Assembly (NCBI RefSeq): GCF_030128825.1
Contig: NZ_CP119127.1
Coordinates: 3,038,001-3,102,000 of the forward strand
Reading direction: 5' to 3'
DNA length: 64,000 nt
Origin: Sphingobium sp. WTD-1
GTDB taxonomy: Bacteria; Pseudomonadota; Alphaproteobacteria; Sphingomonadales; Sphingomonadaceae
The position numbers were made by a program, and so were the translations under genes. The number at the start of each line of letters is the position of its first letter. The first letter of the stretch is position 1. Under the pieces are notes generated by a model. That model did not search any database, was not told the DNA's origin, and worked only from the letters and a program-made list of their open reading frames with translations. Positions 1 through 64,000 of this stretch are shown one piece after another.

Positions 1-40
1 GCAAGCGGCTTAACCCTGTTCGACGCGGCTTTTCCTTGAC

Positions 41-63
41 CCTTGGCCCGCGCTGCGCCAAGG
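41..63. other. Inverted repeat upstream of glyQ
   Basis: A 7-bp arm (CCTTGGC) and its exact complement (GCCAAGG) enclose a 9-nt loop. It lies 40 nt before the glyQ start. It could end an upstream transcript or sit in the glyQS leader; no T tract follows. I see no convincing promoter in the first 100 bases. Confidence 0.35.
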
Positions 64-103
64 CGCGGCCGACCATAATCTGTCATTATTGCAAGGACCA
101 CCG

Positions 104-976
104 GTGGCCGAGGGCAAAGCGCTTTCCTTCCAGGACCTCATTCTCACCCTGCACGCCTATTGGGGCAAGCAGGGTTGTGTCATTCTTCAGCCCTACGACA
201 TGGAAGTGGGGGCGGGGACATTCCACCCGGCAACCACGCTGCGCAGCCTGGGCCCCAAGCCCTGGAACGCGGCCTATGTCCAGCCCAGCCGCCGTCCGAC
301 CGACGGCCGCTATGGCGAGAACCCGAACCGGCTGCAGCATTATTACCAGTATCAGGTGATCATGAAGCCCAGCCCTGCGAACCTGCAGGAGCTGTATCTG
401 GGCAGCCTCAAGGAAATCGGCATCGATCCGCTGGTCCACGACATACGCTTTGTCGAGGATGACTGGGAAAGCCCGACGCTGGGCGCCTGGGGGCTGGGCT
501 GGGAAGTCTGGTGCGACGGCATGGAAGTCACCCAGTTCACCTATTTCCAGCAAATGGGCGGCTATGACTGCAAGCCGGTCGCGGGCGAGCTGACCTACGG
601 CCTCGAACGCCTGGCCATGTATATTCAGGGCGTCGACAGCGTCTATGACCTGAAGTTCAACGACCAGGGCGTCACCTATGGCGACGTGTTTCTGGAAAAT
701 GAGCGGCAGATGTCGAAATGGAATTTCGAGGTCGCCGACACCGAAAAACTGTTCCGCTGGTTTAAGGACTGCAAGGCTGAATATGACCAGTGCATCGCCA
801 ATGATGTGCCGCTCGCGGCCTTCGAGCAGGCGATCAAGGCCAGCCACACCTTCAATCTGCTTCAGGCGCGCGGCGTGATCTCCGTGCAGGAGCGCGCCAG
901 CTATATGGGCCAGGTCCGCGACATGGCGAAGGGTAGCTGCGAAGCGTGGATGAAGACCAACGGATGGACCGCCTGA
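104..976 (+). CDS. glyQ: Glycyl-tRNA synthetase alpha subunit
   Basis: Catalytic alpha chain of the bacterial alpha2beta2 glycyl-tRNA synthetase, which charges tRNA-Gly in the cytoplasm. The 290-aa product has the usual length and the family signatures near the N terminus ([14 protein letters not shown], then an [14 protein letters not shown] block). I chose GTG at 104 over the in-frame TTG at 89 because AAGGA lies six bases upstream of the GTG. The TGA stop overlaps the ATG of glyS by one base (TGATG), so the two subunits are translationally coupled. Confidence 0.95.
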
Positions 977-2979
977 TGACCGATTTCCTCCTTGAACTGC
1001 GCTGCGAGGAAATCCCCGCGCGCATGCAATTGAAGGCGTCCGATGATCTGGCCCGCCTCTTCACCGAAGAACTGGCCAAGGCCGGGCTCAAGCCCGCGTC
1101 GATCGACAGCTTCGTCACGCCGCGCCGCCTGGCGCTGATCGCCCGCGACCTGCCGCTGGAAACCGCGGCGGTCAGCGAGGAGTTCAAGGGCCCCCGCACC
1201 AGCGCCCCGGCGCAGGCGCTTGAAGGCTTCCTGCGCAAGACCTGCCTGATCCAGGAGCAACTGGAGGATCGCGACGGCGTCTGGTTCGCCGTGGTGAACA
1301 AGCCCGGCCGCGCCACCACCGACGTGCTGGCCGAAGCCGTGCCGGCAGTCATCCGCGCCTTCCCCTGGCCCAAGTCGATGCGTTGGGGTGCGGCCAGCGC
1401 CACCACCGAAAGCCTGCGCTGGGTCCGCCCGCTGCAGGGCATCATCGCGCTGCTGGGCGGGGAAATCGTGCCGCTGTCGATCGAAGGGATCGAGGCAGGC
1501 CGCGAGACGATGGGGCATCGCTTCCATTCGACCGGCACCATCAGCATCGACGGCGCCGACGACTATGCCGACAAGTTGCGCGCCGCCTATGTCATCGTTT
1601 CGCATCAGGAGCGTCAGGCGATCATCGAGGCGAGGGCCGGCGAGGCCGCTGCGGCCAAGGGCTATAGCGTGATCGAGGACAAGGGCCTGGTTGCGGAAAA
1701 TGCCGGCCTCACCGAATGGCCGGTGCCCTTGCTGGGCGATTTCGATCCGGAATTTCTTGAGGTTCCGCCTGAAGTCATTCAGCTAACCCTGCGTATAAAC
1801 CAGAAATATTTCGTTCTGCGTGACGCGACGGACAAGCTCGCCCCGGCCTTCATCTGCACCGCCAATATCCAGGCGAAGGATGGCGGCGTGGCGATCGTCG
1901 CCGGCAACCGCAAGGTGCTGGCCGCGCGCCTCAGCGACGCCCGCTTCTTCTGGCAGCAGGACCGCAAGACCCCGCTCGCCGATCAGGCGAAGAAGCTCGG
2001 TCGCATCACCTTCCATGAGAAGCTGGGCACCGTGGCCGACAAGGTCGAGCGCGTCGCCAAGCTGGCCGAATGGCTGGCGCGCGAAGGCATCGTGCCGAAC
2101 TGCGACCCGGCGCTGGCGCGCCAGGCGGCGGAACTGTGCAAGGCGGACCTCGTCACTGAAATGGTCGGCGAATTCCCGGAATTGCAGGGGGTTATGGGCG
2201 GCTATTATGCCCGCGCCGAAGGCCTGCCCGACGCCGTCGCCGATGCGATCCGCGACCATTATAAGCCGGTCGGGCAGGGCGATGACGTCCCCACTGCGCC
2301 GGTGACGGTGGCGGTCAGCCTGGCGGACAAGCTGGATACGCTGCGCTCCTTCTTCGGCATCGATGAAAAGCCGACCGGTTCGCGCGACCCGTTTGCGCTG
2401 CGCCGCGCAGCACTGGGCGTGATCCAGATCGTGACCGCCAATAGTCTGCGTATGCCGGTTGCAGAGGGCGACCTGCTCGACTTCTTCGCCGACCGCCTCA
2501 AGGTCCAGCAGAAGGAAGCCGGCGTTCGTCATGACCTGATCGACGCGGTGTTCGCGCTGGGCGGCGAGGACGACCTTGTTCGCCTGCTCGCCCGCGTGAA
2601 GGCGCTCCAGTCCTTCGTCGCGACCGATGATGGTGCCAATCTGCTCGCGGGCTACAAGCGCGCCGCCAATATCCTCAAGAAGGAAGGCGTGGAGCAGGCG
2701 GAGGCGATTTCGCTTTCCTATGAACCCGAAAAGGCGGAAGCTGATCTGATCGCTGCGCTCGATGCGGCGGAACCGCAGGCGGCACAGGCTGTCGCGGCCG
2801 AGGAGTTCGAGGGCGCCATGGCTGCGCTCGCGACGCTCCGTGCGCCGATCGACGCCTTCTTTGAGACCGTGACGGTGAATGATGCTGATCCGGCGAAGCG
2901 CACGACTCGCCTCGAGCTGCTGGCGCGGGTCCGTGATGCAGTGCACAATGTCGCCGACTTTTCGAAGATTACAGGATAA
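976..2979 (+). CDS. glyS: Glycyl-tRNA synthetase beta subunit
   Basis: The beta chain of heterotetrameric glycyl-tRNA synthetase; it contributes tRNA binding and is required for activity with GlyQ. The 667-aa product starts [17 protein letters not shown], the typical GlyS N terminus, and ends in a DALR-like anticodon-binding region (FFETVTVNDADP, then RLELLARVRDAVHNVADFSKI). The start at 976 shares one base with the glyQ stop; in-frame ATGs at 946 and 964 lie inside glyQ and would precede the conserved start. Confidence 0.95.
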   Translation: MTDFLLELRCEEIPARMQLKASDDLARLFTEELAKAGLKPASIDSFVTPRRLALIARDLPLETAAVSEEFKGPRTSAPAQALEGFLRKTCLIQEQLEDRDGVWFAVVNKPGRATTDVLAEAVPAVIRAFPWPKSMRWGAASATTESLRWVRPLQGIIALLGGEIVPLSIEGIEAGRETMGHRFHSTGTISIDGADDYADKLRAAYVIVSHQERQAIIEARAGEAAAAKGYSVIEDKGLVAENAGLTEWPVPLLGDFDPEFLEVPPEVIQLTLRINQKYFVLRDATDKLAPAFICTANIQAKDGGVAIVAGNRKVLAARLSDARFFWQQDRKTPLADQAKKLGRITFHEKLGTVADKVERVAKLAEWLAREGIVPNCDPALARQAAELCKADLVTEMVGEFPELQGVMGGYYARAEGLPDAVADAIRDHYKPVGQGDDVPTAPVTVAVSLADKLDTLRSFFGIDEKPTGSRDPFALRRAALGVIQIVTANSLRMPVAEGDLLDFFADRLKVQQKEAGVRHDLIDAVFALGGEDDLVRLLARVKALQSFVATDDGANLLAGYKRAANILKKEGVEQAEAISLSYEPEKAEADLIAALDAAEPQAAQAVAAEEFEGAMAALATLRAPIDAFFETVTVNDADPAKRTTRLELLARVRDAVHNVADFSKITG

Positions 2980-3117
2980 GGAAACGAAATTCCAAAATCT
3001 GCGGGAAATATGCGAAGTTAAGCGGGATAAGTCCTATCCCCTAATGGCTTGAGCCGCTAATTGCGGCATTATTATTGCAACGCACAACTCGGCAATCAGT
3101 GCAGGGAGAGCCGGTAT

Positions 3118-5817
3118 ATGGTTATGACGGAAGAGGCCCAGATGAGCACCACTTCGACGCGCTATGTTTATCGTTTCGGCGGTGGCGTGAACGACGGGGG
3201 CAAGGGCGACAAGAATCTGCTGGGCGGCAAGGGCGCGAACCTTGACGGCATGGCCGCGATCGGCCTGCCGGTGCCGCCGGGCTTCACCATCACCACCGAA
3301 ATGTGCACCCGCTATTATACCGATGGCGGCGTCTATCCCGAAAGCCTGAAGGCGGAAGTCGCCAATGGCATCGCCCATATCGAGGCGGTCACCGGCAAGA
3401 AGTTCGGCGACGCTGCCGATCCGCTGCTGGTCTCGGTCCGCTCGGGCGCGCGCATCTCGATGCCGGGCATGATGGACACGGTCCTCAACCTCGGCCTCAA
3501 TGACGAGACCGTGCTGGGCCTGGCCGCCGCATCGGGCGACGAGCGTTTCGCCTGGGACAGCTATCGCCGCTTCATCCAGATGTATTCGGACGTGGTGCTC
3601 GAACTCGATCATGGCGCATTCGAGGAAGCCCTTGAAATCGCCAAGGAAGATCAGGGCTACACGCTCGACACCGAAATGACCGCCGACGACTGGAAGGCGC
3701 TGGTTTCGGAATATAAGGCGCTGGTCGCCAAGCTCTGGAACAAGCCCTTCCCGCAGGATGTCGCCGACCAGCTCTGGGGCGCGATCTCGGCCGTGTTCGG
3801 CAGCTGGCAGGCGGACCGTGCCAAGGTCTATCGCCGCCTGAATTCGATCCCCGGCGACTGGGGCACTGCCGTCAATGTGCAGGCGATGGTGTTCGGCAAT
3901 ATGGGCGACACCTCGGCCACTGGCGTCGCCTTCACCCGCGATCCCGCGACCGGCGAGAATGCCTATTATGGCGAATATCTGATCAATGCCCAGGGCGAGG
4001 ACGTCGTTGCCGGCATCCGCACCCCGCAATATCTCACCAAGCAGGCGCGCGAGCGGGCAGGGGCCAAGCCGCTGTCGATGGAAGAGGCGATGCCTGAAAC
4101 CTATGCCGAACTGGCACGGGTGTTCGACATCCTCGAAACCCATTATCGCGACATGCAGGACATCGAGTTCACGGTGCAGCAGGGCAAGCTCTGGATGCTC
4201 CAGACCCGCTCGGGCAAGCGCACCGCCAAGGCTGCACTCAAGATCGCGGTCGAAATGGCCAGCGAAGGCCTGATTAGCGAAGAAGAAGCCGTCGCCCGCG
4301 TCGATCCCGCCGCGCTCGACCAGCTTCTGCACCCGACCCTCGATCCCAAGGCGCCGCGCGATGTGCTGACCAAGGGCCTGCCGGCCTCGCCGGGCGCGGC
4401 CAGCGGTGCGATCGTGTTCGATGCCGACACCGCCGAGCGTCGCAACGAACTGGGCGACGCCGTCATCCTGGTTCGCGTTGAAACCAGTCCGGAAGATATT
4501 CACGGCATGCACGCGGCCAAGGGCATCCTGACCGCGCGTGGCGGCATGACCAGCCACGCCGCCGTGGTGGCGCGCGGCATGGGCCGTCCCTGCGTCTCGG
4601 GCGCGGGCAGCCTGTCGATCGACAACGCCAACAAGATCCTGCGCATCGGCAGCCGCGAGTTGAAGGAAGGCGATATCCTGACCATCGACGGCGCCACCGG
4701 CGAAGTCATGGCGGGTGAGGTGCCGACCGTGCAGCCCGAACTGGCCGGCGACTTCGGCATCCTGATGGCCTGGGCCGACAAGGTCCGTCGCCTGAAGGTG
4801 CGCGCCAATGCGGAAACCCCGCTCGACTGCCAGACCGCACGCGACTTCGGGGCCGAAGGCGTGGGCCTGTGCCGGACCGAGCATATGTTCTTCGACGCGG
4901 CCCGCATCACCGCCGTGCGCGAAATGATTCTGGCCGACAGCGAGAAGGGCCGCCGCGTCGCGCTCGACAAGCTGCTGCCTGAACAGCGGGACGATTTCGC
5001 CCAGATCTTCATGGTGATGGCCGGACTGCCCGTGACCATCCGCCTGCTCGATCCGCCGCTCCACGAATTCCTGCCGCATGGCGAAGCGGAGTTCGAGGAA
5101 GTGGCCAAGGCGGCGGGCGTCGGGGTCGAGGCGCTCAAGCGTCGCGCCGCCGAACTGCATGAATTCAACCCGATGCTGGGCCATCGTGGTTGCCGTCTGG
5201 GCGTCACCTATCCCGAAATCTACGAGATGCAGGCCCGCGCCATCTTCGAAGCCGCGCTGATCGTGAAGGAACGGAGCGGCGAAGCGCCGATCCCCGAAGT
5301 CATGATCCCGCTCGTCGCGACGAAGAAGGAGCTGGAACTGATGAAGGCGATCGTCGATCAGGTCGCCAAGGATGTGTTCGCCGAGCAGGGCGCGTCGGTC
5401 GACTATCTGGTCGGCACGATGATCGAACTGCCGCGCGCCGCGCTGAAGGCTGGCGAGATCGCCGAAGTGGGCGAATTCTTCTCCTTCGGCACCAACGACC
5501 TGACCCAGACGACGATCGGCATCAGCCGTGACGACGCCGGCCGCTTCCTGACGCAATATGTCGACAAGGGCATCTTCGCCCGCGATCCGTTCGTCAGCAT
5601 CGATGTGGAGGGCGTAGGCCAGCTCATCGAACTGGCGGCCGAACGCGGCCGGGCGACCCGCCCTGGCATCAAGCTGGGCATCTGCGGCGAACATGGCGGC
5701 GATCCGGCATCGATCGCCTTCTGCGAGCAGACCGGTCTCGATTATGTCTCGGCATCGCCCTATCGCGTGCCGATCGCCCGCCTTGCTGCGGCGCAGGCCG
5801 CTCTGGCGAAGAAGTAA
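3118..5817 (+). CDS. ppdK: Pyruvate, phosphate dikinase
   Basis: Interconverts pyruvate, ATP and Pi with PEP, AMP and PPi in central carbon metabolism. The 899-aa product has an N-terminal ATP-binding domain (FGGGVNDGGKGDKNLLGGKG), the swivelling phosphohistidine domain (GGMTSHAAVVARGMG, His near residue 480) and a C-terminal PEP/pyruvate barrel (FSFGTNDLTQTT, then GICGEHGGD). ATG at 3118 has AGGGAG nine bases upstream; ATG at 3142 is a possible alternative and the in-frame TTG at 3061 is unlikely. It is monocistronic and followed by a strong terminator. Confidence 0.95.
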   Translation: MVMTEEAQMSTTSTRYVYRFGGGVNDGGKGDKNLLGGKGANLDGMAAIGLPVPPGFTITTEMCTRYYTDGGVYPESLKAEVANGIAHIEAVTGKKFGDAADPLLVSVRSGARISMPGMMDTVLNLGLNDETVLGLAAASGDERFAWDSYRRFIQMYSDVVLELDHGAFEEALEIAKEDQGYTLDTEMTADDWKALVSEYKALVAKLWNKPFPQDVADQLWGAISAVFGSWQADRAKVYRRLNSIPGDWGTAVNVQAMVFGNMGDTSATGVAFTRDPATGENAYYGEYLINAQGEDVVAGIRTPQYLTKQARERAGAKPLSMEEAMPETYAELARVFDILETHYRDMQDIEFTVQQGKLWMLQTRSGKRTAKAALKIAVEMASEGLISEEEAVARVDPAALDQLLHPTLDPKAPRDVLTKGLPASPGAASGAIVFDADTAERRNELGDAVILVRVETSPEDIHGMHAAKGILTARGGMTSHAAVVARGMGRPCVSGAGSLSIDNANKILRIGSRELKEGDILTIDGATGEVMAGEVPTVQPELAGDFGILMAWADKVRRLKVRANAETPLDCQTARDFGAEGVGLCRTEHMFFDAARITAVREMILADSEKGRRVALDKLLPEQRDDFAQIFMVMAGLPVTIRLLDPPLHEFLPHGEAEFEEVAKAAGVGVEALKRRAAELHEFNPMLGHRGCRLGVTYPEIYEMQARAIFEAALIVKERSGEAPIPEVMIPLVATKKELELMKAIVDQVAKDVFAEQGASVDYLVGTMIELPRAALKAGEIAEVGEFFSFGTNDLTQTTIGISRDDAGRFLTQYVDKGIFARDPFVSIDVEGVGQLIELAAERGRATRPGIKLGICGEHGGDPASIAFCEQTGLDYVSASPYRVPIARLAAAQAALAKK

Positions 5818-5822
5818 GAGGA

Positions 5823-5852
5823 AAGGGCGGGAGGCAACTCCCGCCCTTCTTC
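5823..5852 (+). terminator. Rho-independent terminator of ppdK
   Basis: A perfect 11-bp stem (AAGGGCGGGAG / CTCCCGCCCTT) closes on a GCAA tetraloop and is followed by a T-rich tail (TTCTTCGTT). It starts six bases after the ppdK stop. Confidence 0.9.
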
Positions 5853-5863
5853 GTTACAAGGGG

Positions 5864-6355
5864 TCAGGCTTGGCCGGTGAGGCGGCTCAGTAGGCCAGGT
5901 TTTTCGCCCCGATCCAGATCATGCGCCTGGCCGCGCCAGTCCTCATGCGCGATCGTGCCGGGCTTGAGCCCCAAGCGGGCTTCCAGCGTCGCCTCCTGTT
6001 CGCCATTCAGCGCCGCGATCTGGCCATAGCGATGATAGCCCGCCTCGTTGAGCGCGACCTCCTGCGTCTGGCTGATGCCGTTGATCCGGCTGAGGTCATC
6101 GCGGCCATGCACGCCGCCGGCTACGGCGGTGGCCGTGCCGGGGCCGATCGGCGCGGACTGGCGCTCCAACTCGGCGATCCGTTCATTGGCGGCATTCAGC
6201 CGCGCATCGCGATCCCGGATGGCATGATGGTGGGCGCTCTGCTCCTCGCGCCACAGGCGCTTATATTTGCCCCGGCCGCTCATCATCAGGCCAAGAACCA
6301 GTCCGGCCAGCAGCGCCACCAGCAGCAGCGCAATTTCATTGGGTGTGAAGCTCAT
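5864..6355 (-). CDS. Membrane-anchored helix-hairpin-helix protein
   Basis: 163 aa. One N-terminal membrane helix (about residues 9-27, IALLLVALLAGLVLGLMM) is followed by a charged, probably coiled-coil stretch (KRLWREEQSAHHHAIRDRDARL... ELERQ) and a C-terminal helix-hairpin-helix-like segment (DDLSRINGISQTQEVALNEAGYH). That segment resembles the HhH seen in predicted 5' DNA nuclease-like proteins. The start at 6355 has AAAGGA seven bases upstream. The specific function is unknown; nucleic-acid binding near the membrane is inference. Confidence 0.7.
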   Translation of the reverse strand: MSFTPNEIALLLVALLAGLVLGLMMSGRGKYKRLWREEQSAHHHAIRDRDARLNAANERIAELERQSAPIGPGTATAVAGGVHGRDDLSRINGISQTQEVALNEAGYHRYGQIAALNGEQEATLEARLGLKPGTIAHEDWRGQAHDLDRGEKPGLLSRLTGQA

Positions 6356-6452
6356 GTCGGCATCCTTTCCAGCGTCGAAACGATCAGCCCGCCGGGAAGT
6401 TGCCGAAAACGCCCGTCGTTCGGGCATTGTCGAAAAAAGTGAAAGAAAGTGC

Positions 6453-6481
6453 TTGCCAGCACCGCCGGACGCTTCTAACAG
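6453..6481 (+). promoter_or_regulatory. Sigma-70-type promoter of first tRNA-Arg
   Basis: TTGCCA (6453-6458), 17-bp spacer, TAACAG (6476-6481). Predicted transcription start is about six bases before the mature tRNA 5' end. Confidence 0.6.
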
Positions 6482-6493
6482 CGCCACTCCAAC

Positions 6494-6570
6494 GCACCCG
6501 TAGCTCAGCTGGATAGAGCATCAGACTACGAATCTGAGGGTCGGACGTTCGAATCGTTCCGGGTGCACCA
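6494..6570 (+). tRNA. tRNA-Arg (anticodon ACG), copy 1
   Basis: 77 nt with encoded CCA. The 7-bp acceptor (GCACCCG / CGGGTGC) is complete, the anticodon loop is CTACGAA giving anticodon ACG (A34 normally edited to inosine), and the T arm carries GTTCGAATC. It is identical base for base to the copy at 7251-7327. Confidence 0.96.
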
Positions 6571-6676
6571 TTTTCCTTCATCGCTGAACGATCGAACGCA
6601 ACTCACTGTAGTTGCTTTAGATTTTGCTGCGTCAATCGGCATTGACGCCGGGCGCGATCTGGCGAAGCATTCCATC

Positions 6677-6856
6677 ATGCGTACGACATTGGGCATCTGC
6701 ACCCGCAAGGCACGCTATGCCACGGAGGAGGAGGCATGGGCTGTCGTCCATCGTGCATCCATCGTCCTGCGGCCTTATCGCTGTGCGCTGTGTCGCCAAT
6801 ATCATCTGACCAGCCGGACCAAGGGCATGCGGCTGCGGCCACCCTATCGGGAATGA
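6677..6856 (+). CDS. Small CxxC putative zinc-ribbon-like protein
   Basis: 59 aa, basic, with Cys8 and a C-terminal CALCRQYH block (Cys36, Cys39, His43) that could form a small metal site. Short proteins of this pattern occur in alphaproteobacteria and phages; I assign no function. The ATG at 6677 has no clear ribosome site, and a longer reading frame opens at a GTG inside the tRNA at 6563, which I consider spurious. It lies between two identical tRNA-Arg genes. Confidence 0.5.
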   Translation: MRTTLGICTRKARYATEEEAWAVVHRASIVLRPYRCALCRQYHLTSRTKGMRLRPPYRE

Positions 6857-6948
6857 CCGATCGGAGGCCAAAGTGGCTTCCAGAATATTTTCCCTGCCGA
6901 AGTCAGCATGCTAGGATCGGTGCATCGTTCGACATGCGGGGAATATCC

Positions 6949-7131
6949 ATGGTCTGGATCGCACGCCTCCTTCTGTTCATTCCGTCGCTGATTGCGGGCT
7001 GGTTCGTGTCGCAGGAAGATCCGCGCTATTGGGTGATTGCGCTGGCGATCGGCCTCACTTTCCTCGCGCTGGGCATCATTGCCGCCATCTACATCCCGAT
7101 TCTCCATCCCTGGCCGCGTCGCAAGCAATAG
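6949..7131 (+). CDS. Small two-helix membrane protein
   Basis: 60 aa with two hydrophobic segments (residues 3-20 and about 27-50) joined by SQEDPRYW, and a basic C terminus (HPWPRRKQ). GGGGA lies six bases before ATG 6949; an in-frame ATG at 6934 is the alternative. Function unknown. Confidence 0.55.
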   Translation: MVWIARLLLFIPSLIAGWFVSQEDPRYWVIALAIGLTFLALGIIAAIYIPILHPWPRRKQ

Positions 7132-7209
7132 GCGGCGAAGGACAAGTCCCGGAAATACGGGCTTTTGTCGGCGGTTTTCGCATAAATTTCACATTGATGA
7201 TTTTAGGGG

Positions 7210-7236
7210 TTGCCAGATCAGCCGGGCCCTTATATC
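7210..7236 (+). promoter_or_regulatory. Probable promoter of second tRNA-Arg
   Basis: TTGCCA (7210-7215), the same -35 element as copy 1, is followed after 15 bp by TATATC (7231-7236). The short spacer makes this weaker than the copy-1 promoter. Confidence 0.4.
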
Positions 7237-7250
7237 TGCGCCTCCACAAC

Positions 7251-7327
7251 GCACCCGTAGCTCAGCTGGATAGAGCATCAGACTACGAATCTGAGGGTCG
7301 GACGTTCGAATCGTTCCGGGTGCACCA
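7251..7327 (+). tRNA. tRNA-Arg (anticodon ACG), copy 2
   Basis: 77 nt, identical in every base to 6494-6570 including the encoded CCA. The flanking sequences differ beyond a few bases, so only the gene itself is repeated. Confidence 0.96.
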
Positions 7328-7343
7328 TTCCTTCACAGGAATA

Positions 7344-7379
7344 AAATGGACCGGAAACCGCAAGGTTTCCGGCCCATTT
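7344..7379. terminator. Bidirectional terminator between tRNA-Arg and cobQ
   Basis: CCGGAAACC-GCAA-GGTTTCCGG forms a perfect 9-bp stem. It is extended past one mismatch by AAATGG / CCATTT, so A and T runs flank both sides. It sits between the plus-strand tRNA and the 3' end of minus-strand cobQ and can serve both. Confidence 0.8.
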
Positions 7380-7399
7380 GGCGTTCTGGAGCTGGGCGC

Positions 7400-8848
7400 T
7401 CAGCCGAGTGCCAAGGCGACGATCGCGTCGATATCCAGATGCTCTTCCAATTGCGCGGCGATCGCATCCAGCGCCATGTCGACCGACTGGTCATAATCCG
7501 CCACGCCGCCATCAGCGCCCAGCCGGGCAAGCAGGGCAGCGCGCAGCGGGCTGCTGGCGAGCAGGCCATGGACATAGGTGCCCATCACCCGGCCGTCGGC
7601 GCTGATCGCGCCGTCTGCATTGCCGCCAAGGCGTGCGAAGGGCCGGTCGCTGTCGGGGCCGGCCGTTTCGCCGATATGCATCTCATAGCCGCCAAAGACG
7701 GCGCCCAGCGCCACGCCCTCGACCCGTTCCAGCCGTTTGCCCGCCGACAGTCGCGTCTCGACGTCGAGCAGGCCCAGGCCCTCGACCGTGCCGGCCGGTC
7801 CCTCGATGCCGTCGGGATCGGCGATATGGTGCCCCAGCATCTGATATCCGCCGCAAATGCCGAGGATCGCGCCGCCGCGGCGATGATGCGCCAATATGTC
7901 GATGTCCCAGCCTTGTGCGCGCATGGCCGCCATGTCGGCGATCGTCGCCTTGGAGCCGGGCAGGACGATCAGCGCGGCCTCGGCGGGTATCGGCTGGCCG
8001 GGCGGCACCATGCGCAATTCCACGCCGGGATCGAGCTTGAACGGGTCGAGATCGTCGAAATTGGAAATGCGCGGCAGGATGGGGCAGGCGATGATGGTGC
8101 GCTCGGTTCCGGATTGTGCTGTCCGCTCCAGCACCACCGCATCCTCGCTGGGCAGGCGGGCGGTCGCCTCCAGCCAGGGTATAACACCAAAGCCGCGCCA
8201 GCCCGACAGCGCTTCGATCTGGCGATAGCCGTCTTCGAACAGCGCGGGGTCGCCCCGGAACTTGTTGATCAGAAAGCCGCGGATCATCGCGGCATCCTCC
8301 GGGTCGATCACGGCCCTGGTGCCGACGATCGCGGCGATCACGCCGCCCCGGTCGATATCGCCGACCAGCAGAACCGGCACGTCGGCGGCACGGGCAAAGC
8401 CCATGTTCGCAATGTCGCCAGCGCGCAGGTTGATTTCGGCCGGTGATCCGGCGCCTTCAACCACGACGATATCGCATTGCGCCTTCAGTCGCTCATAGCT
8501 TTCCAGCACGGCACCCAATAATTGCCCGCGCGCACTGCGGAAATTTCCGCTACCCAGCGTTCCGCGTACCTGGCCATGGACGATCAACTGGGATGTCCGG
8601 TCGGCCTGGGGCTTCATCAGCACTGGGTTCATGTCGGTATGCGCCTCGACCCCGCAGGCGATCGCCTGCAGCGCCTGCGCGCGGCCGATCTCACCACCGT
8701 CGACCGTGACGGCGGCATTGTTCGACATATTTTGTGGCTTGAACGGCCGGACGCGATAGCCCCGGCGGAGCAGGGCGCGGCATAGCCCCGCCACCAGCAC
8801 CGATTTGCCGACGTCCGATCCGGTTCCTTGCAGCATGATTGCGCCCAT
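7400..8848 (-). CDS. cobQ: Cobyric acid synthase (adenosylcobyrate amidase)
   Basis: Amidates corrin side chains b, d, e and g of adenosylcobyrinic acid a,c-diamide using glutamine and ATP. The 482-aa product has an N-terminal P-loop-like ATP site (GTGSDVGKS), a PQNMSNN block, and a C-terminal class I glutamine amidotransferase domain with the nucleophile in [11 protein letters not shown]. Start ATG 8848 is preceded by AGGAA; a TTG at 8863 is in frame. No other cobalamin gene lies in this window. Confidence 0.93.
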
Positions 8849-8895
8849 GGCCTGTTCCTGCAAGCCGGCGGCAATGATGGCAAGGGCTTAGCGCA

Positions 8896-10539
8896 TCAGG
8901 CGACCAGGGTCGGCATCCCGCAGCGCATCTGGTGGACCTTGACCGTCGCGGTGCCCAGCTTCACGCCGAGGATGGCGGTGAGGTTGCTGAGCAGGTCGTC
9001 CAGGATGGGCGCGGTCGTACCGAGCAGGCCCGCAACCGGCGAAATCAGGGGGCTGAGAGGTAGCGGCAGGCCTGCCAGCGTCACCGTGACCTTGGTCTGG
9101 TTGGCCAGGCTGGAGGCGACGCCCTGGGTCAGATCCTGGGTGCTGACCGTCTTGCTCTGCTGCCCGGAAATATCGCTGGGCGTGAACAGCACATTCTGCT
9201 GTGTCACGCCGCCCAGCGCGATATTGGCATAGGCATGGACCTGGGTCAGCGATCCAAGGACGGAAGCGAGCGTTGCGGTGCGCGGATTGGCGGGCGTCGA
9301 GAAATCGGTGAGCGCGGTTTCATCGACGTCACCGATCACCGCCGTGCCGATCGACGGCTTGACCGCCAGCGTCACGCCGTTGTTGATGGCACCCTGATCG
9401 CAGACGATGTTCGACAATTGCGCTTCGGCCGATGCCAGTTCGACGTAGAGCGGGATGCGGATCGTCGCGATCCCGGTCAGCAGGGTGGCGACCCGACTTT
9501 CCAGGAAGATGCGTGTCTGCGCCGTGCGCAAAATGAAATTCTTGTCGTTGGTGATGCTGATCAGGGGGGTGCTGGCCTGGCCGGTGCCGGTGATGAGCTT
9601 CAGCCGCGTGCTGGTGAGGCCGGGCACATTCAGGGTCAGGTCGAGCGGCACGGCGGTTGAGGATGGCGGGCTCAACACCATGCGCAGCATCGAAAAGGAG
9701 TCGAGCAGCAGGCTGGGCTGGCCGGTCGAGCTGCCGGTGCCCTTCATTGGTCCCAAGTCGATGACGTCGCTCAACTTCACGTTCTTGCCCGGCACCTTGG
9801 CGCCGATATTGCGGAGCAAGGCGGCCGTGCCGCTATTGTCCGCAGTGTCGGCGATGGCGCCGATGACATCGGACAAGGGAATATTGGCACCGAATAGCTC
9901 GCCATAGGCGGCGTCATTGCGTCCGGTGCGAACCTTGAGCGCGTCCGCGAAATGGAGCAGGTCGACGTTCAGGCTGGCCAGGCCCTGATAGTCCATGACA
10001 GACAGATTGAGTTCCGTCCCGGCAAGAGCCGACAGCAGCATGTTCGGCAGGCCGCCACTGAGTGACGCGAGACCCGTGCCGATGGAGAAGGCGGCGGCGT
10101 CCGAACGCGCAGCCGTGGCGTGCGCGCGCACATCGACACCATCCTTGCCGACCAGCAGGCGGCCGAAGAACAGGGGGGTGCGTCGCTGGACCTCGACCTG
10201 GATCGCGCTGGCACGCGGGTCGCCCGATACGAAACGATTGCCGACCGCGACTGCGCTGTTCTGGTCATAATAGCCGGTCTGAACGGCGACCAGCGACACG
10301 CCTGAAACGCCGCTCTTGGTCAGCAGGGCTTCGGCGGCCGATCGCCCGCCGCTGCTGGCCGCTAGTGCGGCGGCATCGGCTACGCCCTGCAACTGGCGCT
10401 TGGCAAGATAGACCGAACCCAGGTCGACAGCGACTGTGGCGGCGCCGGCAAGCATGAATAGCGATCCCGCCAGCAGAACGCTGATGCCACCGCGCTTGTC
10501 GGTGAGTAGGCGACGGATGCGATAGCCCGGCCGGCTCAT
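8896..10539 (-). CDS. TadG-like pilus assembly protein
   Basis: 547 aa. A basic N terminus and one membrane helix (GGISVLLAGSLFMLAGAATVAVDLG) lead into the Flp/Tad-type signature LGSVYLAKRQLQGVADAAALAA, and the rest is a long extracytoplasmic domain. TadG/TadE-like proteins take part in Tad pilus assembly or act as envelope pseudopilin-like proteins. Its start overlaps the stop of the TadE-like gene by four bases. No tad ATPase, platform or secretin gene is nearby. Confidence 0.8.
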   Translation of the reverse strand: MSRPGYRIRRLLTDKRGGISVLLAGSLFMLAGAATVAVDLGSVYLAKRQLQGVADAAALAASSGGRSAAEALLTKSGVSGVSLVAVQTGYYDQNSAVAVGNRFVSGDPRASAIQVEVQRRTPLFFGRLLVGKDGVDVRAHATAARSDAAAFSIGTGLASLSGGLPNMLLSALAGTELNLSVMDYQGLASLNVDLLHFADALKVRTGRNDAAYGELFGANIPLSDVIGAIADTADNSGTAALLRNIGAKVPGKNVKLSDVIDLGPMKGTGSSTGQPSLLLDSFSMLRMVLSPPSSTAVPLDLTLNVPGLTSTRLKLITGTGQASTPLISITNDKNFILRTAQTRIFLESRVATLLTGIATIRIPLYVELASAEAQLSNIVCDQGAINNGVTLAVKPSIGTAVIGDVDETALTDFSTPANPRTATLASVLGSLTQVHAYANIALGGVTQQNVLFTPSDISGQQSKTVSTQDLTQGVASSLANQTKVTVTLAGLPLPLSPLISPVAGLLGTTAPILDDLLSNLTAILGVKLGTATVKVHQMRCGMPTLVA

Positions 10540-10982
10540 GATGCGATCCGCACGACGGCGCTCCGCTGGATCTGGGTTGCGGGCAGCGGGAAGATGGCGG
10601 CGGAGAAGAAGGGGGCGTTGCTGAGATTATAAGTCAGTGTGACCGTATAATAGCCGCTATTCGAATTGGCCGCGACACCGATCGTCTGCGCCCCCGGCAG
10701 AGGAAAGGATGGACGGCTGGCATTGACGCTTTCGTCGACCAGCGCCCTACGCTCGGTCGCGGTCATGCCGGCCACGGCCGCGCGTGCCGCGTCATTGGCC
10801 GCCTGCTGCAGGCTATGGGCCGTCATCAACCAGCCGCCATAGAGCAGGACGCCGAGCAACAGGACGATCATCAGGGGAAGGGCGAAGGCGGCTTCGACAA
10901 GCACGCTGCCACGCTCATGACGGGAAATGGCCTGGCCTAGTGGGGCGAGGCGAAGCACCGCATGGAGAGGATGGTTCCGCAT
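10536..10982 (-). CDS. TadE-like pseudopilin
   Basis: 148 aa with the TadE pattern RHERGSVLVEAAFALPLMIVL: a Gly-Ser then Glu at the head of a hydrophobic helix, as in class III prepilin-like proteins. It is translationally coupled to the TadG-like gene by an ATGA overlap. ATG 10982 has a GGGG run just upstream; the in-frame ATG at 11006 adds eight residues and cannot be excluded. Confidence 0.78.
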   Translation of the reverse strand: MRNHPLHAVLRLAPLGQAISRHERGSVLVEAAFALPLMIVLLLGVLLYGGWLMTAHSLQQAANDAARAAVAGMTATERRALVDESVNASRPSFPLPGAQTIGVAANSNSGYYTVTLTYNLSNAPFFSAAIFPLPATQIQRSAVVRIAS

Positions 10983-11006
10983 AACACCCCAATACGGGCG
11001 CAACAT

Positions 11007-11148
11007 TCAAAAAGCGGTATGCGAAATTCGCGCACGTTTTGTGCGAATTATGTAAATCCGAAGCAGCGTTTTCGGGGCTTTTCGGACATTTCGGGAAAAT
11101 ACTGAACGGTCTACACGGACAAATCCGCTTTGACCGCTGGATTTTACA
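11007..11148. other. Gene-free spacer with imperfect inverted repeat
   Basis: This AT-richer spacer separates the PAS-fusion gene from the TadE/TadG pair, all on the minus strand. Around 11025-11047 the arms AATTCGCGCAC and GTGCGAATT pair around a GTTTT loop with a two-base bulge. It may be a terminator for the PAS gene or an operator for the tadE promoter; I cannot decide. Confidence 0.35.
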
Positions 11149-12057
11149 TCATTGGGGTCCGGCTTGGTCATTTTCGCTCAAGCAGGGCGGGGTCATCACC
11201 AACACGACACCCTCCGTTCCGTAGGTGCCGCGCAACTGAACCAGCGCGCCCTCCATGGGCAGCAAGGCGCCGCCATTGGTGAGCAGATTTGCCTGGACCC
11301 GGCGGTCGCCCTCGCCGCGCAGCACGGCTTCCAGCTCCTGACGGAAATGCGCCCGCTGTGGCAGGGCGATGAGGTCGGTCATATAGGCGTTGATCAGGCG
11401 GGCTTCGGGCAGCCCGACCAGGGTGCAGATGGTGGCATCGACATATTCGATGAAACCCCTGTTGGAGAGGCGGGCATAGCCGACGCCGCCATGGATGCCC
11501 ATCGCCTTTAGAATGGCCGATTTGACGTCGGCCAGGCGATGGCGCTGCACGTCCGACGTGATGTCGCGCAGCAGCAGGCCGATCCCGTCGGCGAAGGGAA
11601 AGGTTTCGACGTGGAGCCAGCTATCGTCGCGGAAGGGAGATGGAATATCCGCAGCGCTGATTTCGCCGGACACCTGGCTATGCCGGGCATGCGCCTCGGT
11701 CAGCGTGCCGACCAGTTCGGGCAGCGCATCCCACAGCATCTGGCCTTCCAATCGGCGGTCCCAGCGCCGTGCCATGGCCAGCGCGACCGGATTGATCAGG
11801 TCGATGCGAAAATCGGCGCGGCACAGGATCAGTCCCTGGGCCATGCGCACGGCCAGTTCGCGTAATCGATCCGGATTCTGGTCGAACTCGTCCTGGCTGG
11901 CCAGCGCCTTGAACCGGTCAAGGCCCATGAACACATGGGTTTCTCGGCCATGATGGGTTATCAGCAGGGGGTGTCGCGCACCGATCTCGCGCCAATGAGC
12001 GAAGTTGCGGACCAGTTCCGCTGCGGTGACACTTCGATCGCTTATGTCGTCCGGCAT
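11149..12057 (-). CDS. Phd/YefM-like domain fused to PAS sensor
   Basis: 302 aa. Residues about 8-52 (SVTAAELVRNFAHWREIG, LLITHHGRETHVF, LDRFKAL) follow the pattern of Phd/YefM antitoxin DNA-binding domains. Two PAS-like regions follow, roughly 62-165 (GLILCRADFRIDLINPVAL) and 185-290 (GGVGYARLSNRGFIEYVDATI). There is no kinase, GGDEF or classical HTH output domain. GAGAGGG lies seven bases before ATG 12057. No toxin gene flanks it. I infer a ligand-responsive DNA-binding regulator; the Phd assignment rests on pattern only. Confidence 0.6.
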   Translation of the reverse strand: MPDDISDRSVTAAELVRNFAHWREIGARHPLLITHHGRETHVFMGLDRFKALASQDEFDQNPDRLRELAVRMAQGLILCRADFRIDLINPVALAMARRWDRRLEGQMLWDALPELVGTLTEAHARHSQVSGEISAADIPSPFRDDSWLHVETFPFADGIGLLLRDITSDVQRHRLADVKSAILKAMGIHGGVGYARLSNRGFIEYVDATICTLVGLPEARLINAYMTDLIALPQRAHFRQELEAVLRGEGDRRVQANLLTNGGALLPMEGALVQLRGTYGTEGVVLVMTPPCLSENDQAGPQ

Positions 12058-12182
12058 GGTTTGACCCTCTCCCAAATCTGGGCCTCAGGGAAACAGACGC
12101 TGGCCAACGGGCGGCGGCTACGTAATATCCCTTATGTGCGGCAAACCGGTGCTACTTTGCGAGCAATGGTGTTCAGGCAGTA

Positions 12183-12413
12183 TCAAGAGCCGTAACTGCG
12201 CTGAAGTTCCAGGGCATCGAGCATTTTTCCGCCCGCCATGAAGACGGCGCCGGAGCAGGCGAGGGCGAGCAACTGGCCGCCGACGCCGGGATATTGATGC
12301 ATATAGACGACCCCGCGCTCGCTGGCGCCCAGCGCAAGCGCGTAGATCACGAGAAAAGCCTCGAACTTGGTCTTGATCGTGAAGAGGCGTTTGATCCGTT
12401 CCATCAGACTCAT
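12183..12413 (-). CDS. Small membrane protein downstream of astB
   Basis: 76 aa with two hydrophobic stretches (FEAFLVIYALALGAS and GGQLLALACSGAVFMAGG) joined by RGVVYMHQYPG. It follows astB by 20 bp on the same strand and may be cotranscribed. In-frame ATGs at 12413 and 12404 are both possible starts. Function unknown. Confidence 0.6.
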   Translation of the reverse strand: MSLMERIKRLFTIKTKFEAFLVIYALALGASERGVVYMHQYPGVGGQLLALACSGAVFMAGGKMLDALELQRSYGS

Positions 12414-12433
12414 CCGAGGCTTTCGTCCATCTT

Positions 12434-13693
12434 CTAAGGCATTAAGTCGCCCGAAAGTTGCAAATGGTCAACAAGGCTTAACCATGATTGTTCGATCCGG
12501 GCAATAAGGCGTGTGTCGGACAAGTCGTCGGGCGCAATGGTTTCGGGCCAATAGTCCGAAACGATGCGGGCGATTTCATCCAGGCGTGCCTCATCGACCA
12601 GGAAACGCGGGTCGATGTCCTTTGTATCCGCGACCACGCGCAACCGCAGGCAGGCGGGGCCGCCGCCATTGGCCATGGACTGACGCACATCGACGGGGAT
12701 CAGGCGGCGGATCGGGCCATTGCCGGCAATCATCTGCTCCAGCCAGGTCCACACGGCCGGAACCGCCTGCGCCTCGCTTGGCAGGATCAGCGCCATGGTG
12801 CCGTCGGGCAGGGTGACGAGCTGCGCGTTGAACAAATAGCTCTTTATTGCGTCGGCCAGGCTGACGGCGCTGGCAGGCACTTCGACGATCTCGACCGATG
12901 GCAACAGCCTGCGCAGCGAGGCGTAGAAGGCCTGCTTGTCGGCAAAGGCCTGTTCATGGGTGAAGAGGACGCGTTCATTGGCGACGGCGACGACGTCATT
13001 GTGGAAGGCGCCGGCGGCAATCGCCTCCTGTGACTGCTGCACGAACAGGGTACGGGCCGGATCGAGGCCGTGGATGCGGGCTACGGCCTTGCTGGCCTCG
13101 ACATGCTGGCGGGCGGGGAAGGGGCCGCCCGACTGGCCATAGACGAAGACCTCGACGCCCGGTGCGCCATGGCTGTCGCACAGGCGCATATGATTGGCTG
13201 CGCCTTCGTCGCCAAAGGGGGCGGGGATGGGGCCATGCACCGCAAAGGCGCGGGTGTCGGAAAAAGCGAGGCGCAGTTGCGCCAGCGTCTGGGGCCATTC
13301 ATGGCTGCGATGCGCCATGGTGACGAGATTGGCGACGGTCAGGTGGGTGCGCCCGTCGGCCGTGTCTGCGGCGGGTGAGACGGTCGCGGCATTGGCGGCC
13401 CACATGGACGAGGCCGACATGGCGGCGGCGCGGATATGCGGATCGGCATTGCTGATGTCGGTGCCAAGGGTCGCGAGCCAGGCGCCGTCAGGACGCCATT
13501 GCGGCAGGAAAATACCCTGGGCAAGGCCGAGGCGCAGGTTGCCGCGCATCTTCTCTATCCCTTGCAGGGCCGCTGCACGGGGGTGCGATACGGCGCCGGC
13601 ATTGCGGGACGAGGCCAGATTGCCAAGGCTGAGACCGGCATAATTATGGCTGGGGCCGACCAGCCCGTCGAAATTGATCTCGCGCACGCTCAT
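12434..13693 (-). CDS. astB: N-succinylarginine dihydrolase
   Basis: Second step of the arginine succinyltransferase (AST) catabolic pathway: hydrolyses N2-succinylarginine to N2-succinylornithine, 2 NH3 and CO2. The 419-aa product begins MSVREINFDGLVGPSHNYAG, diagnostic for AstB, and carries the C-terminal NGGGPACLRLRV with the likely nucleophilic Cys. Its ATG overlaps the astA stop by four bases. Confidence 0.95.
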   Translation of the reverse strand: MSVREINFDGLVGPSHNYAGLSLGNLASSRNAGAVSHPRAAALQGIEKMRGNLRLGLAQGIFLPQWRPDGAWLATLGTDISNADPHIRAAAMSASSMWAANAATVSPAADTADGRTHLTVANLVTMAHRSHEWPQTLAQLRLAFSDTRAFAVHGPIPAPFGDEGAANHMRLCDSHGAPGVEVFVYGQSGGPFPARQHVEASKAVARIHGLDPARTLFVQQSQEAIAAGAFHNDVVAVANERVLFTHEQAFADKQAFYASLRRLLPSVEIVEVPASAVSLADAIKSYLFNAQLVTLPDGTMALILPSEAQAVPAVWTWLEQMIAGNGPIRRLIPVDVRQSMANGGGPACLRLRVVADTKDIDPRFLVDEARLDEIARIVSDYWPETIAPDDLSDTRLIARIEQSWLSLVDHLQLSGDLMP

Positions 13694-14709
13694 GCCCGCC
13701 CCGCCATGGTGAATGCCTGTCCGACGTCCAGTTGCAGCAGCACGGCGCTGGCTGCGTCGAGCGAGATGCTGCCATCCTCGCCCTCCTGCACATAGCCATA
13801 GGTGCAGCGATAATCGGCCAGCAGGCCGGTCGATACCAGCATCTTGTCGCCGCCCTTGTCGTGGGTGGCCGCCAGCGTCACGTCGCGTGCCTGGGCTACG
13901 GTGCGGAGCTGGTCGATCTGGCCCACCATGGTCGGGCCGCCATCGAAAATGTCGACATAGCCGGCATTGGTGAAGCCCTCGGTCTCCAGCATCCGCATCG
14001 CCGCGCGGCCATTGGGGTGGGGCAGGCCGATCACGGCACGGGCGCTGTCGGTCAGCATCGCGGTGTAGATCGGCGTCTTGGGCATCAGGTCGGCGATGAA
14101 CTGGTTGCCGTTGACGGCGTTGAACTCGTCAGCCTCCTGGAAATTCATGCCGAAGAAACGGCCGGCCAGACCATCCCAGAAGGGCGAGCCGCCCGCTTCG
14201 TCGATCACGCCGCGCAATTCGGCAATCACCCGGTCGCCGAAGCGATCGCGATGGTTGCGGATGTAGAGATAGCGGCTGCGCGCGAGCAGCAGGCCAAGTC
14301 CCTCGGCCCGTTCGCGCGGGTGGAGGAAAAGGCCGCCGACTTCGGTCGATCCTTCCAGATCGGTCGTGAGCGAGAGCATCTGCGCGCGGAAAGTGCGGGC
14401 CAGTTCCCGGCTATGCTGGGTCAGCACGCCCAGGCGATAGGAGTAAAAGGGCCAGCTTTGCCCCACCGTGCTGAAGATCTGGCAGGTGCCACGCACCTGG
14501 CCGGTCTGCGCATTGACCAGCACCAAGACGATCAGATCATCCTTGATCCCGCCATTCTGCCGGCTGAGCGCTTGTTCGGTGCGCTCCAGCTTGGCGGTCA
14601 GGGCAGCGCGATCGGGCGGCAGGTTGGTGAAGCCACCGCCGGTCAGCTTCGCCATTTCATATAGGGTCTGAAGGTCGTCCGCTCGCGCGGTGCGCATGTA
14701 GAAACTCAA
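13690..14709 (-). CDS. astA: Arginine N-succinyltransferase
   Basis: First step of the AST pathway: transfers succinyl from succinyl-CoA to the alpha-amino group of arginine. The 339-aa product starts with a GNAT-like N terminus (MRTARADDLQTLYEMAKLTGGG) and contains the family block DIFDGGPTMVGQIDQLRT. TTG at 14709 is preferred because GAGAGGA lies about seven bases upstream; the ATG at 14697 is too far from any such site. It sits between the M20 hydrolase and astB genes. Confidence 0.93.
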   Translation of the reverse strand: MSFYMRTARADDLQTLYEMAKLTGGGFTNLPPDRAALTAKLERTEQALSRQNGGIKDDLIVLVLVNAQTGQVRGTCQIFSTVGQSWPFYSYRLGVLTQHSRELARTFRAQMLSLTTDLEGSTEVGGLFLHPRERAEGLGLLLARSRYLYIRNHRDRFGDRVIAELRGVIDEAGGSPFWDGLAGRFFGMNFQEADEFNAVNGNQFIADLMPKTPIYTAMLTDSARAVIGLPHPNGRAAMRMLETEGFTNAGYVDIFDGGPTMVGQIDQLRTVAQARDVTLAATHDKGGDKMLVSTGLLADYRCTYGYVQEGEDGSISLDAASAVLLQLDVGQAFTMAGRA

Positions 14710-14725
14710 AAGGCGGTCCTCTCTC

Positions 14726-15943
14726 TCAATATTGTCCTTGGGCGATCCGCAGCAGCGCCAGCGCGGACAGTTGCGCGCGCTCGGCCAGGCTGTCGCTGAT
14801 CAGAAATTCGGCGTCGCTGTGGATGCTGCCGCCGCGCACGCCCATGGTGTCGACCACCGGGACGCCACAGGCCGCGATGTTGTTGCCGTCGCACACGCCG
14901 CCGGTGTCACGCCAGCCAATGTCGAGGCCGAGTTCCGCGCCGCAACGCCTGACCAGGCCGAACAGCCGCTCGGCCTTGGCATCCATGGGCTTGGGCGGGC
15001 GACCAAAGCCGCCATGGAGATGCAGGCTGACACCATGGTCGCGGGCGACATCGGCCATGGCCCGATCCAGCAGGGCGCGGGCCGCGATTTCATCGTCCGG
15101 CGTGCGCGGGCGGAAATTGACCCGCAGCACGGCATGGTCGGGCACGACATTATTGGGGCTGCCGCCGTCGATCTTGGCGGGGTTGCAGGAAAAGCCTGTG
15201 CCGCTGCCGGCCTTCAGCCGCAAAGCAAGGTCGGCGGCCGCGAGCAGGGCATTGCGGCCATCGTCCGGATTGCGACCGGCATGGGCGCTGAGGCCGGTGA
15301 CGATGATCGAGAAATTGCCGCTGCCCGCCCGCGCGCCGGCCAGTGTGCCATCGGGCAGGGCCGGTTCATAGGTGAAGGCGGCGCGCTTGCCGGCTGCGGC
15401 CTGACGGAGCAGGGCGGCGGAGGAGGGGCTGCCGACTTCCTCGTCGCTGTTGATCACGACTTGATAGCCGAGCGTCCGGGTTGCCACGCTATGCTCGATG
15501 GCCGTCAGGGCGGCGAGCATGACGGCGATGCCGCCCTTCATATCGGCGACGCCGGGGCCGTTGAGAATGCCGGGTTCCAGCCAGCGGAGCGCCTGGAAAG
15601 CATGATCGGCCGGGAAGACCGTATCCATATGGCCCGTCAGCAGCAACTGGACCGGCGCATCGGGGCGGACGGTCAGGCGAAGATGCTGACCATGGCGGAT
15701 CACCGATATCCGGCCGTCGGGCGCCACGGTTTCGACCGGATCGGGGTCGATCAGGTCGATCGCGCCCGGCAGCACCGAAAAGGCATCGGCGAGCGTGGTG
15801 GCCATGGTGGCGAGCCCGGTCAGGTTGCGCGATCCGCTGTTGATGCTGGCCCATGTCTCGACCTGTGCCAGCATCGGCGCGGCGGCGGCCTGCTCCAGCA
15901 GGGCGGTTTCAGGGGCTGTTACGGGCGGGTGGATGCCGTTCAT
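14726..15943 (-). CDS. M20-family metallohydrolase in ast operon
   Basis: 405 aa. M20/ArgE/DapE-type motifs: TGHMDTVF (first metal ligand), GPGVADMKGG (bridging Asp), SDEEVGSP (catalytic and metal Glu), a dimerisation lid with GLSAHAG, and the C-terminal metal-ligand region GGSIHSDAE. The family hydrolyses N-acyl amino acids. It is the first gene of the unit with astA 16 bp downstream. This suggests an N-succinylglutamate or N-succinylornithine desuccinylase, in place of AstE; that substrate is inference. Confidence 0.85.
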   Translation of the reverse strand: MNGIHPPVTAPETALLEQAAAAPMLAQVETWASINSGSRNLTGLATMATTLADAFSVLPGAIDLIDPDPVETVAPDGRISVIRHGQHLRLTVRPDAPVQLLLTGHMDTVFPADHAFQALRWLEPGILNGPGVADMKGGIAVMLAALTAIEHSVATRTLGYQVVINSDEEVGSPSSAALLRQAAAGKRAAFTYEPALPDGTLAGARAGSGNFSIIVTGLSAHAGRNPDDGRNALLAAADLALRLKAGSGTGFSCNPAKIDGGSPNNVVPDHAVLRVNFRPRTPDDEIAARALLDRAMADVARDHGVSLHLHGGFGRPPKPMDAKAERLFGLVRRCGAELGLDIGWRDTGGVCDGNNIAACGVPVVDTMGVRGGSIHSDAEFLISDSLAERAQLSALALLRIAQGQY

Positions 15944-15984
15944 CCCGGAGGTCTATCAGAGCGCGGGCGCCTGCTCCACCCCGA

Positions 15985-16884
15985 TCAGAAATCGTAGCTG
16001 AGGGTCAGGCGGCTGAGCGTGTCGAAATCGCGCGCGGACAGCAGGGTCTCCGACTCATACTGCACCGTGTAGGACAGGCCAGCGGACAGGCGTGTGCTCA
16101 CCTTGGTTTGCAACTGTGTCAGGGAATTGACTGAAAACACGTCGGTTTCCGCGTATCCTGCGGCAGTCTGCTTGAAGGTGACATTGGGTGCCAGACGCCA
16201 GGCCAGGTCCATGGATGCACGCGCGCCCAGCTTGGTTTCGCGTGGTCCGATCACATATTTGGCATGACGGACGGACGGGCCAACATCGAGCGACAGGTCG
16301 ATCGGTTTGCTGACGATCACCTTGTAACCGATGCCGGCCGAGGCGGTGTAGCGTTCGTCATAGCCGATCGAGGGGTCGCGTTCGAACTGGGTCAGGCCAT
16401 AGGCGAAGCCGCGCGGATCAAACTGGTAGCGCGGTTCATAGCTGGCGGTGTAGCGTTCGCGCGAGGTGACGCCATTGGCACGGCGATAATCGACCGTGGC
16501 GCTGAGCTTATGGCTCCATTCCAGCCCTTCGCGCTTGACCTGCGCCGCGGCGCTGATGCCGATTTCACTGGTTGAACCGGTCGAGCGGAAGCCGCCGGCC
16601 TCCAACTTGCCGGTCCATAATTCGGTGAAGCGCGCCTCGCGAATCACCGTGTCATGGGTCGCCTTGGTCCGTTCCTTCCAGCTGTTGACCATCTGCTGGA
16701 TCTGGTCGGCCGATTGCGGATTGGTCTGCTTGGCGATCTTGGCGACGGTCGCGATTTCCGTCTCATTGCCATTGGCAATCGCCGCCTCCAGCATTTCGCG
16801 GACGGACGGCGGCAGCAGCGCAGGCGCATTGGCCCAGGCCTGGGTGGCAAAGAGGAAGGGCAGGATAGCCAGACAGTGACGCAT
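15985..16884 (-). CDS. DUF481-type outer membrane beta-barrel protein
   Basis: 299 aa with a signal peptide (MRHCLAILPFLFATQAWANA) and a short helical region (to about residue 75). The C-terminal portion alternates polar and hydrophobic residues and ends in YDF, as expected for an outer-membrane barrel. It resembles YdiY/DUF481 proteins. No ligand can be assigned. Confidence 0.75.
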   Translation of the reverse strand: MRHCLAILPFLFATQAWANAPALLPPSVREMLEAAIANGNETEIATVAKIAKQTNPQSADQIQQMVNSWKERTKATHDTVIREARFTELWTGKLEAGGFRSTGSTSEIGISAAAQVKREGLEWSHKLSATVDYRRANGVTSRERYTASYEPRYQFDPRGFAYGLTQFERDPSIGYDERYTASAGIGYKVIVSKPIDLSLDVGPSVRHAKYVIGPRETKLGARASMDLAWRLAPNVTFKQTAAGYAETDVFSVNSLTQLQTKVSTRLSAGLSYTVQYESETLLSARDFDTLSRLTLSYDF

Positions 16885-16925
16885 GCCGCTGTCATAGCGA
16901 ACCGACAGGGGATTTTAAGCCCCCA

Positions 16926-17411
16926 TCAGATCAAGTCGTGGAATTCCTGCAATATGTCGCGGTAAAGCTTGCGCTTGAACGGCACGATCAGTTCCGGCAG
17001 CGTTTCGGGCGCGGCCCATTTCCATTCGCGAAATTCGGGATGCTTGGTCTGGATATCGATGTGACTGTCCTTGCCCAGAAAACGGGCGAGGAACCAGATC
17101 TGGCGCTGGCCACGATATTTGCCGCCCCACAGCTTGCCGATCAGTTCGGGCGGCAGGTCGTAGAAATGCTCGTCGCGGCTCTTCGCGATGATGTCGACAT
17201 GTTCGGGCGTGATGCCGGTCTCTTCGCCCAGTTCGCGCAGCGCCGCCGTCTTGGCGTCTTCGCCGTCGTCGATCCCGCCCTGCGGCATCTGCCAGGCTTC
17301 CACCACATTATCGAGGCGCTGGCCGACGAAGACCTTGCCCGCCATGTTGACCAGCATGATCCCGACGCACGGCCGGTAGTTCAGTTCTGCATCATTCGGC
17401 ATCGACGCCAT
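16926..17411 (-). CDS. rppH: RNA pyrophosphohydrolase (Nudix)
   Basis: Converts 5'-triphosphate RNA ends to monophosphate and so starts mRNA decay. About 161 aa, with NYRPCVGIMLVN and an intact Nudix box (GGIDDGEDAKTAALRELGEE followed by TGI). AGGGGAAG lies just before ATG 17411; ATG 17402, three codons later, is equally good for the family. The in-frame start at 17558 would add an uncharacteristic tail. Confidence 0.9.
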   Translation of the reverse strand: MASMPNDAELNYRPCVGIMLVNMAGKVFVGQRLDNVVEAWQMPQGGIDDGEDAKTAALRELGEETGITPEHVDIIAKSRDEHFYDLPPELIGKLWGGKYRGQRQIWFLARFLGKDSHIDIQTKHPEFREWKWAAPETLPELIVPFKRKLYRDILQEFHDLI

Positions 17412-17600
17412 GTCTTCCCCTGCATCGCTGCAGCCATGGCCGGTTGGCGGCGCATGGCATAGTGTTTCGGCCGCAGAATAAGCGGCGCAGATGTCCGCGT
17501 CCATTGGCAGAATCGACATTCGTCGGATTTGTCGGGCATCTTCCGAAAGGGGACGCAAAAATCATTTGGAACCGGGGAACTGGGCAGGCATTGGGCGATC

Positions 17601-18977
17601 ATGCCATCCCCCACCATAATCTGGTTCCGGCAGGATCTGCGCCTTTCGGATCAGGCGGCGCTTGCCGCCGCCGCGCAGGCCGGCCCGGTCATTCCGCTCT
17701 ATATCCTTGATGATGAAAGCCCGCGCCAATGGGCGATGGGCGGCGCATCCCGCTGGTGGCTGCATCACAGCCTTGCCAGCTTGGACGAGCGACTGAGGGC
17801 CAAGGGATCGCGGTTGATCCTGCGGCGCGGCCGCTGCGCCGATGTGCTGGCGCAGATGGCACAGGAAAGCGGCGCGCAGGTCGTGCATGCGATCCGCCAT
17901 CATGAACCCTGGTGGCGCAACGCCGAAAAGGCGGTGGCAAGGCAGATCGACCTGCGGCTTCATGACGGCGGACTGTTATTGCCGGTGGAGGCGGTGCGGA
18001 CGGGTGGCGGGACGCCCTATCGCATCTACACGCCCTTTTCCCGTGCGGTGATGCTGCACATGCCGCCCGCACCACCGCAGCCCGCGCCGCAGCGGATCGA
18101 AGCGCCATCGCACTGGCCGACGAGCGACCGGCTGGAGGATTGGAAGCTGCTGCCGTGCGACCCGGACTGGGCCAGCGGCTTCCCTGCCGACTGGTCACCG
18201 GGCGAAGAGGGAGCAAAGCGCTATCTTGACAGTTTTCTGGGGGAGGTCGGCGACTATGCCGTCGCGCGCGATCTGCCGTCGCAGGAGGGAACGTCCCGCC
18301 TGTCCCCGCATCTCCATTTCGGGGAGATTTCGCCAGCCAAGGTCTGGCATCGGGTGGCGCAGGCGCCGGGGGACGCGACCGTCTATCTCAAGGAACTGAT
18401 CTGGCGCGACTATGCGCATAATCAGGTCTGGGCCTTGCCGACCTATGGATCGGAAAATGCCCAGCCGGCCTTCGATGTCATGCGCTGGCGCGATCTGCGC
18501 GAGGCGCGGGGTGACTGGGCGGCGTGGAAACGGGGGCAAACCGGCTATCCGATCGTCGATGCCGGCATGCGCCAGCTCTGGCAGACGGGCTGGATGCACA
18601 ATCGGGTGCGGATGATCGCGGCCAGCTTCCTCATCAAGCATCTGCTGATCGACTGGCGCCATGGCGCGCGCTGGTTCTGGGACACGCTGGTCGACGCGGA
18701 TTATGCCAATAACAGCGTCAACTGGCAGTGGGTGGCGGGCAGCGGCGTCGATGCCAATCTCTTCACCCGGATCATGGCGCCGCTGACCCAGTCGGACAAA
18801 TTCGATGCCGCCGATTATATCCGCCAATGGGTGCCGGAACTGGCGGATCTGGACGATCGCGTCATCCATGATCCGGATTCTCATGGGGTTAGGCCAGCAT
18901 CCTATCCCGAAAAGCGGATCGGCCATCGCGAGGGTCGCGAGCGCGCGCTAGCGGCCTATCGCCAGATGAAGGGGTGA
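17601..18977 (+). CDS. phrB: Deoxyribodipyrimidine photolyase
   Basis: Light-driven repair of cyclobutane pyrimidine dimers. 458 aa with the N-terminal antenna domain (TIIWFRQDLRLSDQAAL) and the C-terminal FAD-binding domain (RLSPHLHFGEISPAKVW, then FWDTLVDADYANNSVNWQWVAGSG). ATG 17601 gives the conserved photolyase N terminus. The cfa gene follows 37 bp downstream on the same strand. Confidence 0.94.
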   Translation: MPSPTIIWFRQDLRLSDQAALAAAAQAGPVIPLYILDDESPRQWAMGGASRWWLHHSLASLDERLRAKGSRLILRRGRCADVLAQMAQESGAQVVHAIRHHEPWWRNAEKAVARQIDLRLHDGGLLLPVEAVRTGGGTPYRIYTPFSRAVMLHMPPAPPQPAPQRIEAPSHWPTSDRLEDWKLLPCDPDWASGFPADWSPGEEGAKRYLDSFLGEVGDYAVARDLPSQEGTSRLSPHLHFGEISPAKVWHRVAQAPGDATVYLKELIWRDYAHNQVWALPTYGSENAQPAFDVMRWRDLREARGDWAAWKRGQTGYPIVDAGMRQLWQTGWMHNRVRMIAASFLIKHLLIDWRHGARWFWDTLVDADYANNSVNWQWVAGSGVDANLFTRIMAPLTQSDKFDAADYIRQWVPELADLDDRVIHDPDSHGVRPASYPEKRIGHREGRERALAAYRQMKG

Positions 18978-19014
18978 TTGCAGCGGCGCGCGGCATGGGG
19001 CAGAAAGAGGCCCG

Positions 19015-20283
19015 ATGAATGCAGTCGATCCCCGTCGCGGCAAGGCCGCATTGTCGATCCGGCGCCCGCCGGCAGACCGGACGCCGGGATGGCGGGCGCG
19101 CCTGTTCGCGCCGCTCTTCCATCGCCTGCTCGATCGTATCGACCAGGGATTGGAGCAGGGCTCGCTGGATGCGGCTTTGCCGGACGGCACGCGCCGGCTA
19201 TTGGGCGGACGGTCGCCGGGGTTCGACTGTGTTGTGGACCTAGTCGACTGGCGCGCCTTGGTGCGACTGGCGATGGGTGGCTCGGCGGGCTGGTATCGCG
19301 CCTGGGCGGCGGGCGAGTGGCGCAGTGCCGATCCGGTGCCGCTGTTCGCATTGTTCATGGCCAACGCCGTATCGTTGGGGCGCGTCGCGCGACCCCATGG
19401 ACCGGCCCGTTGGGCAGGACAAGTGCTGCACTGGGCGCGCCGCAACAACCGTAACGGCTCGCGCCGGAACATCGCCTTCCATTATGATCTGGGCAATGAC
19501 TTCTACAGCCTATGGCTGGACAAGAATATGCACTACTCCAGTGCCTTGTTTCTCAATCCTGAGGATCGGATCGAAAGTCTGGAGCGGGCGCAGCAGCGCA
19601 AGGTGGACGCCCTGCTGGAGCGGCTGGACCTTCGTGACGGGCAGGCGCTGTTGGAAATCGGATGCGGCTGGGGCGGCCTTGCCGAACAGGCGATGGAGCG
19701 CTGTTCCATCCAATATGACGGGCTGACCCTGTCCGTCGAGCAGGCCGATTATGCGCGCGATCGACTGGGATCGGGCGCGCAGATCCATCTGACCGACTAT
19801 CGCGACGCGCAGGGGCAGTATGAGGCCATCGCCAGCGTGGAAATGGTGGAGGCGGTCGGCCAGCATTATTGGCCCGATTATCTAGATGCGGTCGCGCGCC
19901 TGCTGAAGCCCGGCGGCCGCGCCGCGATCCAATATATTTTGATCGACGATGCAATCTTCGATCATTATGCGCGCGGCGCGGATTTCATCCAGACCTATAT
20001 TTTCCCCGGCGGCATGCTGTTATCCGAAAGTCGCTTTCGGACGTTGGCGCAGGAGCGCGGGCTGGAATGGCGCGATGCGCGTCACTTTGGCGGCCATTAT
20101 GCCGAAACGCTGCGCCGCTGGCGCGAGCGGTTCGATCGGGCGATCGACGAAGGACGATTGCCGGCCAGTTTCGACCAGCATTTCGTCGGCTTGTGGCGCT
20201 ATTATCTGATGTATTGCGAAGGCGGTTTCCGGGGCGGCACCATTGATGTCGCCCAGGTCACGCTGGCAAAGCCGGCCGCTTAA
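19015..20283 (+). CDS. cfa: Cyclopropane-fatty-acyl-phospholipid synthase
   Basis: SAM-dependent methylene transfer to unsaturated acyl chains in membrane phospholipids. 422 aa with the family blocks IAFHYDLGNDFYSLWLDKNM and LLEIGCGWGGLAEQA (SAM site), then GGRAAIQYILID and FIQTYIFPGGMLLS. It ends convergently with the SDR gene, overlapping it by four bases. Confidence 0.93.
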   Translation: MNAVDPRRGKAALSIRRPPADRTPGWRARLFAPLFHRLLDRIDQGLEQGSLDAALPDGTRRLLGGRSPGFDCVVDLVDWRALVRLAMGGSAGWYRAWAAGEWRSADPVPLFALFMANAVSLGRVARPHGPARWAGQVLHWARRNNRNGSRRNIAFHYDLGNDFYSLWLDKNMHYSSALFLNPEDRIESLERAQQRKVDALLERLDLRDGQALLEIGCGWGGLAEQAMERCSIQYDGLTLSVEQADYARDRLGSGAQIHLTDYRDAQGQYEAIASVEMVEAVGQHYWPDYLDAVARLLKPGGRAAIQYILIDDAIFDHYARGADFIQTYIFPGGMLLSESRFRTLAQERGLEWRDARHFGGHYAETLRRWRERFDRAIDEGRLPASFDQHFVGLWRYYLMYCEGGFRGGTIDVAQVTLAKPAA

Positions 20284-20996
20284 CCCTCGACGCGCAGGCG
20301 GTGGCCGTTCGGCGCATCGCTCAACACCAGATCATGGATGGCCCTGGCGACCGTCTCCGGCCCCTTGAGCGTTGCCGGATCCTCGCCGGGGAAGGCGCGC
20401 GCGCGCATCGCGGTGCGGGTGGCGCCGGGATCGACGATATGGGTGCGGATGGCGGAGATGTTCTTCATCTCCTCGCCATAGGCGCCGACCAGCGTTTCGA
20501 GCGCCGCCTTGGACGCGCCATAGGCGCCCCAATAGGCGCGCGGCGTGGCGCCGACCGAGGATGTCAGCGCGATCACCCGTGCATCGGTGCTCGCCCGCAG
20601 CATCGGGTCGAAGGCCGCGATCAGCGCCTGGGGCGCAGCGATGTTGAGCATCAGCAGCCGGGCAAATTCCTTGGCATCGATCGCCGGAACCGATGCCAGA
20701 GAGCCAAGTGTGGCGGCGTTGAGGACGAGGATGTCGAGTGCCTTCCAGCGGCCCGAAATGGCCTGGGCCAGGCGGCCGATGCTTTCGCCGTCGATCAGAT
20801 CGAGCGGCGCGATGGTCGCGCTGCCGCCGGCCTGATGAATGCGGTCTTCCACCTCTTCCAGTCCGCCGCCGGTGCGCGCGGTCAGGATCACATGGGCACC
20901 GGCTGCGGCAAGTGCCTCCGCCGTCGCGGCGCCGATCCCACGGCTGGCGCCGGTGACGAGCGCAAGTTTTCCGAACAGCGGCAAGGTATCAGACAT
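20280..20996 (-). CDS. SDR-family NAD(P) oxidoreductase
   Basis: 238 aa Rossmann protein. Cofactor motif TGASRGIG, NAA at the end of beta-4, and the Ser-Tyr-Lys catalytic set (SSVG, then YGASK). It lies downstream of purF on the same strand, separated by the purF terminator. The substrate cannot be told from sequence. Confidence 0.88.
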   Translation of the reverse strand: MSDTLPLFGKLALVTGASRGIGAATAEALAAAGAHVILTARTGGGLEEVEDRIHQAGGSATIAPLDLIDGESIGRLAQAISGRWKALDILVLNAATLGSLASVPAIDAKEFARLLMLNIAAPQALIAAFDPMLRASTDARVIALTSSVGATPRAYWGAYGASKAALETLVGAYGEEMKNISAIRTHIVDPGATRTAMRARAFPGEDPATLKGPETVARAIHDLVLSDAPNGHRLRVEG

Positions 20997-21048
20997 CGGC
21001 TCTCCGTTCGCCCCGACCGATGCCGGGTGTCGTAGTGGGAAAAGGAAG

Positions 21049-21072
21049 GGGCGGGGTCGTGCGACCCCGCCC
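21049..21072 (-). terminator. purF terminator
   Basis: An 11-bp perfect GC-rich stem (GGGCGGGGTCG / CGACCCCGCCC). On the minus strand it is followed by a pyrimidine-rich tail CTTCCTTTTCCC, 20 bp beyond the purF stop. Confidence 0.75.
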
Positions 21073-21092
21073 GGTCGGGCCTTGCCCGTGGA

Positions 21093-22571
21093 TCAGGAGA
21101 CCCGTTCTGCCAGCAGTTCGAACTGGTTTTCGACCACGGCTTCATCCTGGTCGGTGAGCTTGGTCGGATAGTCGCCGGTGAAGCAGGCGTCGCAATATTG
21201 CGGACGAATGTCGGCCCGCTTCGCCTCGCCCAGCGCCTTGTACAGGCCGTCGATCGAGATGAAGGCCAGGCTGTCGGCGTGGATGAAGTCCTGCATGCCG
21301 CCAATGTCCAGCTTGTGCGCCAGCAGCTTGGTGCGCTCGGGCGTATCGACGCCATAGAAGCAGCTATGCTTGGTCGGCGGCGAGGCGATGCGCATATGCA
21401 CTTCGGCCGCGCCCGCTTCGCGCATCATCTGCACGATCTTCAGCGAGGTGGTGCCGCGCACGATCGAGTCGTCGATCAGCACGATGCGCTTGCCCTGGAT
21501 GAGGGCGCGGTTGGCATTATGCTTCAGCTTGACGCCGAGATGGCGGACCTTGTCGCCCGGCTGGATGAAGGTGCGGCCGATATAGTGCGAACGGATGATG
21601 CCCAGTTCGAACGGAATGCCCGATTCCTGCGCATAGCCGATCGCTGCCGGCACACCACTGTCGGGCACCGGGATGACATAGTCGGCCTCGACCGGATTTT
21701 CGATCGCCAGCTGCGCGCCGATCGCCTTGCGGACCGAATAGACGCTGGAATTGTCGATGATCGAATCGGGGCGGCTGAAATAGACATGCTCGAAGATGCA
21801 GGGGCGCGGATGCACTTCGCCGAACGGGCGGATCGAGCGCATTTCGCCATCCTTGGTGACGATGACGAGTTCGCCCGGATCGATCGAGCGGACATAGTCG
21901 GCGCCAACCACGTCGAGCGCGACGGTTTCCGAAGCGAAGATGATCGAATCGCCCAGCTTGCCCATGACCAGCGGGCGGATGCCCAGCGGATCGCGGCAGG
22001 CGATCATACCCTCTGGCGTCATAACGATCAGCGAATAGGCGCCTTCGATCTGCTTCAGCGCGTCGATGAACTTGTCGAGCAGGGTACGATAATTGGACGT
22101 CGCGACCAGATGAATGATGACTTCGGTGTCCGAGGTCGACTGGAAAATGGAGCCGCGGCGGATCAGTTCGCGGCGAACCTTCATCGCGTTCGAGATGTTG
22201 CCGTTATGGGCAACCGCGAAACCGCCGGAATTGAGTTCGGCATAAAGCGGCTGGACGTTGCGTAGCGAGGTTTCGCCGGTGGTCGAGTAACGGACATGGC
22301 CGCAGGCCGTGTCGCCGGGCAGGCCCCGAATCACCTCGTCGCGGTCGAAATTGCCGGCGACATGGCCCATGGCACGATGGGTATGGAAATCATGCCCGTC
22401 CCAGCTGGTGATGCCTGCCGCTTCCTGCCCGCGATGCTGCAGGGCGTGAAGGCCGAGCGCTACCATCGCGGACGCGGTTTCTGCGCCAGATACGCCAAAA
22501 ATGCCGCATTCTTCGCGCAACTTGTCGTCGTCGAAAGGATTCGTCGTAATCATGGGTGTGAGCGGGTCCAT
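21093..22571 (-). CDS. purF: Amidophosphoribosyltransferase
   Basis: Committed step of purine synthesis: PRPP plus glutamine gives 5-phosphoribosylamine. About 492 aa. The N-terminal Ntn glutaminase begins at the Cys of REECGIFGV (residue 22), implying a propeptide that is cleaved. The PRPP loop is [17 protein letters not shown] 22571 has AGGAA five bases upstream; ATG 22553 is possible, and the longer frame to 22772 runs into the divergent ccm promoter region. Confidence 0.94.
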
Positions 22572-22755
22572 TGCCGTTCCTGACCACCCCTCTGGGGCGA
22601 CCTTTCGCGCGCATATAGTCCCTCCCGCTCGATTTGTCGCCTGCCTGTAACAAAAAAGCGTGGTCAATCGTGGCAACGCTGCGTTTTGCTGGCTTTTCCA
22701 TGGGCTAAACGGCCACTGGCGTTGGCGTTCGGGTGTCGCTAAGAAACCTGTACTC

Positions 22756-23478
22756 ATGCACCGTTTTGCCAATCCCGCCCGCTTCCTGAAGATCGCTCGT
22801 CCGATGACGAGCTGGCTGTTCTGGCCCGGCCTTGTGCTGCTGCTGGCCGGCTGCGCTTCGGGCCTGTTCCTGACGCCAGCAGATTATCTGCAGGGCGATA
22901 CGGTGCGCATACTCTATATACATGTGCCGGCCGCGTGGCTGGGCATGGCGGGCTGGACCGGCATTGCCGTGTCCGGGCTGATGCAACTGGTGTGGCGCCA
23001 TCCACTGGCTTCCGTGGCCGGACGCGCGATCGCGGCGCCGGGCGCGCTGTTCACCGCCATCTGCCTGATGACCGGTTCGATCTGGGGGCGACCGACCTGG
23101 GGCACCTGGTGGGAATGGGACGGGCGCATGACATCCATGCTGGTCCTGCTCTTTCTCTATCTGGGCTATATTGCCCTGGCCAGCGCCTCGGCGCGGCAGG
23201 GGCAGGGCGGGGTTAGCCCGGTGACCGCGATCTTCGGCCTAGTCGGCGCGATCAACATCCCGATCATCAATCGGTCGGTGGTCTGGTGGAACAGCCTGCA
23301 CCAGGGGCCGAGCATCACGATGCGCGGATCGAGCATCGACGGATCTATGCTCTGGCCGCTGGGCCTGACATTATTGGGTTTCACCTTGTTGTTCGCCGCG
23401 ATCGTACTGATGCGGATGCGGGCAATATTGGCACAAAATAAGGTCGAGGCGCGGATGCAGCGCCTGACGAGAGGGTAG
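22756..23478 (+). CDS. ccmC: Heme exporter CcmC
   Basis: Inner-membrane component of system I cytochrome c maturation that loads heme onto CcmE. 240 aa with six hydrophobic segments and the tryptophan-rich heme-handling motif WGTWWEWDGRMTS. It opens a seven-gene operon. The usual upstream ccmA and ccmB genes are absent here; purF is divergent instead. Confidence 0.93.
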   Translation: MHRFANPARFLKIARPMTSWLFWPGLVLLLAGCASGLFLTPADYLQGDTVRILYIHVPAAWLGMAGWTGIAVSGLMQLVWRHPLASVAGRAIAAPGALFTAICLMTGSIWGRPTWGTWWEWDGRMTSMLVLLFLYLGYIALASASARQGQGGVSPVTAIFGLVGAINIPIINRSVVWWNSLHQGPSITMRGSSIDGSMLWPLGLTLLGFTLLFAAIVLMRMRAILAQNKVEARMQRLTRG

Positions 23479-23480
23479 AG

Positions 23481-23612
23481 ATGAACCAATGGGCTTTCGT
23501 GATCGCCGCCTATGCCGTGACGGCGGTGGGTACGGCGATCGTCACCATCGCCAGCTGGCGCGCGATGCGATCGGCGGAACGTCAGGCCGAACGACTGTCT
23601 GACCGGACATGA
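23481..23612 (+). CDS. ccmD: Heme exporter CcmD
   Basis: A 43-codon gene. One N-terminal membrane helix (WAFVIAAYAVTAVGTAIVTI) is followed by a charged C terminus (RSAERQAERLSD), as in CcmD, which stabilises the CcmC-CcmE interaction and heme release. It starts three bases after the ccmC stop, and its TGA overlaps the ccmE ATG in an ATGA. Position and shape make the call firm despite its size. Confidence 0.88.
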   Translation: MNQWAFVIAAYAVTAVGTAIVTIASWRAMRSAERQAERLSDRT

Positions 23613-24055
23613 AGGCCAAGCATCAACGGCTGATCCTGGCGCTCGCGGCGCTGGTGGCGATCATCGGTGCCGGGTTGCTTGCCGTCTCGGCGCTGAAGGA
23701 CGAGGCGGCCTATTTCTACGCGCCCAACGACGTGAAGACCAAGGGTGTGGAGCCCGGCAAGGCGATCCGTCTGGGCGGCATGGTGGTGAAGGGCAGCCTC
23801 AAGCGTGCGGCCGATGGGGTGACGATCAATTTCGACGTGACCGATGGCAAGGCGACCGTGCCGGCGACGTTCAGCGGGATCGCGCCCGACCTGTTCAAGG
23901 AAGGCAGCGGCGTCGTTGCGGAAGGGGCTTTCGACCGGCAGGGGCGGTTCGTCGCCACCAATTTGCTGGCCAAGCATGACGAGCGCTACATGCCGCGCGA
24001 ACTGGACGGCATGACCTATAATGAAACCACGCATGAGATGAAGGCCGCGCCATGA
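23609..24055 (+). CDS. ccmE: Cytochrome c-type heme chaperone CcmE
   Basis: Periplasmic heme chaperone anchored by one N-terminal helix. 148 aa. The covalent heme-binding His is His123 in LLAKHDERYMP, with Tyr127 in the axial position (HxxxY). It overlaps ccmD and ccmF by four bases each. Confidence 0.94.
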   Translation: MKAKHQRLILALAALVAIIGAGLLAVSALKDEAAYFYAPNDVKTKGVEPGKAIRLGGMVVKGSLKRAADGVTINFDVTDGKATVPATFSGIAPDLFKEGSGVVAEGAFDRQGRFVATNLLAKHDERYMPRELDGMTYNETTHEMKAAP

Positions 24056-25980
24056 TCGCCGAAGCGGGTCTCGCCGCCCTGTGGTTTGCCGCCGTCCTCG
24101 CGCTGCTCCAGCTGTTTCTGGTCGGCATGGGGCTGGCGGGCGGCAAAAGCGAGGTGCTGGGCGCTGTGCGCCCGGTCGCTGTTTTGCAGGGCGTGCTGAC
24201 GGCCGTCGCCTTTGTCGCGCTGATCAGCCTGTTCCTGCGATCCGACATGTCGGTGCTGCTGGTGGCGACCAACAGCCATTCGGCCAAGCCCTGGCTGTAC
24301 AAATTCGCCGGAACCTGGGGCAATCATGAGGGGTCGATGCTGCTGTGGGTCACGGTGATGGGCGTTGCCGGCGCGGCCGTGGCGTTGTTCGAGCGGGCGT
24401 TGAAGCGCGACGCGCATATGGCGACGCTGGGCGCGCAGGCGGCAATCAGCCTGGGCTTCTATGCCTTCCTGCTCTTCTCCTCCAATCCCTTCGCCCGCAT
24501 TGCCCCGGCACCGGCGGACGGACAGGGGCTCAACCCGCTGCTGCAGGATCCTGGCCTCGCCTTCCATCCGCCGACGCTCTATCTCGGCTATGTGGGTCTG
24601 TCGGTCGCCTTCTCCTTCGCGGTCGGGGCCTTGCTGACGCGGCAGGTGGATGCGGCGTTCGCCCGCGCCATGCGCCCCTGGGTGCTGGCCGCCTGGATCA
24701 TGCTGACGCTTGGCATCACCGCGGGCAGCTATTGGGCCTATTATGAGCTGGGCTGGGGCGGCTGGTGGTTCTGGGATCCTGTCGAAAATGCGTCGCTGAT
24801 GCCCTGGCTGGCGGCGACCGCGCTGCTGCACAGCGTGACCGTGCTGGCGACCCGCGACGCGCTGCGCGCCTGGACGGTGATGCTGGCCGTCGTCGCCTTC
24901 TCCATGTCGATGGTCGGCACTTTCCTAGTCCGGTCGGGCATATTGACCAGCGTCCATGCCTTCGCCGTCGATCCCGAGCGGGGCAGCTTCATCCTGGCCT
25001 TGCTGGCGCTCTATATTGGCGGCGCCCTGGCCCTGTTCGGCTGGCGGATCGGCTCGGTGCGCGAGGGCGCGCCGTTCGAACTGGTCAGCCGCGAAACCTT
25101 CCTGGTGGTCAACAACCTGTTGCTTTCGGTGATCCTCGGGCTGGTGCTGATCGGCACGCTTTACCCGCTGATGACCGAAGCGTTCGGGCACAAGGTATCG
25201 GTCGGCGCGCCCTATTTCGATCGCATTGCCGGGCCGATAGCGCTCATCCTGCTGATCGTGATGGCGGCGGGGCCTCTCACCCGCTGGCGCCGGGATCAGG
25301 CGCGCGCCGTGGCCGGGCGCATGCTTGTTCCGGCGGCGGCCGCACTGGCGGCTGTGGTGCTGGTCGGTGCGCTGGCCTGGGGCCGGATCGCGCTGTTGCC
25401 CTATTGCGGGCTGGTGGTGGCGCTGGCCGTCGGCGTGGGATCGCTGGCACCGCTGTGGAAGCGTAACCTGCGCCGCACGCCGCTCTTCACCTATGGCATG
25501 GTGATTGCCCATCTGGGCTGCGCCGTCAGCCTGGCGGGCATGGCCTGCGATTCGGCGTTCACGGTCGAGAAGCTGGTCGCGGTCCGGCCGGGCGATAGCA
25601 TCGAGACGGCCGGCTGGACGCTGCGCTTCCAGCGCATCCTGCCGCTTGCCGGCGATAATTGGACGGCGCTGCAGGCGGACGTCATTGCGGAGCGCAGCGG
25701 TCGGGCGGTGGTGATCCATCCGCAATCGCGCTTTTTCGCTTCGCCGCCGACGACCACGACCGAGGCGGCGCTGCTGACCCGGTGGAATGGCCAGCTCTAT
25801 GTCGTGCTGGGTCAGGAAGCCGATGCCGGCCGCTGGCAGATGCGGATCTGGTGGAAGCCGTTCGTGACGCTGATCTGGCTGGGGGGCATCATGATCGCGC
25901 TGGGTGGCCTGCTGGCGCTGATCGGGCGGGAGCGGCGCGGCTGGCTGATGAAATGGCGAGCGCGGAGGGCAATGGCATGA
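24052..25980 (+). CDS. ccmF: Cytochrome c heme lyase CcmF
   Basis: Large polytopic membrane protein that attaches heme to apocytochrome c. 642 aa with many membrane helices and the WWD motif WGGWWFWDPVENASLMPW. Translationally coupled to ccmE and to the downstream thioredoxin gene. Confidence 0.94.
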   Translation: MIAEAGLAALWFAAVLALLQLFLVGMGLAGGKSEVLGAVRPVAVLQGVLTAVAFVALISLFLRSDMSVLLVATNSHSAKPWLYKFAGTWGNHEGSMLLWVTVMGVAGAAVALFERALKRDAHMATLGAQAAISLGFYAFLLFSSNPFARIAPAPADGQGLNPLLQDPGLAFHPPTLYLGYVGLSVAFSFAVGALLTRQVDAAFARAMRPWVLAAWIMLTLGITAGSYWAYYELGWGGWWFWDPVENASLMPWLAATALLHSVTVLATRDALRAWTVMLAVVAFSMSMVGTFLVRSGILTSVHAFAVDPERGSFILALLALYIGGALALFGWRIGSVREGAPFELVSRETFLVVNNLLLSVILGLVLIGTLYPLMTEAFGHKVSVGAPYFDRIAGPIALILLIVMAAGPLTRWRRDQARAVAGRMLVPAAAALAAVVLVGALAWGRIALLPYCGLVVALAVGVGSLAPLWKRNLRRTPLFTYGMVIAHLGCAVSLAGMACDSAFTVEKLVAVRPGDSIETAGWTLRFQRILPLAGDNWTALQADVIAERSGRAVVIHPQSRFFASPPTTTTEAALLTRWNGQLYVVLGQEADAGRWQMRIWWKPFVTLIWLGGIMIALGGLLALIGRERRGWLMKWRARRAMA

Positions 25981-26504
25981 GGAAGTTGCTGATCTGGCTG
26001 CCGCTCGGCCTGTTCCTCGGCTTTTTCGCGCTGTTCGCAAGCGGCCTTTTCAAGCCGGATGACCGTGTCATCACCTCCAAGCTGATCGGCCAGGCTTTGC
26101 CGGTCTTCACCCTGCCGGCTGCCGCCAGCGATCGGCCCGCGCTCGCCAGCACGCAATTGGCGGATGGCAAGCCGCGCCTGCTCAATATCTTTGCCAGCTG
26201 GTGCATTCCCTGCGCGGCGGAGGCGCCGCAACTGATGGCGCTCAAGCAGGCTGGGGTAGCGATAGACGCGATCGCGATCCGCGATGCCCGGCCCGATGTC
26301 GACGCCTTCCTGGCGCGTAACGGCAATCCCTATAGCCGGATAGGCCTGGATGCGCGCAGTGGCGTGCAGATCGCACTGGGCTCGTCGGGCGTACCGGAAA
26401 CCTTCGTGATCGATGGCAGGGGCAGGATTGCCTATCAGCATATTGGCGACATCCGCGCCGATGATGTGCCGATGCTGCTGCAACGGCTGAAGGACGCGCA
26501 ATGA
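25977..26504 (+). CDS. ccmG: Thiol:disulfide interchange protein CcmG/DsbE
   Basis: Membrane-tethered thioredoxin that keeps apocytochrome CXXCH cysteines reduced. 175 aa, N-terminal anchor (LLIWLPLGLFLGFFALFASG), active site WCIPC (Cys76, Cys79) and the cis-Pro region GVPETFVID. The start at 25977 overlaps the ccmF stop as ATGA; a longer reading frame begins inside ccmF and is not real. Confidence 0.92.
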   Translation: MRKLLIWLPLGLFLGFFALFASGLFKPDDRVITSKLIGQALPVFTLPAAASDRPALASTQLADGKPRLLNIFASWCIPCAAEAPQLMALKQAGVAIDAIAIRDARPDVDAFLARNGNPYSRIGLDARSGVQIALGSSGVPETFVIDGRGRIAYQHIGDIRADDVPMLLQRLKDAQ

Positions 26505-26914
26505 TGCGGGGGGTGCTTTCTCTTCTCCTGTTGATGCTGGCAGCGCCGGTTCAGGCGCAGACCGCCCTGCCGCCCGCGCCCTATGCCGACCGGCAGCTTG
26601 ATGACCCGGCGCTGGAGCGCAAGGCGAAGGCGCTGATGGAAACCATCCGCTGCCTTACCTGCCAGAGCCAGTCGATCGCCGATTCTAACGCCAGTATGGC
26701 GGGTGATATGCGCTCCGAGATCCGTGAACGGATCAGGGCGGGGGAGGAGCCGGAGCATATCAGGCACTGGCTGATCGAGCGTTATGGCGATTGGGTCAGC
26801 TATGAGCCGACGGCCGCACCGATCCTCTGGCCGCTCTGGGCGGCGCCGATCGTGCTGCTTGCATTGGGGGTGCTGTTGATGCGCGGACGGATCAAGCGGA
26901 GGCCGCGGGCATGA
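26501..26914 (+). CDS. ccmH: Cytochrome c maturation protein CcmH (CcmL type)
   Basis: 137 aa with a signal peptide, the redox motif RCLTCQSQSIADS (Cys51, Cys54) and one C-terminal membrane helix. This is the short CcmH/CcmL form that works with CcmG on apocytochrome. Coupled to both neighbours by four-base overlaps. Confidence 0.93.
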   Translation: MMRGVLSLLLLMLAAPVQAQTALPPAPYADRQLDDPALERKAKALMETIRCLTCQSQSIADSNASMAGDMRSEIRERIRAGEEPEHIRHWLIERYGDWVSYEPTAAPILWPLWAAPIVLLALGVLLMRGRIKRRPRA

Positions 26915-27552
26915 CGGGCTGGATCATCGCTTTTGGCATCGCCATCCTCGCCATGGTGGCGCTCTGCTTCATCGGTCGCATCCCGCGGGTCACGCGGGAG
27001 ATCGTCGCTGCGGCTTTGCTGGTCGGGCTCGCCGGCTATGCCTGGCAGGGGCATCCGGGCCTTGCCGGTGTGCCGCATCTGCTGGCGGCCGAGAAGGAAG
27101 CGCAATTTGACGAGAAGCTGGCGGAACGACGCCGGAGCTTGGCGGAGCGCTATGGTCCGGCCGGCCAATGGTTGATCATGTCGGATTCCTTCGGACGGCG
27201 CGGCTTGACCAAGGAGGCGGCCAATATCCTGCTCTCCGGCCTCAAGCAGACGCCGGAAGACGCCAATCTGTGGCTGGGCATGGGAAATGCACTGGTTGCG
27301 CATGCCGATGGCGTGGTCGCGCCGGCGGCAGACTATGCCTATCGCCAGGCGCTGCGGCTTGACCCGGAGGGACCGGCGCCGCGCTATTTCTACGGCCTCG
27401 CGCTGGCCCAGGCTGGTCAGCTGGAAGCGGCGCGTGATCAATGGTTGCCGCTGGCACAAAGTGCGCCAGAGGGTAGCAAGATCAAGGCGGAACTGCAGGC
27501 CAATATCGCGCGTATCGATGCCATGCTGGCGATGGATGCGGCTTCGCGATGA
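26911..27552 (+). CDS. ccmI: CcmI-like TPR apocytochrome chaperone
   Basis: 213 aa with two N-terminal membrane helices followed by TPR-like repeats (ANLWLGMGNALVAHADG, APRYFYGLALAQAGQLEAAR). This fits the C-terminal half of CcmH/CcmI fusions, which bind apocytochrome c. It is the last gene of the ccm operon. Confidence 0.82.
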   Translation: MTGWIIAFGIAILAMVALCFIGRIPRVTREIVAAALLVGLAGYAWQGHPGLAGVPHLLAAEKEAQFDEKLAERRRSLAERYGPAGQWLIMSDSFGRRGLTKEAANILLSGLKQTPEDANLWLGMGNALVAHADGVVAPAADYAYRQALRLDPEGPAPRYFYGLALAQAGQLEAARDQWLPLAQSAPEGSKIKAELQANIARIDAMLAMDAASR

Positions 27553-27685
27553 TCCGCATCGGGGCGATCATTGCGTGAACCCTGTGCCCATGGTAGGGGC
27601 CGGCGGTTTGCTGGGCTCCGTCCTTGGAATGAGAATTGCCCTGGCAAGGGTTGCGACATGATATTGATGATCGAGCATTTCCTTC

Positions 27686-29608
27686 ATGGCTGATGAGAGC
27701 GCGGTCGCCGTCCCCGAAGACGGCGAGCAGGAAGGGCATGGTCATGCCCGCCAGAAAGCCACGGCCAAGCTGGTCGTCGGCGCAATCGGCATCGTTTTCG
27801 GCGATATCGGTACCAGCCCCCTCTACGCCTTCCGCGAAACCTTCGCCGGCCATCATCATCTCGACCTCGATCCCGACCATATATTGGGCGTCATCAGCCT
27901 GATGTTCTGGTCGATGATGCTGGTTGTGACGCTCAAATATGTCAGCATCATCATGCGCGCCGACAATAAGGGCGAAGGCGGCAGCCTGGCGCTGCTGGCG
28001 CTGATCAACGGGCAGACCAAGACGCAGCGCTGGTCGCGCGGCATCGTGCTGCTGGGCGTGTTTGCGACGTCGCTCTTCTACGGTGATTCGATGATCACAC
28101 CGGCGGTTTCCGTGCTGTCGGCGGTGGAAGGTCTGGCGGTCTACAACGCCAACCTGGCGCCGGCGATCCTGCCGGTCGCGGTGCTGATCCTGCTTGGCCT
28201 GTTCTGGATCCAGGGGCTGGGGACCAACAAGGTCGCGACGCTGTTCGGGCCGATCATGCTGATCTATTTCGTGACGATCGCATCGCTCGGCGTGCTCAGC
28301 ATCGTCAAGACACCGGGCATTCTCTACGCCTTCAATCCTTATTGGGCGGTGATGTTCTTTGCCACCGATCCGCTGCCCGCCTTCCTGGCGCTGGGGTCGG
28401 TCGTGCTGGCCGTGACCGGCGCCGAGGCGCTCTATGCCGATATGGGTCATTTCGGCCGCAGCCCGATCCGCGTGTCCTGGCTGATCTTCGTGCTGCCGGC
28501 GCTGATGCTCAACTATATGGGGCAGGGCGCGCTTCTGTTCCGTGAAGGTGCCGCGGCGCTGCACAGCCCCTTCTACAATCTCGCGCCGCAATGGATGCAA
28601 TTGCCGCTGATCGGCCTCGCCACGCTGGCGGCGATCATCGCGTCGCAGGCGGTGATATCCGGCGCTTTTTCGGTCACGCAGCAGGCGATCCAGCTCGGCT
28701 TCATGCCGCGACTGCGGATCGAGCATACCAGCGCCTCGACGGCCGGCCAGATCTACATTCCCCTGATCAACTGGGGGCTGATGGTGATGGTCATCCTGCT
28801 GGTGCTGGTGTTCAAGACCTCGTCCAACCTGACCGCGGCCTATGGCATTGCCGTCACCGGCGCGATGTTCATCGACAATGTGCTGCTGACCGTGGTGCTG
28901 TACCGCCTGTGGCACTGGAAATGGTATTATGCCGCGCCGCTGCTCACCGTCTTCTATCTGGTCGATGGCGCCTATCTGGCGGCCAATCTGACCAAGGTGC
29001 CCGACGGTGGCTGGTTCCCGCTGCTGATCGGATTCGTGGTCTTCACCCTGCTGACGACCTGGTCGCGTGGTCGCCGGCTGGTGCAGGAACGGCTGCGTGA
29101 GGCGGCGATGCCGATCCCGGTATTCGTGGCTTCGGCCGCCAACAGTGCGGTGCGCGTGCCGGGCACCGCTGTCTTCATGACCTCGACGCCCGACGGCGTG
29201 CCGCATGCGCTGCTGCATAATCTCAAGCACAACAAGGTGCTGCATGAGCGGGTGATCCTGCTGACCGTCAAGATCAAGGATGTGCCGGTGGTCGAGGATG
29301 ATGGCCGCTGCAAGCTGGAGGATCTGGGCCGCGGCTTCTTCCGTCTGGTGCTGCAATATGGCTTCATGCAGGAACCGGATGTTCCGGCCGCACTCAAGAA
29401 TGTCACCGGCTGCGGCCAGGCGTTCAAGATGATGGACACCAGCTTCTTCCTGGCGCGCCAGACGCTGCTGCCTTCGGCCAATCCCGGCATGCCTTTGTGG
29501 CGCGAGAAGATCTTCGCCTGGATGCTCCGCAACGCGGAAAGTGCGATGGAATTTTTCCGCCTGCCGACCAATCGCGTGGTCGAACTGGGCAGCCAGGTCG
29601 AGATTTGA
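27686..29608 (+). CDS. kup: Kup-type potassium transporter
   Basis: Low-affinity K+ uptake, probably K+/H+ symport, in the inner membrane. 640 aa: signature [20 protein letters not shown] near the N terminus, about 12 membrane helices, and a C-terminal cytoplasmic domain ([16 protein letters not shown]). The 133-bp spacer from ccmI suggests its own promoter. Confidence 0.93.
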
Positions 29609-29615
29609 CCGGCCT

Positions 29616-30683
29616 CTAGAAGAGCCGCATCTGCGCGCCCTCGGGCGGCCGGAACAGATCGGTGCGGACGCTGATCCGCGCCTGTCCCAGATTGGCCTTG
29701 CGCCGGGCCTTGATGAAGCGGGTGCGGGTCAGGTCGGCCCAGACGCCTTGACCGCGCATCCGGCTACCGAAATCGGGGTCATTGTCGCGGCCGCCGCGAA
29801 TGTCCCGGATCATCGCCATCACCTTGGCAGCGCGATCGGGATAATGGGTTTCCAGCCAGGCGCGGAACAGTGGCGCGACCTCATGCGGCAGGCGGACGAG
29901 GATGTAGTTGACGTCCTGCGCGCCGGCCATGGCGAGCCGCGTCACCACTTGCTCGATCTCATGATCGTTGATTGCCGGGATGATCGGCGACATGTTGGCC
30001 GATACCGGCACGCCGGCTTCAGCTAGGCGAGCGATCGCGGCCATCCGCCGTTCGGGATGGGGCGCGCGGGGCTCCAGCGTGCGTGCGACCTTGGGATCAA
30101 GCGAGGTGACTGAAATCATCACCGCAACCAGATTGTCGCGCGCCAGATCGGCAAGCAGGTCGATGTCGCGCAGGATGCGGTCGGACTTGGTGGTGATGAA
30201 GACCGGATGGCGGCATTCCACCATCACCTCCAGCAATTGGCGGGTGATCCCCCAATCCTTCTCGATCGGCTGATAGGGGTCGGTATTCGTGCCCATGGCG
30301 ATCGGCGAGACGCTGTAGTTGCGATGCGACAGTTCCTTGCGCAGCAGCGCTGCCGCATCCGGCTTGGCGAAGAGGCGAGTCTCGAAATCCAGACCCGGCG
30401 ACAGGTCGTGATAGGCGTGGGTCGGCCGGGCAAAGCAATAGATGCAGCCATGTTCACATCCGGCATAGGCATTGATCGACTGGGAGAAGGCGATGTCGGG
30501 CGACGCGTTGCGCGAGATGATCGTGCGTGGCGTGATCAGCGACACGCTGGTGCGCAGTTTTTGGGCCGGTCCGTCGATTGCCTCCACGGCGTCAAGCCAG
30601 TCGCCGTCCGCCTCGCGCGCGGCCAGGTTGAAGCGGCTGCTGGCCTGATTATGCGTCGCGCCGCGTCCTGGGATGTTTGCCAT
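29616..30683 (-). CDS. SplB-like radical SAM protein (PA0069 family)
   Basis: 355 aa. The radical SAM cluster motif is CEHGCIYC (Cys76, Cys80, Cys83), after SQSINAYAG, as in the PA0069/Rv2578c branch of COG1533, the group that includes spore photoproduct lyase. The chemistry of this branch is not established. A LexA-type box lies in its promoter, pointing to a DNA-damage role. ATG 30683 is chosen because the ATG at 30704 lies inside the predicted promoter. Confidence 0.85.
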   Translation of the reverse strand: MANIPGRGATHNQASSRFNLAAREADGDWLDAVEAIDGPAQKLRTSVSLITPRTIISRNASPDIAFSQSINAYAGCEHGCIYCFARPTHAYHDLSPGLDFETRLFAKPDAAALLRKELSHRNYSVSPIAMGTNTDPYQPIEKDWGITRQLLEVMVECRHPVFITTKSDRILRDIDLLADLARDNLVAVMISVTSLDPKVARTLEPRAPHPERRMAAIARLAEAGVPVSANMSPIIPAINDHEIEQVVTRLAMAGAQDVNYILVRLPHEVAPLFRAWLETHYPDRAAKVMAMIRDIRGGRDNDPDFGSRMRGQGVWADLTRTRFIKARRKANLGQARISVRTDLFRPPEGAQMRLF

Positions 30684-30689
30684 CTTGGA

Positions 30690-30718
30690 ATAAGAACATA
30701 TCATGAACCTATTGACAA
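30690..30718 (-). promoter_or_regulatory. Promoter with embedded LexA (SOS) box
   Basis: On the minus strand TTGTCA (30718-30713), a 17-bp spacer and TCTTAT (30695-30690) form a promoter. GTTC-N7-GTTC, the known alphaproteobacterial LexA box, occupies 30708-30694 between and over these elements. The expected transcription start falls on or next to the ATG at 30683, so the mRNA would be leaderless. Confidence 0.75.
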
Positions 30719-30769
30719 GGTCGCTTCCAACGCGTCATGGCTGCGCCCTTGAAAGCAGGGGGAAATATC

Positions 30770-31282
30770 ATGCGTGCCTGGTGGCTTGTTCCGGCTCTGA
30801 TGATGATGTCTGGCGCGGTCGATGCCGCGACGCCGACGACGGATTGCGCGGCAAATATGGTCTGCGCCAGCCGGCCCCAGTCGGTGGTCGATGCGCTACA
30901 GGCAGCGGGCTACAAGGCGGCGCTGACCAAGAGCAAGTCGACCGGCAACCCGATGATCGAAAGCGCTGCGAGTGGCTATAATTTTACCATCTATTTCTAT
31001 GGCTGCGAGGAGATGAAGAACTGCAACTCGCTGCAGTTCGGTATCAATTTCGCGGATGATGGTGGCAATACACCGGAAGTCGCGAACAAGTGGAACCAGT
31101 CCAAGCGCTTCATCCAGATGTCGATCGCGGACGACAAGACGATGGACGTTTCCTATGACGTCAGCACGATCGGTGGGCTCAATCAGGAGAATTTTGCCGA
31201 TGTGGTCGACTGGTGGGCGGTGATGCTCGGTGAACTCAGCAAATTCTTCAAGGAGAACCCGGCGCCCACGCTCAGGAAGTGA
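30770..31282 (+). CDS. Secreted YbjN-domain protein
   Basis: 170 aa with a signal peptide (MRAWWLVPALMMMSGAVDAA). The following domain resembles YbjN (SVVDALQAAGYKAALTKS, FYGCEEMKNCNSLQFGINF), and the four cysteines may pair. AGGGGGA lies about seven bases before ATG 30770. Periplasmic role unknown. Confidence 0.75.
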   Translation: MRAWWLVPALMMMSGAVDAATPTTDCAANMVCASRPQSVVDALQAAGYKAALTKSKSTGNPMIESAASGYNFTIYFYGCEEMKNCNSLQFGINFADDGGNTPEVANKWNQSKRFIQMSIADDKTMDVSYDVSTIGGLNQENFADVVDWWAVMLGELSKFFKENPAPTLRK

Positions 31283-31288
31283 GGGCGT

Positions 31289-31816
31289 TTAGCGCTCGGT
31301 GAGGCGCGGCATTAGTTCGACGAAATTGCAGGGACGGAACCGGCTGTCGAGCTGGCTGGCGAGAATGCCGTCCCAGGCATCGCGCACCGCGCCAGTCGAG
31401 CCGGGCAGCGCGAAGATATAGGTGCCGCGCGCGACGCAGGCGGTGGCGCGCGACTGGATGGTGGAGGTGCCGATCGACTGATAGCTGAGCCACCGGAACA
31501 GCTCGCCAAAACCGGGAATTTCCTTGTCCTGCACCTGGGCCAGTGCTTCGGGCGTGACGTCCCGGCCGGTGACGCCGGTGCCACCGGTGGTCAGGATCAC
31601 ATCGACCTGCGGATCGTCGATCCAGGCGTGAAGGCGGGCGACGATGGCGCTGCGATCATCGGTGACAATCAGTCGGTCGGCCAGAACATGGCCCGCGCCG
31701 ATCAGGCGCTCGACCAGCGTATTGCCGGACCGGTCGTCGGCCAGCGTGCGAGTGTCGGAAACGGTCAGGACGGCGATGCGGACGGGCAGGAAGGTCCGGC
31801 CCTCATCGATCGGCAT
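31289..31816 (-). CDS. moaB: Molybdenum cofactor biosynthesis protein B
   Basis: 175 aa MoaB/Mog-type protein that binds or adenylylates molybdopterin. Motifs [16 protein letters not shown] and [16 protein letters not shown]. The ATG at 31816 overlaps the slt stop, making it the last gene of a UDG-slt-moaB unit. No other moa gene is near. Confidence 0.9.
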
Positions 31817-33603
31817 CAGTCCGATCCGCCGGCGATCATCGCCCGGCCATCGGCCTTGCTGAGGCGCACCAGCTTGACGCCCTTGGCATTGGGGAAGGTC
31901 GGCCACATGCCCTGTGCCATGCCGGTCAGGCAATCGGCCTCGCCCTTGGCCTGGATCTGGTACATCCAGTAATTGCGCATGACGATGTTCACATAGGCGC
32001 GGGTTTCATAATAGGGCAGGGATTCGATGAAGAGCAGCGGATCGCCCTTGTCCTTCACCTCGCTGTTCCAGCGTTCGACCGGCAGCGGGCCGGCATTATA
32101 GGCCGCCATCACCTTGGGCAGCAGGCCGCCGGTCGCGCTCATGTCGCGCAGCGATTCCAGATAGCGCTGACCATATTCCATGTTGGTGGACGGCACGAAC
32201 AGCTGCGATGCGTTGGACAGGCCGACATCGCCGGCGGTTCCGGGCCGCACCTGCATCAGGCCGCGGGCGCCGGCGCTGGAGACGACGTCCGAACGGAAGC
32301 CGGATTCTTGCAGCGTATGGGCGTAGATCAGCGACGGGTCGACGCGCCAGCCGCCGTCCGGCCGCCAGGCCGGCGCCGGGAAGCGGGCGAAGCTGTCGGG
32401 CTGCTTGCCGGCGGGGCCATTATGGGCGAGCCAGAGCTGGGTTGCCGGCAGGTTGAGCGCGCTGGCGAGGCGCAGCAGTGCATCATATTGAGCGGTGCCA
32501 CCCAGCTTCGCCTGATAGCGGAGGATTTCATCGGCGCGGCCATTCTCGCCGATGCCGGCCAGCGCGATCGCGCTGCGGACATTGGGGCTGTCCTTGAGCT
32601 GGCGCCAGTCATTGTCGCTGAAGCGGGCATTCATGGTTGCGCCGCCCAGTGGCATGCCCAGGCTCTCGCGGGCGAGCAGGCCATAGAAGGTCTCGTCGGA
32701 TCGCGCCGCGAGCTTCAGCATATTCTCGACCTTCTCGGCCTCGCCGCAGACCATATAGGCGCGCGATGCCCAATAGGCGCCGGCGGCCCGCATGTCCGCG
32801 TCGCCCGCCAACGCGGCGACATTGGCGAAGGCCGGGGCGGCGGCGCGGCAGTCATTCTGGCGCCAGGCGGCCAGGCCCGTGGTCCAGTGCGCCTGCACGG
32901 TCCAGTCGCCACCGGTACGAGTTTCGAGCGCGCGCGCCGCCATGCGGCGGGCGTTGAGATCATCGCTTTCGATATAATAGGCCCAGGCAACACGCTGGCG
33001 CACCTCGGTCAGGCCTTCGGGCGTCAGCCCCGCTTCGCCAGCGGCAAGCAGCCCTTCCGCGCCGGCCGGATCGTCATTCTTGATGAAGGTCAGGATCTGG
33101 GCCGACAGGCTCTGGGCCAGCATGTCGGTCTTGCTGCCGCTGACATATTGGCGGCGGGGCGCGGAGCCGAGCCATACCAGCTTCTGCACCTGCGGCAGAT
33201 CGGGCAGGATGGTCGCGCCGCGCTTCTGGGCCAGGCGGGAAAGCTGGTCCGCCTTGGGCAGCCAGGCCGCCTTGTTGACGAGGTCGAGCAGATCAAACAG
33301 CTCGACGCGCGGCGACCCCTTGGCAAGATAAAGTTCCGACAGGGCGAGCGGGCGAACCGCATCCTGCGGGTCGAGCGCCAGGATCATCGCCTTGGCATCC
33401 GACCATTTCTGGTCGCGCAGGGCGGCGAAGATCGCATTGTAACGCGCCTTGTCGCCATCGGACAGCAGAAGCGGCGTGTTTGCAATGGAACTGGTCGGCA
33501 AGAGAGGGAGGGTTTCGGCCGCCTTGGCACTGGCCGGGATCGCCAGCGCCGCACTCATACTGAGCAGGGCAAGGCTGGAAATGCGGGTTGCAACGCGAAT
33601 CAC
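31816..33603 (-). CDS. slt: Soluble lytic murein transglycosylase
   Basis: Periplasmic enzyme cleaving the MurNAc-GlcNAc bond to 1,6-anhydro-MurNAc. 595 aa: signal peptide, a long alpha-helical superhelical domain, and a C-terminal SLT domain with the catalytic Glu in [20 protein letters not shown] followed by LMQV and later AAYNAGP. GTG start at 33603 with GAGGA upstream, overlapping the UDG-like stop. Confidence 0.92.
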
Positions 33604-34334
33604 GGGCGATCTTCCTCAATCAGGCTTTGCAGGGCGCGCCAGCATTCCGCCTTGGCCGCGGGCTGGCTGAGCAGCAGGCGCGGATGGAATGTGGCAATGA
33701 CGGGCACAGTGCCGCCATCATGGTTAAAGGGGCGTAAACTGGCGGACTGATCGGCGCCGTCGGTCGGAAGCAGAGCACGGGCCGTCCGATCGCCCAGCAG
33801 GAGCAGGCGGCGGGGCGCGGCGAGATGGACATGCAGCCTGATGCGATCGGCCGCATGCGCCAGATCGCTTGCCTCCACCATGCCGCCAGCGGGGCGGACG
33901 GTGAACAGTGAGGTCAGGCAGATATCGTCGCGGCGCAGGCCGATGGCGCGCATCATGGCGTCGAACAAGGCGCCGGCACGATCGGCGAACAAATGGCCCG
34001 CGCCGACATCTGCCATGTCGGGCATGTCGGTAATGACCATCAACGACGCCTCGGCCGGGCCGGCCGGTAGGATCGGGGTGCCGGGCCATTTGCGTTCGGG
34101 CTGGGCCGAATCACTGGCAAGCCATTCGAGATAGGCGTCGAGCGTCTTGGGTTTTTCGGGCGGTGGCGGGGCAAAGGCTTTCGCAGCCTGCTCGGCGATC
34201 TGGACGCGCGTCGGTTGCGGCCGCAACCAGTTGACTGGAGCTTCCGCTACGGCGCCATCCACCCCCGCCAGCGACCACCACGCCAAATAAGCGTCAGGCG
34301 CTGCGGCTCCAAAGTCCCGCTCTAATCCCCGCAT
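33600..34334 (-). CDS. Divergent uracil-DNA glycosylase-like protein
   Basis: About 244 aa. The fold pattern of family 4 UDGs is visible (ADRAGALFDAMMRAIGLRRDDICLTSLF, then TFHPRLLL in place of the HPS/HPR motif). The usual GEAPG motif reads TDMPD here, and the N-terminal cysteines that bind 4Fe-4S in family 4 are missing. ATG 34334 has AAGGG seven bases upstream; ATG 34382 is the longer option. Its activity is therefore uncertain. Confidence 0.7.
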   Translation of the reverse strand: MRGLERDFGAAAPDAYLAWWSLAGVDGAVAEAPVNWLRPQPTRVQIAEQAAKAFAPPPPEKPKTLDAYLEWLASDSAQPERKWPGTPILPAGPAEASLMVITDMPDMADVGAGHLFADRAGALFDAMMRAIGLRRDDICLTSLFTVRPAGGMVEASDLAHAADRIRLHVHLAAPRRLLLLGDRTARALLPTDGADQSASLRPFNHDGGTVPVIATFHPRLLLSQPAAKAECWRALQSLIEEDRP

Positions 34335-34463
34335 CACGATGCCCTTGGGCCAGAGGTTGACGCGAGGGTCAAGAATCTTCATCGCGTGAGATGTCAAAAC
34401 GTTGGAGTAATAAGGCGACCGGATGGACGGACATGTGCCGGCGGACGCCTCTATGGAGGGATT

Positions 34464-36116
34464 ATGAGCGAACGGGAATCGATGCCTTATGACATCGTCA
34501 TCGTCGGTGGGGGACCGGCTGGCCTGTCTGCAGCGATCCGGCTGAAGCAGTTGGCCAACGCCGCTGGGCAGGAACTGGCCGTCTGCGTGCTGGAAAAGGG
34601 GTCGGAAATCGGCGCCCATATCCTGTCGGGTGCGGTGGTCGATCCCAAGGCGCTGGATGAACTATTCCCTGATTGGCGTGATATGGGCTGTTCACTCGCC
34701 GACGTGCCGGTGACCGACAACCAGCACTGGATGCTGACCAAGACCGGCAAGATCGCGATGCCGCACATCCTGACGCCGGGCTGGATGCACAATAAGGGCA
34801 CTTATACCGGATCGCTGGGCAATCTGTGCCGCTGGCTGGCCGAGCAGGCCGAGGGCCTGGGCGTCGAAATCTTCCCCGGCTTCGCCGCCGCTGAGATTCT
34901 CTACAATGAGGATGGCAGTGTGAAGGGCGTCGCGACCGGCGACATGGGCATTGCCCGTGATGGCGAGCGGAAGGCGGACTATCAGCCGGGCTTGGAACTG
35001 CACGCCAAATATACCTTCTTTGCGGAGGGCGCGCGCGGCCACCTGACCAAAATCCTCAAGCGCCAGTTCGATCTGGAGGCCGATTGCGAGCCGCAGGTCT
35101 ATGGTTTGGGGATGAAGGAATTGTGGGACATCGATCCCGCCAAGCATCAGCCGGGACTTGTTATCCATAGTCAGGGTTGGCCGCTAACTGACGCATATGG
35201 CGGCGGTTTTCTCTATCATCAGGCCAATGGACAGGTCGCATTGGGCTTCGTCGTGGGCCTGGGCTATCGCAACCCGCATCTCTATCCGTTCGAGGAATTC
35301 CAGCGCTGGAAGCAGCATCCGGAAATCCGCAAGTTCCTGGAGGGCGGACGCCGCGTTTCCTATGGCGCGCGCGCGATCAATGAGGGCGGCTGGCAGTCGA
35401 TCCCCAAGCTGGTCTTCCCTGGTGGTGCGCTGATCGGTTGCTCGGCCGGTTTCGTCAACGTGCCGCGGATCAAGGGCAGCCATACCGCCATGAAGTCGGG
35501 CATGCTGGCCGCCGAGGCCGCGTTCGAGGCGATCCAGGATGAGCGTGCGCGCGACGTGCTGCACGATTATGAGGATCGCCTGCGTTCGAGCTGGATCGCG
35601 GATGAACTCAAACTGGTGAAGAATGCCGAGCCGCTGCTGGCCAAGTTCGGCAACACCATTGGCACGCTGCTGGCGGGCATCGACATGTGGATGCGGACGC
35701 TCAAGATCGGCCTGCCCTTCACCATGAAGCATAAGCCCGATTGCGAGAAATTGTGGCGCAAGGACCAGTGCGAGAAGATCGCCTATCCCAAGCCCGATGG
35801 CGTGATCAGCTTCGATCGTCTGTCCTCTGTCTTCCTGTCGAACACCAATCATGAGGAGGACCAGCCGGTCCATCTGCAGTTGAAGGATCCGTCGGTCCCG
35901 ATTTCCTACAATCTGCCCCTTTATGACGAGCCGGCTCAGCGTTATTGTCCTGCCGGTGTCTATGAAGTGGTCGGTCTGGATGAAGGGGAGCCTCGATTCC
36001 AGATCAACGCGCAGAATTGCGTTCACTGCAAGACATGCGACATCAAGGACCCGACCCAGAATATCAACTGGGTCGTGCCCGAGGGCGGTGGAGGACCGAA
36101 TTATCCGAACATGTAA
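34464..36116 (+). CDS. Electron transfer flavoprotein-ubiquinone oxidoreductase
   Basis: Passes electrons from ETF (fatty acid and amino acid oxidation) to ubiquinone at the membrane. 550 aa: FAD dinucleotide-binding motif DIVIVGGGPAGLSAAIRL, then a C-terminal ferredoxin-like segment with the cluster cysteines (YCPAGVYE, NCVHCKTCDIKDP). GGAGG precedes ATG 34464. The next gene overlaps its 3' end. Confidence 0.94.
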   Translation: MSERESMPYDIVIVGGGPAGLSAAIRLKQLANAAGQELAVCVLEKGSEIGAHILSGAVVDPKALDELFPDWRDMGCSLADVPVTDNQHWMLTKTGKIAMPHILTPGWMHNKGTYTGSLGNLCRWLAEQAEGLGVEIFPGFAAAEILYNEDGSVKGVATGDMGIARDGERKADYQPGLELHAKYTFFAEGARGHLTKILKRQFDLEADCEPQVYGLGMKELWDIDPAKHQPGLVIHSQGWPLTDAYGGGFLYHQANGQVALGFVVGLGYRNPHLYPFEEFQRWKQHPEIRKFLEGGRRVSYGARAINEGGWQSIPKLVFPGGALIGCSAGFVNVPRIKGSHTAMKSGMLAAEAAFEAIQDERARDVLHDYEDRLRSSWIADELKLVKNAEPLLAKFGNTIGTLLAGIDMWMRTLKIGLPFTMKHKPDCEKLWRKDQCEKIAYPKPDGVISFDRLSSVFLSNTNHEEDQPVHLQLKDPSVPISYNLPLYDEPAQRYCPAGVYEVVGLDEGEPRFQINAQNCVHCKTCDIKDPTQNINWVVPEGGGGPNYPNM

Positions 36117-37758
36117 GGGCCTGATTCCAGGACTGTTGCTGATGCTGCCGGTTGCGGCCGGCGCATCGGTCGATCCCGATATGGCCTTGCATGCCTATGC
36201 CCGCGCGCGCCTTGCCGATGGTGAAGGCGCGCTTGGCGTTGCGGTCGACAGCTATCGTGTGGCCCTCGCCGGCGATCCGACCAGCCTCGCCATTGCCCGT
36301 CGTTCCTATGTCCAGGCATTGGAAAGCGGCGACATGCCGCTGGCGCTGCAATCGGCGGCGCTGCTGGATGAGGGCGGCATGCTGCCGCGCGACGGCACCT
36401 TGCTGCGGATTTGCGACGCATTGGGTCGCAAGGATTGGGCGGTGGCGCAGGCCTTCACCGACCGACTGGTGGAGGAGGGCAATTTCTCCTTCCTCGCCCC
36501 GATCGTGCAAAGCTGGATATCGCTGGGGCAGCGCCGCTATGTGGCGCCGGTCATCGATAGCAAGGACAAGTTCGGCGCGCTGGGCGCCCGCTATCTCGAC
36601 GAACATCTGGCGTTGCAGGCCATGGCGCGGGGCGACAAGGAAGAGGCCATTGGTGCGATGCGTCGCGCCCTGTCCTTGCGGGTGACGGATGATGACGCGC
36701 TGCGCCTGACCTTCGCCGCGCAATTGGCCGGGCGCCGGGCGAAGGCGGATGCCCTGGCCCTGCTGCCCGCCGATGAAGCGAGCTTCGCCAAGGCCCGCGC
36801 GGACGTTGCGCGCGGCAAGATGCCCGGTGCGATTGCCATGTCCTTCACGCCCAAGCAGGGCTTTGCCCAATTGCTGGCCCGCTTGGCGGTCGATATCGCG
36901 TCCGACGAGACGGGCACGGCGCTGGGCATTCGCCTGGCGCGGATCGCAACCTTTGCCGATCCAGCGGCGGCGGAACCGCATCTGGTGGCCGCCAAGCTGC
37001 TGGTGGCGGGCAACCTGGCCAATTATGGCGCGGAGGAAGCGCGCAAGGTGCCGGTCACTGGTTGGTATGGCGCGCTCGCCCAGGCGGAGTTGGTCGAGGC
37101 ACTGGCGGCCTCGGGGGATCGCGACGGCGCGATTGCACTGGCACAAAGCCTGGCATCGGCTCCCAATGCTGAGCCGGAACGCTTTGTAAGGCTTGGGCGA
37201 TTGTTGGCGGACTCTGGCGATTTCGACGGCGCTGCATCGGCCTTTCATCGCGCACAGGCGGGCTATTCGGCTGACAACCTGCCTTGGGCGCTGTTGTTGT
37301 TCGAAGGCAGCGCGCTGGAGCAGGGTAAACGGTGGGACGAAGCCCATGCGGTGCTGGAAAAGGCGGCCGCCATGGCCCCGAATGAACCGGTCATCCTCAA
37401 TTATCTCGGCTATGCCCAGATCGAACGGCGCCAGAATGTCGATGTGGCACTGGACCTGCTGAAGAAGGCGAGTGCGCTCAAGCCCCAGGATGCGTCGATC
37501 ACGGACTCGCTCGGTTGGGCCAAATTCGTGACCGGGGACGTCAAGGGCGCTGTCCCGGTGCTGGAGCGCGCCGCAGCCGGAGCGCCTGGCGATGCTACGA
37601 TCAACGAACATCTTGGCGATGCGCTGTGGACCGCTGGCCGTCGCTACGAGGCGCGTTATGCATGGCGCGCGGCGGCGGTGTTCGCGGAGGGGGATGTCGC
37701 CAATCGGCTTGACGCCAAGGCCCGTGAAGGGTTGAAGCCCGAATATGCCGCGCCCTGA
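36088..37758 (+). CDS. Secreted tetratricopeptide repeat protein
   Basis: About 556 aa with a signal-peptide-like N terminus (CKGLIPGLLLMLPVAAGAS) and TPR units across the protein, clearest near the C terminus (NYLGYAQIERRQNVDVALDLL, INEHLGDALWTAGRRYEARY). GTG at 36088, inside the ETF-QO 3' end, is the first start giving a full signal peptide, although its ribosome site is poor. ATG 36142 would leave a truncated signal. Probably a periplasmic scaffold. Confidence 0.78.
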   Translation: MEDRIIRTCKGLIPGLLLMLPVAAGASVDPDMALHAYARARLADGEGALGVAVDSYRVALAGDPTSLAIARRSYVQALESGDMPLALQSAALLDEGGMLPRDGTLLRICDALGRKDWAVAQAFTDRLVEEGNFSFLAPIVQSWISLGQRRYVAPVIDSKDKFGALGARYLDEHLALQAMARGDKEEAIGAMRRALSLRVTDDDALRLTFAAQLAGRRAKADALALLPADEASFAKARADVARGKMPGAIAMSFTPKQGFAQLLARLAVDIASDETGTALGIRLARIATFADPAAAEPHLVAAKLLVAGNLANYGAEEARKVPVTGWYGALAQAELVEALAASGDRDGAIALAQSLASAPNAEPERFVRLGRLLADSGDFDGAASAFHRAQAGYSADNLPWALLLFEGSALEQGKRWDEAHAVLEKAAAMAPNEPVILNYLGYAQIERRQNVDVALDLLKKASALKPQDASITDSLGWAKFVTGDVKGAVPVLERAAAGAPGDATINEHLGDALWTAGRRYEARYAWRAAAVFAEGDVANRLDAKAREGLKPEYAAP

Positions 37759-37775
37759 GATTGCATAGAAATTTT

Positions 37776-38636
37776 GTGAATATATCTGAACAACTAACTG
37801 AAATTGCTTATGCAAAGGTCAATCTGGCCTTGCATGTGCGAGAGCGCCGCGCAGATGGCTATCATGCGCTGGAAAGCCTGTTCGTCTTTGCCGAGGATGG
37901 GGATATTCTCCGCGCTCGGCAGCGCGACGATGGTGTCATCACGCTCGCCGTGGAAGGCCCTTGTGGCGCCGGCCTGGGCGGTGACGAGGACAATCTGGTG
38001 ATGCGGGCGGCGCGGCGCCTTCAGGCGGCCACCGGGATAATGGCCGGTGCCGATATCCGGCTCGACAAGCGGCTGCCGGTTGCGTCCGGCATTGGCGGCG
38101 GTTCGGCGGATGCGGCCGCGACGCTGCGCTTGCTGATGCGCCTCTGGAATATTGCCGTGGAAGACGCTGTATTACAGCAATTATCCCTGTCGCTCGGGTC
38201 GGACGTACCGGCCTGCTTGACCAGCATCACGCAACTGGTGCGCGGCCGCGGCGAACTGCTGGAGGCGCAGGCACTGGATGACCTGTCGGGCCGGCCGATG
38301 CTGCTGGTCAATCCGCGGGTTGGCGTCTCGACGGCGTCGGTCTTTGCCGGCTGGGACAGGATCGATCGCGGTGCGCTCGATGCGCTTGATATTGACGGGC
38401 TTGTGCGCGACGGGCGCAATGATCTGGAGGCGCCGGCTCTGCTGTTGGCGCCGGTGATCGGTGAAGTGCTGGAGGCGGTGCAGGCGCAACGGCCACGGCT
38501 CGCGCGCATGTCCGGGTCGGGCGCGACCTGTTTTGCGCTGTTCGATAACGGGCAGGCAATGGCGCAGGCCGCGACGGCCCTGCGCCGTGATCATCCGGAT
38601 TGGTGGGTGATGGAAACGAGGATCAGGACATCATGA
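37776..38636 (+). CDS. ispE: 4-diphosphocytidyl-2-C-methyl-D-erythritol kinase
   Basis: MEP-pathway kinase of isoprenoid synthesis. About 286 aa GHMP kinase: EIAYAKVNLALHV at the start, the phosphate loop PVASGIGGGSADAA, and C-terminal ARMSGSGATCFALF. Two weak starts compete, GTG 37776 and TTG 37761, in a locally AT-rich stretch; neither has a clear ribosome site. The stop overlaps the next ATG. Confidence 0.92.
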   Translation: MNISEQLTEIAYAKVNLALHVRERRADGYHALESLFVFAEDGDILRARQRDDGVITLAVEGPCGAGLGGDEDNLVMRAARRLQAATGIMAGADIRLDKRLPVASGIGGGSADAAATLRLLMRLWNIAVEDAVLQQLSLSLGSDVPACLTSITQLVRGRGELLEAQALDDLSGRPMLLVNPRVGVSTASVFAGWDRIDRGALDALDIDGLVRDGRNDLEAPALLLAPVIGEVLEAVQAQRPRLARMSGSGATCFALFDNGQAMAQAATALRRDHPDWWVMETRIRTS

Positions 38637-39349
38637 GCGAAGCCTTCACCACCATGCGGAAGGGCGATCTCGACCTGCTGATCATCGTCGATCATGCCTC
38701 GGCCCATGTCCCCGACGATATCGACCTGGGCATCGATCCGGCGCTGCTTCGCGACCATATCGCGATCGACATCGGCGTGGCGGAAGTCAGCCAGTTGCTC
38801 GCCGCGCAACTGGGCTGCTCGACGATCCTGGCTGGCATCTCCCGCCTGGTCATCGATCTCAATCGCGAAGAGGATGCACCCGGCCTGTTGCCGGTGATGA
38901 GTGACGGCCATGCCATTCCGGGCAATCGCGACGCCGATCTGGCCGAACGGATGCGCCGCTTCCATCATCCCTATCATCATCAGGTGGCGGCGATCCTTGA
39001 CGGCATGACGTCACCTTTCATCCTGTCCGTGCATAGCTTCACGCCGCGCCTGGCGAGCGATTCGGCGCAGCAGCGGCCCTGGGATATCGGCATTCTCTAT
39101 AATCAGGATGATCGGGCGGCGCGGATCGCCATTCCGATGCTGGCGGCGGCGGGCCTGAATGTCGGCGACCAACTGCCCTATTCGGGGCAATTGCTCAACG
39201 CGACCATGAACCGCCATGCCGAAGCCAATGGCATCCCCTATCTGGGGATCGAGATGCGGCAGGACCTGGTTGGCGATGCTGCCGGGCAGCGTCGCTTTGC
39301 CGATCTGCTCGGGCCGATCGTGCTGGAATGCCGCAACCGGCTGAGTTGA
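38633..39349 (+). CDS. N-formylglutamate amidohydrolase
   Basis: 238 aa HutG-type zinc hydrolase (IIVDHASAHVPDDI, SRLVIDLNRE, LSVHSFTPRL, GIEMRQDL) releasing formate from N-formylglutamate, or acting on a related N-acyl substrate. No hut genes are nearby, so the physiological substrate is open. Coupled to ispE by an ATGA overlap. Confidence 0.85.
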   Translation: MSEAFTTMRKGDLDLLIIVDHASAHVPDDIDLGIDPALLRDHIAIDIGVAEVSQLLAAQLGCSTILAGISRLVIDLNREEDAPGLLPVMSDGHAIPGNRDADLAERMRRFHHPYHHQVAAILDGMTSPFILSVHSFTPRLASDSAQQRPWDIGILYNQDDRAARIAIPMLAAAGLNVGDQLPYSGQLLNATMNRHAEANGIPYLGIEMRQDLVGDAAGQRRFADLLGPIVLECRNRLS

Positions 39350-39400
39350 TGGTGCGGTCTAACATGCCGGGCTATAATGGTGTCGAAAGGGGATATTCTG

Positions 39401-39757
39401 ATGGGGCTGCGATTGTCTGGCGCATTATTGCTGGCGGGGCTGGCCCTGACGGGATGTGACGGCAAGGGTGGTCGGACTGGAGCGATCGCCGATGACGACA
39501 GCCTGATCGACTGCGCGATCGGCAAGGGCGATTGGTCGCGGGCGTGCGGCGTCGAACGCGAGGGCGACATGCTGACCCTGCGCCATCCTGACGGCGGGTT
39601 CCGGCGGCTCAGGATCGTGCAGGACGGGCGTGGCTTGGTTTCGGCCGATGGTGCCGAGGACGCAAAGCTCACCATTATCGACAAGGGGCTGGTCGAAGTG
39701 ACGATCGGTATCGACCAGTATCGGCTGCCCGCTACCGTGGCGGCCAAGTCGGACTGA
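39401..39757 (+). CDS. Small lipoprotein
   Basis: 118 aa with a lipoprotein signal (MGLRLSGALLLAGLALTGC; lipobox LTGC, Cys19). The mature part is mostly beta-like with a Cys pair (DCAIGKGDWSRACG). AAGGGGA lies upstream of ATG 39401. The stop shares one base with the nnr start. Function unknown. Confidence 0.75.
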   Translation: MGLRLSGALLLAGLALTGCDGKGGRTGAIADDDSLIDCAIGKGDWSRACGVEREGDMLTLRHPDGGFRRLRIVQDGRGLVSADGAEDAKLTIIDKGLVEVTIGIDQYRLPATVAAKSD

Positions 39758-41148
39758 TGGTGCCCGACCCGATATTGACGGCAGCAGCCATGCGCGCGGC
39801 CGAGCAGGCGGCTTTTAATGCCGGGGTCGATCCTTACGAACTGATGGAACGAGCCGGCGCGGCGGCGGCGCATATTATCTGGCGCGCGGGGCATCGGCGC
39901 GATGTACTGGTCCTCTGTGGTCTTGGCAATAATGGCGGTGATGGCTTTGTTATTGCGCGGATATTGCGCGAACTTGGCGTGCCGGTGCGGGTCGCCTCCA
40001 TAGGGGATAGTCGCACTGCGTCCGCCCAGCGGGCCAGGGCTTTATGGGGTGGCCCGGTAGAGCCGCTGGCGGACGCCGCGCCGGCTGCGCAACTGGTCGA
40101 CGCGCTGTTCGGCACAGGGCTGACGCGCGGCCTGGATGCGGCTGTCGCGGACCGGTTGGGCGCATTGGTGGCGCATGCCAATCACAGCTATGCGATCGAC
40201 CTGCCCAGCGGGGTGGGGACCGATGATGGCCTGCTATTGTCGGCGGTGCCGAAGTTCGGTGTGACGATCGCGCTGGGGGCGTTCAAGCCCGCGCATCTGT
40301 TGCAGCCGGCGGCGGACCTTATGGGGAGGCTGGTGCGGGCGGACATCGGCATAGCCATGCCGCAGCATGTGCATGTGCTTGCACCGCCGCGGCTCCGTGC
40401 GCCTGATGCCGTTGCACATAAATATAGTCGGGGTCTAGTTGGGGTTGTTGGAGGCGCCATGCCGGGCGCGGCGGCGCTGGCAGCGGCCGCAGCGGCCCAT
40501 TCCGGTGCTGGGATGGTGAGGCGCTATGACGCTTCACCTTGTGAGGCCGGGCTGCACGCCATCGTTCATCAGCAGATTGAGGATGTCATTGTTCTGCGCG
40601 CTTCCCTTTCCGACCTTCGGCTGGCGTCTGTGCTGGTCGGTCCGGGACTGGGCCGGGCAGAGGGCGCGCAAGCGCGCCTCGACGCAGCGCTGGCATGTAA
40701 GCGTCCAGTGGTATTGGACGCCGATGCACTGACCCTGTTGGCCGGCAAAGCTGAGACCCATGTCCCCGCCGGATCGATCCTGACCCCGCATGAGGGCGAA
40801 TTCGTCCGGTTGTTCGGCAATCTGCCGGGCAGCAAGATCGATCGGGCGCTGGCGGCGGCGCGCATGACGAACGCGATCATGATCTACAAGGGCGCGGATA
40901 GCGTGATCGCCGCGCCGGATGGCCGGGTAGCCGTGGCGCGGAGTGCTTCGACCTGGCTGTCCACCGCTGGAACGGGCGATGTGCTGGCTGGCTTGGCGGC
41001 CGGGCGACTGGCCGTGACCGGCGATCCATTCCGCGCGGCGTGTGAGGCGGTGTGGTTGCATGGGGAGGCTGCGCGAAGGGCTGGGCCGGCTTTTGTCGCG
41101 GATGATTTGCTTGCTGCGCTTCCAGCCGCTATCGGCTCGCGGCTGTGA
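39757..41148 (+). CDS. nnr: Bifunctional NAD(P)H-hydrate epimerase/dehydratase
   Basis: Repairs damaged NAD(P)H hydrates. 463 aa: N-terminal YjeF_N epimerase domain (CGLGNNGGDGFVIARIL, DALFGTGLTRG) and C-terminal ribokinase-like dehydratase domain (LTPHEGEFVRLFG, STAGTGDVLAGLAAG). It lies between a lipoprotein and an RNA methyltransferase gene, overlapping both. Confidence 0.93.
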   Translation: MVPDPILTAAAMRAAEQAAFNAGVDPYELMERAGAAAAHIIWRAGHRRDVLVLCGLGNNGGDGFVIARILRELGVPVRVASIGDSRTASAQRARALWGGPVEPLADAAPAAQLVDALFGTGLTRGLDAAVADRLGALVAHANHSYAIDLPSGVGTDDGLLLSAVPKFGVTIALGAFKPAHLLQPAADLMGRLVRADIGIAMPQHVHVLAPPRLRAPDAVAHKYSRGLVGVVGGAMPGAAALAAAAAAHSGAGMVRRYDASPCEAGLHAIVHQQIEDVIVLRASLSDLRLASVLVGPGLGRAEGAQARLDAALACKRPVVLDADALTLLAGKAETHVPAGSILTPHEGEFVRLFGNLPGSKIDRALAAARMTNAIMIYKGADSVIAAPDGRVAVARSASTWLSTAGTGDVLAGLAAGRLAVTGDPFRAACEAVWLHGEAARRAGPAFVADDLLAALPAAIGSRL

Positions 41149-42350
41149 CCCACGATAATGATCTCATCCTCCGCATCGCCGCCAAGGGCGATGGCGTGAC
41201 CGCCGATGGGCGGCATTTCGCACTGGTAGCACCGGGCGACCGGATTGCCGCCGATGGCAGCATCATCGCCGGCCCGCATCATGTCGATGCGCCCTGCATC
41301 CATTTTCCCGGTTGCGGTGGCTGCGAGTTGCAGCAGATCGACGAGCCGAGCCTCGCTGATTTCGTCAGCGCCCGCGTGACCGGCGCCTTGGCCGGGCAGG
41401 GCGTGGTGTCGCAGGCGATACTGCCGGCGCATGTCTCGCCGCCGCGCACGCGTCGCCGCGCCTCGCTGCGGGCTGCGCGGCAGGGCAGGCGGATCACCAT
41501 CGGCTTTGCCGAGCAGGGCAGCCATGTGCTGGTCGACCTGACGATGTGCGAAATCCTCGATCCGCGCCTGTTCGCACTGATCGCGCCGCTGCGGACGATG
41601 CTGCTGACCTGCCTGCCCGACAAGCGCGCCGCGCATGTGCGCATGTCGCTGACCGACCAGGGCGTCGACCTGCTGCTGGAAGGCGTGAAGGTCGAGGGGC
41701 TGGCGGCGGACGAGGCGCTGGGCGATTTCGCCCGCGGACACGCTCTGGCACGGCTGACGATCGACCAGGGCGATGGCCCCGAAACCCGTTGGGAGCCGGA
41801 ACCAGTGACCGTCAGCTTCGGCGGTGTCGCGGTCGGCTTCCCGCCCTATTCCTTCCTGCAGGCGACGCCCGATGGTGAGGCGGCGCTGGTTAAGGCAGTG
41901 CAGGATGCGTTGCCCGCGACCGGTGCTGTCGCCGACCTGTTCTGCGGCCTTGGCACCTTTGCACTGGCGATCGGCGTTAATCGGCCGGTCTATGCGGCGG
42001 AGGGCGCGCGCGATCTGGTGCTATCGCTCAAGCTTGCGGGCCATCGCGCGCAGCGGCGCATGGTGGCGGATCATCGCGACCTGTTCCGTCGCCCGCTGAC
42101 GCCCGAGGAACTGAACCGCTTTGCCGTCGTGGTGATCGATCCGCCCCGTGCTGGTGCGCGCGAACAGGCGATGCAGCTGGCGCAGTCGACCGTGCCGCTG
42201 ATCGCTTATGTCTCGTGCAATCCGGGCAGCTTCGCCCGCGATGCTGCGCATCTGGTGGCGGGCGGCTATGTGCTCGACAGCGTCATGCCGGTCGGCCAGT
42301 TCCGCTGGTCCACCCATGTCGAGCTGGTCGGGATTTTCCGGCGCCCCTGA
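41145..42350 (+). CDS. TrmA/RumA-like RNA methyltransferase
   Basis: 401 aa SAM-dependent uracil-C5 RNA methyltransferase. An Fe-S region near the N terminus reads FPGCGGCELQQ, with a preceding Cys and a later MCEI. The SAM motif is ADLFCGLGTFAL, DPPRAGAR precedes the catalytic-Cys motif YVSCNPGSFARDA. Whether it acts on tRNA or 23S rRNA cannot be told. GTG start at 41145 inside the nnr stop. Confidence 0.9.
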   Translation: MTHDNDLILRIAAKGDGVTADGRHFALVAPGDRIAADGSIIAGPHHVDAPCIHFPGCGGCELQQIDEPSLADFVSARVTGALAGQGVVSQAILPAHVSPPRTRRRASLRAARQGRRITIGFAEQGSHVLVDLTMCEILDPRLFALIAPLRTMLLTCLPDKRAAHVRMSLTDQGVDLLLEGVKVEGLAADEALGDFARGHALARLTIDQGDGPETRWEPEPVTVSFGGVAVGFPPYSFLQATPDGEAALVKAVQDALPATGAVADLFCGLGTFALAIGVNRPVYAAEGARDLVLSLKLAGHRAQRRMVADHRDLFRRPLTPEELNRFAVVVIDPPRAGAREQAMQLAQSTVPLIAYVSCNPGSFARDAAHLVAGGYVLDSVMPVGQFRWSTHVELVGIFRRP

Positions 42351-42405
42351 GCGATTTCCTACGAAGTTCACACCGTCGTGGAGGGGTAAAATGCCCCAAA
42401 GAAAA

Positions 42406-42436
42406 TCCCCCGCTGCGAGGGGGCGGCAGCGAGGGA
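42406..42436. repeat. Extragenic inverted repeat (REP-like)
   Basis: 11-bp arms (TCCCCCGCTGC / GCAGCGAGGGA, one mismatch) with a 9-nt G-rich loop, in the spacer between two convergent genes. The composition is like dispersed extragenic palindromes; only one copy is in this window. Confidence 0.4.
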
Positions 42437-42478
42437 TATAGTCTTTCGTTCGATCCTCGGCCTATGCGGGCCGTTGGG

Positions 42479-42511
42479 CGGGCACCCTCTCCTAAAGGGG
42501 AGCGGCGCCCG
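42479..42511. terminator. Hairpin between convergent genes
   Basis: CGGGC...GCCCG closes an inner CTCTCC-TAAA-GGGGAG stem. It ends three bases before the odc stop and could terminate either strand, although T tracts are short. Confidence 0.45.
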
Positions 42512-42513
42512 TC

Positions 42514-43707
42514 TTAACCGAGCTTGATGACAGTTGCGCGACGACGGGCCGGCAGAGTTTCGGCATAGAGGCTGGCCATCGGCTCGTCCGACACTTCGAT
42601 CGTCGATTCCGACGTGAAGCCGTTGAAGCCGGTGCGCATCGCCGCGCCATAGGCGCCGAGCATGCCGATCTCGATATAGTCGCCGACTTTCACGTCCGCA
42701 GGGAGCATGAACGGGCCGACCATATGGTCCATGTCGTCGCAGGTCGGGCCGTAGAAGGAAAAGCCTTCCAGCTCTTCCTCGCTCTCATCCCCGCGCAGCA
42801 GGGCGACGGGGAAACGCCAGCCGATATGCGCGGCATCGAACAATGCGCCATAGGCGCCGTCGTTGATGTAGAGTTCCTGGCCACGGCGGCGTTCGACGCG
42901 CACGATGATCGAGCTGTACTCGGCCGACAGCGCGCGGCCGGGTTCGCACCACAATTCCGATGAATAGCTGACGGGCAGGCTTTCGAAGCCGCGATGGATC
43001 GCTTCGAAATAATTTTCGAGCGCGACCGGCTCCATGCCCGGATAGATGGACGGGAAGCCGCCGCCGACATCGATGATGTCGACCGTGACGGCTGCGTCCA
43101 CGATCGCGGCGCGCACACGCTCGATCGCATCGCTATAGGCCTGGGGGCTCATCGCTTGGCTGCCGACATGGAAGCAGATGCCCAGCGCATCGGCGGCCTG
43201 ACGGGTTGCCATCAACAGCTCGCGGGTTTCGCCCAGCTCCGCGCCGAACTTCGACGCCAGGCTGAGTTCCGAATGTTCGGACGAGACGCGCAGGCGCACG
43301 CACAGCTCCAGATCGGTCGCATCACCGGTGGCGCGCATGATCTTTTCCAGCTCGTCGATCGTGTCGAGCGAGAAGGTGCGCACGCCATGGACATGGTAAG
43401 CTTCCGCGATCGCTTCCTCGGCCTTGACCGGGTGCATGAAGCAGAGCTTGGCCTTGCCTTCGAGCGTTTCGGCAACGAGACGCACTTCGGCAATCGAGGC
43501 CACGTCGAAATGCGTGATGCCCGATGCGAAAAGCGTACGGATCAGATCAGGAGACGGATTCGCCTTGACTGCATAGAGCGAGCGACCCGGAAACTTCTCA
43601 GTGAAGAAACGGGCGGCCCGAGCTGCGGCTTCGGGACGGATCAGCGTTACCGGTGCTGCCGGTGTGAGGGCGGTCGCTACCCCCAGCGCGCTATGATGCT
43701 TGTGCAA
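42514..43707 (-). CDS. odc: Ornithine decarboxylase (fold type III)
   Basis: PLP enzyme making putrescine from ornithine. 397 aa with the PLP lysine in YAVKANPSP (Lys48), the phosphate-binding DVGGGFPSIYPG, and the catalytic Cys motif YGPTCDDMD typical of ornithine decarboxylases. TTG 43707 is used because GGAGGT lies nine bases upstream. The gene is preceded by a 260-nt structured spacer and belongs to a polyamine locus. Confidence 0.9.
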   Translation of the reverse strand: MHKHHSALGVATALTPAAPVTLIRPEAAARAARFFTEKFPGRSLYAVKANPSPDLIRTLFASGITHFDVASIAEVRLVAETLEGKAKLCFMHPVKAEEAIAEAYHVHGVRTFSLDTIDELEKIMRATGDATDLELCVRLRVSSEHSELSLASKFGAELGETRELLMATRQAADALGICFHVGSQAMSPQAYSDAIERVRAAIVDAAVTVDIIDVGGGFPSIYPGMEPVALENYFEAIHRGFESLPVSYSSELWCEPGRALSAEYSSIIVRVERRRGQELYINDGAYGALFDAAHIGWRFPVALLRGDESEEELEGFSFYGPTCDDMDHMVGPFMLPADVKVGDYIEIGMLGAYGAAMRTGFNGFTSESTIEVSDEPMASLYAETLPARRRATVIKLG

Positions 43708-43950
43708 CTCAAGGGACCTCCAGTGTAGTTCAGGGCGAAAAAGCTGCCTTGCGGTGGAAGTCCCATGGGGCAGCGAGCGGCCGATATATGCGGTGGGGTC
43801 CCCCCTGTAAAGCGCATATGAAAATTTTGTTGCGCAGCCCGCTATGAAACGTGCGTCATCCTGGATGGGTCGTTGAAAAGGCAGGATATTTCGGCCGGGC
43901 GAAAGATAGTTTCCGTGAAATTAACGCGGAATTTCACACGCCCGGCCGGG
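43708..43950 (-). ncRNA. Structured leader of odc, candidate speF motif
   Basis: The spacer upstream of odc holds a two-tier hairpin: outer 9-bp stem 43893-43901 / 43939-43947 (GGCCGGGCG / CGCCCGGCC) and inner 8-bp stem 43915-43922 / 43930-43937 (GTGAAATT / AATTTCAC), separated by a 13-nt internal loop and one bulge. A second stem pairs 43786-43792 with 43813-43819. Alphaproteobacterial ornithine decarboxylase genes of this type are known to carry the speF leader RNA. I have not matched a covariance model; the upper hairpin could instead terminate nspC. Confidence 0.45.
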
Positions 43951-43967
43951 CAGAAACAGGAATGGAA

Positions 43968-45140
43968 TCAGGACAGGCGGCCCTTGAAATCCGCGTAGGA
44001 AAAGCTGCGGATTTCCCGGAGTTCATCGCTCTGGGAATTCCACAGCCAGATGGCGGGCAGGGGCACGCCGTTGAAGGTGTTGGTCTTCACCATCGAATAA
44101 TGGGCCTGGTCCAGGAAGGCGATGCGCGCGCCCGCTTCGGCGCCGCCAGGCACCCGATAATCGCCGATGATATCGCCCGCCAGGCAGGATGGGCCGCCCA
44201 GGCGCGTGACCGGGCCGTCTTCCTGCTCATGCAGCATGGCGGGGCGATAGGGTGCCTCGATCACGTCGGGCATGTGGCAGGTGGCGCTGATGTCGGTGAT
44301 TGCGACGGCCATGCCATTGTCGATCACGTCGAGGATCTCGCCGACCAGGATGCCCGCATCGAGCGCCATCGCCTCGCCCGGCTCGATATAGAGTTCAAGC
44401 CCGGTCTGCGCCTTGATCGCCTGAAGGAAGGCGATCAACTCGTCGATCTGGTAGTCGGCGCGGGTGACATGGTGGCCACCGCCGAAGTTCAGCCATTTGA
44501 GGCCGGTAACATGGGGCATGACGAACGGCTCGATCGCCGCCCAGGTGCGCTGGAGCGGCAGGAAATCCTGTTCGCACAGATTATGGACGTGGAGGCCGTC
44601 AACGCCGTCCAGATGCTCTGCGCGCAACTGGTCGATCGGGAAGCCGAGGCGGCTATGCGGCTGCGACGGGTCATATTTGGGCACCTCGCCCTCCGGGTGG
44701 AGCGGATTGATGCGCAGGCCGATGTCGAAGATGCGACCTTCTGCGCGCGCGGCGTCGATCACCGGCTTCATCCGGGCGATCTGGCCAGGGCTGTTGAAGA
44801 TCACATGGTCGGAAATCTTGAGGATTTCGGCCAGATCGTCGGGCTTGTAGGCGGCGCAATAGGTCGCGACCTCGCCCTGATATTCCTCGCGGCCAAGCCG
44901 AGCTTCATAGATGCCCGAGGCGCAGACGCCGTCGAGATATTCGCCCAGCACGCCGCCCAACGACCACATGGAAAAGGCCTTGAGCGCGCCCAGCACCTTG
45001 ATCCCGGCGCGGTCGCCGATATCGCGCAGCACCGACAGGTTGCGCCGCACGGCGGCTTCATCGACGACGAAGGCGGGCGAGGGGACGCGGTACAGGTCGA
45101 AATGGGCGAAAGCGGCGGGATCGCCAGCCTTGGTTTCCAT
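43968..45140 (-). CDS. nspC: Carboxynorspermidine decarboxylase
   Basis: Fold III PLP decarboxylase converting carboxy(nor)spermidine to (nor)spermidine. 390 aa: PLP lysine in LGALKAFSMW (Lys54), HNLCEQDF, LNFGGGHHVT, EPGEA. ATG 45140 with CAGGAG about ten bases upstream. With ornithine decarboxylase and carboxynorspermidine synthase on the same strand it completes an aspartate-semialdehyde-dependent spermidine route. Confidence 0.92.
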   Translation of the reverse strand: METKAGDPAAFAHFDLYRVPSPAFVVDEAAVRRNLSVLRDIGDRAGIKVLGALKAFSMWSLGGVLGEYLDGVCASGIYEARLGREEYQGEVATYCAAYKPDDLAEILKISDHVIFNSPGQIARMKPVIDAARAEGRIFDIGLRINPLHPEGEVPKYDPSQPHSRLGFPIDQLRAEHLDGVDGLHVHNLCEQDFLPLQRTWAAIEPFVMPHVTGLKWLNFGGGHHVTRADYQIDELIAFLQAIKAQTGLELYIEPGEAMALDAGILVGEILDVIDNGMAVAITDISATCHMPDVIEAPYRPAMLHEQEDGPVTRLGGPSCLAGDIIGDYRVPGGAEAGARIAFLDQAHYSMVKTNTFNGVPLPAIWLWNSQSDELREIRSFSYADFKGRLS

Positions 45141-45147
45141 GAAATTA

Positions 45148-46239
45148 TTACTCCTGATCCGCCAGCGGGCGGACATCGTTGATCAGGGCCTTGAGGACCA
45201 GGCCGGGTTCCTCGACCATCGGCATATGGGCCGAATGCTCGAACCAGATGGTCTTCTTGGCGGGGGCTTTCAACCGGTCCATCCATTGCGCGGCGAGCGG
45301 CGAGGGCACGGTATAGTCGGTGCGGCCGAGCAGCATGATCACCGGCAGCTTCATCTCGTGAACCTTGGCGAAGCTGACATCGGCGACGCGCGGCCACATG
45401 GTCGTGGTCGAAAATTCGCTGCCCACGCCCCAGGCCTTGCGGTCTTCGGGCGTATAGTCGGGCGACAGGCGCGGCGTCTGGAAATAGAGCGTCGGGTCGG
45501 GCCGGTCGGCCATCAGCGAGCCGTAAGGAATGGCATAGCGGCGCCAGCCGTCCGCCTTGTCGATCGTGAACGGCCCGCTGGCGGGATAGGGGGCAAGCGC
45601 CTCGATCGCCTTCACGGCATCGGTGTTGCTGGCCTTCCTTGCCTGCGCGATCGTCCAGTCCATGCCCATGCGTTCGCCCGCGCGGAAGTCGATCGCCTGG
45701 CCCATGCCGACATAGGCATAGAGCAGGTCGGGCCGCTTGATCGCCACCGACAGGCCGACGGCGGAGCCCCAGCTATGGCCGAGCAGGAAGACCTTGCGCT
45801 TGCCATAGCGGGCCTTGAGATAGTCGATCAGTTCGATGGCATCGTCGCGATAGCGATCCAGCGTCATGGTCGGAGCGATCGCCTTGGGATCATTCAGGGC
45901 ATAGCTTTTGCCAGCGCCGCGCTGGTCCCACTGGACGACGGTGAAGAAATCCTCCCATGGCCGTTGGAACGACCAGGCGAAGGGCATTTCCACCGCGCCG
46001 GGGCCGCCATGGACATAGATAAGAATTGGGTTGGCGCGATCGGCGCCGCGCACATTGATCGCCTGCCGCGCGCCGCCCAAGGTCACGACCAGATTTTCCT
46101 GGACGCCATTCGGCGTCACGATCCGGTTGACGTCGGCGACGATTGCCTTGGCCGGGGCATAGGGATCGGCGGGCTGCTGCGCAGAAACCGGCGCTCCAAA
46201 AAGAGAAAGCGCCAGAACGGCGCTCATCAGCTTTCGCAT
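45148..46239 (-). CDS. Secreted alpha/beta hydrolase
   Basis: 363 aa with a signal peptide (LMSAVLALSLFGAPVSAQ). Proline iminopeptidase-like features: oxyanion motif VHGGPGA, WDQRGAGKS, and nucleophile elbow GHSWGSAVG, with a late His in FEHSAHMPM. It sits between the two carboxyspermidine genes, seven bases from nspC. Substrate unknown; a periplasmic peptidase or esterase is likely. Confidence 0.85.
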   Translation of the reverse strand: MRKLMSAVLALSLFGAPVSAQQPADPYAPAKAIVADVNRIVTPNGVQENLVVTLGGARQAINVRGADRANPILIYVHGGPGAVEMPFAWSFQRPWEDFFTVVQWDQRGAGKSYALNDPKAIAPTMTLDRYRDDAIELIDYLKARYGKRKVFLLGHSWGSAVGLSVAIKRPDLLYAYVGMGQAIDFRAGERMGMDWTIAQARKASNTDAVKAIEALAPYPASGPFTIDKADGWRRYAIPYGSLMADRPDPTLYFQTPRLSPDYTPEDRKAWGVGSEFSTTTMWPRVADVSFAKVHEMKLPVIMLLGRTDYTVPSPLAAQWMDRLKAPAKKTIWFEHSAHMPMVEEPGLVLKALINDVRPLADQE

Positions 46240-46274
46240 TCCATCCCCTCCATCATACCGCTGTCACGGATCAA

Positions 46275-46324
46275 CATGCCGCCCCACTCCTATGAACGCG
46301 AGGTTCAATGAGTGGAGCGGCATG
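46275..46324. other. Three-tier 50-nt hairpin
   Basis: CATGCCGC / GCGGCATG, CCACTC / GAGTGG and TGAAC / GTTCA stack as 19 base pairs interrupted only by small bulges, around a GCGAG loop. It lies between the carboxynorspermidine synthase stop and the hydrolase start. No T tract follows on the minus strand, so a plain terminator is not certain. Confidence 0.55.
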
Positions 46325-46340
46325 TGATATCGCGTGTCGC

Positions 46341-47546
46341 TTAGAAGGCCAGCGGCGCGTCCAGTTCCTTCACCTGCCAGGGCAGGCCATGCTTGTTCAG
46401 CATATCCATGAAGGGATCGGGATCGAACTGCTCGATGTTGAACACGCCTTCGCCCTTCCAGGCGCCGGTCAGCATCATGGCGGCGCCGATCATCGCCGGC
46501 ACGCCGGTGGTGTAGCTGACAGCCTGGTTGCCGGTTTCGGCATAGGCGTCCTCATGGTCACAGACCTGATAGATATAGACGGTCTTTTCCTGACCATCCT
46601 TCTGACCGGTCGCGATGTCGCCGATATTGGTCTTGCCCTTGGTGGTCGAACCCAGGCTCGACGGTTCAGGCAGAACCGCTTTCAGGAACTGGAGCGGGAT
46701 GATTTCCTGGCCATTATAGATGACCGGATCGATCCGGGTCATGCCGACATTCTGCAGCACTTCGAGATGCTTGAGATAAGCGTCGCCGAAGGTCATCCAG
46801 AAGCGGATGCGCTTGATTTCGGGATAGTGGGTGGCGAGGCTTTCCAGTTCCTCATGATACATGAGGTACATGTTCTTTTCGCCGACCTGGTCGAAGTCGA
46901 ACACCTGCTTGTGGCTGAGCGCAGGGCCTTCGACCCATTCGCCGTTCAGCCAGTGGCGCGACGGGGCGGTCACTTCGCGGATGTTGATTTCCGGATTGAA
47001 GTTGGTGGCGAAATGCTGGCCATGGTCGCCGCCATTGCAGTCGAGAATGTCGAGCGTGTCGATCGTGTCGAGCAGATGCTTCTTGATATAGCTGGCGAAG
47101 ACGCTGGTGACGCCCGGATCGAAGCCCGAACCCAGCAACGCCATGATGCCGGCTTCCTTGAAGCGTTCCTGATAGGCCCACTGCCAGCTATATTCGAACT
47201 TGGCGGTGTCGCGCGGTTCGTAATTGGCGGTGTCGAGATAGTCGGTCTTGGTCGCGAGGCATGCGTCCATGATCGCCAGATCCTGATAGGGGAGCGCCAG
47301 GTTCACGACCAGCTTGGGCTGGACCTTCTGGATGAGGGCGATGGTCTCTTCGACATTGTCGGCATCGACCTGGGCCACGTCGATATCCACGCCGACCAGC
47401 TTCTTCACCGATTCGGCGACCTTCTCGCAGCTGACGATGCGGCGGCTGGCCAGCGTGATGTGGCTGAAAATATCAGGGTTCATCGCCATCTTGTGGACCG
47501 CGACAGACCCGACGCCGCCTGCGCCGATGACCAGAACCTTGCTCAA
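46341..47546 (-). CDS. Carboxynorspermidine synthase (saccharopine dehydrogenase-like)
   Basis: NADPH-dependent condensation of a diamine with aspartate beta-semialdehyde to carboxy(nor)spermidine. 401 aa; Rossmann start SKVLVIGAGGVGSVAVHK, ASRR, and GSGFDPGVTSVFA. TTG 47546 is chosen because GGAG lies eight bases upstream and it begins the Rossmann fold; the open frame extends to 47648 without a plausible start. With nspC this makes spermidine when putrescine is the substrate. Confidence 0.9.
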   Translation of the reverse strand: MSKVLVIGAGGVGSVAVHKMAMNPDIFSHITLASRRIVSCEKVAESVKKLVGVDIDVAQVDADNVEETIALIQKVQPKLVVNLALPYQDLAIMDACLATKTDYLDTANYEPRDTAKFEYSWQWAYQERFKEAGIMALLGSGFDPGVTSVFASYIKKHLLDTIDTLDILDCNGGDHGQHFATNFNPEINIREVTAPSRHWLNGEWVEGPALSHKQVFDFDQVGEKNMYLMYHEELESLATHYPEIKRIRFWMTFGDAYLKHLEVLQNVGMTRIDPVIYNGQEIIPLQFLKAVLPEPSSLGSTTKGKTNIGDIATGQKDGQEKTVYIYQVCDHEDAYAETGNQAVSYTTGVPAMIGAAMMLTGAWKGEGVFNIEQFDPDPFMDMLNKHGLPWQVKELDAPLAF

Positions 47547-47694
47547 TTCAACTGCTCCATAACTGTGGTCGCGCCGGACGCGCGAAAGCGCCCATATAGG
47601 GGCGTCGCGTGACAGAGCAAAGTCAGAGTTAGAAGCGCGCTCCGTCAATCTTCCGGATGGTCAGTGCTTCAGTATCGATCGCATGCACGCATCG

Positions 47695-47756
47695 TTATTG
47701 GATAAACTCGCCGCAGGAAGGAAAAGGTGCCTCGCTACCAGCGCTGAAATATGGTC
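47695..47756 (-). pseudogene. dgkA: Displaced 3' end of dgkA
   Basis: If the IS and one CTAG are removed, the dgkA frame at 48951 reads on through this segment as TLG-PYFSAGSEAPFPSCG and so on to a TAA at 47697-47695, adding 20 residues. This is the original end of the gene, cut off by the insertion. Confidence 0.75.
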
Positions 47757-48413
47757 CTAGGCGGCGTGGACAAATTTGAGCCAGTATCTGGCGGTTGCGA
47801 TATGAACCATGCCGAGGAAGCTATTGGCCAGTTGGTCGTAGCGGGTGGCGATGGCCCGGTTGATCTTGAGGTGGCCGAACATGCGCTCGATGCGGTTTCG
47901 CTGCTTGTAGAGCGTGCGGTCATGCTCGATCTTCACGCGGCGGTTTGACCGGCCGGGAATGACAGCCTCGATTTTCCGTTCGGCAAGGTCGGCACGGATG
48001 GCGTCGGCGTCGTAGCCCTTGTCGGCAAGCAACGCGAGCGGTGCACGCTCGGGCAGGCCGATCAGTGCATCATAGGCTTTGCAGTCTGCCGCCTCGCCGA
48101 CCGTTAGATGGAAGGCGAGCGGTCGTCCGAGGGCATCGGCCAGGCAGTGAAGCTTACTGGTGAACCCGCCCCGCGAGCGACCAAGAGCGCGTCGATGAGT
48201 CCCCCTTTTCCGCCCGCTGCCGAGACGTGCGCGCGAACTGTGGTGCTGTCGATACTGTAATGGCCGCTGTCCGCCATGATCTCGGCCAGCGTCACGGCAA
48301 CGGTCTCCCAGACCCCGGCTTCGCTCCACCGTCGGAACCGGCGATAGATCGTGTTCCAACTGCCATATTTGGGCGGCACGTCGCGCCACGGAGCGCCGCA
48401 GCGGAGCCGCCAC
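47757..48413 (-). CDS. IS5-family transposase, C-terminal frame
   Basis: Second reading frame of the transposase. The translated part after the frameshift contains SRGGFTSKLHCLADALGRPL, ALLADKGYDADAIR (second Asp of DDE) and YKQRNRIERMFGHLKINRAI (Glu), ending KFVHAA. Its TAG stop is made by the flanking CTAG target duplication (47757-47759). The frame starts upstream only because it is open; translation should enter by a -1 shift from the first frame. Confidence 0.88.
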   Translation of the reverse strand: MAAPLRRSVARRAAQIWQLEHDLSPVPTVERSRGLGDRCRDAGRDHGGQRPLQYRQHHSSRARLGSGRKRGTHRRALGRSRGGFTSKLHCLADALGRPLAFHLTVGEAADCKAYDALIGLPERAPLALLADKGYDADAIRADLAERKIEAVIPGRSNRRVKIEHDRTLYKQRNRIERMFGHLKINRAIATRYDQLANSFLGMVHIATARYWLKFVHAA

Positions 48414-48538
48414 AGAATGCCGTTGATAATTGAGCGGTTTTGCTCGGGCGGCCTGCCTCGACCACGGTTTTCAGGCTCGATGGGCAACAAGCCCTTCAGA
48501 ACCCGCCATTCTGCTTCAGTAAGATCGCCCCTGCTCAA
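48104..48538 (-). CDS. IS5-family transposase, N-terminal frame
   Basis: First transposase frame: LTEAEWRVLKGLLP, GRGRPPEQNRSIINGILW, RCGAPWRDVPPKYGSW and the first catalytic Asp in YSIDSTTVRAH. TTG 48538 begins the conserved region; the frame is open to 48568. A run of A4G5 (minus strand, 48201-48209) lies where the -1 frame becomes the conserved one, which is a likely ribosomal slippage site. Confidence 0.85.
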   Translation of the reverse strand: MSRGDLTEAEWRVLKGLLPIEPENRGRGRPPEQNRSIINGILWRLRCGAPWRDVPPKYGSWNTIYRRFRRWSEAGVWETVAVTLAEIMADSGHYSIDSTTVRAHVSAAGGKGGLIDALLVARGAGSPVSFTAWPMPSDDRSPSI

Positions 48539-48601
48539 GCCTGCCTCCAAAAGACAGCCTTGAATCAACCCGCTTGCGAACCGTCAATGACCCTTATGCA
48601 G

Positions 48602-48877
48602 CTAGCGAGGGAAAGAAACGGCCTCGCTGACACCCTCGTCCGTGAAACCGCGTTCCGCGCGGTTATGCGGCGTGGCGTCGCTGGTCCAACTCCGAAGTTG
48701 CGGCTCATCGCGTTGCAAAGCGATCCAGAGGTCCTCGCTGACATCAGCAACCATATGCGTCATTTCACGGATACGGCTCCATCCAGAGCTAACGCTCATG
48801 ATGGCGTTCCCTTCGCCTTCAGCGCGACGAATAATGCGCTGGATCGCAATCGAATCTGCCAAGATCAGGCCCTCCAC
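48602..48877 (-). other. Leader of the IS with doubtful 91-codon frame
   Basis: Upstream of the transposase inside the element. A 91-codon frame (starting MEGLILADSIAIQRIIRRA) has no recognisable domain. Two hairpins lie within it: AGCGAGG / CCTCGCT at 48604-48628 and AACCGCG / CGCGGTT at 48646-48664. It may be a passenger gene, a remnant, or only structured leader RNA. Confidence 0.3.
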
Positions 48878-49419
48878 TGACGCGCAGACCCTAGATGCGT
48901 CGGTGACTGAGGGAAACCAACATCAAGCCGGAATTTGTCCACGCCGCCTAGCGTCATTGCGCCAATCGCGGCTGCGGCAATCGCGCATAGGAGAACGGCA
49001 CCGGCTGCCACATCCTTGACGCGCTTCACTGTGGGGTGGCGCGCCTGATGCACCAGATTGCAGAGTTGCTCAATGGCCGTATTGCCGGCCTCTGCGGCCC
49101 AGACGAGACCAATCGAGAGGATCAGCCAGCGCCAGTCAGAAAGGCTGATGTGCAACATCAGACCTGCGCCGATGGCGGCTGCTGATGCCGCGAGATGTAT
49201 CCATGCATTATGTTCATGGCGAACGAGATACCACAGTCCTTCCACGGCATAACCGATACTTCGTGCCCTGGCAGACAGGCTGAAACCGGGATGGGAAGGG
49301 CCGTTCATGAGTGTGGCGTCAGGCCGCCAAGCCAGCGGGGATGCGCGACGAGAAAGGAGACGACGCCACGGCCAGCAGGTGAGGGTCAGCAATGCGGCAA
49401 AGAGGGCGCAGCAGATCAT
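48865..49419 (-). pseudogene. dgkA: DgkA-type lipid kinase, 3' end replaced by IS
   Basis: Diacylglycerol/undecaprenol kinase family: three membrane helices and the signatures AWIHLAASAAAI, AEAGNTAIEQLCN and KRVKDVAAGAVLL. Native codons end at 48951; the IS supplies a foreign tail (GGVDKFRLDVGFPQS...) to a stop at 48865. All three helices remain, so the product may still work. ATG 49419 is adopted, just after the upstream gene; ATG 49308 gives the more typical short DgkA. Diacylglycerol or polyprenol could be the substrate. Confidence 0.8.
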
Positions 49420-49429
49420 GGCTTCATAC

Positions 49430-51307
49430 TCATGCAAGCAGTGTGATTGTCAGAGCTGTGCGGCCGGTCAGATTGACGGCCAAGCTTGCTTCGCCCGTTG
49501 CTCCTGCTTGAATGATGCTTGGTGCGGGGCCTGCAACGCGATAGCGACGCTCCGGCTGCAGCCCGGCGAGACGAATGAGTTGAAGGCGGTCGAGGCCACC
49601 TGGATAGAGAATGAGGGTCAGGCCGCCATCCTCTGCAACGGCGCGTGCCACCAGCACGGCAGGGTAGCAGGCTTCGGCGAGATAGGGGCCTGCGCCAGCG
49701 CCGGATTTGGCCATGACAAGATCGGCAAGGCCATTGCGATGGTTGCACAAGGCTGAAAATTCCAGCGCATGCGCCCAGAGCGAGGCCCGAGGCCGATGGC
49801 GAACCCCATCAATGAGTATCTGTGGGCATTGCTCGTCGAGCATTGCGAGCATGGCCGCCGCACTGTCGCCGTCGCCCATTTCCGTTGCGGCCGCTGCGCT
49901 GGCTGCCAGGCTTGATGCACGGGAGAATCCATAATTGCCGACATCAATGGGCCAGAAGGTACGGTTCCAGTTGGTCCGGTCCAGACGTGCCCGGACCTGT
50001 GCCCACTGTTCTTGGGCCAGATCGGGAAAAAGTGTATTGAGGAACAGGCAGGGAAAGGCCTGCATGACGATACCTCCGGCCATCGGCATAGCCATTCCGG
50101 TGAGGCTCGATCGGAACGGGACTATCCGGCCATCGCTGGTCATGAATTCGTTCAGGAGGCCGTTACGGAATGTCGGTGCGATCGCATCCCAATCGGAAGC
50201 GTCGGAGTGCGCATCGGCAGTGCGAATGGCAGCGGCCGTGATCAGATTGCAAAGTGGGTAGATCCAATTGGGCTCGCAGGCCAGCAGGCCCCAGGGCGAT
50301 GCCCGATACTGCTCGACAAGTTGGGCCACGAGCGAGAGAAAATCATAGCTGGACCGTTGCTTGCCGATACGCAGATCGAGATGGTCGTCCTGAGCGATCG
50401 TCCTTCCGCCTGCTGCCTGTGCGAATGCGATCTGCGCCGCGACGAAGCCGCTATACATGATGTTATCGCGCGACACCGGATTGGTGGACCAGCGCAGATG
50501 GCCCCACAGGCTTTCCAGCAGCCAATAGCGCCACATGCGGGGATCGCTCTGCTTGGCGAGCAACTTGCGCTGGGCTTCGAACATATAGCCGGTAAATGCC
50601 GGCATGACATGCGCCTGCGACAGCGAAAGGGCATAGGACAGGAAGTTGAGTTGATAGCGTACGGCCGCTGTCTGGAACTGGTCGCGCCATTCAAACCCCT
50701 GGAACTCCTCTACTGGCTGGAGGGCGCGGTCAAGCAACAGCCGCTGAAGTTGCAAGGCGGAGATATCCAGTTCGGCAGGGCGGGGAGGGGCAGCGAGCGC
50801 GGGAAACGAGGTTGAAACTGCTGGCCGCTTGCCGCCCCGCGTGATCCGCAGCGCCAGCGCGAAAGTCGCGGGCATGATGCTGGCGACAAGCAGCAGGTCA
50901 AGAACGGCGATCGGCGGGATGGTATGATTGTCGGAGAGAAAGGCGGCGATGCCGGCGCTGCCGATCCACACGAACAGCGGCGCCAGAACATTACCTGTCC
51001 CGAACCACAGGATGAGGGCGGCCAGAAACATTGCCACTGCTCCACATATGGCAATGGCGGGGGCGAAGGCATCTGCGCCCACGCATATCGGCGCGCCAAA
51101 ACCGGCGCCCGGAGCCATGATGCCCAGCCCGAAAGCCAGCATCGTCGTGGACCGGGCGGTGATCGCGACGGCTAGTCCAATGGCGGCGATCGAAAGTAAT
51201 GCAGCTATTGTCTGGCGCTGCCGATACAGCGTCAACGGCGCATTGCTCCAGTTATTTAAATAACTTTGCAATGCAAAGTTTACGGGTAAATGAAAGGCAC
51301 GCCTCAT
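49430..51307 (-). CDS. Membrane-fused linalool dehydratase/isomerase-like protein
   Basis: 625 aa. Residues 35-160 hold about four membrane helices; from about 200 the sequence follows the linalool dehydratase/isomerase (Ldi) pattern: FTGYMFEAQRKLL, DPRMWRYWLLESLWGHLRW, SRDNIMYSG, and CEPNWIYPLC, whose two Cys (344 and 353) keep the nine-residue spacing of the catalytic pair in Castellaniella Ldi. Ldi acts on allylic monoterpene alcohols; this substrate is unknown. ATG 51307 overlaps the regulator stop (ATGA). Confidence 0.75.
   Translation of the reverse strand: MRRAFHLPVNFALQSYLNNWSNAPLTLYRQRQTIAALLSIAAIGLAVAITARSTTMLAFGLGIMAPGAGFGAPICVGADAFAPAIAICGAVAMFLAALILWFGTGNVLAPLFVWIGSAGIAAFLSDNHTIPPIAVLDLLLVASIMPATFALALRITRGGKRPAVSTSFPALAAPPRPAELDISALQLQRLLLDRALQPVEEFQGFEWRDQFQTAAVRYQLNFLSYALSLSQAHVMPAFTGYMFEAQRKLLAKQSDPRMWRYWLLESLWGHLRWSTNPVSRDNIMYSGFVAAQIAFAQAAGGRTIAQDDHLDLRIGKQRSSYDFLSLVAQLVEQYRASPWGLLACEPNWIYPLCNLITAAAIRTADAHSDASDWDAIAPTFRNGLLNEFMTSDGRIVPFRSSLTGMAMPMAGGIVMQAFPCLFLNTLFPDLAQEQWAQVRARLDRTNWNRTFWPIDVGNYGFSRASSLAASAAAATEMGDGDSAAAMLAMLDEQCPQILIDGVRHRPRASLWAHALEFSALCNHRNGLADLVMAKSGAGAGPYLAEACYPAVLVARAVAEDGGLTLILYPGGLDRLQLIRLAGLQPERRYRVAGPAPSIIQAGATGEASLAVNLTGRTALTITLLA
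51262..51280. promoter_or_regulatory. Operator-like palindrome inside the start of the Ldi-like gene
   Basis: A perfect 19-bp palindrome AACTTTGCA-A-TGCAAAGTT. Its core matches the palindrome at the operon promoter (52296-52310) except at one base. It lies in codons 9-16 of the Ldi-like gene. Confidence 0.55.
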
Positions 51308-51675
51308 ATCGGCTTCTCCGAAAACGTCGGCGCTGATGCGGTTGCCTTGGAAGTTGCTTGTGAAGCCTTTTTGAGGACTTGTTCGAGCACCGTCAGATAG
51401 TCGCCGAAACGGCGAAGCCCTTCTTCGGTCAGCTTGCAACGGGTATGCGGGCGCCTGCCTTCATAGCCCTTCTCCAGAGCAACGAACCCTGCCTCTTCCA
51501 ATAGCTGAAGGTGACGGCTGAGATTGCCATCCGTCAGGCCGCAAAGCGATTTGAGGTCGGCAAAGCCAAGGCCGTCGCCATGGCCGGCAAGAGACGTCAC
51601 GATGCTCAGCCGTGCCTTCTCATGAAAGATGCGATCAAGGCCTTCATAGGCATAAAGACCCGCAGGCCCCGCCAT
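51304..51675 (-). CDS. Winged-helix transcriptional regulator
   Basis: 123 aa ArsR/MarR-like winged helix: RLSIVTSLAGHGDGLGFADL, recognition region LTDGNLSRHLQLLEEAGFV, and wing YEGRRPHTRCKLTEEG. No metal-binding Cys cluster of ArsR type. The ATG at 51675 overlaps the stop of the upstream membrane gene and its stop overlaps the Ldi-like start, so three genes are translationally linked. Probably binds the two CTTTGCA palindromes. Confidence 0.82.
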   Translation of the reverse strand: MAGPAGLYAYEGLDRIFHEKARLSIVTSLAGHGDGLGFADLKSLCGLTDGNLSRHLQLLEEAGFVALEKGYEGRRPHTRCKLTEEGLRRFGDYLTVLEQVLKKASQATSKATASAPTFSEKPI

Positions 51676-52283
51676 CACTGTTTCTCCGATGCGCGCTGAA
51701 GCAGGGATGCCATGAGGAGTTGGCCGCCTCCAAAGGGGAGGCCCATCATCCATGGCGTTGCCATATGATCCTGTCCTGCAAGCACAAGGACGATAGTTGC
51801 GCAGAGTAGATACCAGCCGGCCACCCATGCGACTGTCTGCGGCAGGTTTGTAATGGCAGCGGTAAAGGCCAATAGCGCGATCAGCATCTGCCACAGGCCC
51901 GGCAGCAGCCAGTAGACTTCGGGTGCAGTATGCAGCAGGACCAGTGTGAGAAGACCGCCGACCGCACCGAAAGGAACGAACAGGCGTATGGTGCTGCCCA
52001 TCATCAAGTCGGCCATGTTGCCATGTAGCCGATGCGAGCGACCGAAGGCTTCGATCGCGATTGCGATCGCCGCGATCGCACCGACAATTGTCCAGAACAG
52101 CACGAATCTTGCTGGATTACCGGAAAAGTACGCAGGCCAGGTCATCTGGGAAAAAGCGGCTGCCAGAGCGAGCATGCCCGTTCCCGCTACGGCTTCCGGG
52201 GCAAGCCCCCTGAACCGAATGCTCGCAGTCATCTGTGTCCGTATGTCAGCCAGTTGGGCCAGGGCACGATCTACGTCACTCAC
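51675..52283 (-). CDS. Polytopic membrane protein, first gene of the Ldi-like operon
   Basis: 202 aa with about six membrane helices (for example FVLFWTIVGAIAAIAIAIEA and VAWVAGWYLLCATIVLVLAG) after a soluble N terminus (SDVDRALAQLADIRTQM). GTG 52283 is selected because AAGGAG lies nine bases upstream; ATG 52292 overlaps that site. Membrane proteins of this sort often pair with winged-helix regulators. Function unknown. Confidence 0.75.
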   Translation of the reverse strand: MSDVDRALAQLADIRTQMTASIRFRGLAPEAVAGTGMLALAAAFSQMTWPAYFSGNPARFVLFWTIVGAIAAIAIAIEAFGRSHRLHGNMADLMMGSTIRLFVPFGAVGGLLTLVLLHTAPEVYWLLPGLWQMLIALLAFTAAITNLPQTVAWVAGWYLLCATIVLVLAGQDHMATPWMMGLPFGGGQLLMASLLQRASEKQ

Positions 52284-52295
52284 AACGCACATCTC

Positions 52296-52327
52296 CTTTG
52301 CAAGGCAAAGTACATTGCTGTGCAATG
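52296..52327. promoter_or_regulatory. Tandem operator palindromes before the Ldi-like operon
   Basis: CTTTGCAAGGCAAAG (52296-52310) is followed after two bases by CATTGC-TGT-GCAATG (52313-52327). Both are palindromic; the first shares 14 of 15 bases with the core of the palindrome at 51262-51280. They overlap the ribosome site and upstream region of the first gene, suiting autorepression. Confidence 0.6.
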
Positions 52328-52408
52328 AAGTCAAGGGTCGCCCCTGCTTTCAATCTGATCGGCGGCCTGTGCTTCTCCTGTCCCGACATCGGCATTGATT
52401 GGGTGTAG
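52325..52408 (+). CDS. Possible 27-residue peptide
   Basis: An ATG-started frame (MKSRVAPAFNLIGG, then two Cys two residues apart, ending in DIGIDWV) runs toward the cupin/GNAT genes. There is no good ribosome site, and the ATG lies inside the operator. It could be a modified-peptide precursor or chance. Confidence 0.2.
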   Translation: MKSRVAPAFNLIGGLCFSCPDIGIDWV

Positions 52409-52693
52409 CGAAAATTCAATAATTTCTTTGTTGCTGTGAATCAATCGTACCGTATATGCATGGAAACACATTGGAAATAAATGTGTATATTTATTTGCAA
52501 TTCCGTATTAATGGAATTCCATTTTATGGTGGCAGGGATTTGTTGTGTTGAAATTCGTGTGATGTCATGAATTTTTCATTGGAGTATGATCGGGCGATAT
52601 TTAAAGATTGAAATTTCTTGTTTAACGTTATTTTCAATTTTCAGCGACAAATTTGAAAGCAATCACTCTTGCCGTCGTAGAAGAATAGCAGCC
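52409..52693. other. AT-rich intergenic region
   Basis: About 285 bp much richer in A and T than its surroundings. It contains the palindrome ATGGAATTCCAT (52511-52522), and several TATATT-like hexamers that could serve divergent promoters. No gene with a ribosome site is visible. The composition suggests acquired DNA or a regulated promoter. Confidence 0.5.
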
Positions 52694-53530
52694 ATGTCGT
52701 TCCTTGCCGCGTCCAGCCTTGCTCCTTTTTCAAGCGCTTATCCCTTGTCTCCGACAATGCTGACGCACGCTCTGAGGGGGCATTCGCTGTTGTCATGGGA
52801 AGCGCTGGCGAAAGCGTCCCTCGAACTGCCGCCGCAATATGTCGAGCGCCGCATCGGTAACGCTCCAAATGGCGGCATATTTGCGATGGACCAATCGGAC
52901 CATGCCGATGTCGCAACCGTCATTCGCTCGATCCATGGCAGCGGTAACTGGATCATGTTGCGCTTTGTCGAGCAATTGCCAGCCTATCGCGATCTGCTGG
53001 ATAAGTTGATGGAGCAGATCGGGCCGGCCATTGCCCCCGCGACAGGGCCAGCCCTGACCGTGAGAGGGTTCATCTTCATTTCTGCGCCGGGAACGCTGAC
53101 TCCGTTCCACTTCGACTGCGAATATAATATCCTCTTGCAGATTGCGGGCGACAAGCAATTCGCGACCTATCGCCCCGTTGCACCATGGTTGCCGCATGAC
53201 CGGCACGAGGCATATTATGGCGGCGGCGACAATATGCTGCCCTGGAACGACGCCTATGAGGTCGAGGCAAACATCCATCATCTGCGACCGGACGATGCGC
53301 TGTTCATCCCCTATGCGTCCCCGCATTGGGTGAAGGCCGGTGCCGAGCCATCCATCTCGCTATCCATCACGTGGCAGAGCGAATGGAGCCAGGCGCTCGG
53401 TGATGCCATGCAGGTCAATCCGTTGTTACGGCGATGGGGGTTGCCAACCGGTGCTGTGCCGGGGTGGCCAAAGACGGCCAAATGGCGTTCGCTTGGCTGC
53501 CGCGTGGCGCGCAAGGCGGGGTTCTTATGA
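52694..53530 (+). CDS. JmjC/cupin-8 Fe(II)/2-oxoglutarate-type oxygenase
   Basis: 278 aa. The iron-binding triad is visible: His139 and Asp141 in TPFHFDCEYN, and His211 in ASPHWVKAG; GDNMLPWNDAYEVE lies between. Members hydroxylate or demethylate protein or small-molecule substrates. ATG 52694 has no strong ribosome site. Its stop overlaps the GNAT gene in an ATGA, so the two products probably act together. Confidence 0.78.
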   Translation: MSFLAASSLAPFSSAYPLSPTMLTHALRGHSLLSWEALAKASLELPPQYVERRIGNAPNGGIFAMDQSDHADVATVIRSIHGSGNWIMLRFVEQLPAYRDLLDKLMEQIGPAIAPATGPALTVRGFIFISAPGTLTPFHFDCEYNILLQIAGDKQFATYRPVAPWLPHDRHEAYYGGGDNMLPWNDAYEVEANIHHLRPDDALFIPYASPHWVKAGAEPSISLSITWQSEWSQALGDAMQVNPLLRRWGLPTGAVPGWPKTAKWRSLGCRVARKAGFL

Positions 53531-54714
53531 GCCATCTGCCTGCGGCGAGTAGCTTTCATGTGGCCACCAGCCGCATATGGCCGATGGCAGGTACTGATCA
53601 GCCTATAGTGCGCATTCTGCGTCATGCCGATCTGACGGCGGGTGATCGCGCGCATTGGGCGGCCTTGTCTGCATTGGCCGGGGCAGCCAATGTCTTTGCG
53701 CAGGATTGGTTCATGCAGGCAGCGCTGAGTCACGATGATGGCCGCAGCGACGAGGTACTGTTGGTCGTCGTCAGCCCGGTCGACGGGCCATGGCTGGGCG
53801 TCATGCCATTGATCGCTGAGCGGGGCTTCGGACGCTGGCGCGTGCGTGTCTGGCGCAATTGGTCGGCGACGAACCAGTTTTTGGGTACGCCGCTGGTGTC
53901 CGCGCAATCTGCTGACATCTTCTGGGACAAGTTGCTGGCGTTCCTCGATCAGCGCACAGGCGCCGAGATCATGCTGCATTTCGAGCGTTTTGACGCTGAT
54001 GATCCGGTCTGCATCGCCTTGTTCGACCGTTGCAAGCGGGAAGGGCGCGGGTTTCACGCCATCCATTGCCATGATCGTCCGGCGCAGCGCGCAGGAGAAG
54101 ACGTTCAGGGCCGCAGCGACGCCAAGATCCGCAGCCGACTACGGAGTCTGCTGAAGCGGCTCGAACAGGAGCATGGGCCGGTTGCGATCGGCATCCTCGA
54201 CCCAGGTGAGCCTTGCCTTCCCTGGATTGACACATTCCTAGAGATGGAGGCCGCAGGCTGGAAGGGACGTGGCGGCAGCGCATTGGGTAATAATTGTGCG
54301 ACTGAAGGCCTGTTTCGCACGGTTGTCGCGCGCGGTCATGCCAATGGTAGCGCACGGCTTGCGACCCTTTCGGTCAATGGCCGTGCGATTGCCATGTCGA
54401 GTTGGTTTGAATCCGCAATCTGGGGCCATGGTTTCAAAATGACCTTTGACGAGGAATATCGCCCTTATGCTCCGGGTCAGTTGCTGATGCGCGCCGTCAG
54501 GGACACGATCGCGCACCGAACCGATATGTCTTTCGATACCTGCGTCCCACGTGATGCCAGTCACTGCCACAGCCTTTGGCAAGGCAACAGAAGGATTATC
54601 GATGGTGTGGTCGCCATCGGTTCTCCATGGCAACGGCTTCATTTTGACGCGCTGATCAGGGCACGAGCAGCCTATGGGGCGGTTAAGGCTCGCCTTTCCG
54701 GTCGCCGACCTTAA
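53527..54714 (+). CDS. CelD/BcsL-like GNAT acyltransferase
   Basis: 395 aa of the FemAB/CelD-like GNAT type: two acetyltransferase-like halves with KIRSRLRSLLKRLEQEHGPV, EMEAAGWKGRGGSAL and WGHGFKMTFDEEYRPYAPGQLLMRA spread along the sequence, the last resembling the acyl-CoA core. Substrate unknown; such enzymes modify polysaccharides, lipids or peptides. Coupled to the JmjC-type gene. Confidence 0.75.
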   Translation: MSHLPAASSFHVATSRIWPMAGTDQPIVRILRHADLTAGDRAHWAALSALAGAANVFAQDWFMQAALSHDDGRSDEVLLVVVSPVDGPWLGVMPLIAERGFGRWRVRVWRNWSATNQFLGTPLVSAQSADIFWDKLLAFLDQRTGAEIMLHFERFDADDPVCIALFDRCKREGRGFHAIHCHDRPAQRAGEDVQGRSDAKIRSRLRSLLKRLEQEHGPVAIGILDPGEPCLPWIDTFLEMEAAGWKGRGGSALGNNCATEGLFRTVVARGHANGSARLATLSVNGRAIAMSSWFESAIWGHGFKMTFDEEYRPYAPGQLLMRAVRDTIAHRTDMSFDTCVPRDASHCHSLWQGNRRIIDGVVAIGSPWQRLHFDALIRARAAYGAVKARLSGRRP

Positions 54715-54734
54715 CCAGAGAGGCGACGATAGGT

Positions 54735-55115
54735 TCAGACTTCCGGCCGGGTCCAGATCCAGCTGCCGCCGATCAGCGCGGCAGCCAGCGGGATGAGATA
54801 CCAGGGGAAGGGGGAGAAGATCAGCGCCAGGATCGCGCTGAAGGCGAAGGCACAGAGCGCGGCTTTCTTGCCCCTCCGGCTGATCGCGCCGCGTTCGCGC
54901 CAGCGCCGGATATGCGGGCCGAAATGCTTGTGATCGAGCAGCCTCGCCTCCAGTTCCGGGCTGGACCGGGCAAAGCAATAGGCGGCGAGGATCATGAAAG
55001 GGACGGTCGGCAGCAGCGGCAGGAAGGCGCCCAGCGTGCCCAATCCGATCGAGAGGAAGCCGGCAATGAGATAGAGATGGCGCCGCACCCGTCGATCCCG
55101 TCTGGAATGGGCCAA
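54735..55115 (-). CDS. YbaN-family (DUF454) membrane protein
   Basis: 126 aa with hydrophobic segments (LIAGFLSIGLGTLGAFLPLLPT, FMILAAYCFARSSP, LIFSPFPWYLIPLAAALIGG) and the DUF454 pattern LPLLPTVPFMILAAYCFARSSP read in parts. TTG 55115 is the only start preserving the N terminus. Function unknown. Confidence 0.8.
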   Translation of the reverse strand: MAHSRRDRRVRRHLYLIAGFLSIGLGTLGAFLPLLPTVPFMILAAYCFARSSPELEARLLDHKHFGPHIRRWRERGAISRRGKKAALCAFAFSAILALIFSPFPWYLIPLAAALIGGSWIWTRPEV

Positions 55116-55186
55116 TGCGGCCCGGTCTGTCCTGTCTATGCTATTGATTTGCAGGAACGCAATCGCCTTTCGTTGGGGGCCTTTTG

Positions 55187-56545
55187 TCAGGCGGCCGGCA
55201 GGCGCAGGCGGACCAGCAGGCCACCCAGATCCTCGCTTTCCTCGAGCGCGACCGATCCGCCATAAATTTCGGCGACGTCGCGGACGATGGCGAGGCCAAG
55301 GCCCGTGCCGGGCTTGCCCGAATCGAGCCGCACGCCGCGGTCGAAGATGCGCACCCGGTCAGCTTCGGGAATGCCCATGCCGTCATCCTCGACCATGATC
55401 TCGACCATTGCGTCGACGCGGCTGACCGTCGCGAACACGCTGCCGCCACCATATTTGGCCGCATTTTCGATGAGGTTGCCGAGCATTTCGTCCAGATCCT
55501 GGCGCTCGACGCGGACGGCGGCATGCTTGTCGCCATCCATATCGACCCGCGCATCGTGATAGAGATGGCGCACGGCGCGCTCGACCGCCTCCAGGCTGGC
55601 CCAGACCTCGGCCCGGCTCTGCGCCGCGCCGCGCCGGCCGACGGCACGGGCGCGGGCGAGGTGATGGTCGACCTGGCGCCGCATCGTCGTCGCCTCGCGC
55701 ACCACCGTTTCGCCTAGGTCCGGCGCACTGGCGGTCGCCGCGTTCATGATGACCGTCAGCGGGGTCTTGAGCGCATGGGCGAGGTTGCCGGCATGGGTGC
55801 GGGCTTCTTCCGCCTGTCGCTCATTATGGGCGAGTAGGGCGTTCAGTTCCTCGACCATCGGCAGCACTTCGGCCGGCATGGGTTCTGTCACCCGGCTCTT
55901 GTCGCCATCGCGCATCTTGATGATTTCCAGCCGTACCTTGCGCAGCGGCCGCAGGCCATAGATGGTCTGCAAGGTGGCGAGCACGATCAGGCCCAGCGCC
56001 AGCAGCGCGAAGCTCTTGAACAGGGTGGATCGCAGCGTCTTGATCTGGGCATCAAGCCCCTGGCGGGCCTGTGCTACCATGAACATCCAGCGCGCGTCGG
56101 AACCGGGCAGGATGACGCTGCGCTCCATGACGCGCAGATCCTCGCCGGGGAATTGCTTGCTGTCATAGACATGGAAGTTGCGGTCGGCATGGTCGCCCGG
56201 CACTTTGAGCGCCCGGTCCCACAGCGATCGCGACCGCCAATCCTCATGCCCCTTGGCGCTGATCTGGTAATAGAGGCCGCTATTGGGTTCCAGGAAGCGC
56301 TGGTCGGCCAGTTCGCGGTTGAACAGCACTTCGCCGTCCGGGCCGATCTCGGCCGCCGCGATCATCGCGGTCAGCACATAATTCATGCCGTCGTCGAAAT
56401 TGCGCGTCACCGCGTCCGACAGCACCCGGTCGAGCGCGACGCCGCCGCCCAGCAGCAGCACGCTGATCCACAGCGCGGCAATGCCGATCATGCGGCGGCT
56501 GATCGAACCGGTGGACCGGACGGGGGAGGGCGACGGGCTGGCCAT
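55187..56545 (-). CDS. PhoQ-like sensor histidine kinase
   Basis: 452 aa: membrane helices at about 20-40 and 177-196 flank a periplasmic sensor of roughly 135 residues. The linker is followed by the phosphoacceptor His257 in NLAHALKTPL, a PhoQ-type H box, and the ATP-binding N, G1 and G2 boxes (NLIENAAKYG, DDGMGIP, GTGLGLAIV). The partner regulator lies upstream on the same strand. Confidence 0.9.
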   Translation of the reverse strand: MASPSPSPVRSTGSISRRMIGIAALWISVLLLGGGVALDRVLSDAVTRNFDDGMNYVLTAMIAAAEIGPDGEVLFNRELADQRFLEPNSGLYYQISAKGHEDWRSRSLWDRALKVPGDHADRNFHVYDSKQFPGEDLRVMERSVILPGSDARWMFMVAQARQGLDAQIKTLRSTLFKSFALLALGLIVLATLQTIYGLRPLRKVRLEIIKMRDGDKSRVTEPMPAEVLPMVEELNALLAHNERQAEEARTHAGNLAHALKTPLTVIMNAATASAPDLGETVVREATTMRRQVDHHLARARAVGRRGAAQSRAEVWASLEAVERAVRHLYHDARVDMDGDKHAAVRVERQDLDEMLGNLIENAAKYGGGSVFATVSRVDAMVEIMVEDDGMGIPEADRVRIFDRGVRLDSGKPGTGLGLAIVRDVAEIYGGSVALEESEDLGGLLVRLRLPAA

Positions 56546-56660
56546 GCAAAATGATCCTACACCCGTTCACTGCTGACGCAGCCGAGAAACATGGCCGATG
56601 GGTCGGACCTGTTTGCCTGTCGACTTCGCCCGCAGCGAACGGAGGCGGATGGGGCGCGGA

Positions 56661-57326
56661 TCAGCGCCCCGGCTCGTCCAGGCTGTAGCCAAGGCCGCGG
56701 ATGGTGGTGATGACATCGGCGCCGAGCTTTTTGCGGATGCGCGTCACAAACACTTCGATCGTGTTGGAATCGCGATCGAAATCCTGGTCGTAAATATGTT
56801 CGATCAGCTCGGTGCGGCTGACCACCTTGCCCTTGTGGTGGAGCAGGTAGGATAGCAGCTTATATTCCTGCGCGGTGAGCTTCACCGGGTCGCCGTTCAG
56901 CGTCACCTTACCCGAACGGGTGTCGAGCCGGACATCGCCGGCGATCAGTTCGCTCGACGCATTGCCGCTGGCACGACGGATGAGCGCGCGCAGGCGGGCG
57001 ATCAGTTCCTCGCTCTGGAACGGCTTGGCCAGATAATCGTCGGCGCCGGCATCAAGGCCGGCGACCTTGTCCGACCAGCTGTCTCGCGCGGTCAGCACCA
57101 GCACCGGGAAGCTGCGGCCTTCCTTGCGCCAGCGATCAAGCACGGTCAGGCCGTCGATCGTCGGCAGGCCCAGGTCCAGGACCACGGCGTCATAATTTTC
57201 GGTAGAGCCCAGGAAATGGCCGTCCTCGCCATCGGTGGCGAGATCGACGGCATAGCCGGCACCTTCCAGCGTGTTCCTGAGCTGCTGGCCCAGACTCGGT
57301 TCATCCTCGACGATCAGCAGGCGCAT
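56661..57326 (-). CDS. OmpR/PhoP-family response regulator
   Basis: 221 aa: receiver domain with acidic pocket VEDEP, phosphoacceptor Asp51 (VVLDLGLP) and Lys in AKPF; C-terminal winged helix (LTAQEYKLLSYLLHHKGKVV, NTIEVFVTRIRKKLG). Forms a two-component system with the kinase 115 bp downstream. Confidence 0.93.
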   Translation of the reverse strand: MRLLIVEDEPSLGQQLRNTLEGAGYAVDLATDGEDGHFLGSTENYDAVVLDLGLPTIDGLTVLDRWRKEGRSFPVLVLTARDSWSDKVAGLDAGADDYLAKPFQSEELIARLRALIRRASGNASSELIAGDVRLDTRSGKVTLNGDPVKLTAQEYKLLSYLLHHKGKVVSRTELIEHIYDQDFDRDSNTIEVFVTRIRKKLGADVITTIRGLGYSLDEPGR

Positions 57327-57374
57327 AGGGTTCCGTTTCTTGTTATCGACGCAATGGGTTTGGCCGGCACGCGG

Positions 57375-57689
57375 TCAGCGTGCCCAGCCGATGATATCGC
57401 CTGTCCGGCCGTCGGCATCAACCCACATCACCTTGCCGTCCTTCACATATTTCAGGCGATAGCGATTGGTGGAAGGGTTGAACTCGCTGCCGACATAGGT
57501 GGCACCGCCCACCTGGGCGTCGACCCGGCGCTTGATCATCGAAAAGGGCATGACCTGGCCGTCCAGCATGGCGCGCCGTGCGGCATCCTGCTCGTCGCGG
57601 CGGCCACCGGCCTCTGCGACCGGTGTCATCAAGGACAGGGCCATAATTGCGGCCAGTCCGGCAGTCAGGCTTTTGGCGATCATTGTCAT
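57375..57689 (-). CDS. Small periplasmic PepSY-like protein
   Basis: About 104 aa with a signal peptide (TMIAKSLTAGLAAIMALSLM to AEA) and a single PepSY-like unit (GGATYVGSEFNPSTNRYRLKY, VMWVDADGRTGDIIG). It is the first gene of the two-component operon, a common arrangement. In-frame ATGs at 57713 and 57695 are alternative starts. Confidence 0.75.
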   Translation of the reverse strand: MTMIAKSLTAGLAAIMALSLMTPVAEAGGRRDEQDAARRAMLDGQVMPFSMIKRRVDAQVGGATYVGSEFNPSTNRYRLKYVKDGKVMWVDADGRTGDIIGWAR

Positions 57690-57783
57690 GGGCATGGCAT
57701 AGGCGAAGCGCATTGAACAGGTGGTGAATGACCGGTCATTCCGCGCTGGAAAGGAGCGGCCGGGCGAATTAGGCTTGCCAGCC

Positions 57784-59277
57784 ATGCAGATGGAAGATGA
57801 CAGGCCCGTAGCCGATGCGCCCTTGTGGCGCTCCGTTCCGCGGTGGTGGCGCAGCCATGTGATCCGCGGGATCGATCATCAGGCCGTGCTCGAAAGGGTC
57901 CGGGCCGATGATGGCTGGAGCCCCTCCTATGCCTTCATGATCCTGATGTCGGCGGGCATTGCGGTGCTCGGCCTGTTGCTCTCCTCGCCGGCCGTGGTGA
58001 TCGGCGCGATGCTGATCTCGCCGTTGATGGGGCCGATCGTCGGACTGGGCTTTGGCCTTGCCATGACCGATGCGCGCGAAATCCGACGGACGATCGTCGC
58101 GCTGGCGGGCGGGGCGCTGGTGGCGATTGCGTTCACCGCCTTCATCGTCCTGCTGTCGCCGTTGCAGACGGTGACCAGTGAAATCGCCGCCCGCACCCGG
58201 CCCAACCTGTTCGACCTGATGGTCGCACTCTTTTCCGCGCTGGCGGGCGCCTATGCGATGATTCGCGGCAAGGCGGGCACGATCGTCGGCGTCGCGATCG
58301 CCACTGCGTTGATGCCGCCGCTGGCAACGGTGGGCTTTGGCCTGGCGACGCTCAATGCGACGGTTGCGGGTGGTGCCTTTCTCCTCTTCTTCACCAATTT
58401 CGTCACGATCGCCCTGGCCGCGGCGATCATGGCGCGCCTCTATGGCTTTGGCCGGCGCCTGTCGCCCAGCCAGAGCTGGCTGCAGATGGTTTTCATCGGT
58501 GCCATCTTTGTCGCGCTGGCAGTGCCGCTCGGCCTGTCGCTCGGCCAGATCGCCTGGGAAGCGCGGGCCGCCCGCGATGCCCGCGACGTCATCCAGCGCG
58601 AATTTCCCGATGGCGCCCGGATCGCGCAACTCGATCTGGATTTTGCCGCCAGGCCGCTTGCCGTGACCGCCAGCGTCCTCACCAGCCATTATGAGCGCGA
58701 CGCTGCGGCGCGCGCAGGACGTATCCTTGGCGACATGCTTGGCAAGCCGGTGTTGCTGGATATCGAACAGATCCGGGTGGGTGAGGGGACGGATGCCGAC
58801 AATGCCCAGTTGCTCGCCGCGCAGACCGCCCGGCGTGAGGTGCAGGGCCAGGTCGATCGCCTGACCGACCGGCTGGCACTGGTCGCCGGGGTCAATACCG
58901 ATGCGGTGACGGTGGATACTGCGCGCAAGCGGGCGGTGGTGCGGGCGCGGGCTTTGCCGGATGCGGGCATCGGCGCCTATTGGGCGCTGGAGCGGCGGGC
59001 GGCGGCGGCAACGCCGGGCTGGGCGATAGAGATTACGCCGCCGACCCTGCCCCTGCCGTCACTCGCGCTGGATGATGAGGGGGCCGTGGCGGACAAGGAT
59101 CGGCTGGCGCTCGTACTGTGGGCGGCGCAGCGCACCGGCTTGCCGATCGACCTTTCGATCAAGGGGGAGGGGCATGAGGGGCTGCTCAGGCCCTTTGCCG
59201 ATCGTGGCATCGACGCGCGGCTGGTCAAAGGCGCCAGCGCGGACCTTGCGGTACCGCACTGGCGCGTCGAGGAGTGA
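57784..59277 (+). CDS. DUF389 membrane protein
   Basis: About 497 aa. The DUF389 core of several membrane helices is clear (SAGIAVLGLLLSSPAVVIG, AMLISPLMGPIVGLGFGLAM, GVAIATALMPPLATVGFGLA); a long soluble C-terminal part follows, from about residue 275. ATG 57784 gives MQMEDDRPV; GTG 57721 is in frame. Role unknown. Confidence 0.82.
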   Translation: MQMEDDRPVADAPLWRSVPRWWRSHVIRGIDHQAVLERVRADDGWSPSYAFMILMSAGIAVLGLLLSSPAVVIGAMLISPLMGPIVGLGFGLAMTDAREIRRTIVALAGGALVAIAFTAFIVLLSPLQTVTSEIAARTRPNLFDLMVALFSALAGAYAMIRGKAGTIVGVAIATALMPPLATVGFGLATLNATVAGGAFLLFFTNFVTIALAAAIMARLYGFGRRLSPSQSWLQMVFIGAIFVALAVPLGLSLGQIAWEARAARDARDVIQREFPDGARIAQLDLDFAARPLAVTASVLTSHYERDAAARAGRILGDMLGKPVLLDIEQIRVGEGTDADNAQLLAAQTARREVQGQVDRLTDRLALVAGVNTDAVTVDTARKRAVVRARALPDAGIGAYWALERRAAAATPGWAIEITPPTLPLPSLALDDEGAVADKDRLALVLWAAQRTGLPIDLSIKGEGHEGLLRPFADRGIDARLVKGASADLAVPHWRVEE

Positions 59278-59281
59278 CGGC

Positions 59282-60007
59282 TTAGCGTTCCAGCGCGTAC
59301 TGGACCGTCAGGCTGATCGATGCGCTGACCTGGCCGGGTTCGACCGGGGTGGGCGCCGCGTCGGCCTTGAACCGGGCGGCCATCAGCGGCATCGGCGCAT
59401 TGCCGCCGCTGCTGCTTTCCGAGATCGAGACCAGCCGGGCCGAGCGATAGCCTGCCGCCTGGGCATAGAAATCGGCCTGGGCTTTGGCGGTCTTGAGCGC
59501 GGTGGCGCGGGCCTGCGCCTGCAAGGGGCTGGGATCCTCGATCGAGAAGCTGGGGCCGTTGATGTTGGTCGCACCCGCCTGCACCAGCGTATCCAGTAGC
59601 GCGCCAACCTTCTTCACGTCGCGTACCTTGACGCTGAGCTGGTTCGACGTCTCATAGCCCAGGAAACGCGGACCGGACGGCTGGCCATCGCGGTTGCTAT
59701 AATCATATTGGGCGTTGAGGCTGATGCCGCTGGTCTGGATGTCGGCCTTGGCGATGCCCGCTTTGGCCAGCGCGGCGATCAGCCCGTCCATCTTGCTGGC
59801 ATTGTCCTTCATCGCCTGGGCCGCGGTCGGGGCCTTGGTCTGGACGCCGGTGCCGATGGTCGCGACATCGGGCGCGGCCTCGACGCTTTCGGTGACGTTC
59901 AACGTCACCACCGGCGCGGTCTCGGCGATGGTGACGCTGGTCTGGGCAACAGCCGCGACAGGCAGTGCGGCGGCGCCGAGCGCCATCAGGGCGAGAGCGG
60001 ATTTCAT
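59282..60007 (-). CDS. Secreted SIMPL-domain (DUF541) protein
   Basis: 241 aa with a signal peptide ending VAAVAQ and the SIMPL/DUF541 domain (TLNVTESVEAAPDVATIGTG, GISLNAQYDYSN, LGYETSNQLSVKVRD). GAGGAGA is eight bases from ATG 60007, so that start is preferred to ATG 60013. Periplasmic, function unclear. Confidence 0.85.
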   Translation of the reverse strand: MKSALALMALGAAALPVAAVAQTSVTIAETAPVVTLNVTESVEAAPDVATIGTGVQTKAPTAAQAMKDNASKMDGLIAALAKAGIAKADIQTSGISLNAQYDYSNRDGQPSGPRFLGYETSNQLSVKVRDVKKVGALLDTLVQAGATNINGPSFSIEDPSPLQAQARATALKTAKAQADFYAQAAGYRSARLVSISESSSGGNAPMPLMAARFKADAAPTPVEPGQVSASISLTVQYALER

Positions 60008-60147
60008 GGACATGGTCTCCTCTATAAGTCCTGCACCCGTTTTTGGCCGGGGTGCGATGAATGGACGCTGTCCTGCGTTGAAAGCCGTCGGACAGCTTTC
60101 CGGTTCCACTCTTGCCCCGACGCCCGATAGGCCCTAGCTGCACCGCC

Positions 60148-61926
60148 ATGGCAGCACCCATTCTCTCCTTCGAAAATCTCGGCCTCTCGCAGGGCAGTCA
60201 CTGGCTGTTCCGGCATATTGACATCCATGTCGGCCAGCGCGACCGGCTGGCACTGATCGGGCGCAACGGCGCGGGCAAGACCACCTTGCTGAAGCTGATC
60301 GGCGGGCAGATCGAGGCGGATGAGGGCATTCGTTCGGTACAGCCGGGCGCGCGGGTGGTGACGCTGGAGCAGGATCCGGACGTCAGCGCCTTCAAGACGC
60401 TGCATGATTTTGCGCTGGCCGGCGCATTCGCGCCGCCCGCCCATGAGGTCGAGGCGATCGCCGACCAGCTTGGTATCGACCTGTCGCGCGAGGCCGCGAC
60501 CGCGAGCGGTGGTGAGCGCCGCCGCGCCGCGATCGCCCGAGCCTTGGCGAGCGAACCGGACCTGCTGCTGCTGGACGAGCCGACCAACCATCTGGATATC
60601 GCGGCGATCGACTGGCTGGAAAGCTGGCTCGCCCGCTATACCGGCGCCTTCATCGTCATCAGCCATGACCGCGCCTTCCTGACGCGCCTGACCCGCCAGA
60701 CGCTGTGGCTCGACCGTGGCCAGATGCGCCGCAACGAAATCGGCTTCGGCGGCTTCGAGGACTGGATGGAAGCGGTCTATGCCGAAGAGGCGCGCGCCGC
60801 CGAGAAGCTGGACGCCAAGCTCAAGATCGAGGCGCACTGGCTGGAGCGGGGCGTTACCGCGCGGCGCAAGCGCAACCAGGGCCGCCTGGCCAAACTTTGG
60901 GAGATGCGCGCCCAGCGTGCCGCGATGCAGGGACCGCAGGGCACCGCCAAGATCGCGGTGGCGAGCGACGACAGCAAGACCAAGAGCGTCATCAAGGCCG
61001 AGCATGTCACCAAGACATTCGGTGACCGCACCATCATCAACGACTTCTCGCTGCGCGTGCAGCGTGGCGACCGGATCGGCATCGTTGGCGGCAATGGTGC
61101 AGGAAAGTCGACCCTGCTGAAGCTGCTGACCGGCGAACTGGCGCCCGATAGCGGCGAGGTGACGCTGGCCAAGACGCTGGACATGATCTTCATCGACCAG
61201 CAGCGCAGCCTGATGCAGGGCGACAAGAGCGTGCGCGACGTGCTGGCCGAAGGCGGCGACTGGATCGACGTGCGCGGCGTGCGGAAGCATGTCCATGGCT
61301 ATCTCAAGGACTTCCTGTTCGATCCCTCGCTGGCCGAGGCGAAGGTCGGCACCCTGTCGGGCGGCGAGCGTTCGCGCCTGCTGTTCGCGCGCGAATTTGC
61401 CCGCGAATCCAACCTTCTGGTGCTGGACGAACCGACCAACGACCTCGACCTCGAAACGCTCGACCTGCTGCAGGAAGTCATCGCGGACTATGACGGCACG
61501 GTGCTGATCGTTAGCCATGACCGCGACTTCCTCGACCGCACCGTCACCGTGACGCTCGGCCTCGACGGATCGGGCAAGGTCGATGTGATCGTCGGCGGCT
61601 ATGCCGACTGGATCGCCAAACGCGACCCGCGCCGTGCGCCCAAGGCGGAGAAGAAGGAGGCTGTCGCCCCGCCACCGCCCAAGCCCGCCTCGACCAAGCT
61701 GACCTACAAGGACCAGCGCGACCTCGACCTGCTACCCAAGAAGATCGAGGAACTGGAGGCGGCTATTGCTCGGGATGAAGAAGCGCTGGCCGATCCGGCG
61801 CTCTATACCCGCGATCCCAAGAAGTTCGCTGCGCTGACGGCTGCGATCGAGAAGGCGCGGGGCGAAAAGGACGCGGCCGAGGAACGCTGGCTGGAACTGG
61901 CGGAGAAGGCCGAGGGGCTGGGCTGA
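60148..61926 (+). CDS. ABC-F family ATPase (Uup-like)
   Basis: 592 aa with two ATP-binding cassettes: Walker A GRNGAGKTTLLKL and GGNGAGKSTLLKL, signatures SGGERRR and SGGERSR, Walker B LLLLDEPTNHLD and LLVLDEPTNDLD. A C-terminal coiled coil (KKIEELEAAIARDEEALADP) is typical of Uup. ABC-F proteins act on ribosomes or branched DNA; no membrane domain is present. Confidence 0.9.
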   Translation: MAAPILSFENLGLSQGSHWLFRHIDIHVGQRDRLALIGRNGAGKTTLLKLIGGQIEADEGIRSVQPGARVVTLEQDPDVSAFKTLHDFALAGAFAPPAHEVEAIADQLGIDLSREAATASGGERRRAAIARALASEPDLLLLDEPTNHLDIAAIDWLESWLARYTGAFIVISHDRAFLTRLTRQTLWLDRGQMRRNEIGFGGFEDWMEAVYAEEARAAEKLDAKLKIEAHWLERGVTARRKRNQGRLAKLWEMRAQRAAMQGPQGTAKIAVASDDSKTKSVIKAEHVTKTFGDRTIINDFSLRVQRGDRIGIVGGNGAGKSTLLKLLTGELAPDSGEVTLAKTLDMIFIDQQRSLMQGDKSVRDVLAEGGDWIDVRGVRKHVHGYLKDFLFDPSLAEAKVGTLSGGERSRLLFAREFARESNLLVLDEPTNDLDLETLDLLQEVIADYDGTVLIVSHDRDFLDRTVTVTLGLDGSGKVDVIVGGYADWIAKRDPRRAPKAEKKEAVAPPPPKPASTKLTYKDQRDLDLLPKKIEELEAAIARDEEALADPALYTRDPKKFAALTAAIEKARGEKDAAEERWLELAEKAEGLG

Positions 61927-61987
61927 GCCTCTTGCGCTACCCCCTCCATCTGATAGCCAGACGGCGTCGAGACTTCAGGATGGTCGC

Positions 61988-62746
61988 ATGATCGATACCG
62001 ACAGGGACTGGCGGATATGGGGGGAGACCGACCCCTATTATGGGGTGGTCTCCGCGCCTCAGTTCCGACGCGAACAGGTCGATCTCGACGCCTTTTTCCA
62101 GACCGGCGACGCCTATATCCAGGAACGGCTGGGCCGGCTGGAACGGCAATTGGGGATGCTCCCGCGTCGACGGGCCCTGGATTTCGGATGCGGCGTAGGC
62201 CGCGTCGCCCTGCCGCTGGCGGGATTGTTCGACGAGGTGGTCGGGCTCGATGTCGCGCCGGGCATGCTCAAGGAGGCCGAGCGGCTGCGGCTGGAACGCG
62301 GCATCGGCAACGCCCATTTTCGCCAGTCCGATGATCGGCTGAGCATGGCTGTCGGCGAGTTCGACTTCGTCCACAGCTATATCGTCTTTCAGCATATCGC
62401 GGTCGAGCGCGGCCTGCCGCTGATCGGGCGTCTGCTTGATCGCGTGGCGATTGGCGGGATGGCCAATATCCATGTGGCGATCCGGCGCGGTGACACGCCG
62501 GTCCGTGCCGCCTTCTATCGCGCGCGCACCCATATTCCCGGCCTGCAGCGGCTGGTTCATCGGCTGCGCGGGAAGAAGCCGAGCGAGCCGATGATGCAGA
62601 TGAACGAATATCCCGTGTCCGCCATCTTCTCGATGATGCACCTGCGCGGTTTTGGCCAGGCGCTGGTTGATGTGGAACGGCATGGCCGTTTCCTGACCAT
62701 GCATATCGCGGCGCGACGGGTCAGCCCGACGGAGATACTGCCATGA
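61988..62746 (+). CDS. Class I SAM-dependent methyltransferase
   Basis: 252 aa. SAM motif I RALDFGCGVGRVALPLAG, then VVGLDVAPGML and FDFVHSYIVFQHI. Substrate unknown. The stop overlaps the next ATG in ATGA. Confidence 0.82.
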   Translation: MIDTDRDWRIWGETDPYYGVVSAPQFRREQVDLDAFFQTGDAYIQERLGRLERQLGMLPRRRALDFGCGVGRVALPLAGLFDEVVGLDVAPGMLKEAERLRLERGIGNAHFRQSDDRLSMAVGEFDFVHSYIVFQHIAVERGLPLIGRLLDRVAIGGMANIHVAIRRGDTPVRAAFYRARTHIPGLQRLVHRLRGKKPSEPMMQMNEYPVSAIFSMMHLRGFGQALVDVERHGRFLTMHIAARRVSPTEILP

Positions 62747-63456
62747 CCACGCCGCGCGTCGAGCCGCCAAGGCCGCATCACGCCGTTCATTATGTCAACC
62801 GGGTCGGCTGGCTGCGCGCGGCCGTGCTGGGCGCCAATGACGGCATCGTGTCGACGGCGAGCCTGATGAGCGGCATTGCCGCTTCCGGCGCGTCGGGATC
62901 GACCATCTTGCTATCCGGTATCGCGGCCTTGGTGGCTGGCGCCATGTCGATGGCGGCGGGCGAATATGTGTCGGTGAGCGCCCAGTCGGATACCGAGCGC
63001 GCCGATCTTGCCAAGGAAAAGAAGGCGCTGGCGACGCAGCCTCATGCCGAATGGGAGGAGTTGCGCGACATTTATGTCGAGCGCGGGCTGGACAGGGACT
63101 TGGCTGGGCAGGTGGCTACCCAGTTGATGGCCACCGATCCGCTGGGCGCCCATGCCCGCGACGAGCTTGGCATTTCCGACCTCAGCACGCCGCGCCCGGT
63201 GCAGGCGGGGCTGGCCTCGGCGGCGAGTTTTGCCTGTGGTGCGGCGCCGCCTGTGTTGGCGGCGGCCATCGCGCCGTCGCTGGCCGGGATCAGCGTCGTG
63301 CCGGTGTCGCTGCTCTGCCTGTTGCTGCTGGGCTATGTCGGGGCGAGGCTGGGTGGGGCACGGCCGGGGCGGTCGATGCTGCGTACCTTCTTCTGGGGCG
63401 CGCTGGCGATGGCTGTGACGGCGGCGGCGGGGCATCTTTTCGGCGCCGCCATATGA
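62743..63456 (+). CDS. VIT1/CCC1-family iron/manganese transporter
   Basis: 237 aa membrane protein: GWLRAAVLGANDGIVSTASL and AGAMSMAAGEYVSVSAQSDTE are the family signatures, followed by a cytoplasmic metal-binding helix region and three C-terminal helices. Members move Fe2+ or Mn2+ out of the cytoplasm. Confidence 0.9.
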   Translation: MTTPRVEPPRPHHAVHYVNRVGWLRAAVLGANDGIVSTASLMSGIAASGASGSTILLSGIAALVAGAMSMAAGEYVSVSAQSDTERADLAKEKKALATQPHAEWEELRDIYVERGLDRDLAGQVATQLMATDPLGAHARDELGISDLSTPRPVQAGLASAASFACGAAPPVLAAAIAPSLAGISVVPVSLLCLLLLGYVGARLGGARPGRSMLRTFFWGALAMAVTAAAGHLFGAAI

Positions 63457-63495
63457 TGGCAAGGTCCGCCGCCTGATATCCAAGGGAGACGATGC

Positions 63496-64000
63496 ATGAC
63501 CGACATCCAGCAGATACCGCTCAAGACCATCAAGGGTGCCGACGCGACCCTGGCCGATTATGCCGGCAAGGTGGTGCTCGCGGTCAATGTCGCCTCCAAA
63601 TGCGGGCTGACGCCGCAATATGAGGGGCTGGAAAAACTCTATGCCGATTATCGGGACAAGGGGTTGGTGGTCGCGGGCTTCCCGGCCAATGATTTCGGCG
63701 CCCAGGAACCGGGCAGCAATGACGAGATCGCCACCTTCTGCACCACCAATTTCGGCGTCGATTTTCCGATGTTCGAGAAGATCGTGGTCAGCGGGCCGGA
63801 CAAGCATCCGCTTTATGCCGCGCTGACGAGCGCCCTGCCGGAGGCGCAGGGCGATGGCGACAGCTTCCGCGAGCGCCTCAAGGGCTATGGCATGACGCCC
63901 AATCCGGTGCCGGAAATCCTGTGGAATTTCGAGAAGTTCGTGATCGCCAAGGATGGCAGTGTCGCGGCCCGTTTCGCGCCGACGACGGCGCCCGACGATC
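63496..64000 (+). CDS. Glutathione peroxidase (truncated by window end)
   Basis: 168 codons visible, no stop. Gpx signatures: VNVASKCGLTPQYEGLE with peroxidatic Cys36, GFPANDFGAQEPGSN with the conserved Gln, and EILWNFEKFVI. AAGGGAG lies seven bases before ATG 63496. A Cys enzyme, reducing peroxides with thioredoxin or glutathione. Confidence 0.92.
   Translation, partial: MTDIQQIPLKTIKGADATLADYAGKVVLAVNVASKCGLTPQYEGLEKLYADYRDKGLVVAGFPANDFGAQEPGSNDEIATFCTTNFGVDFPMFEKIVVSGPDKHPLYAALTSALPEAQGDGDSFRERLKGYGMTPNPVPEILWNFEKFVIAKDGSVAARFAPTTAPDD

Follow-up and report, generated by a model that had tools for sequence, protein, structure and literature searches.

A four-gene membrane operon of Sphingobium with a probable role in making or salvaging a phosphorylated isoprenoid alcohol

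What would a linalool dehydratase/isomerase-like (Ldi) enzyme and a lipid kinase do together in one operon? The pair lies behind genes for a membrane protein and a winged-helix regulator in a 64,000-nucleotide stretch of the Sphingobium sp. WTD-1 genome (the window), for which an earlier note had proposed a membrane pathway that rearranges or dehydrates an isoprenoid alcohol and phosphorylates it. The operon is small and patchily spread among bacteria. Judging from sequence, its probable product is a phosphorylated isoprenoid alcohol, either newly made or salvaged.

Operon layout and a shared palindrome

According to the ORF list and the sequence, the four genes occupy 48865..52283, all on the minus strand, in the order membrane protein, regulator, Ldi, kinase. 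The 202-aa multi-helix membrane protein (51675..52283) starts at GTG, with an ATG at 52292 also possible, and its TGA has one base in common with the ATG of the 123-aa regulator (51304..51675). The regulator overlaps the 625-aa Ldi (49430..51307) by ATGA, and 10 bases separate Ldi from the 184-aa integral-membrane kinase (48865..49419). ORFs, junctions and Pfam domains confirm the minus-strand array of overlapping or closely spaced genes described in the earlier note. Its span of 48865..52327 is right for the genes and too long at the upper end, where it takes in sequence upstream of the membrane-protein gene, whose GTG start lies at 52283.

The membrane protein matches no known family, and its predicted structure (AF2 pLDDT 89.4; six helices of at least 19 residues) has no PDB match at E ≤ 0.001; it has 79 homologues at E ≤ 1e-5. 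The regulator matches HTH_34 (PF13601) at 75.3 bits against a cut-off of 27. PADLOC gave only weak Csa3-type matches to the winged helix, which we took as generic.

Two putative operators accompany these genes. Operator 1, ACTTTGCCTTGCAAAGG (52295..52311), stands directly upstream of the membrane-protein start; 23 bp before it is a -35-like hexamer, TTGACT (52329..52334, minus strand), of a presumed promoter. Operator 2 is a perfect palindrome, ACTTTGCATTGCAAAGT (51263..51279), within the Ldi reading frame at its 5' end. The palindrome was present at all 17 loci having both the membrane protein and the regulator, in two copies at 14 of them, and at 15 of the 17 a copy precedes the membrane-protein gene. 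With at most one mismatch, 25 of 26 occurrences in 15 distinct module genomes fell at the module or before Ldi; the reversed pattern, used as a control, matched once across 20 records. A TTG lies 23–25 bp upstream of the first palindrome at 11 of 14 loci (0.77 expected). The palindrome renders the regulon directly testable. In relatives with UppS, the gene that follows begins at the centre of the operator-2-type palindrome, so the true Ldi start may be TTG 51271, giving 613 aa.

An RNA hairpin was also considered as the meaning of the palindrome and rejected: sense-strand variants with C opposite A suit a DNA site better. Directly before operator 2, 3 of 16 loci carry an intrinsic terminator where 0.03 were expected; we do not claim attenuation on so small a number.

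The Ldi enzyme and the lipid kinase

The Ldi product matches PF18566 at 242.2 bits (cut-off 26.1) over residues 217–510, and its predicted structure resembles Ldi, with a LinD-like (alpha/alpha)6 fold; the domain assignment of the earlier note is upheld by both, and the lack of a structural match that the note named as refuting it did not occur. N-terminal membrane helices (hydropathy peaks and helices within residues 25–156) are followed by the (alpha/alpha)6 Ldi domain at ~174–537, which would lie on the cytosolic side, and by a C-terminal beta domain at 541–625. A phmmer search of PDB with the single Ldi sequence gave no match at E ≤ 0.001, after which the match to LinD was made with a profile. 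The two catalytic-type cysteines that had been noticed in the motif CEPNWIYPLC (residues 344–353; 50249..50278, minus strand) are indeed kept: C344 and C353 correspond to LinD Cys170 and Cys179 and are invariant in all 73 sequences of alignment A2. Other LinD residues differ in the sequence alignment, which stops short of the LinD Asp38 and Tyr44 region. The active-site His128 is Phe288 in the window Ldi, and Cys101, of the capping disulfide Cys48–Cys101, aligns to Asp255, with no Cys at that position in any of the 73 sequences. The reaction could differ, as His128 is replaced and as C10 alcohols were used in the assays of LinD and of the linalool isomerase Lis (Thauera linaloolentis 47Lol); this counts against the best explanation given below.

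The retained cysteines would suit salvage or detoxification of short-chain isoprenols. Ldi would turn external linalool- or nerolidol-type tertiary alcohols into geraniol or farnesol, phosphorylation of the products by the kinase would let the cell use them again or would trap a compound that acts on membranes, and terpenols would release the regulator. Both linalool and geraniol are substrates of Lis (PMC4791888), and the Thauera authors consider a linalool kinase conceivable as a second route (PMC4847356). We nevertheless consider this unlikely: the UppS2 partners described below provide a chain by synthesis, not by uptake, and Pfam searches of 20 proteins near kinase-linked loci (three of them without a family) gave no terpenol dehydrogenase or CoA-pathway enzyme.

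The kinase matches DAGK_prokar (PF01219) at 109.7 bits; phmmer with the single sequence gave no PDB match at E ≤ 0.001. This family takes in diacylglycerol kinases, and the substrate is not settled by sequence alone. The earlier description of a DgkA-type kinase stands at the level of the family and fails at that of the clade: in our tree a clade with 97% support unites E. coli DgkA with six of the eight other family kinases, and all 23 Ldi-linked kinases fall outside it. A Parabacteroides kinase adjoining a PAP2 phosphatase is also outside this clade, its own placement being weak (20%). A Collinsella kinase encoded between ybeY and era, the one stand-in for Gram-positive UdpK in the tree, is outside the 97% clade and joins the E. 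coli side weakly (51%); the ybeY–kinase–era order is that of Gram-positive undecaprenol kinase.

The window kinase has the residues of the catalytic core. Equivalents of E. coli Glu69, Asn72, Glu76, Lys94 and Asp95 are invariant in the 23 Ldi-linked kinases, whereas the Glu34 position is His in every one. We compared 16 positions at which E. coli DgkA is sensitive to mutation, and at 8 of them the window kinase has the E. coli residue. Asp80, described as critical in E. coli DgkA (PMC4703834), is Asn in the window kinase and in 7 of the 23 overall. This replacement counts slightly against the main reading and its more specific version, both given below, and slightly for an ordinary diacylglycerol kinase, linked to an Ldi of unrelated substrate solely by an envelope regulon. 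The shared Pfam family fits an ordinary diacylglycerol kinase, as does G068, where genes for a VIT-domain protein and an exosortase follow this membrane protein–regulator pair. We still find it improbable, in view of the 97% split, the presence of the kinase with all 23 Ldi sequences of the clade, and the UppS genes in the same operons.

The Ldi-linked kinases have Ala at the lipid-contacting Ser17 and Ser98 positions of E. coli DgkA. This was dropped as a substrate marker because two kinases of the E. coli clade (L074 and L075) have it too. A pentachlorophenol-induced dgkA of Sphingobium (PMC6247019) was set aside, the available part of that source giving no link to the window locus.

Gene neighbourhoods and proposed function

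The Ldi family is large: of 7996 candidates that were scored, 711 are homologous at E ≤ 1e-10, all clades mixed. One radical SAM–Ldi 'fusion' (P0020) was rejected as a likely chimeric assembly; its Ldi part ends mid-domain. The kinase follows Ldi on the same strand at 21 of 31 loci, as well as in the window and on plasmid pAU20b. These 21 are mostly alphaproteobacterial, with three beta- or gammaproteobacterial loci and one in a MAG labelled Anaerolineae. Given this recurrence and the rarity of DAGK_prokar (10 of 199 genomes of the bacterial family, and once in the window genome), the Ldi–kinase pairing is not chance. Each of the 23 Ldi sequences of the window clade has a kinase gene with it, and none was present in the examined flanks of the 20 sequences of the other Ldi clade; the split between the two has 100% support. 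Searches of single families gave no case besides the known one in the family of Methylotenera (150 genomes, E ≤ 1e-50), and the known case plus three Lis-like sequences in that of Uliginosibacterium (249 genomes).

Ldi occurs with the same type of membrane protein, the regulator and the kinase at 9 of the 31 loci and on pAU20b, so the neighbourhood singled out in the earlier note does recur in other genomes. At 12 of the 21 Ldi–kinase loci the membrane protein and regulator are absent from the stretch examined; this, and the occurrence of the pair before an exosortase, count against our best explanation.

A gene for an UppS-type cis-prenyltransferase lies between the regulator and Ldi at four loci (L004, L006, L008 and L011) and on pAU20b; at the four loci it is a second UppS of the genome (UppS2). 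In class genomes with the membrane protein but without Ldi at that site, the arrangement is membrane protein–regulator–UppS in 4 of 4. In M. halotolerans two palindromes precede an Ldi–kinase pair distant from the regulator–UppS module. UppS2 of L004 and L068 score 250 and 226 bits against TIGR00055 uppS (cut-off 110) and are closest to PRK14839, at 326 and 333, slightly below its cut-off of 334; that of pAU20b is alignable to E. coli UppS. The window genome has a single UppS, located outside the operon. UppS2 is missing from both operon and genome there, a further point against our best explanation.

The common palindrome, together with UppS genes that share these operons, strengthens the idea of an isoprenoid alcohol; the pathway suggested earlier is upheld in part, its substrate, its direction and the phosphorylation of isoprenols by the kinase being putative. 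We propose, at a probability of roughly 0.4, that the operon is a membrane module under regulation whose product is a phosphorylated isoprenoid alcohol, with a polyprenol the likeliest candidate. The membrane protein and HTH_34 regulator would sense a signal, and the regulator would bind one palindrome over the operon -10 and another over the enzyme-gene start, repressing both. On derepression, the membrane-anchored Ldi would act on an allylic isoprenoid alcohol and shift its hydroxyl between the tertiary C3 and the primary C1 position, by analogy with Lis, which does so for linalool and geraniol. At the membrane face the kinase would phosphorylate the primary alcohol, drawing the reaction towards polyprenyl phosphate, the lipid carrier for envelope polymers. 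In genomes with UppS2, this enzyme would make the chain de novo; in the window genome, with its single UppS outside the operon, the Ldi–kinase pair would salvage existing alcohol. The isoprenoid substrate is the most probable step, the C55 chain length and the salvage direction less so. Doubtful is a more specific version, a switchable polyprenol cycle of Gram-negative bacteria in which Ldi acts as a mutase from tertiary to primary undecaprenol-type alcohol, the kinase refills the carrier pool and the repressor also controls a second UppS.

Radical SAM genes might point to another product. A BchE-like B12 radical SAM gene follows UppS2 in M. halotolerans and L094, another B12 radical SAM gene follows it in L097, a BchE-like one immediately precedes Ldi in Methylotenera, and radical SAM fragments follow the kinase in L010. 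The UppS2 chain could be modified by the BchE-like enzyme and Ldi (for example, to a tertiary alcohol or terminal diene) into a polyprenoid membrane lipid, with the kinase recycling the alcohol. LinD is described as interconverting myrcene and linalool in the available part of PMC6600392, consistent with such chemistry. At E ≤ 1e-60, however, the radical SAM gene turned up in 3 of the 18 genomes that carry Ldi, the window genome not among them, and we hold a polyprenoid membrane lipid to be quite unlikely. The B12 radical SAM gene or DUF4153 carried by some relatives would be unneeded for simple salvage, which also counts against our best explanation.

Comparison with known systems

To our knowledge, the characterised Ldi-type enzymes, LinD and Lis, serve monoterpene metabolism. 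If the proposed module is real, the membrane-fused Ldi clade tied to the kinase and, in part, to UppS would suggest a second Ldi role, making or rescuing isoprenoid lipids. In the literature searched (mostly non-subscription papers) we found no Ldi-type enzyme with a diacylglycerol kinase or undecaprenyl system, and the uppS2 and undecaprenyl papers included, by title, none on an Ldi–kinase operon; nor did the papers searched describe a system of this four-gene composition, in agreement with the earlier note. The membrane-fused Ldi is not itself a novelty, being known already from Lis (PMC4791888).

UppS2 of L004 and L068 passes the TIGR00055 uppS cut-off but is tied to the operon regulator and palindrome. 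The Ldi-linked kinases share the five invariant residues with the DgkA/undecaprenol kinase family and differ from E. coli DgkA in clade, in Glu34→His (23/23) and in Asp80→Asn (7/23). LinD of Castellaniella defragrans is periplasmic, with the capping disulfide and His128, whereas the window Ldi has a membrane domain, Asp255 and Phe288.

Lis resembles the window Ldi in joining N-terminal membrane helices to a C-terminal Ldi domain (644 versus 625 aa), an architecture that would fit a catabolic linalool isomerase operon like that of Thauera. The Lis gene belongs to the atu catabolic cluster, where more than 150 bp separate it from adjacent genes, and the available parts of PMC4791888 and PMC4847356 mention no kinase. 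Carboxyltransferase, aldehyde dehydrogenase or P450 genes stand beside Lis-like L105, L107 and L082, but not beside the kinase-linked loci tested. We regard a catabolic operon as very improbable here: the Lis-like sequences, a clade taken as such through L105 with its AtuC-sized carboxyltransferase upstream, are separated from the window Ldi by the 100% split. In six of eight of the Lis-like sequences Trp replaces Phe288.

Linkage of Ldi and kinase genes

The operon consists of four minus-strand genes (window 52283 down to 48865), encoding a 202-aa membrane protein without an assigned family, a 123-aa winged-helix regulator (HTH_34), the 625-aa linalool dehydratase/isomerase-like (Ldi) protein (PF18566, 242.2 bits) and a 184-aa kinase (DAGK_prokar, 109.7 bits). 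Ldi is single-copy in this genome, where the operon kinase is the sole DAGK_prokar match. Three sampled genomes of the same genus yielded no match to Ldi (E<=1e-20) or to the membrane protein (E<=1e-8). At E<=1e-60, Ldi was found in 2 of 385 genomes of the class, and one relative is plasmid-borne. The four genes form a genuine, conserved operon with a patchy distribution.

One scan yielded 31 named Ldi loci (L002–L032). A same-strand kinase gene lay downstream of Ldi in 21 (L002–L022; an extra small ORF intervenes in L014 and L015), and in none of L023–L032. Membrane protein and regulator genes were upstream in 9 of these 21; several of the remaining 12 are short contigs. An unrooted tree of 43 Ldi sequences, omitting duplicates or near-duplicates (L031, L034, L036–L038), had a 100% branch separating 23 kinase-linked copies (from the window, the 21 loci and the plasmid) from 20 others. 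None of the 20 had a kinase match in the flanks covered, which for some reached ~1.5 kb past Ldi or less; carboxyltransferase, aldehyde dehydrogenase and P450 genes were among their annotated or tested neighbours.

Divergent cupin-like and GNAT genes adjoin the operon (52586–54714, plus strand); the Cupin_8 match was below cut-off, and the GNAT gene is Acetyltransf_6. A little 3' of the kinase (47757–48568, minus strand) are two overlapping ORFs in different frames that we take to resemble the two halves of an IS5-type transposase, consistent with past mobility in this part of the genome. Consecutive decarboxylase-like, alpha/beta hydrolase-like and saccharopine-dehydrogenase-like ORFs (43968–47648, minus strand) presumably resemble carboxynorspermidine-type polyamine genes. 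Two tRNA-Arg (acg) genes lie ~680 bp apart on one strand (6494–6570 and 7251–7327).

Kinase residues and phylogeny

PMC4703834 names 18 DgkA positions affecting catalysis, of which 16 were compared in Ldi-linked kinases. Gly20, Glu69, Asn72, Glu76, Lys94 and Asp95 were retained in all 23 kinases; Ser17, Glu34, Gly83, Ser90 and Gly97 were altered in all 23, and Asp80 was Asn in seven, including the window kinase, which matches E. coli DgkA at 8 of the 16 positions. Of eight other family kinases in the tree, six grouped with E. coli DgkA in a 97% clade that excluded the 23 Ldi-linked kinases, L073 fell among the Ldi-linked ones and L072 adjoined the E. coli clade. These residue changes and tree placement make an E. 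coli-type role less likely for the Ldi-linked kinases without identifying the substrate. A Parabacteroides kinase sharing the EHNAWIH motif with the window kinase is directly followed by a PAP2 phosphatase gene (L100 1495–2434, plus strand), possibly a polyprenol kinase-phosphatase pair.

UppS partners

At four loci (L004, L006, L008, L011) a cis-prenyltransferase gene sits between regulator and Ldi (PF01255, 260 bits in L004 and 243 in L006). The UppS2 query matched it in all four, and whole-genome searches showed it to be the second above-cut-off UppS in each. By annotation, plasmid pAU20b of Aureimonas sp. AU20, considered alone, carries all five genes. A second UppS was present in 5 of 19 genome handles searched (two being one genome). 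The M. halotolerans copy is away from Ldi, in the order membrane protein-regulator-UppS-BchE-like radical SAM. Six of the 385 class genomes had the membrane protein, in an Ldi operon in two and in the order membrane protein-regulator-UppS in each of the remaining four. Among 199 family genomes there were three, two of them Ldi operons and the third G068, which has neither Ldi nor UppS at that locus.

BchE-like B12 radical SAM genes adjoin UppS2 or Ldi in four loci: L068 (5562–7133, minus), L094 (4085–6346, minus), L017 (6310–7863, plus) and L098 (6265–7833, minus; an Asticcacaulis genome, on a different contig from Ldi). Two exceeded the 481-bit BchE cut-off (L068, 537; L017, 519); since photosynthesis is not expected in those organisms, these two may be a separate enzyme.

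A shared palindrome

Scanning the window with AACTTTGCNNNGCAAAGTT gave a perfect copy at 51262–51280 and a weaker one at 52294. We sought a 17-base form (<=3 mismatches in 14 positions) in 16 loci with the membrane protein-regulator module (window, L002–L006, L008, L009, L011, L012, L068, L080, L094–L097). Fourteen had two copies, the first before the membrane-protein start; L009 and L080 had the second only. Five further matches elsewhere in these loci, at this permissive threshold, all had the lowest score, shared by two counted sites (L068 first, L009 second). In 10 of 10 UppS loci the second palindrome is centred on the uppS ATG; where Ldi comes first, the central triplet is TTG (window), ATA, TCG or ATG, the TTG of L012 being out of frame with Ldi. 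In 11 of 14 loci (0.77 expected) a TTG precedes the first palindrome by 23–25 bp, a spacing at which the palindrome would overlie the -10 of a putative promoter, with putative repression through it.

Genome-wide, we searched 20 handles at <=1 mismatch, matching coordinates by hand and counting G361 with G206's genome. In the 15 distinct module genomes, 25 of 26 palindrome places lay at the module or before Ldi, the exception being in G201; G205 had none at this threshold. A backwards-read control pattern matched once in the 20 handles, in G201. Three places occurred in four genomes that have an Ldi-kinase pair and no module in the stretch covered, and none of these places adjoins Ldi. L010 has a copy before Ldi, at a contig edge, and other loci have scattered matches at 3–4 mismatches. 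M. halotolerans has two copies immediately upstream of its distant Ldi-kinase pair, which is the best indication that the Ldi-kinase pair and UppS go together.

The membrane protein-regulator switch is not isoprenoid-specific, because in G068 (L128 6637–10884, plus strand) the module, with one palindrome upstream of the membrane protein, is followed by genes for a VIT-domain protein and an exosortase; it may serve other envelope functions too. For the operon itself the best fit, which we hold tentatively at a probability of about 0.4, is a regulated putative isoprenoid-alcohol isomerase-kinase pathway, probably feeding polyprenyl phosphate. Counting against this isoprenoid-lipid reading, the known substrates of Castellaniella defragrans LinD and Thauera linaloolentis Lis are C10.
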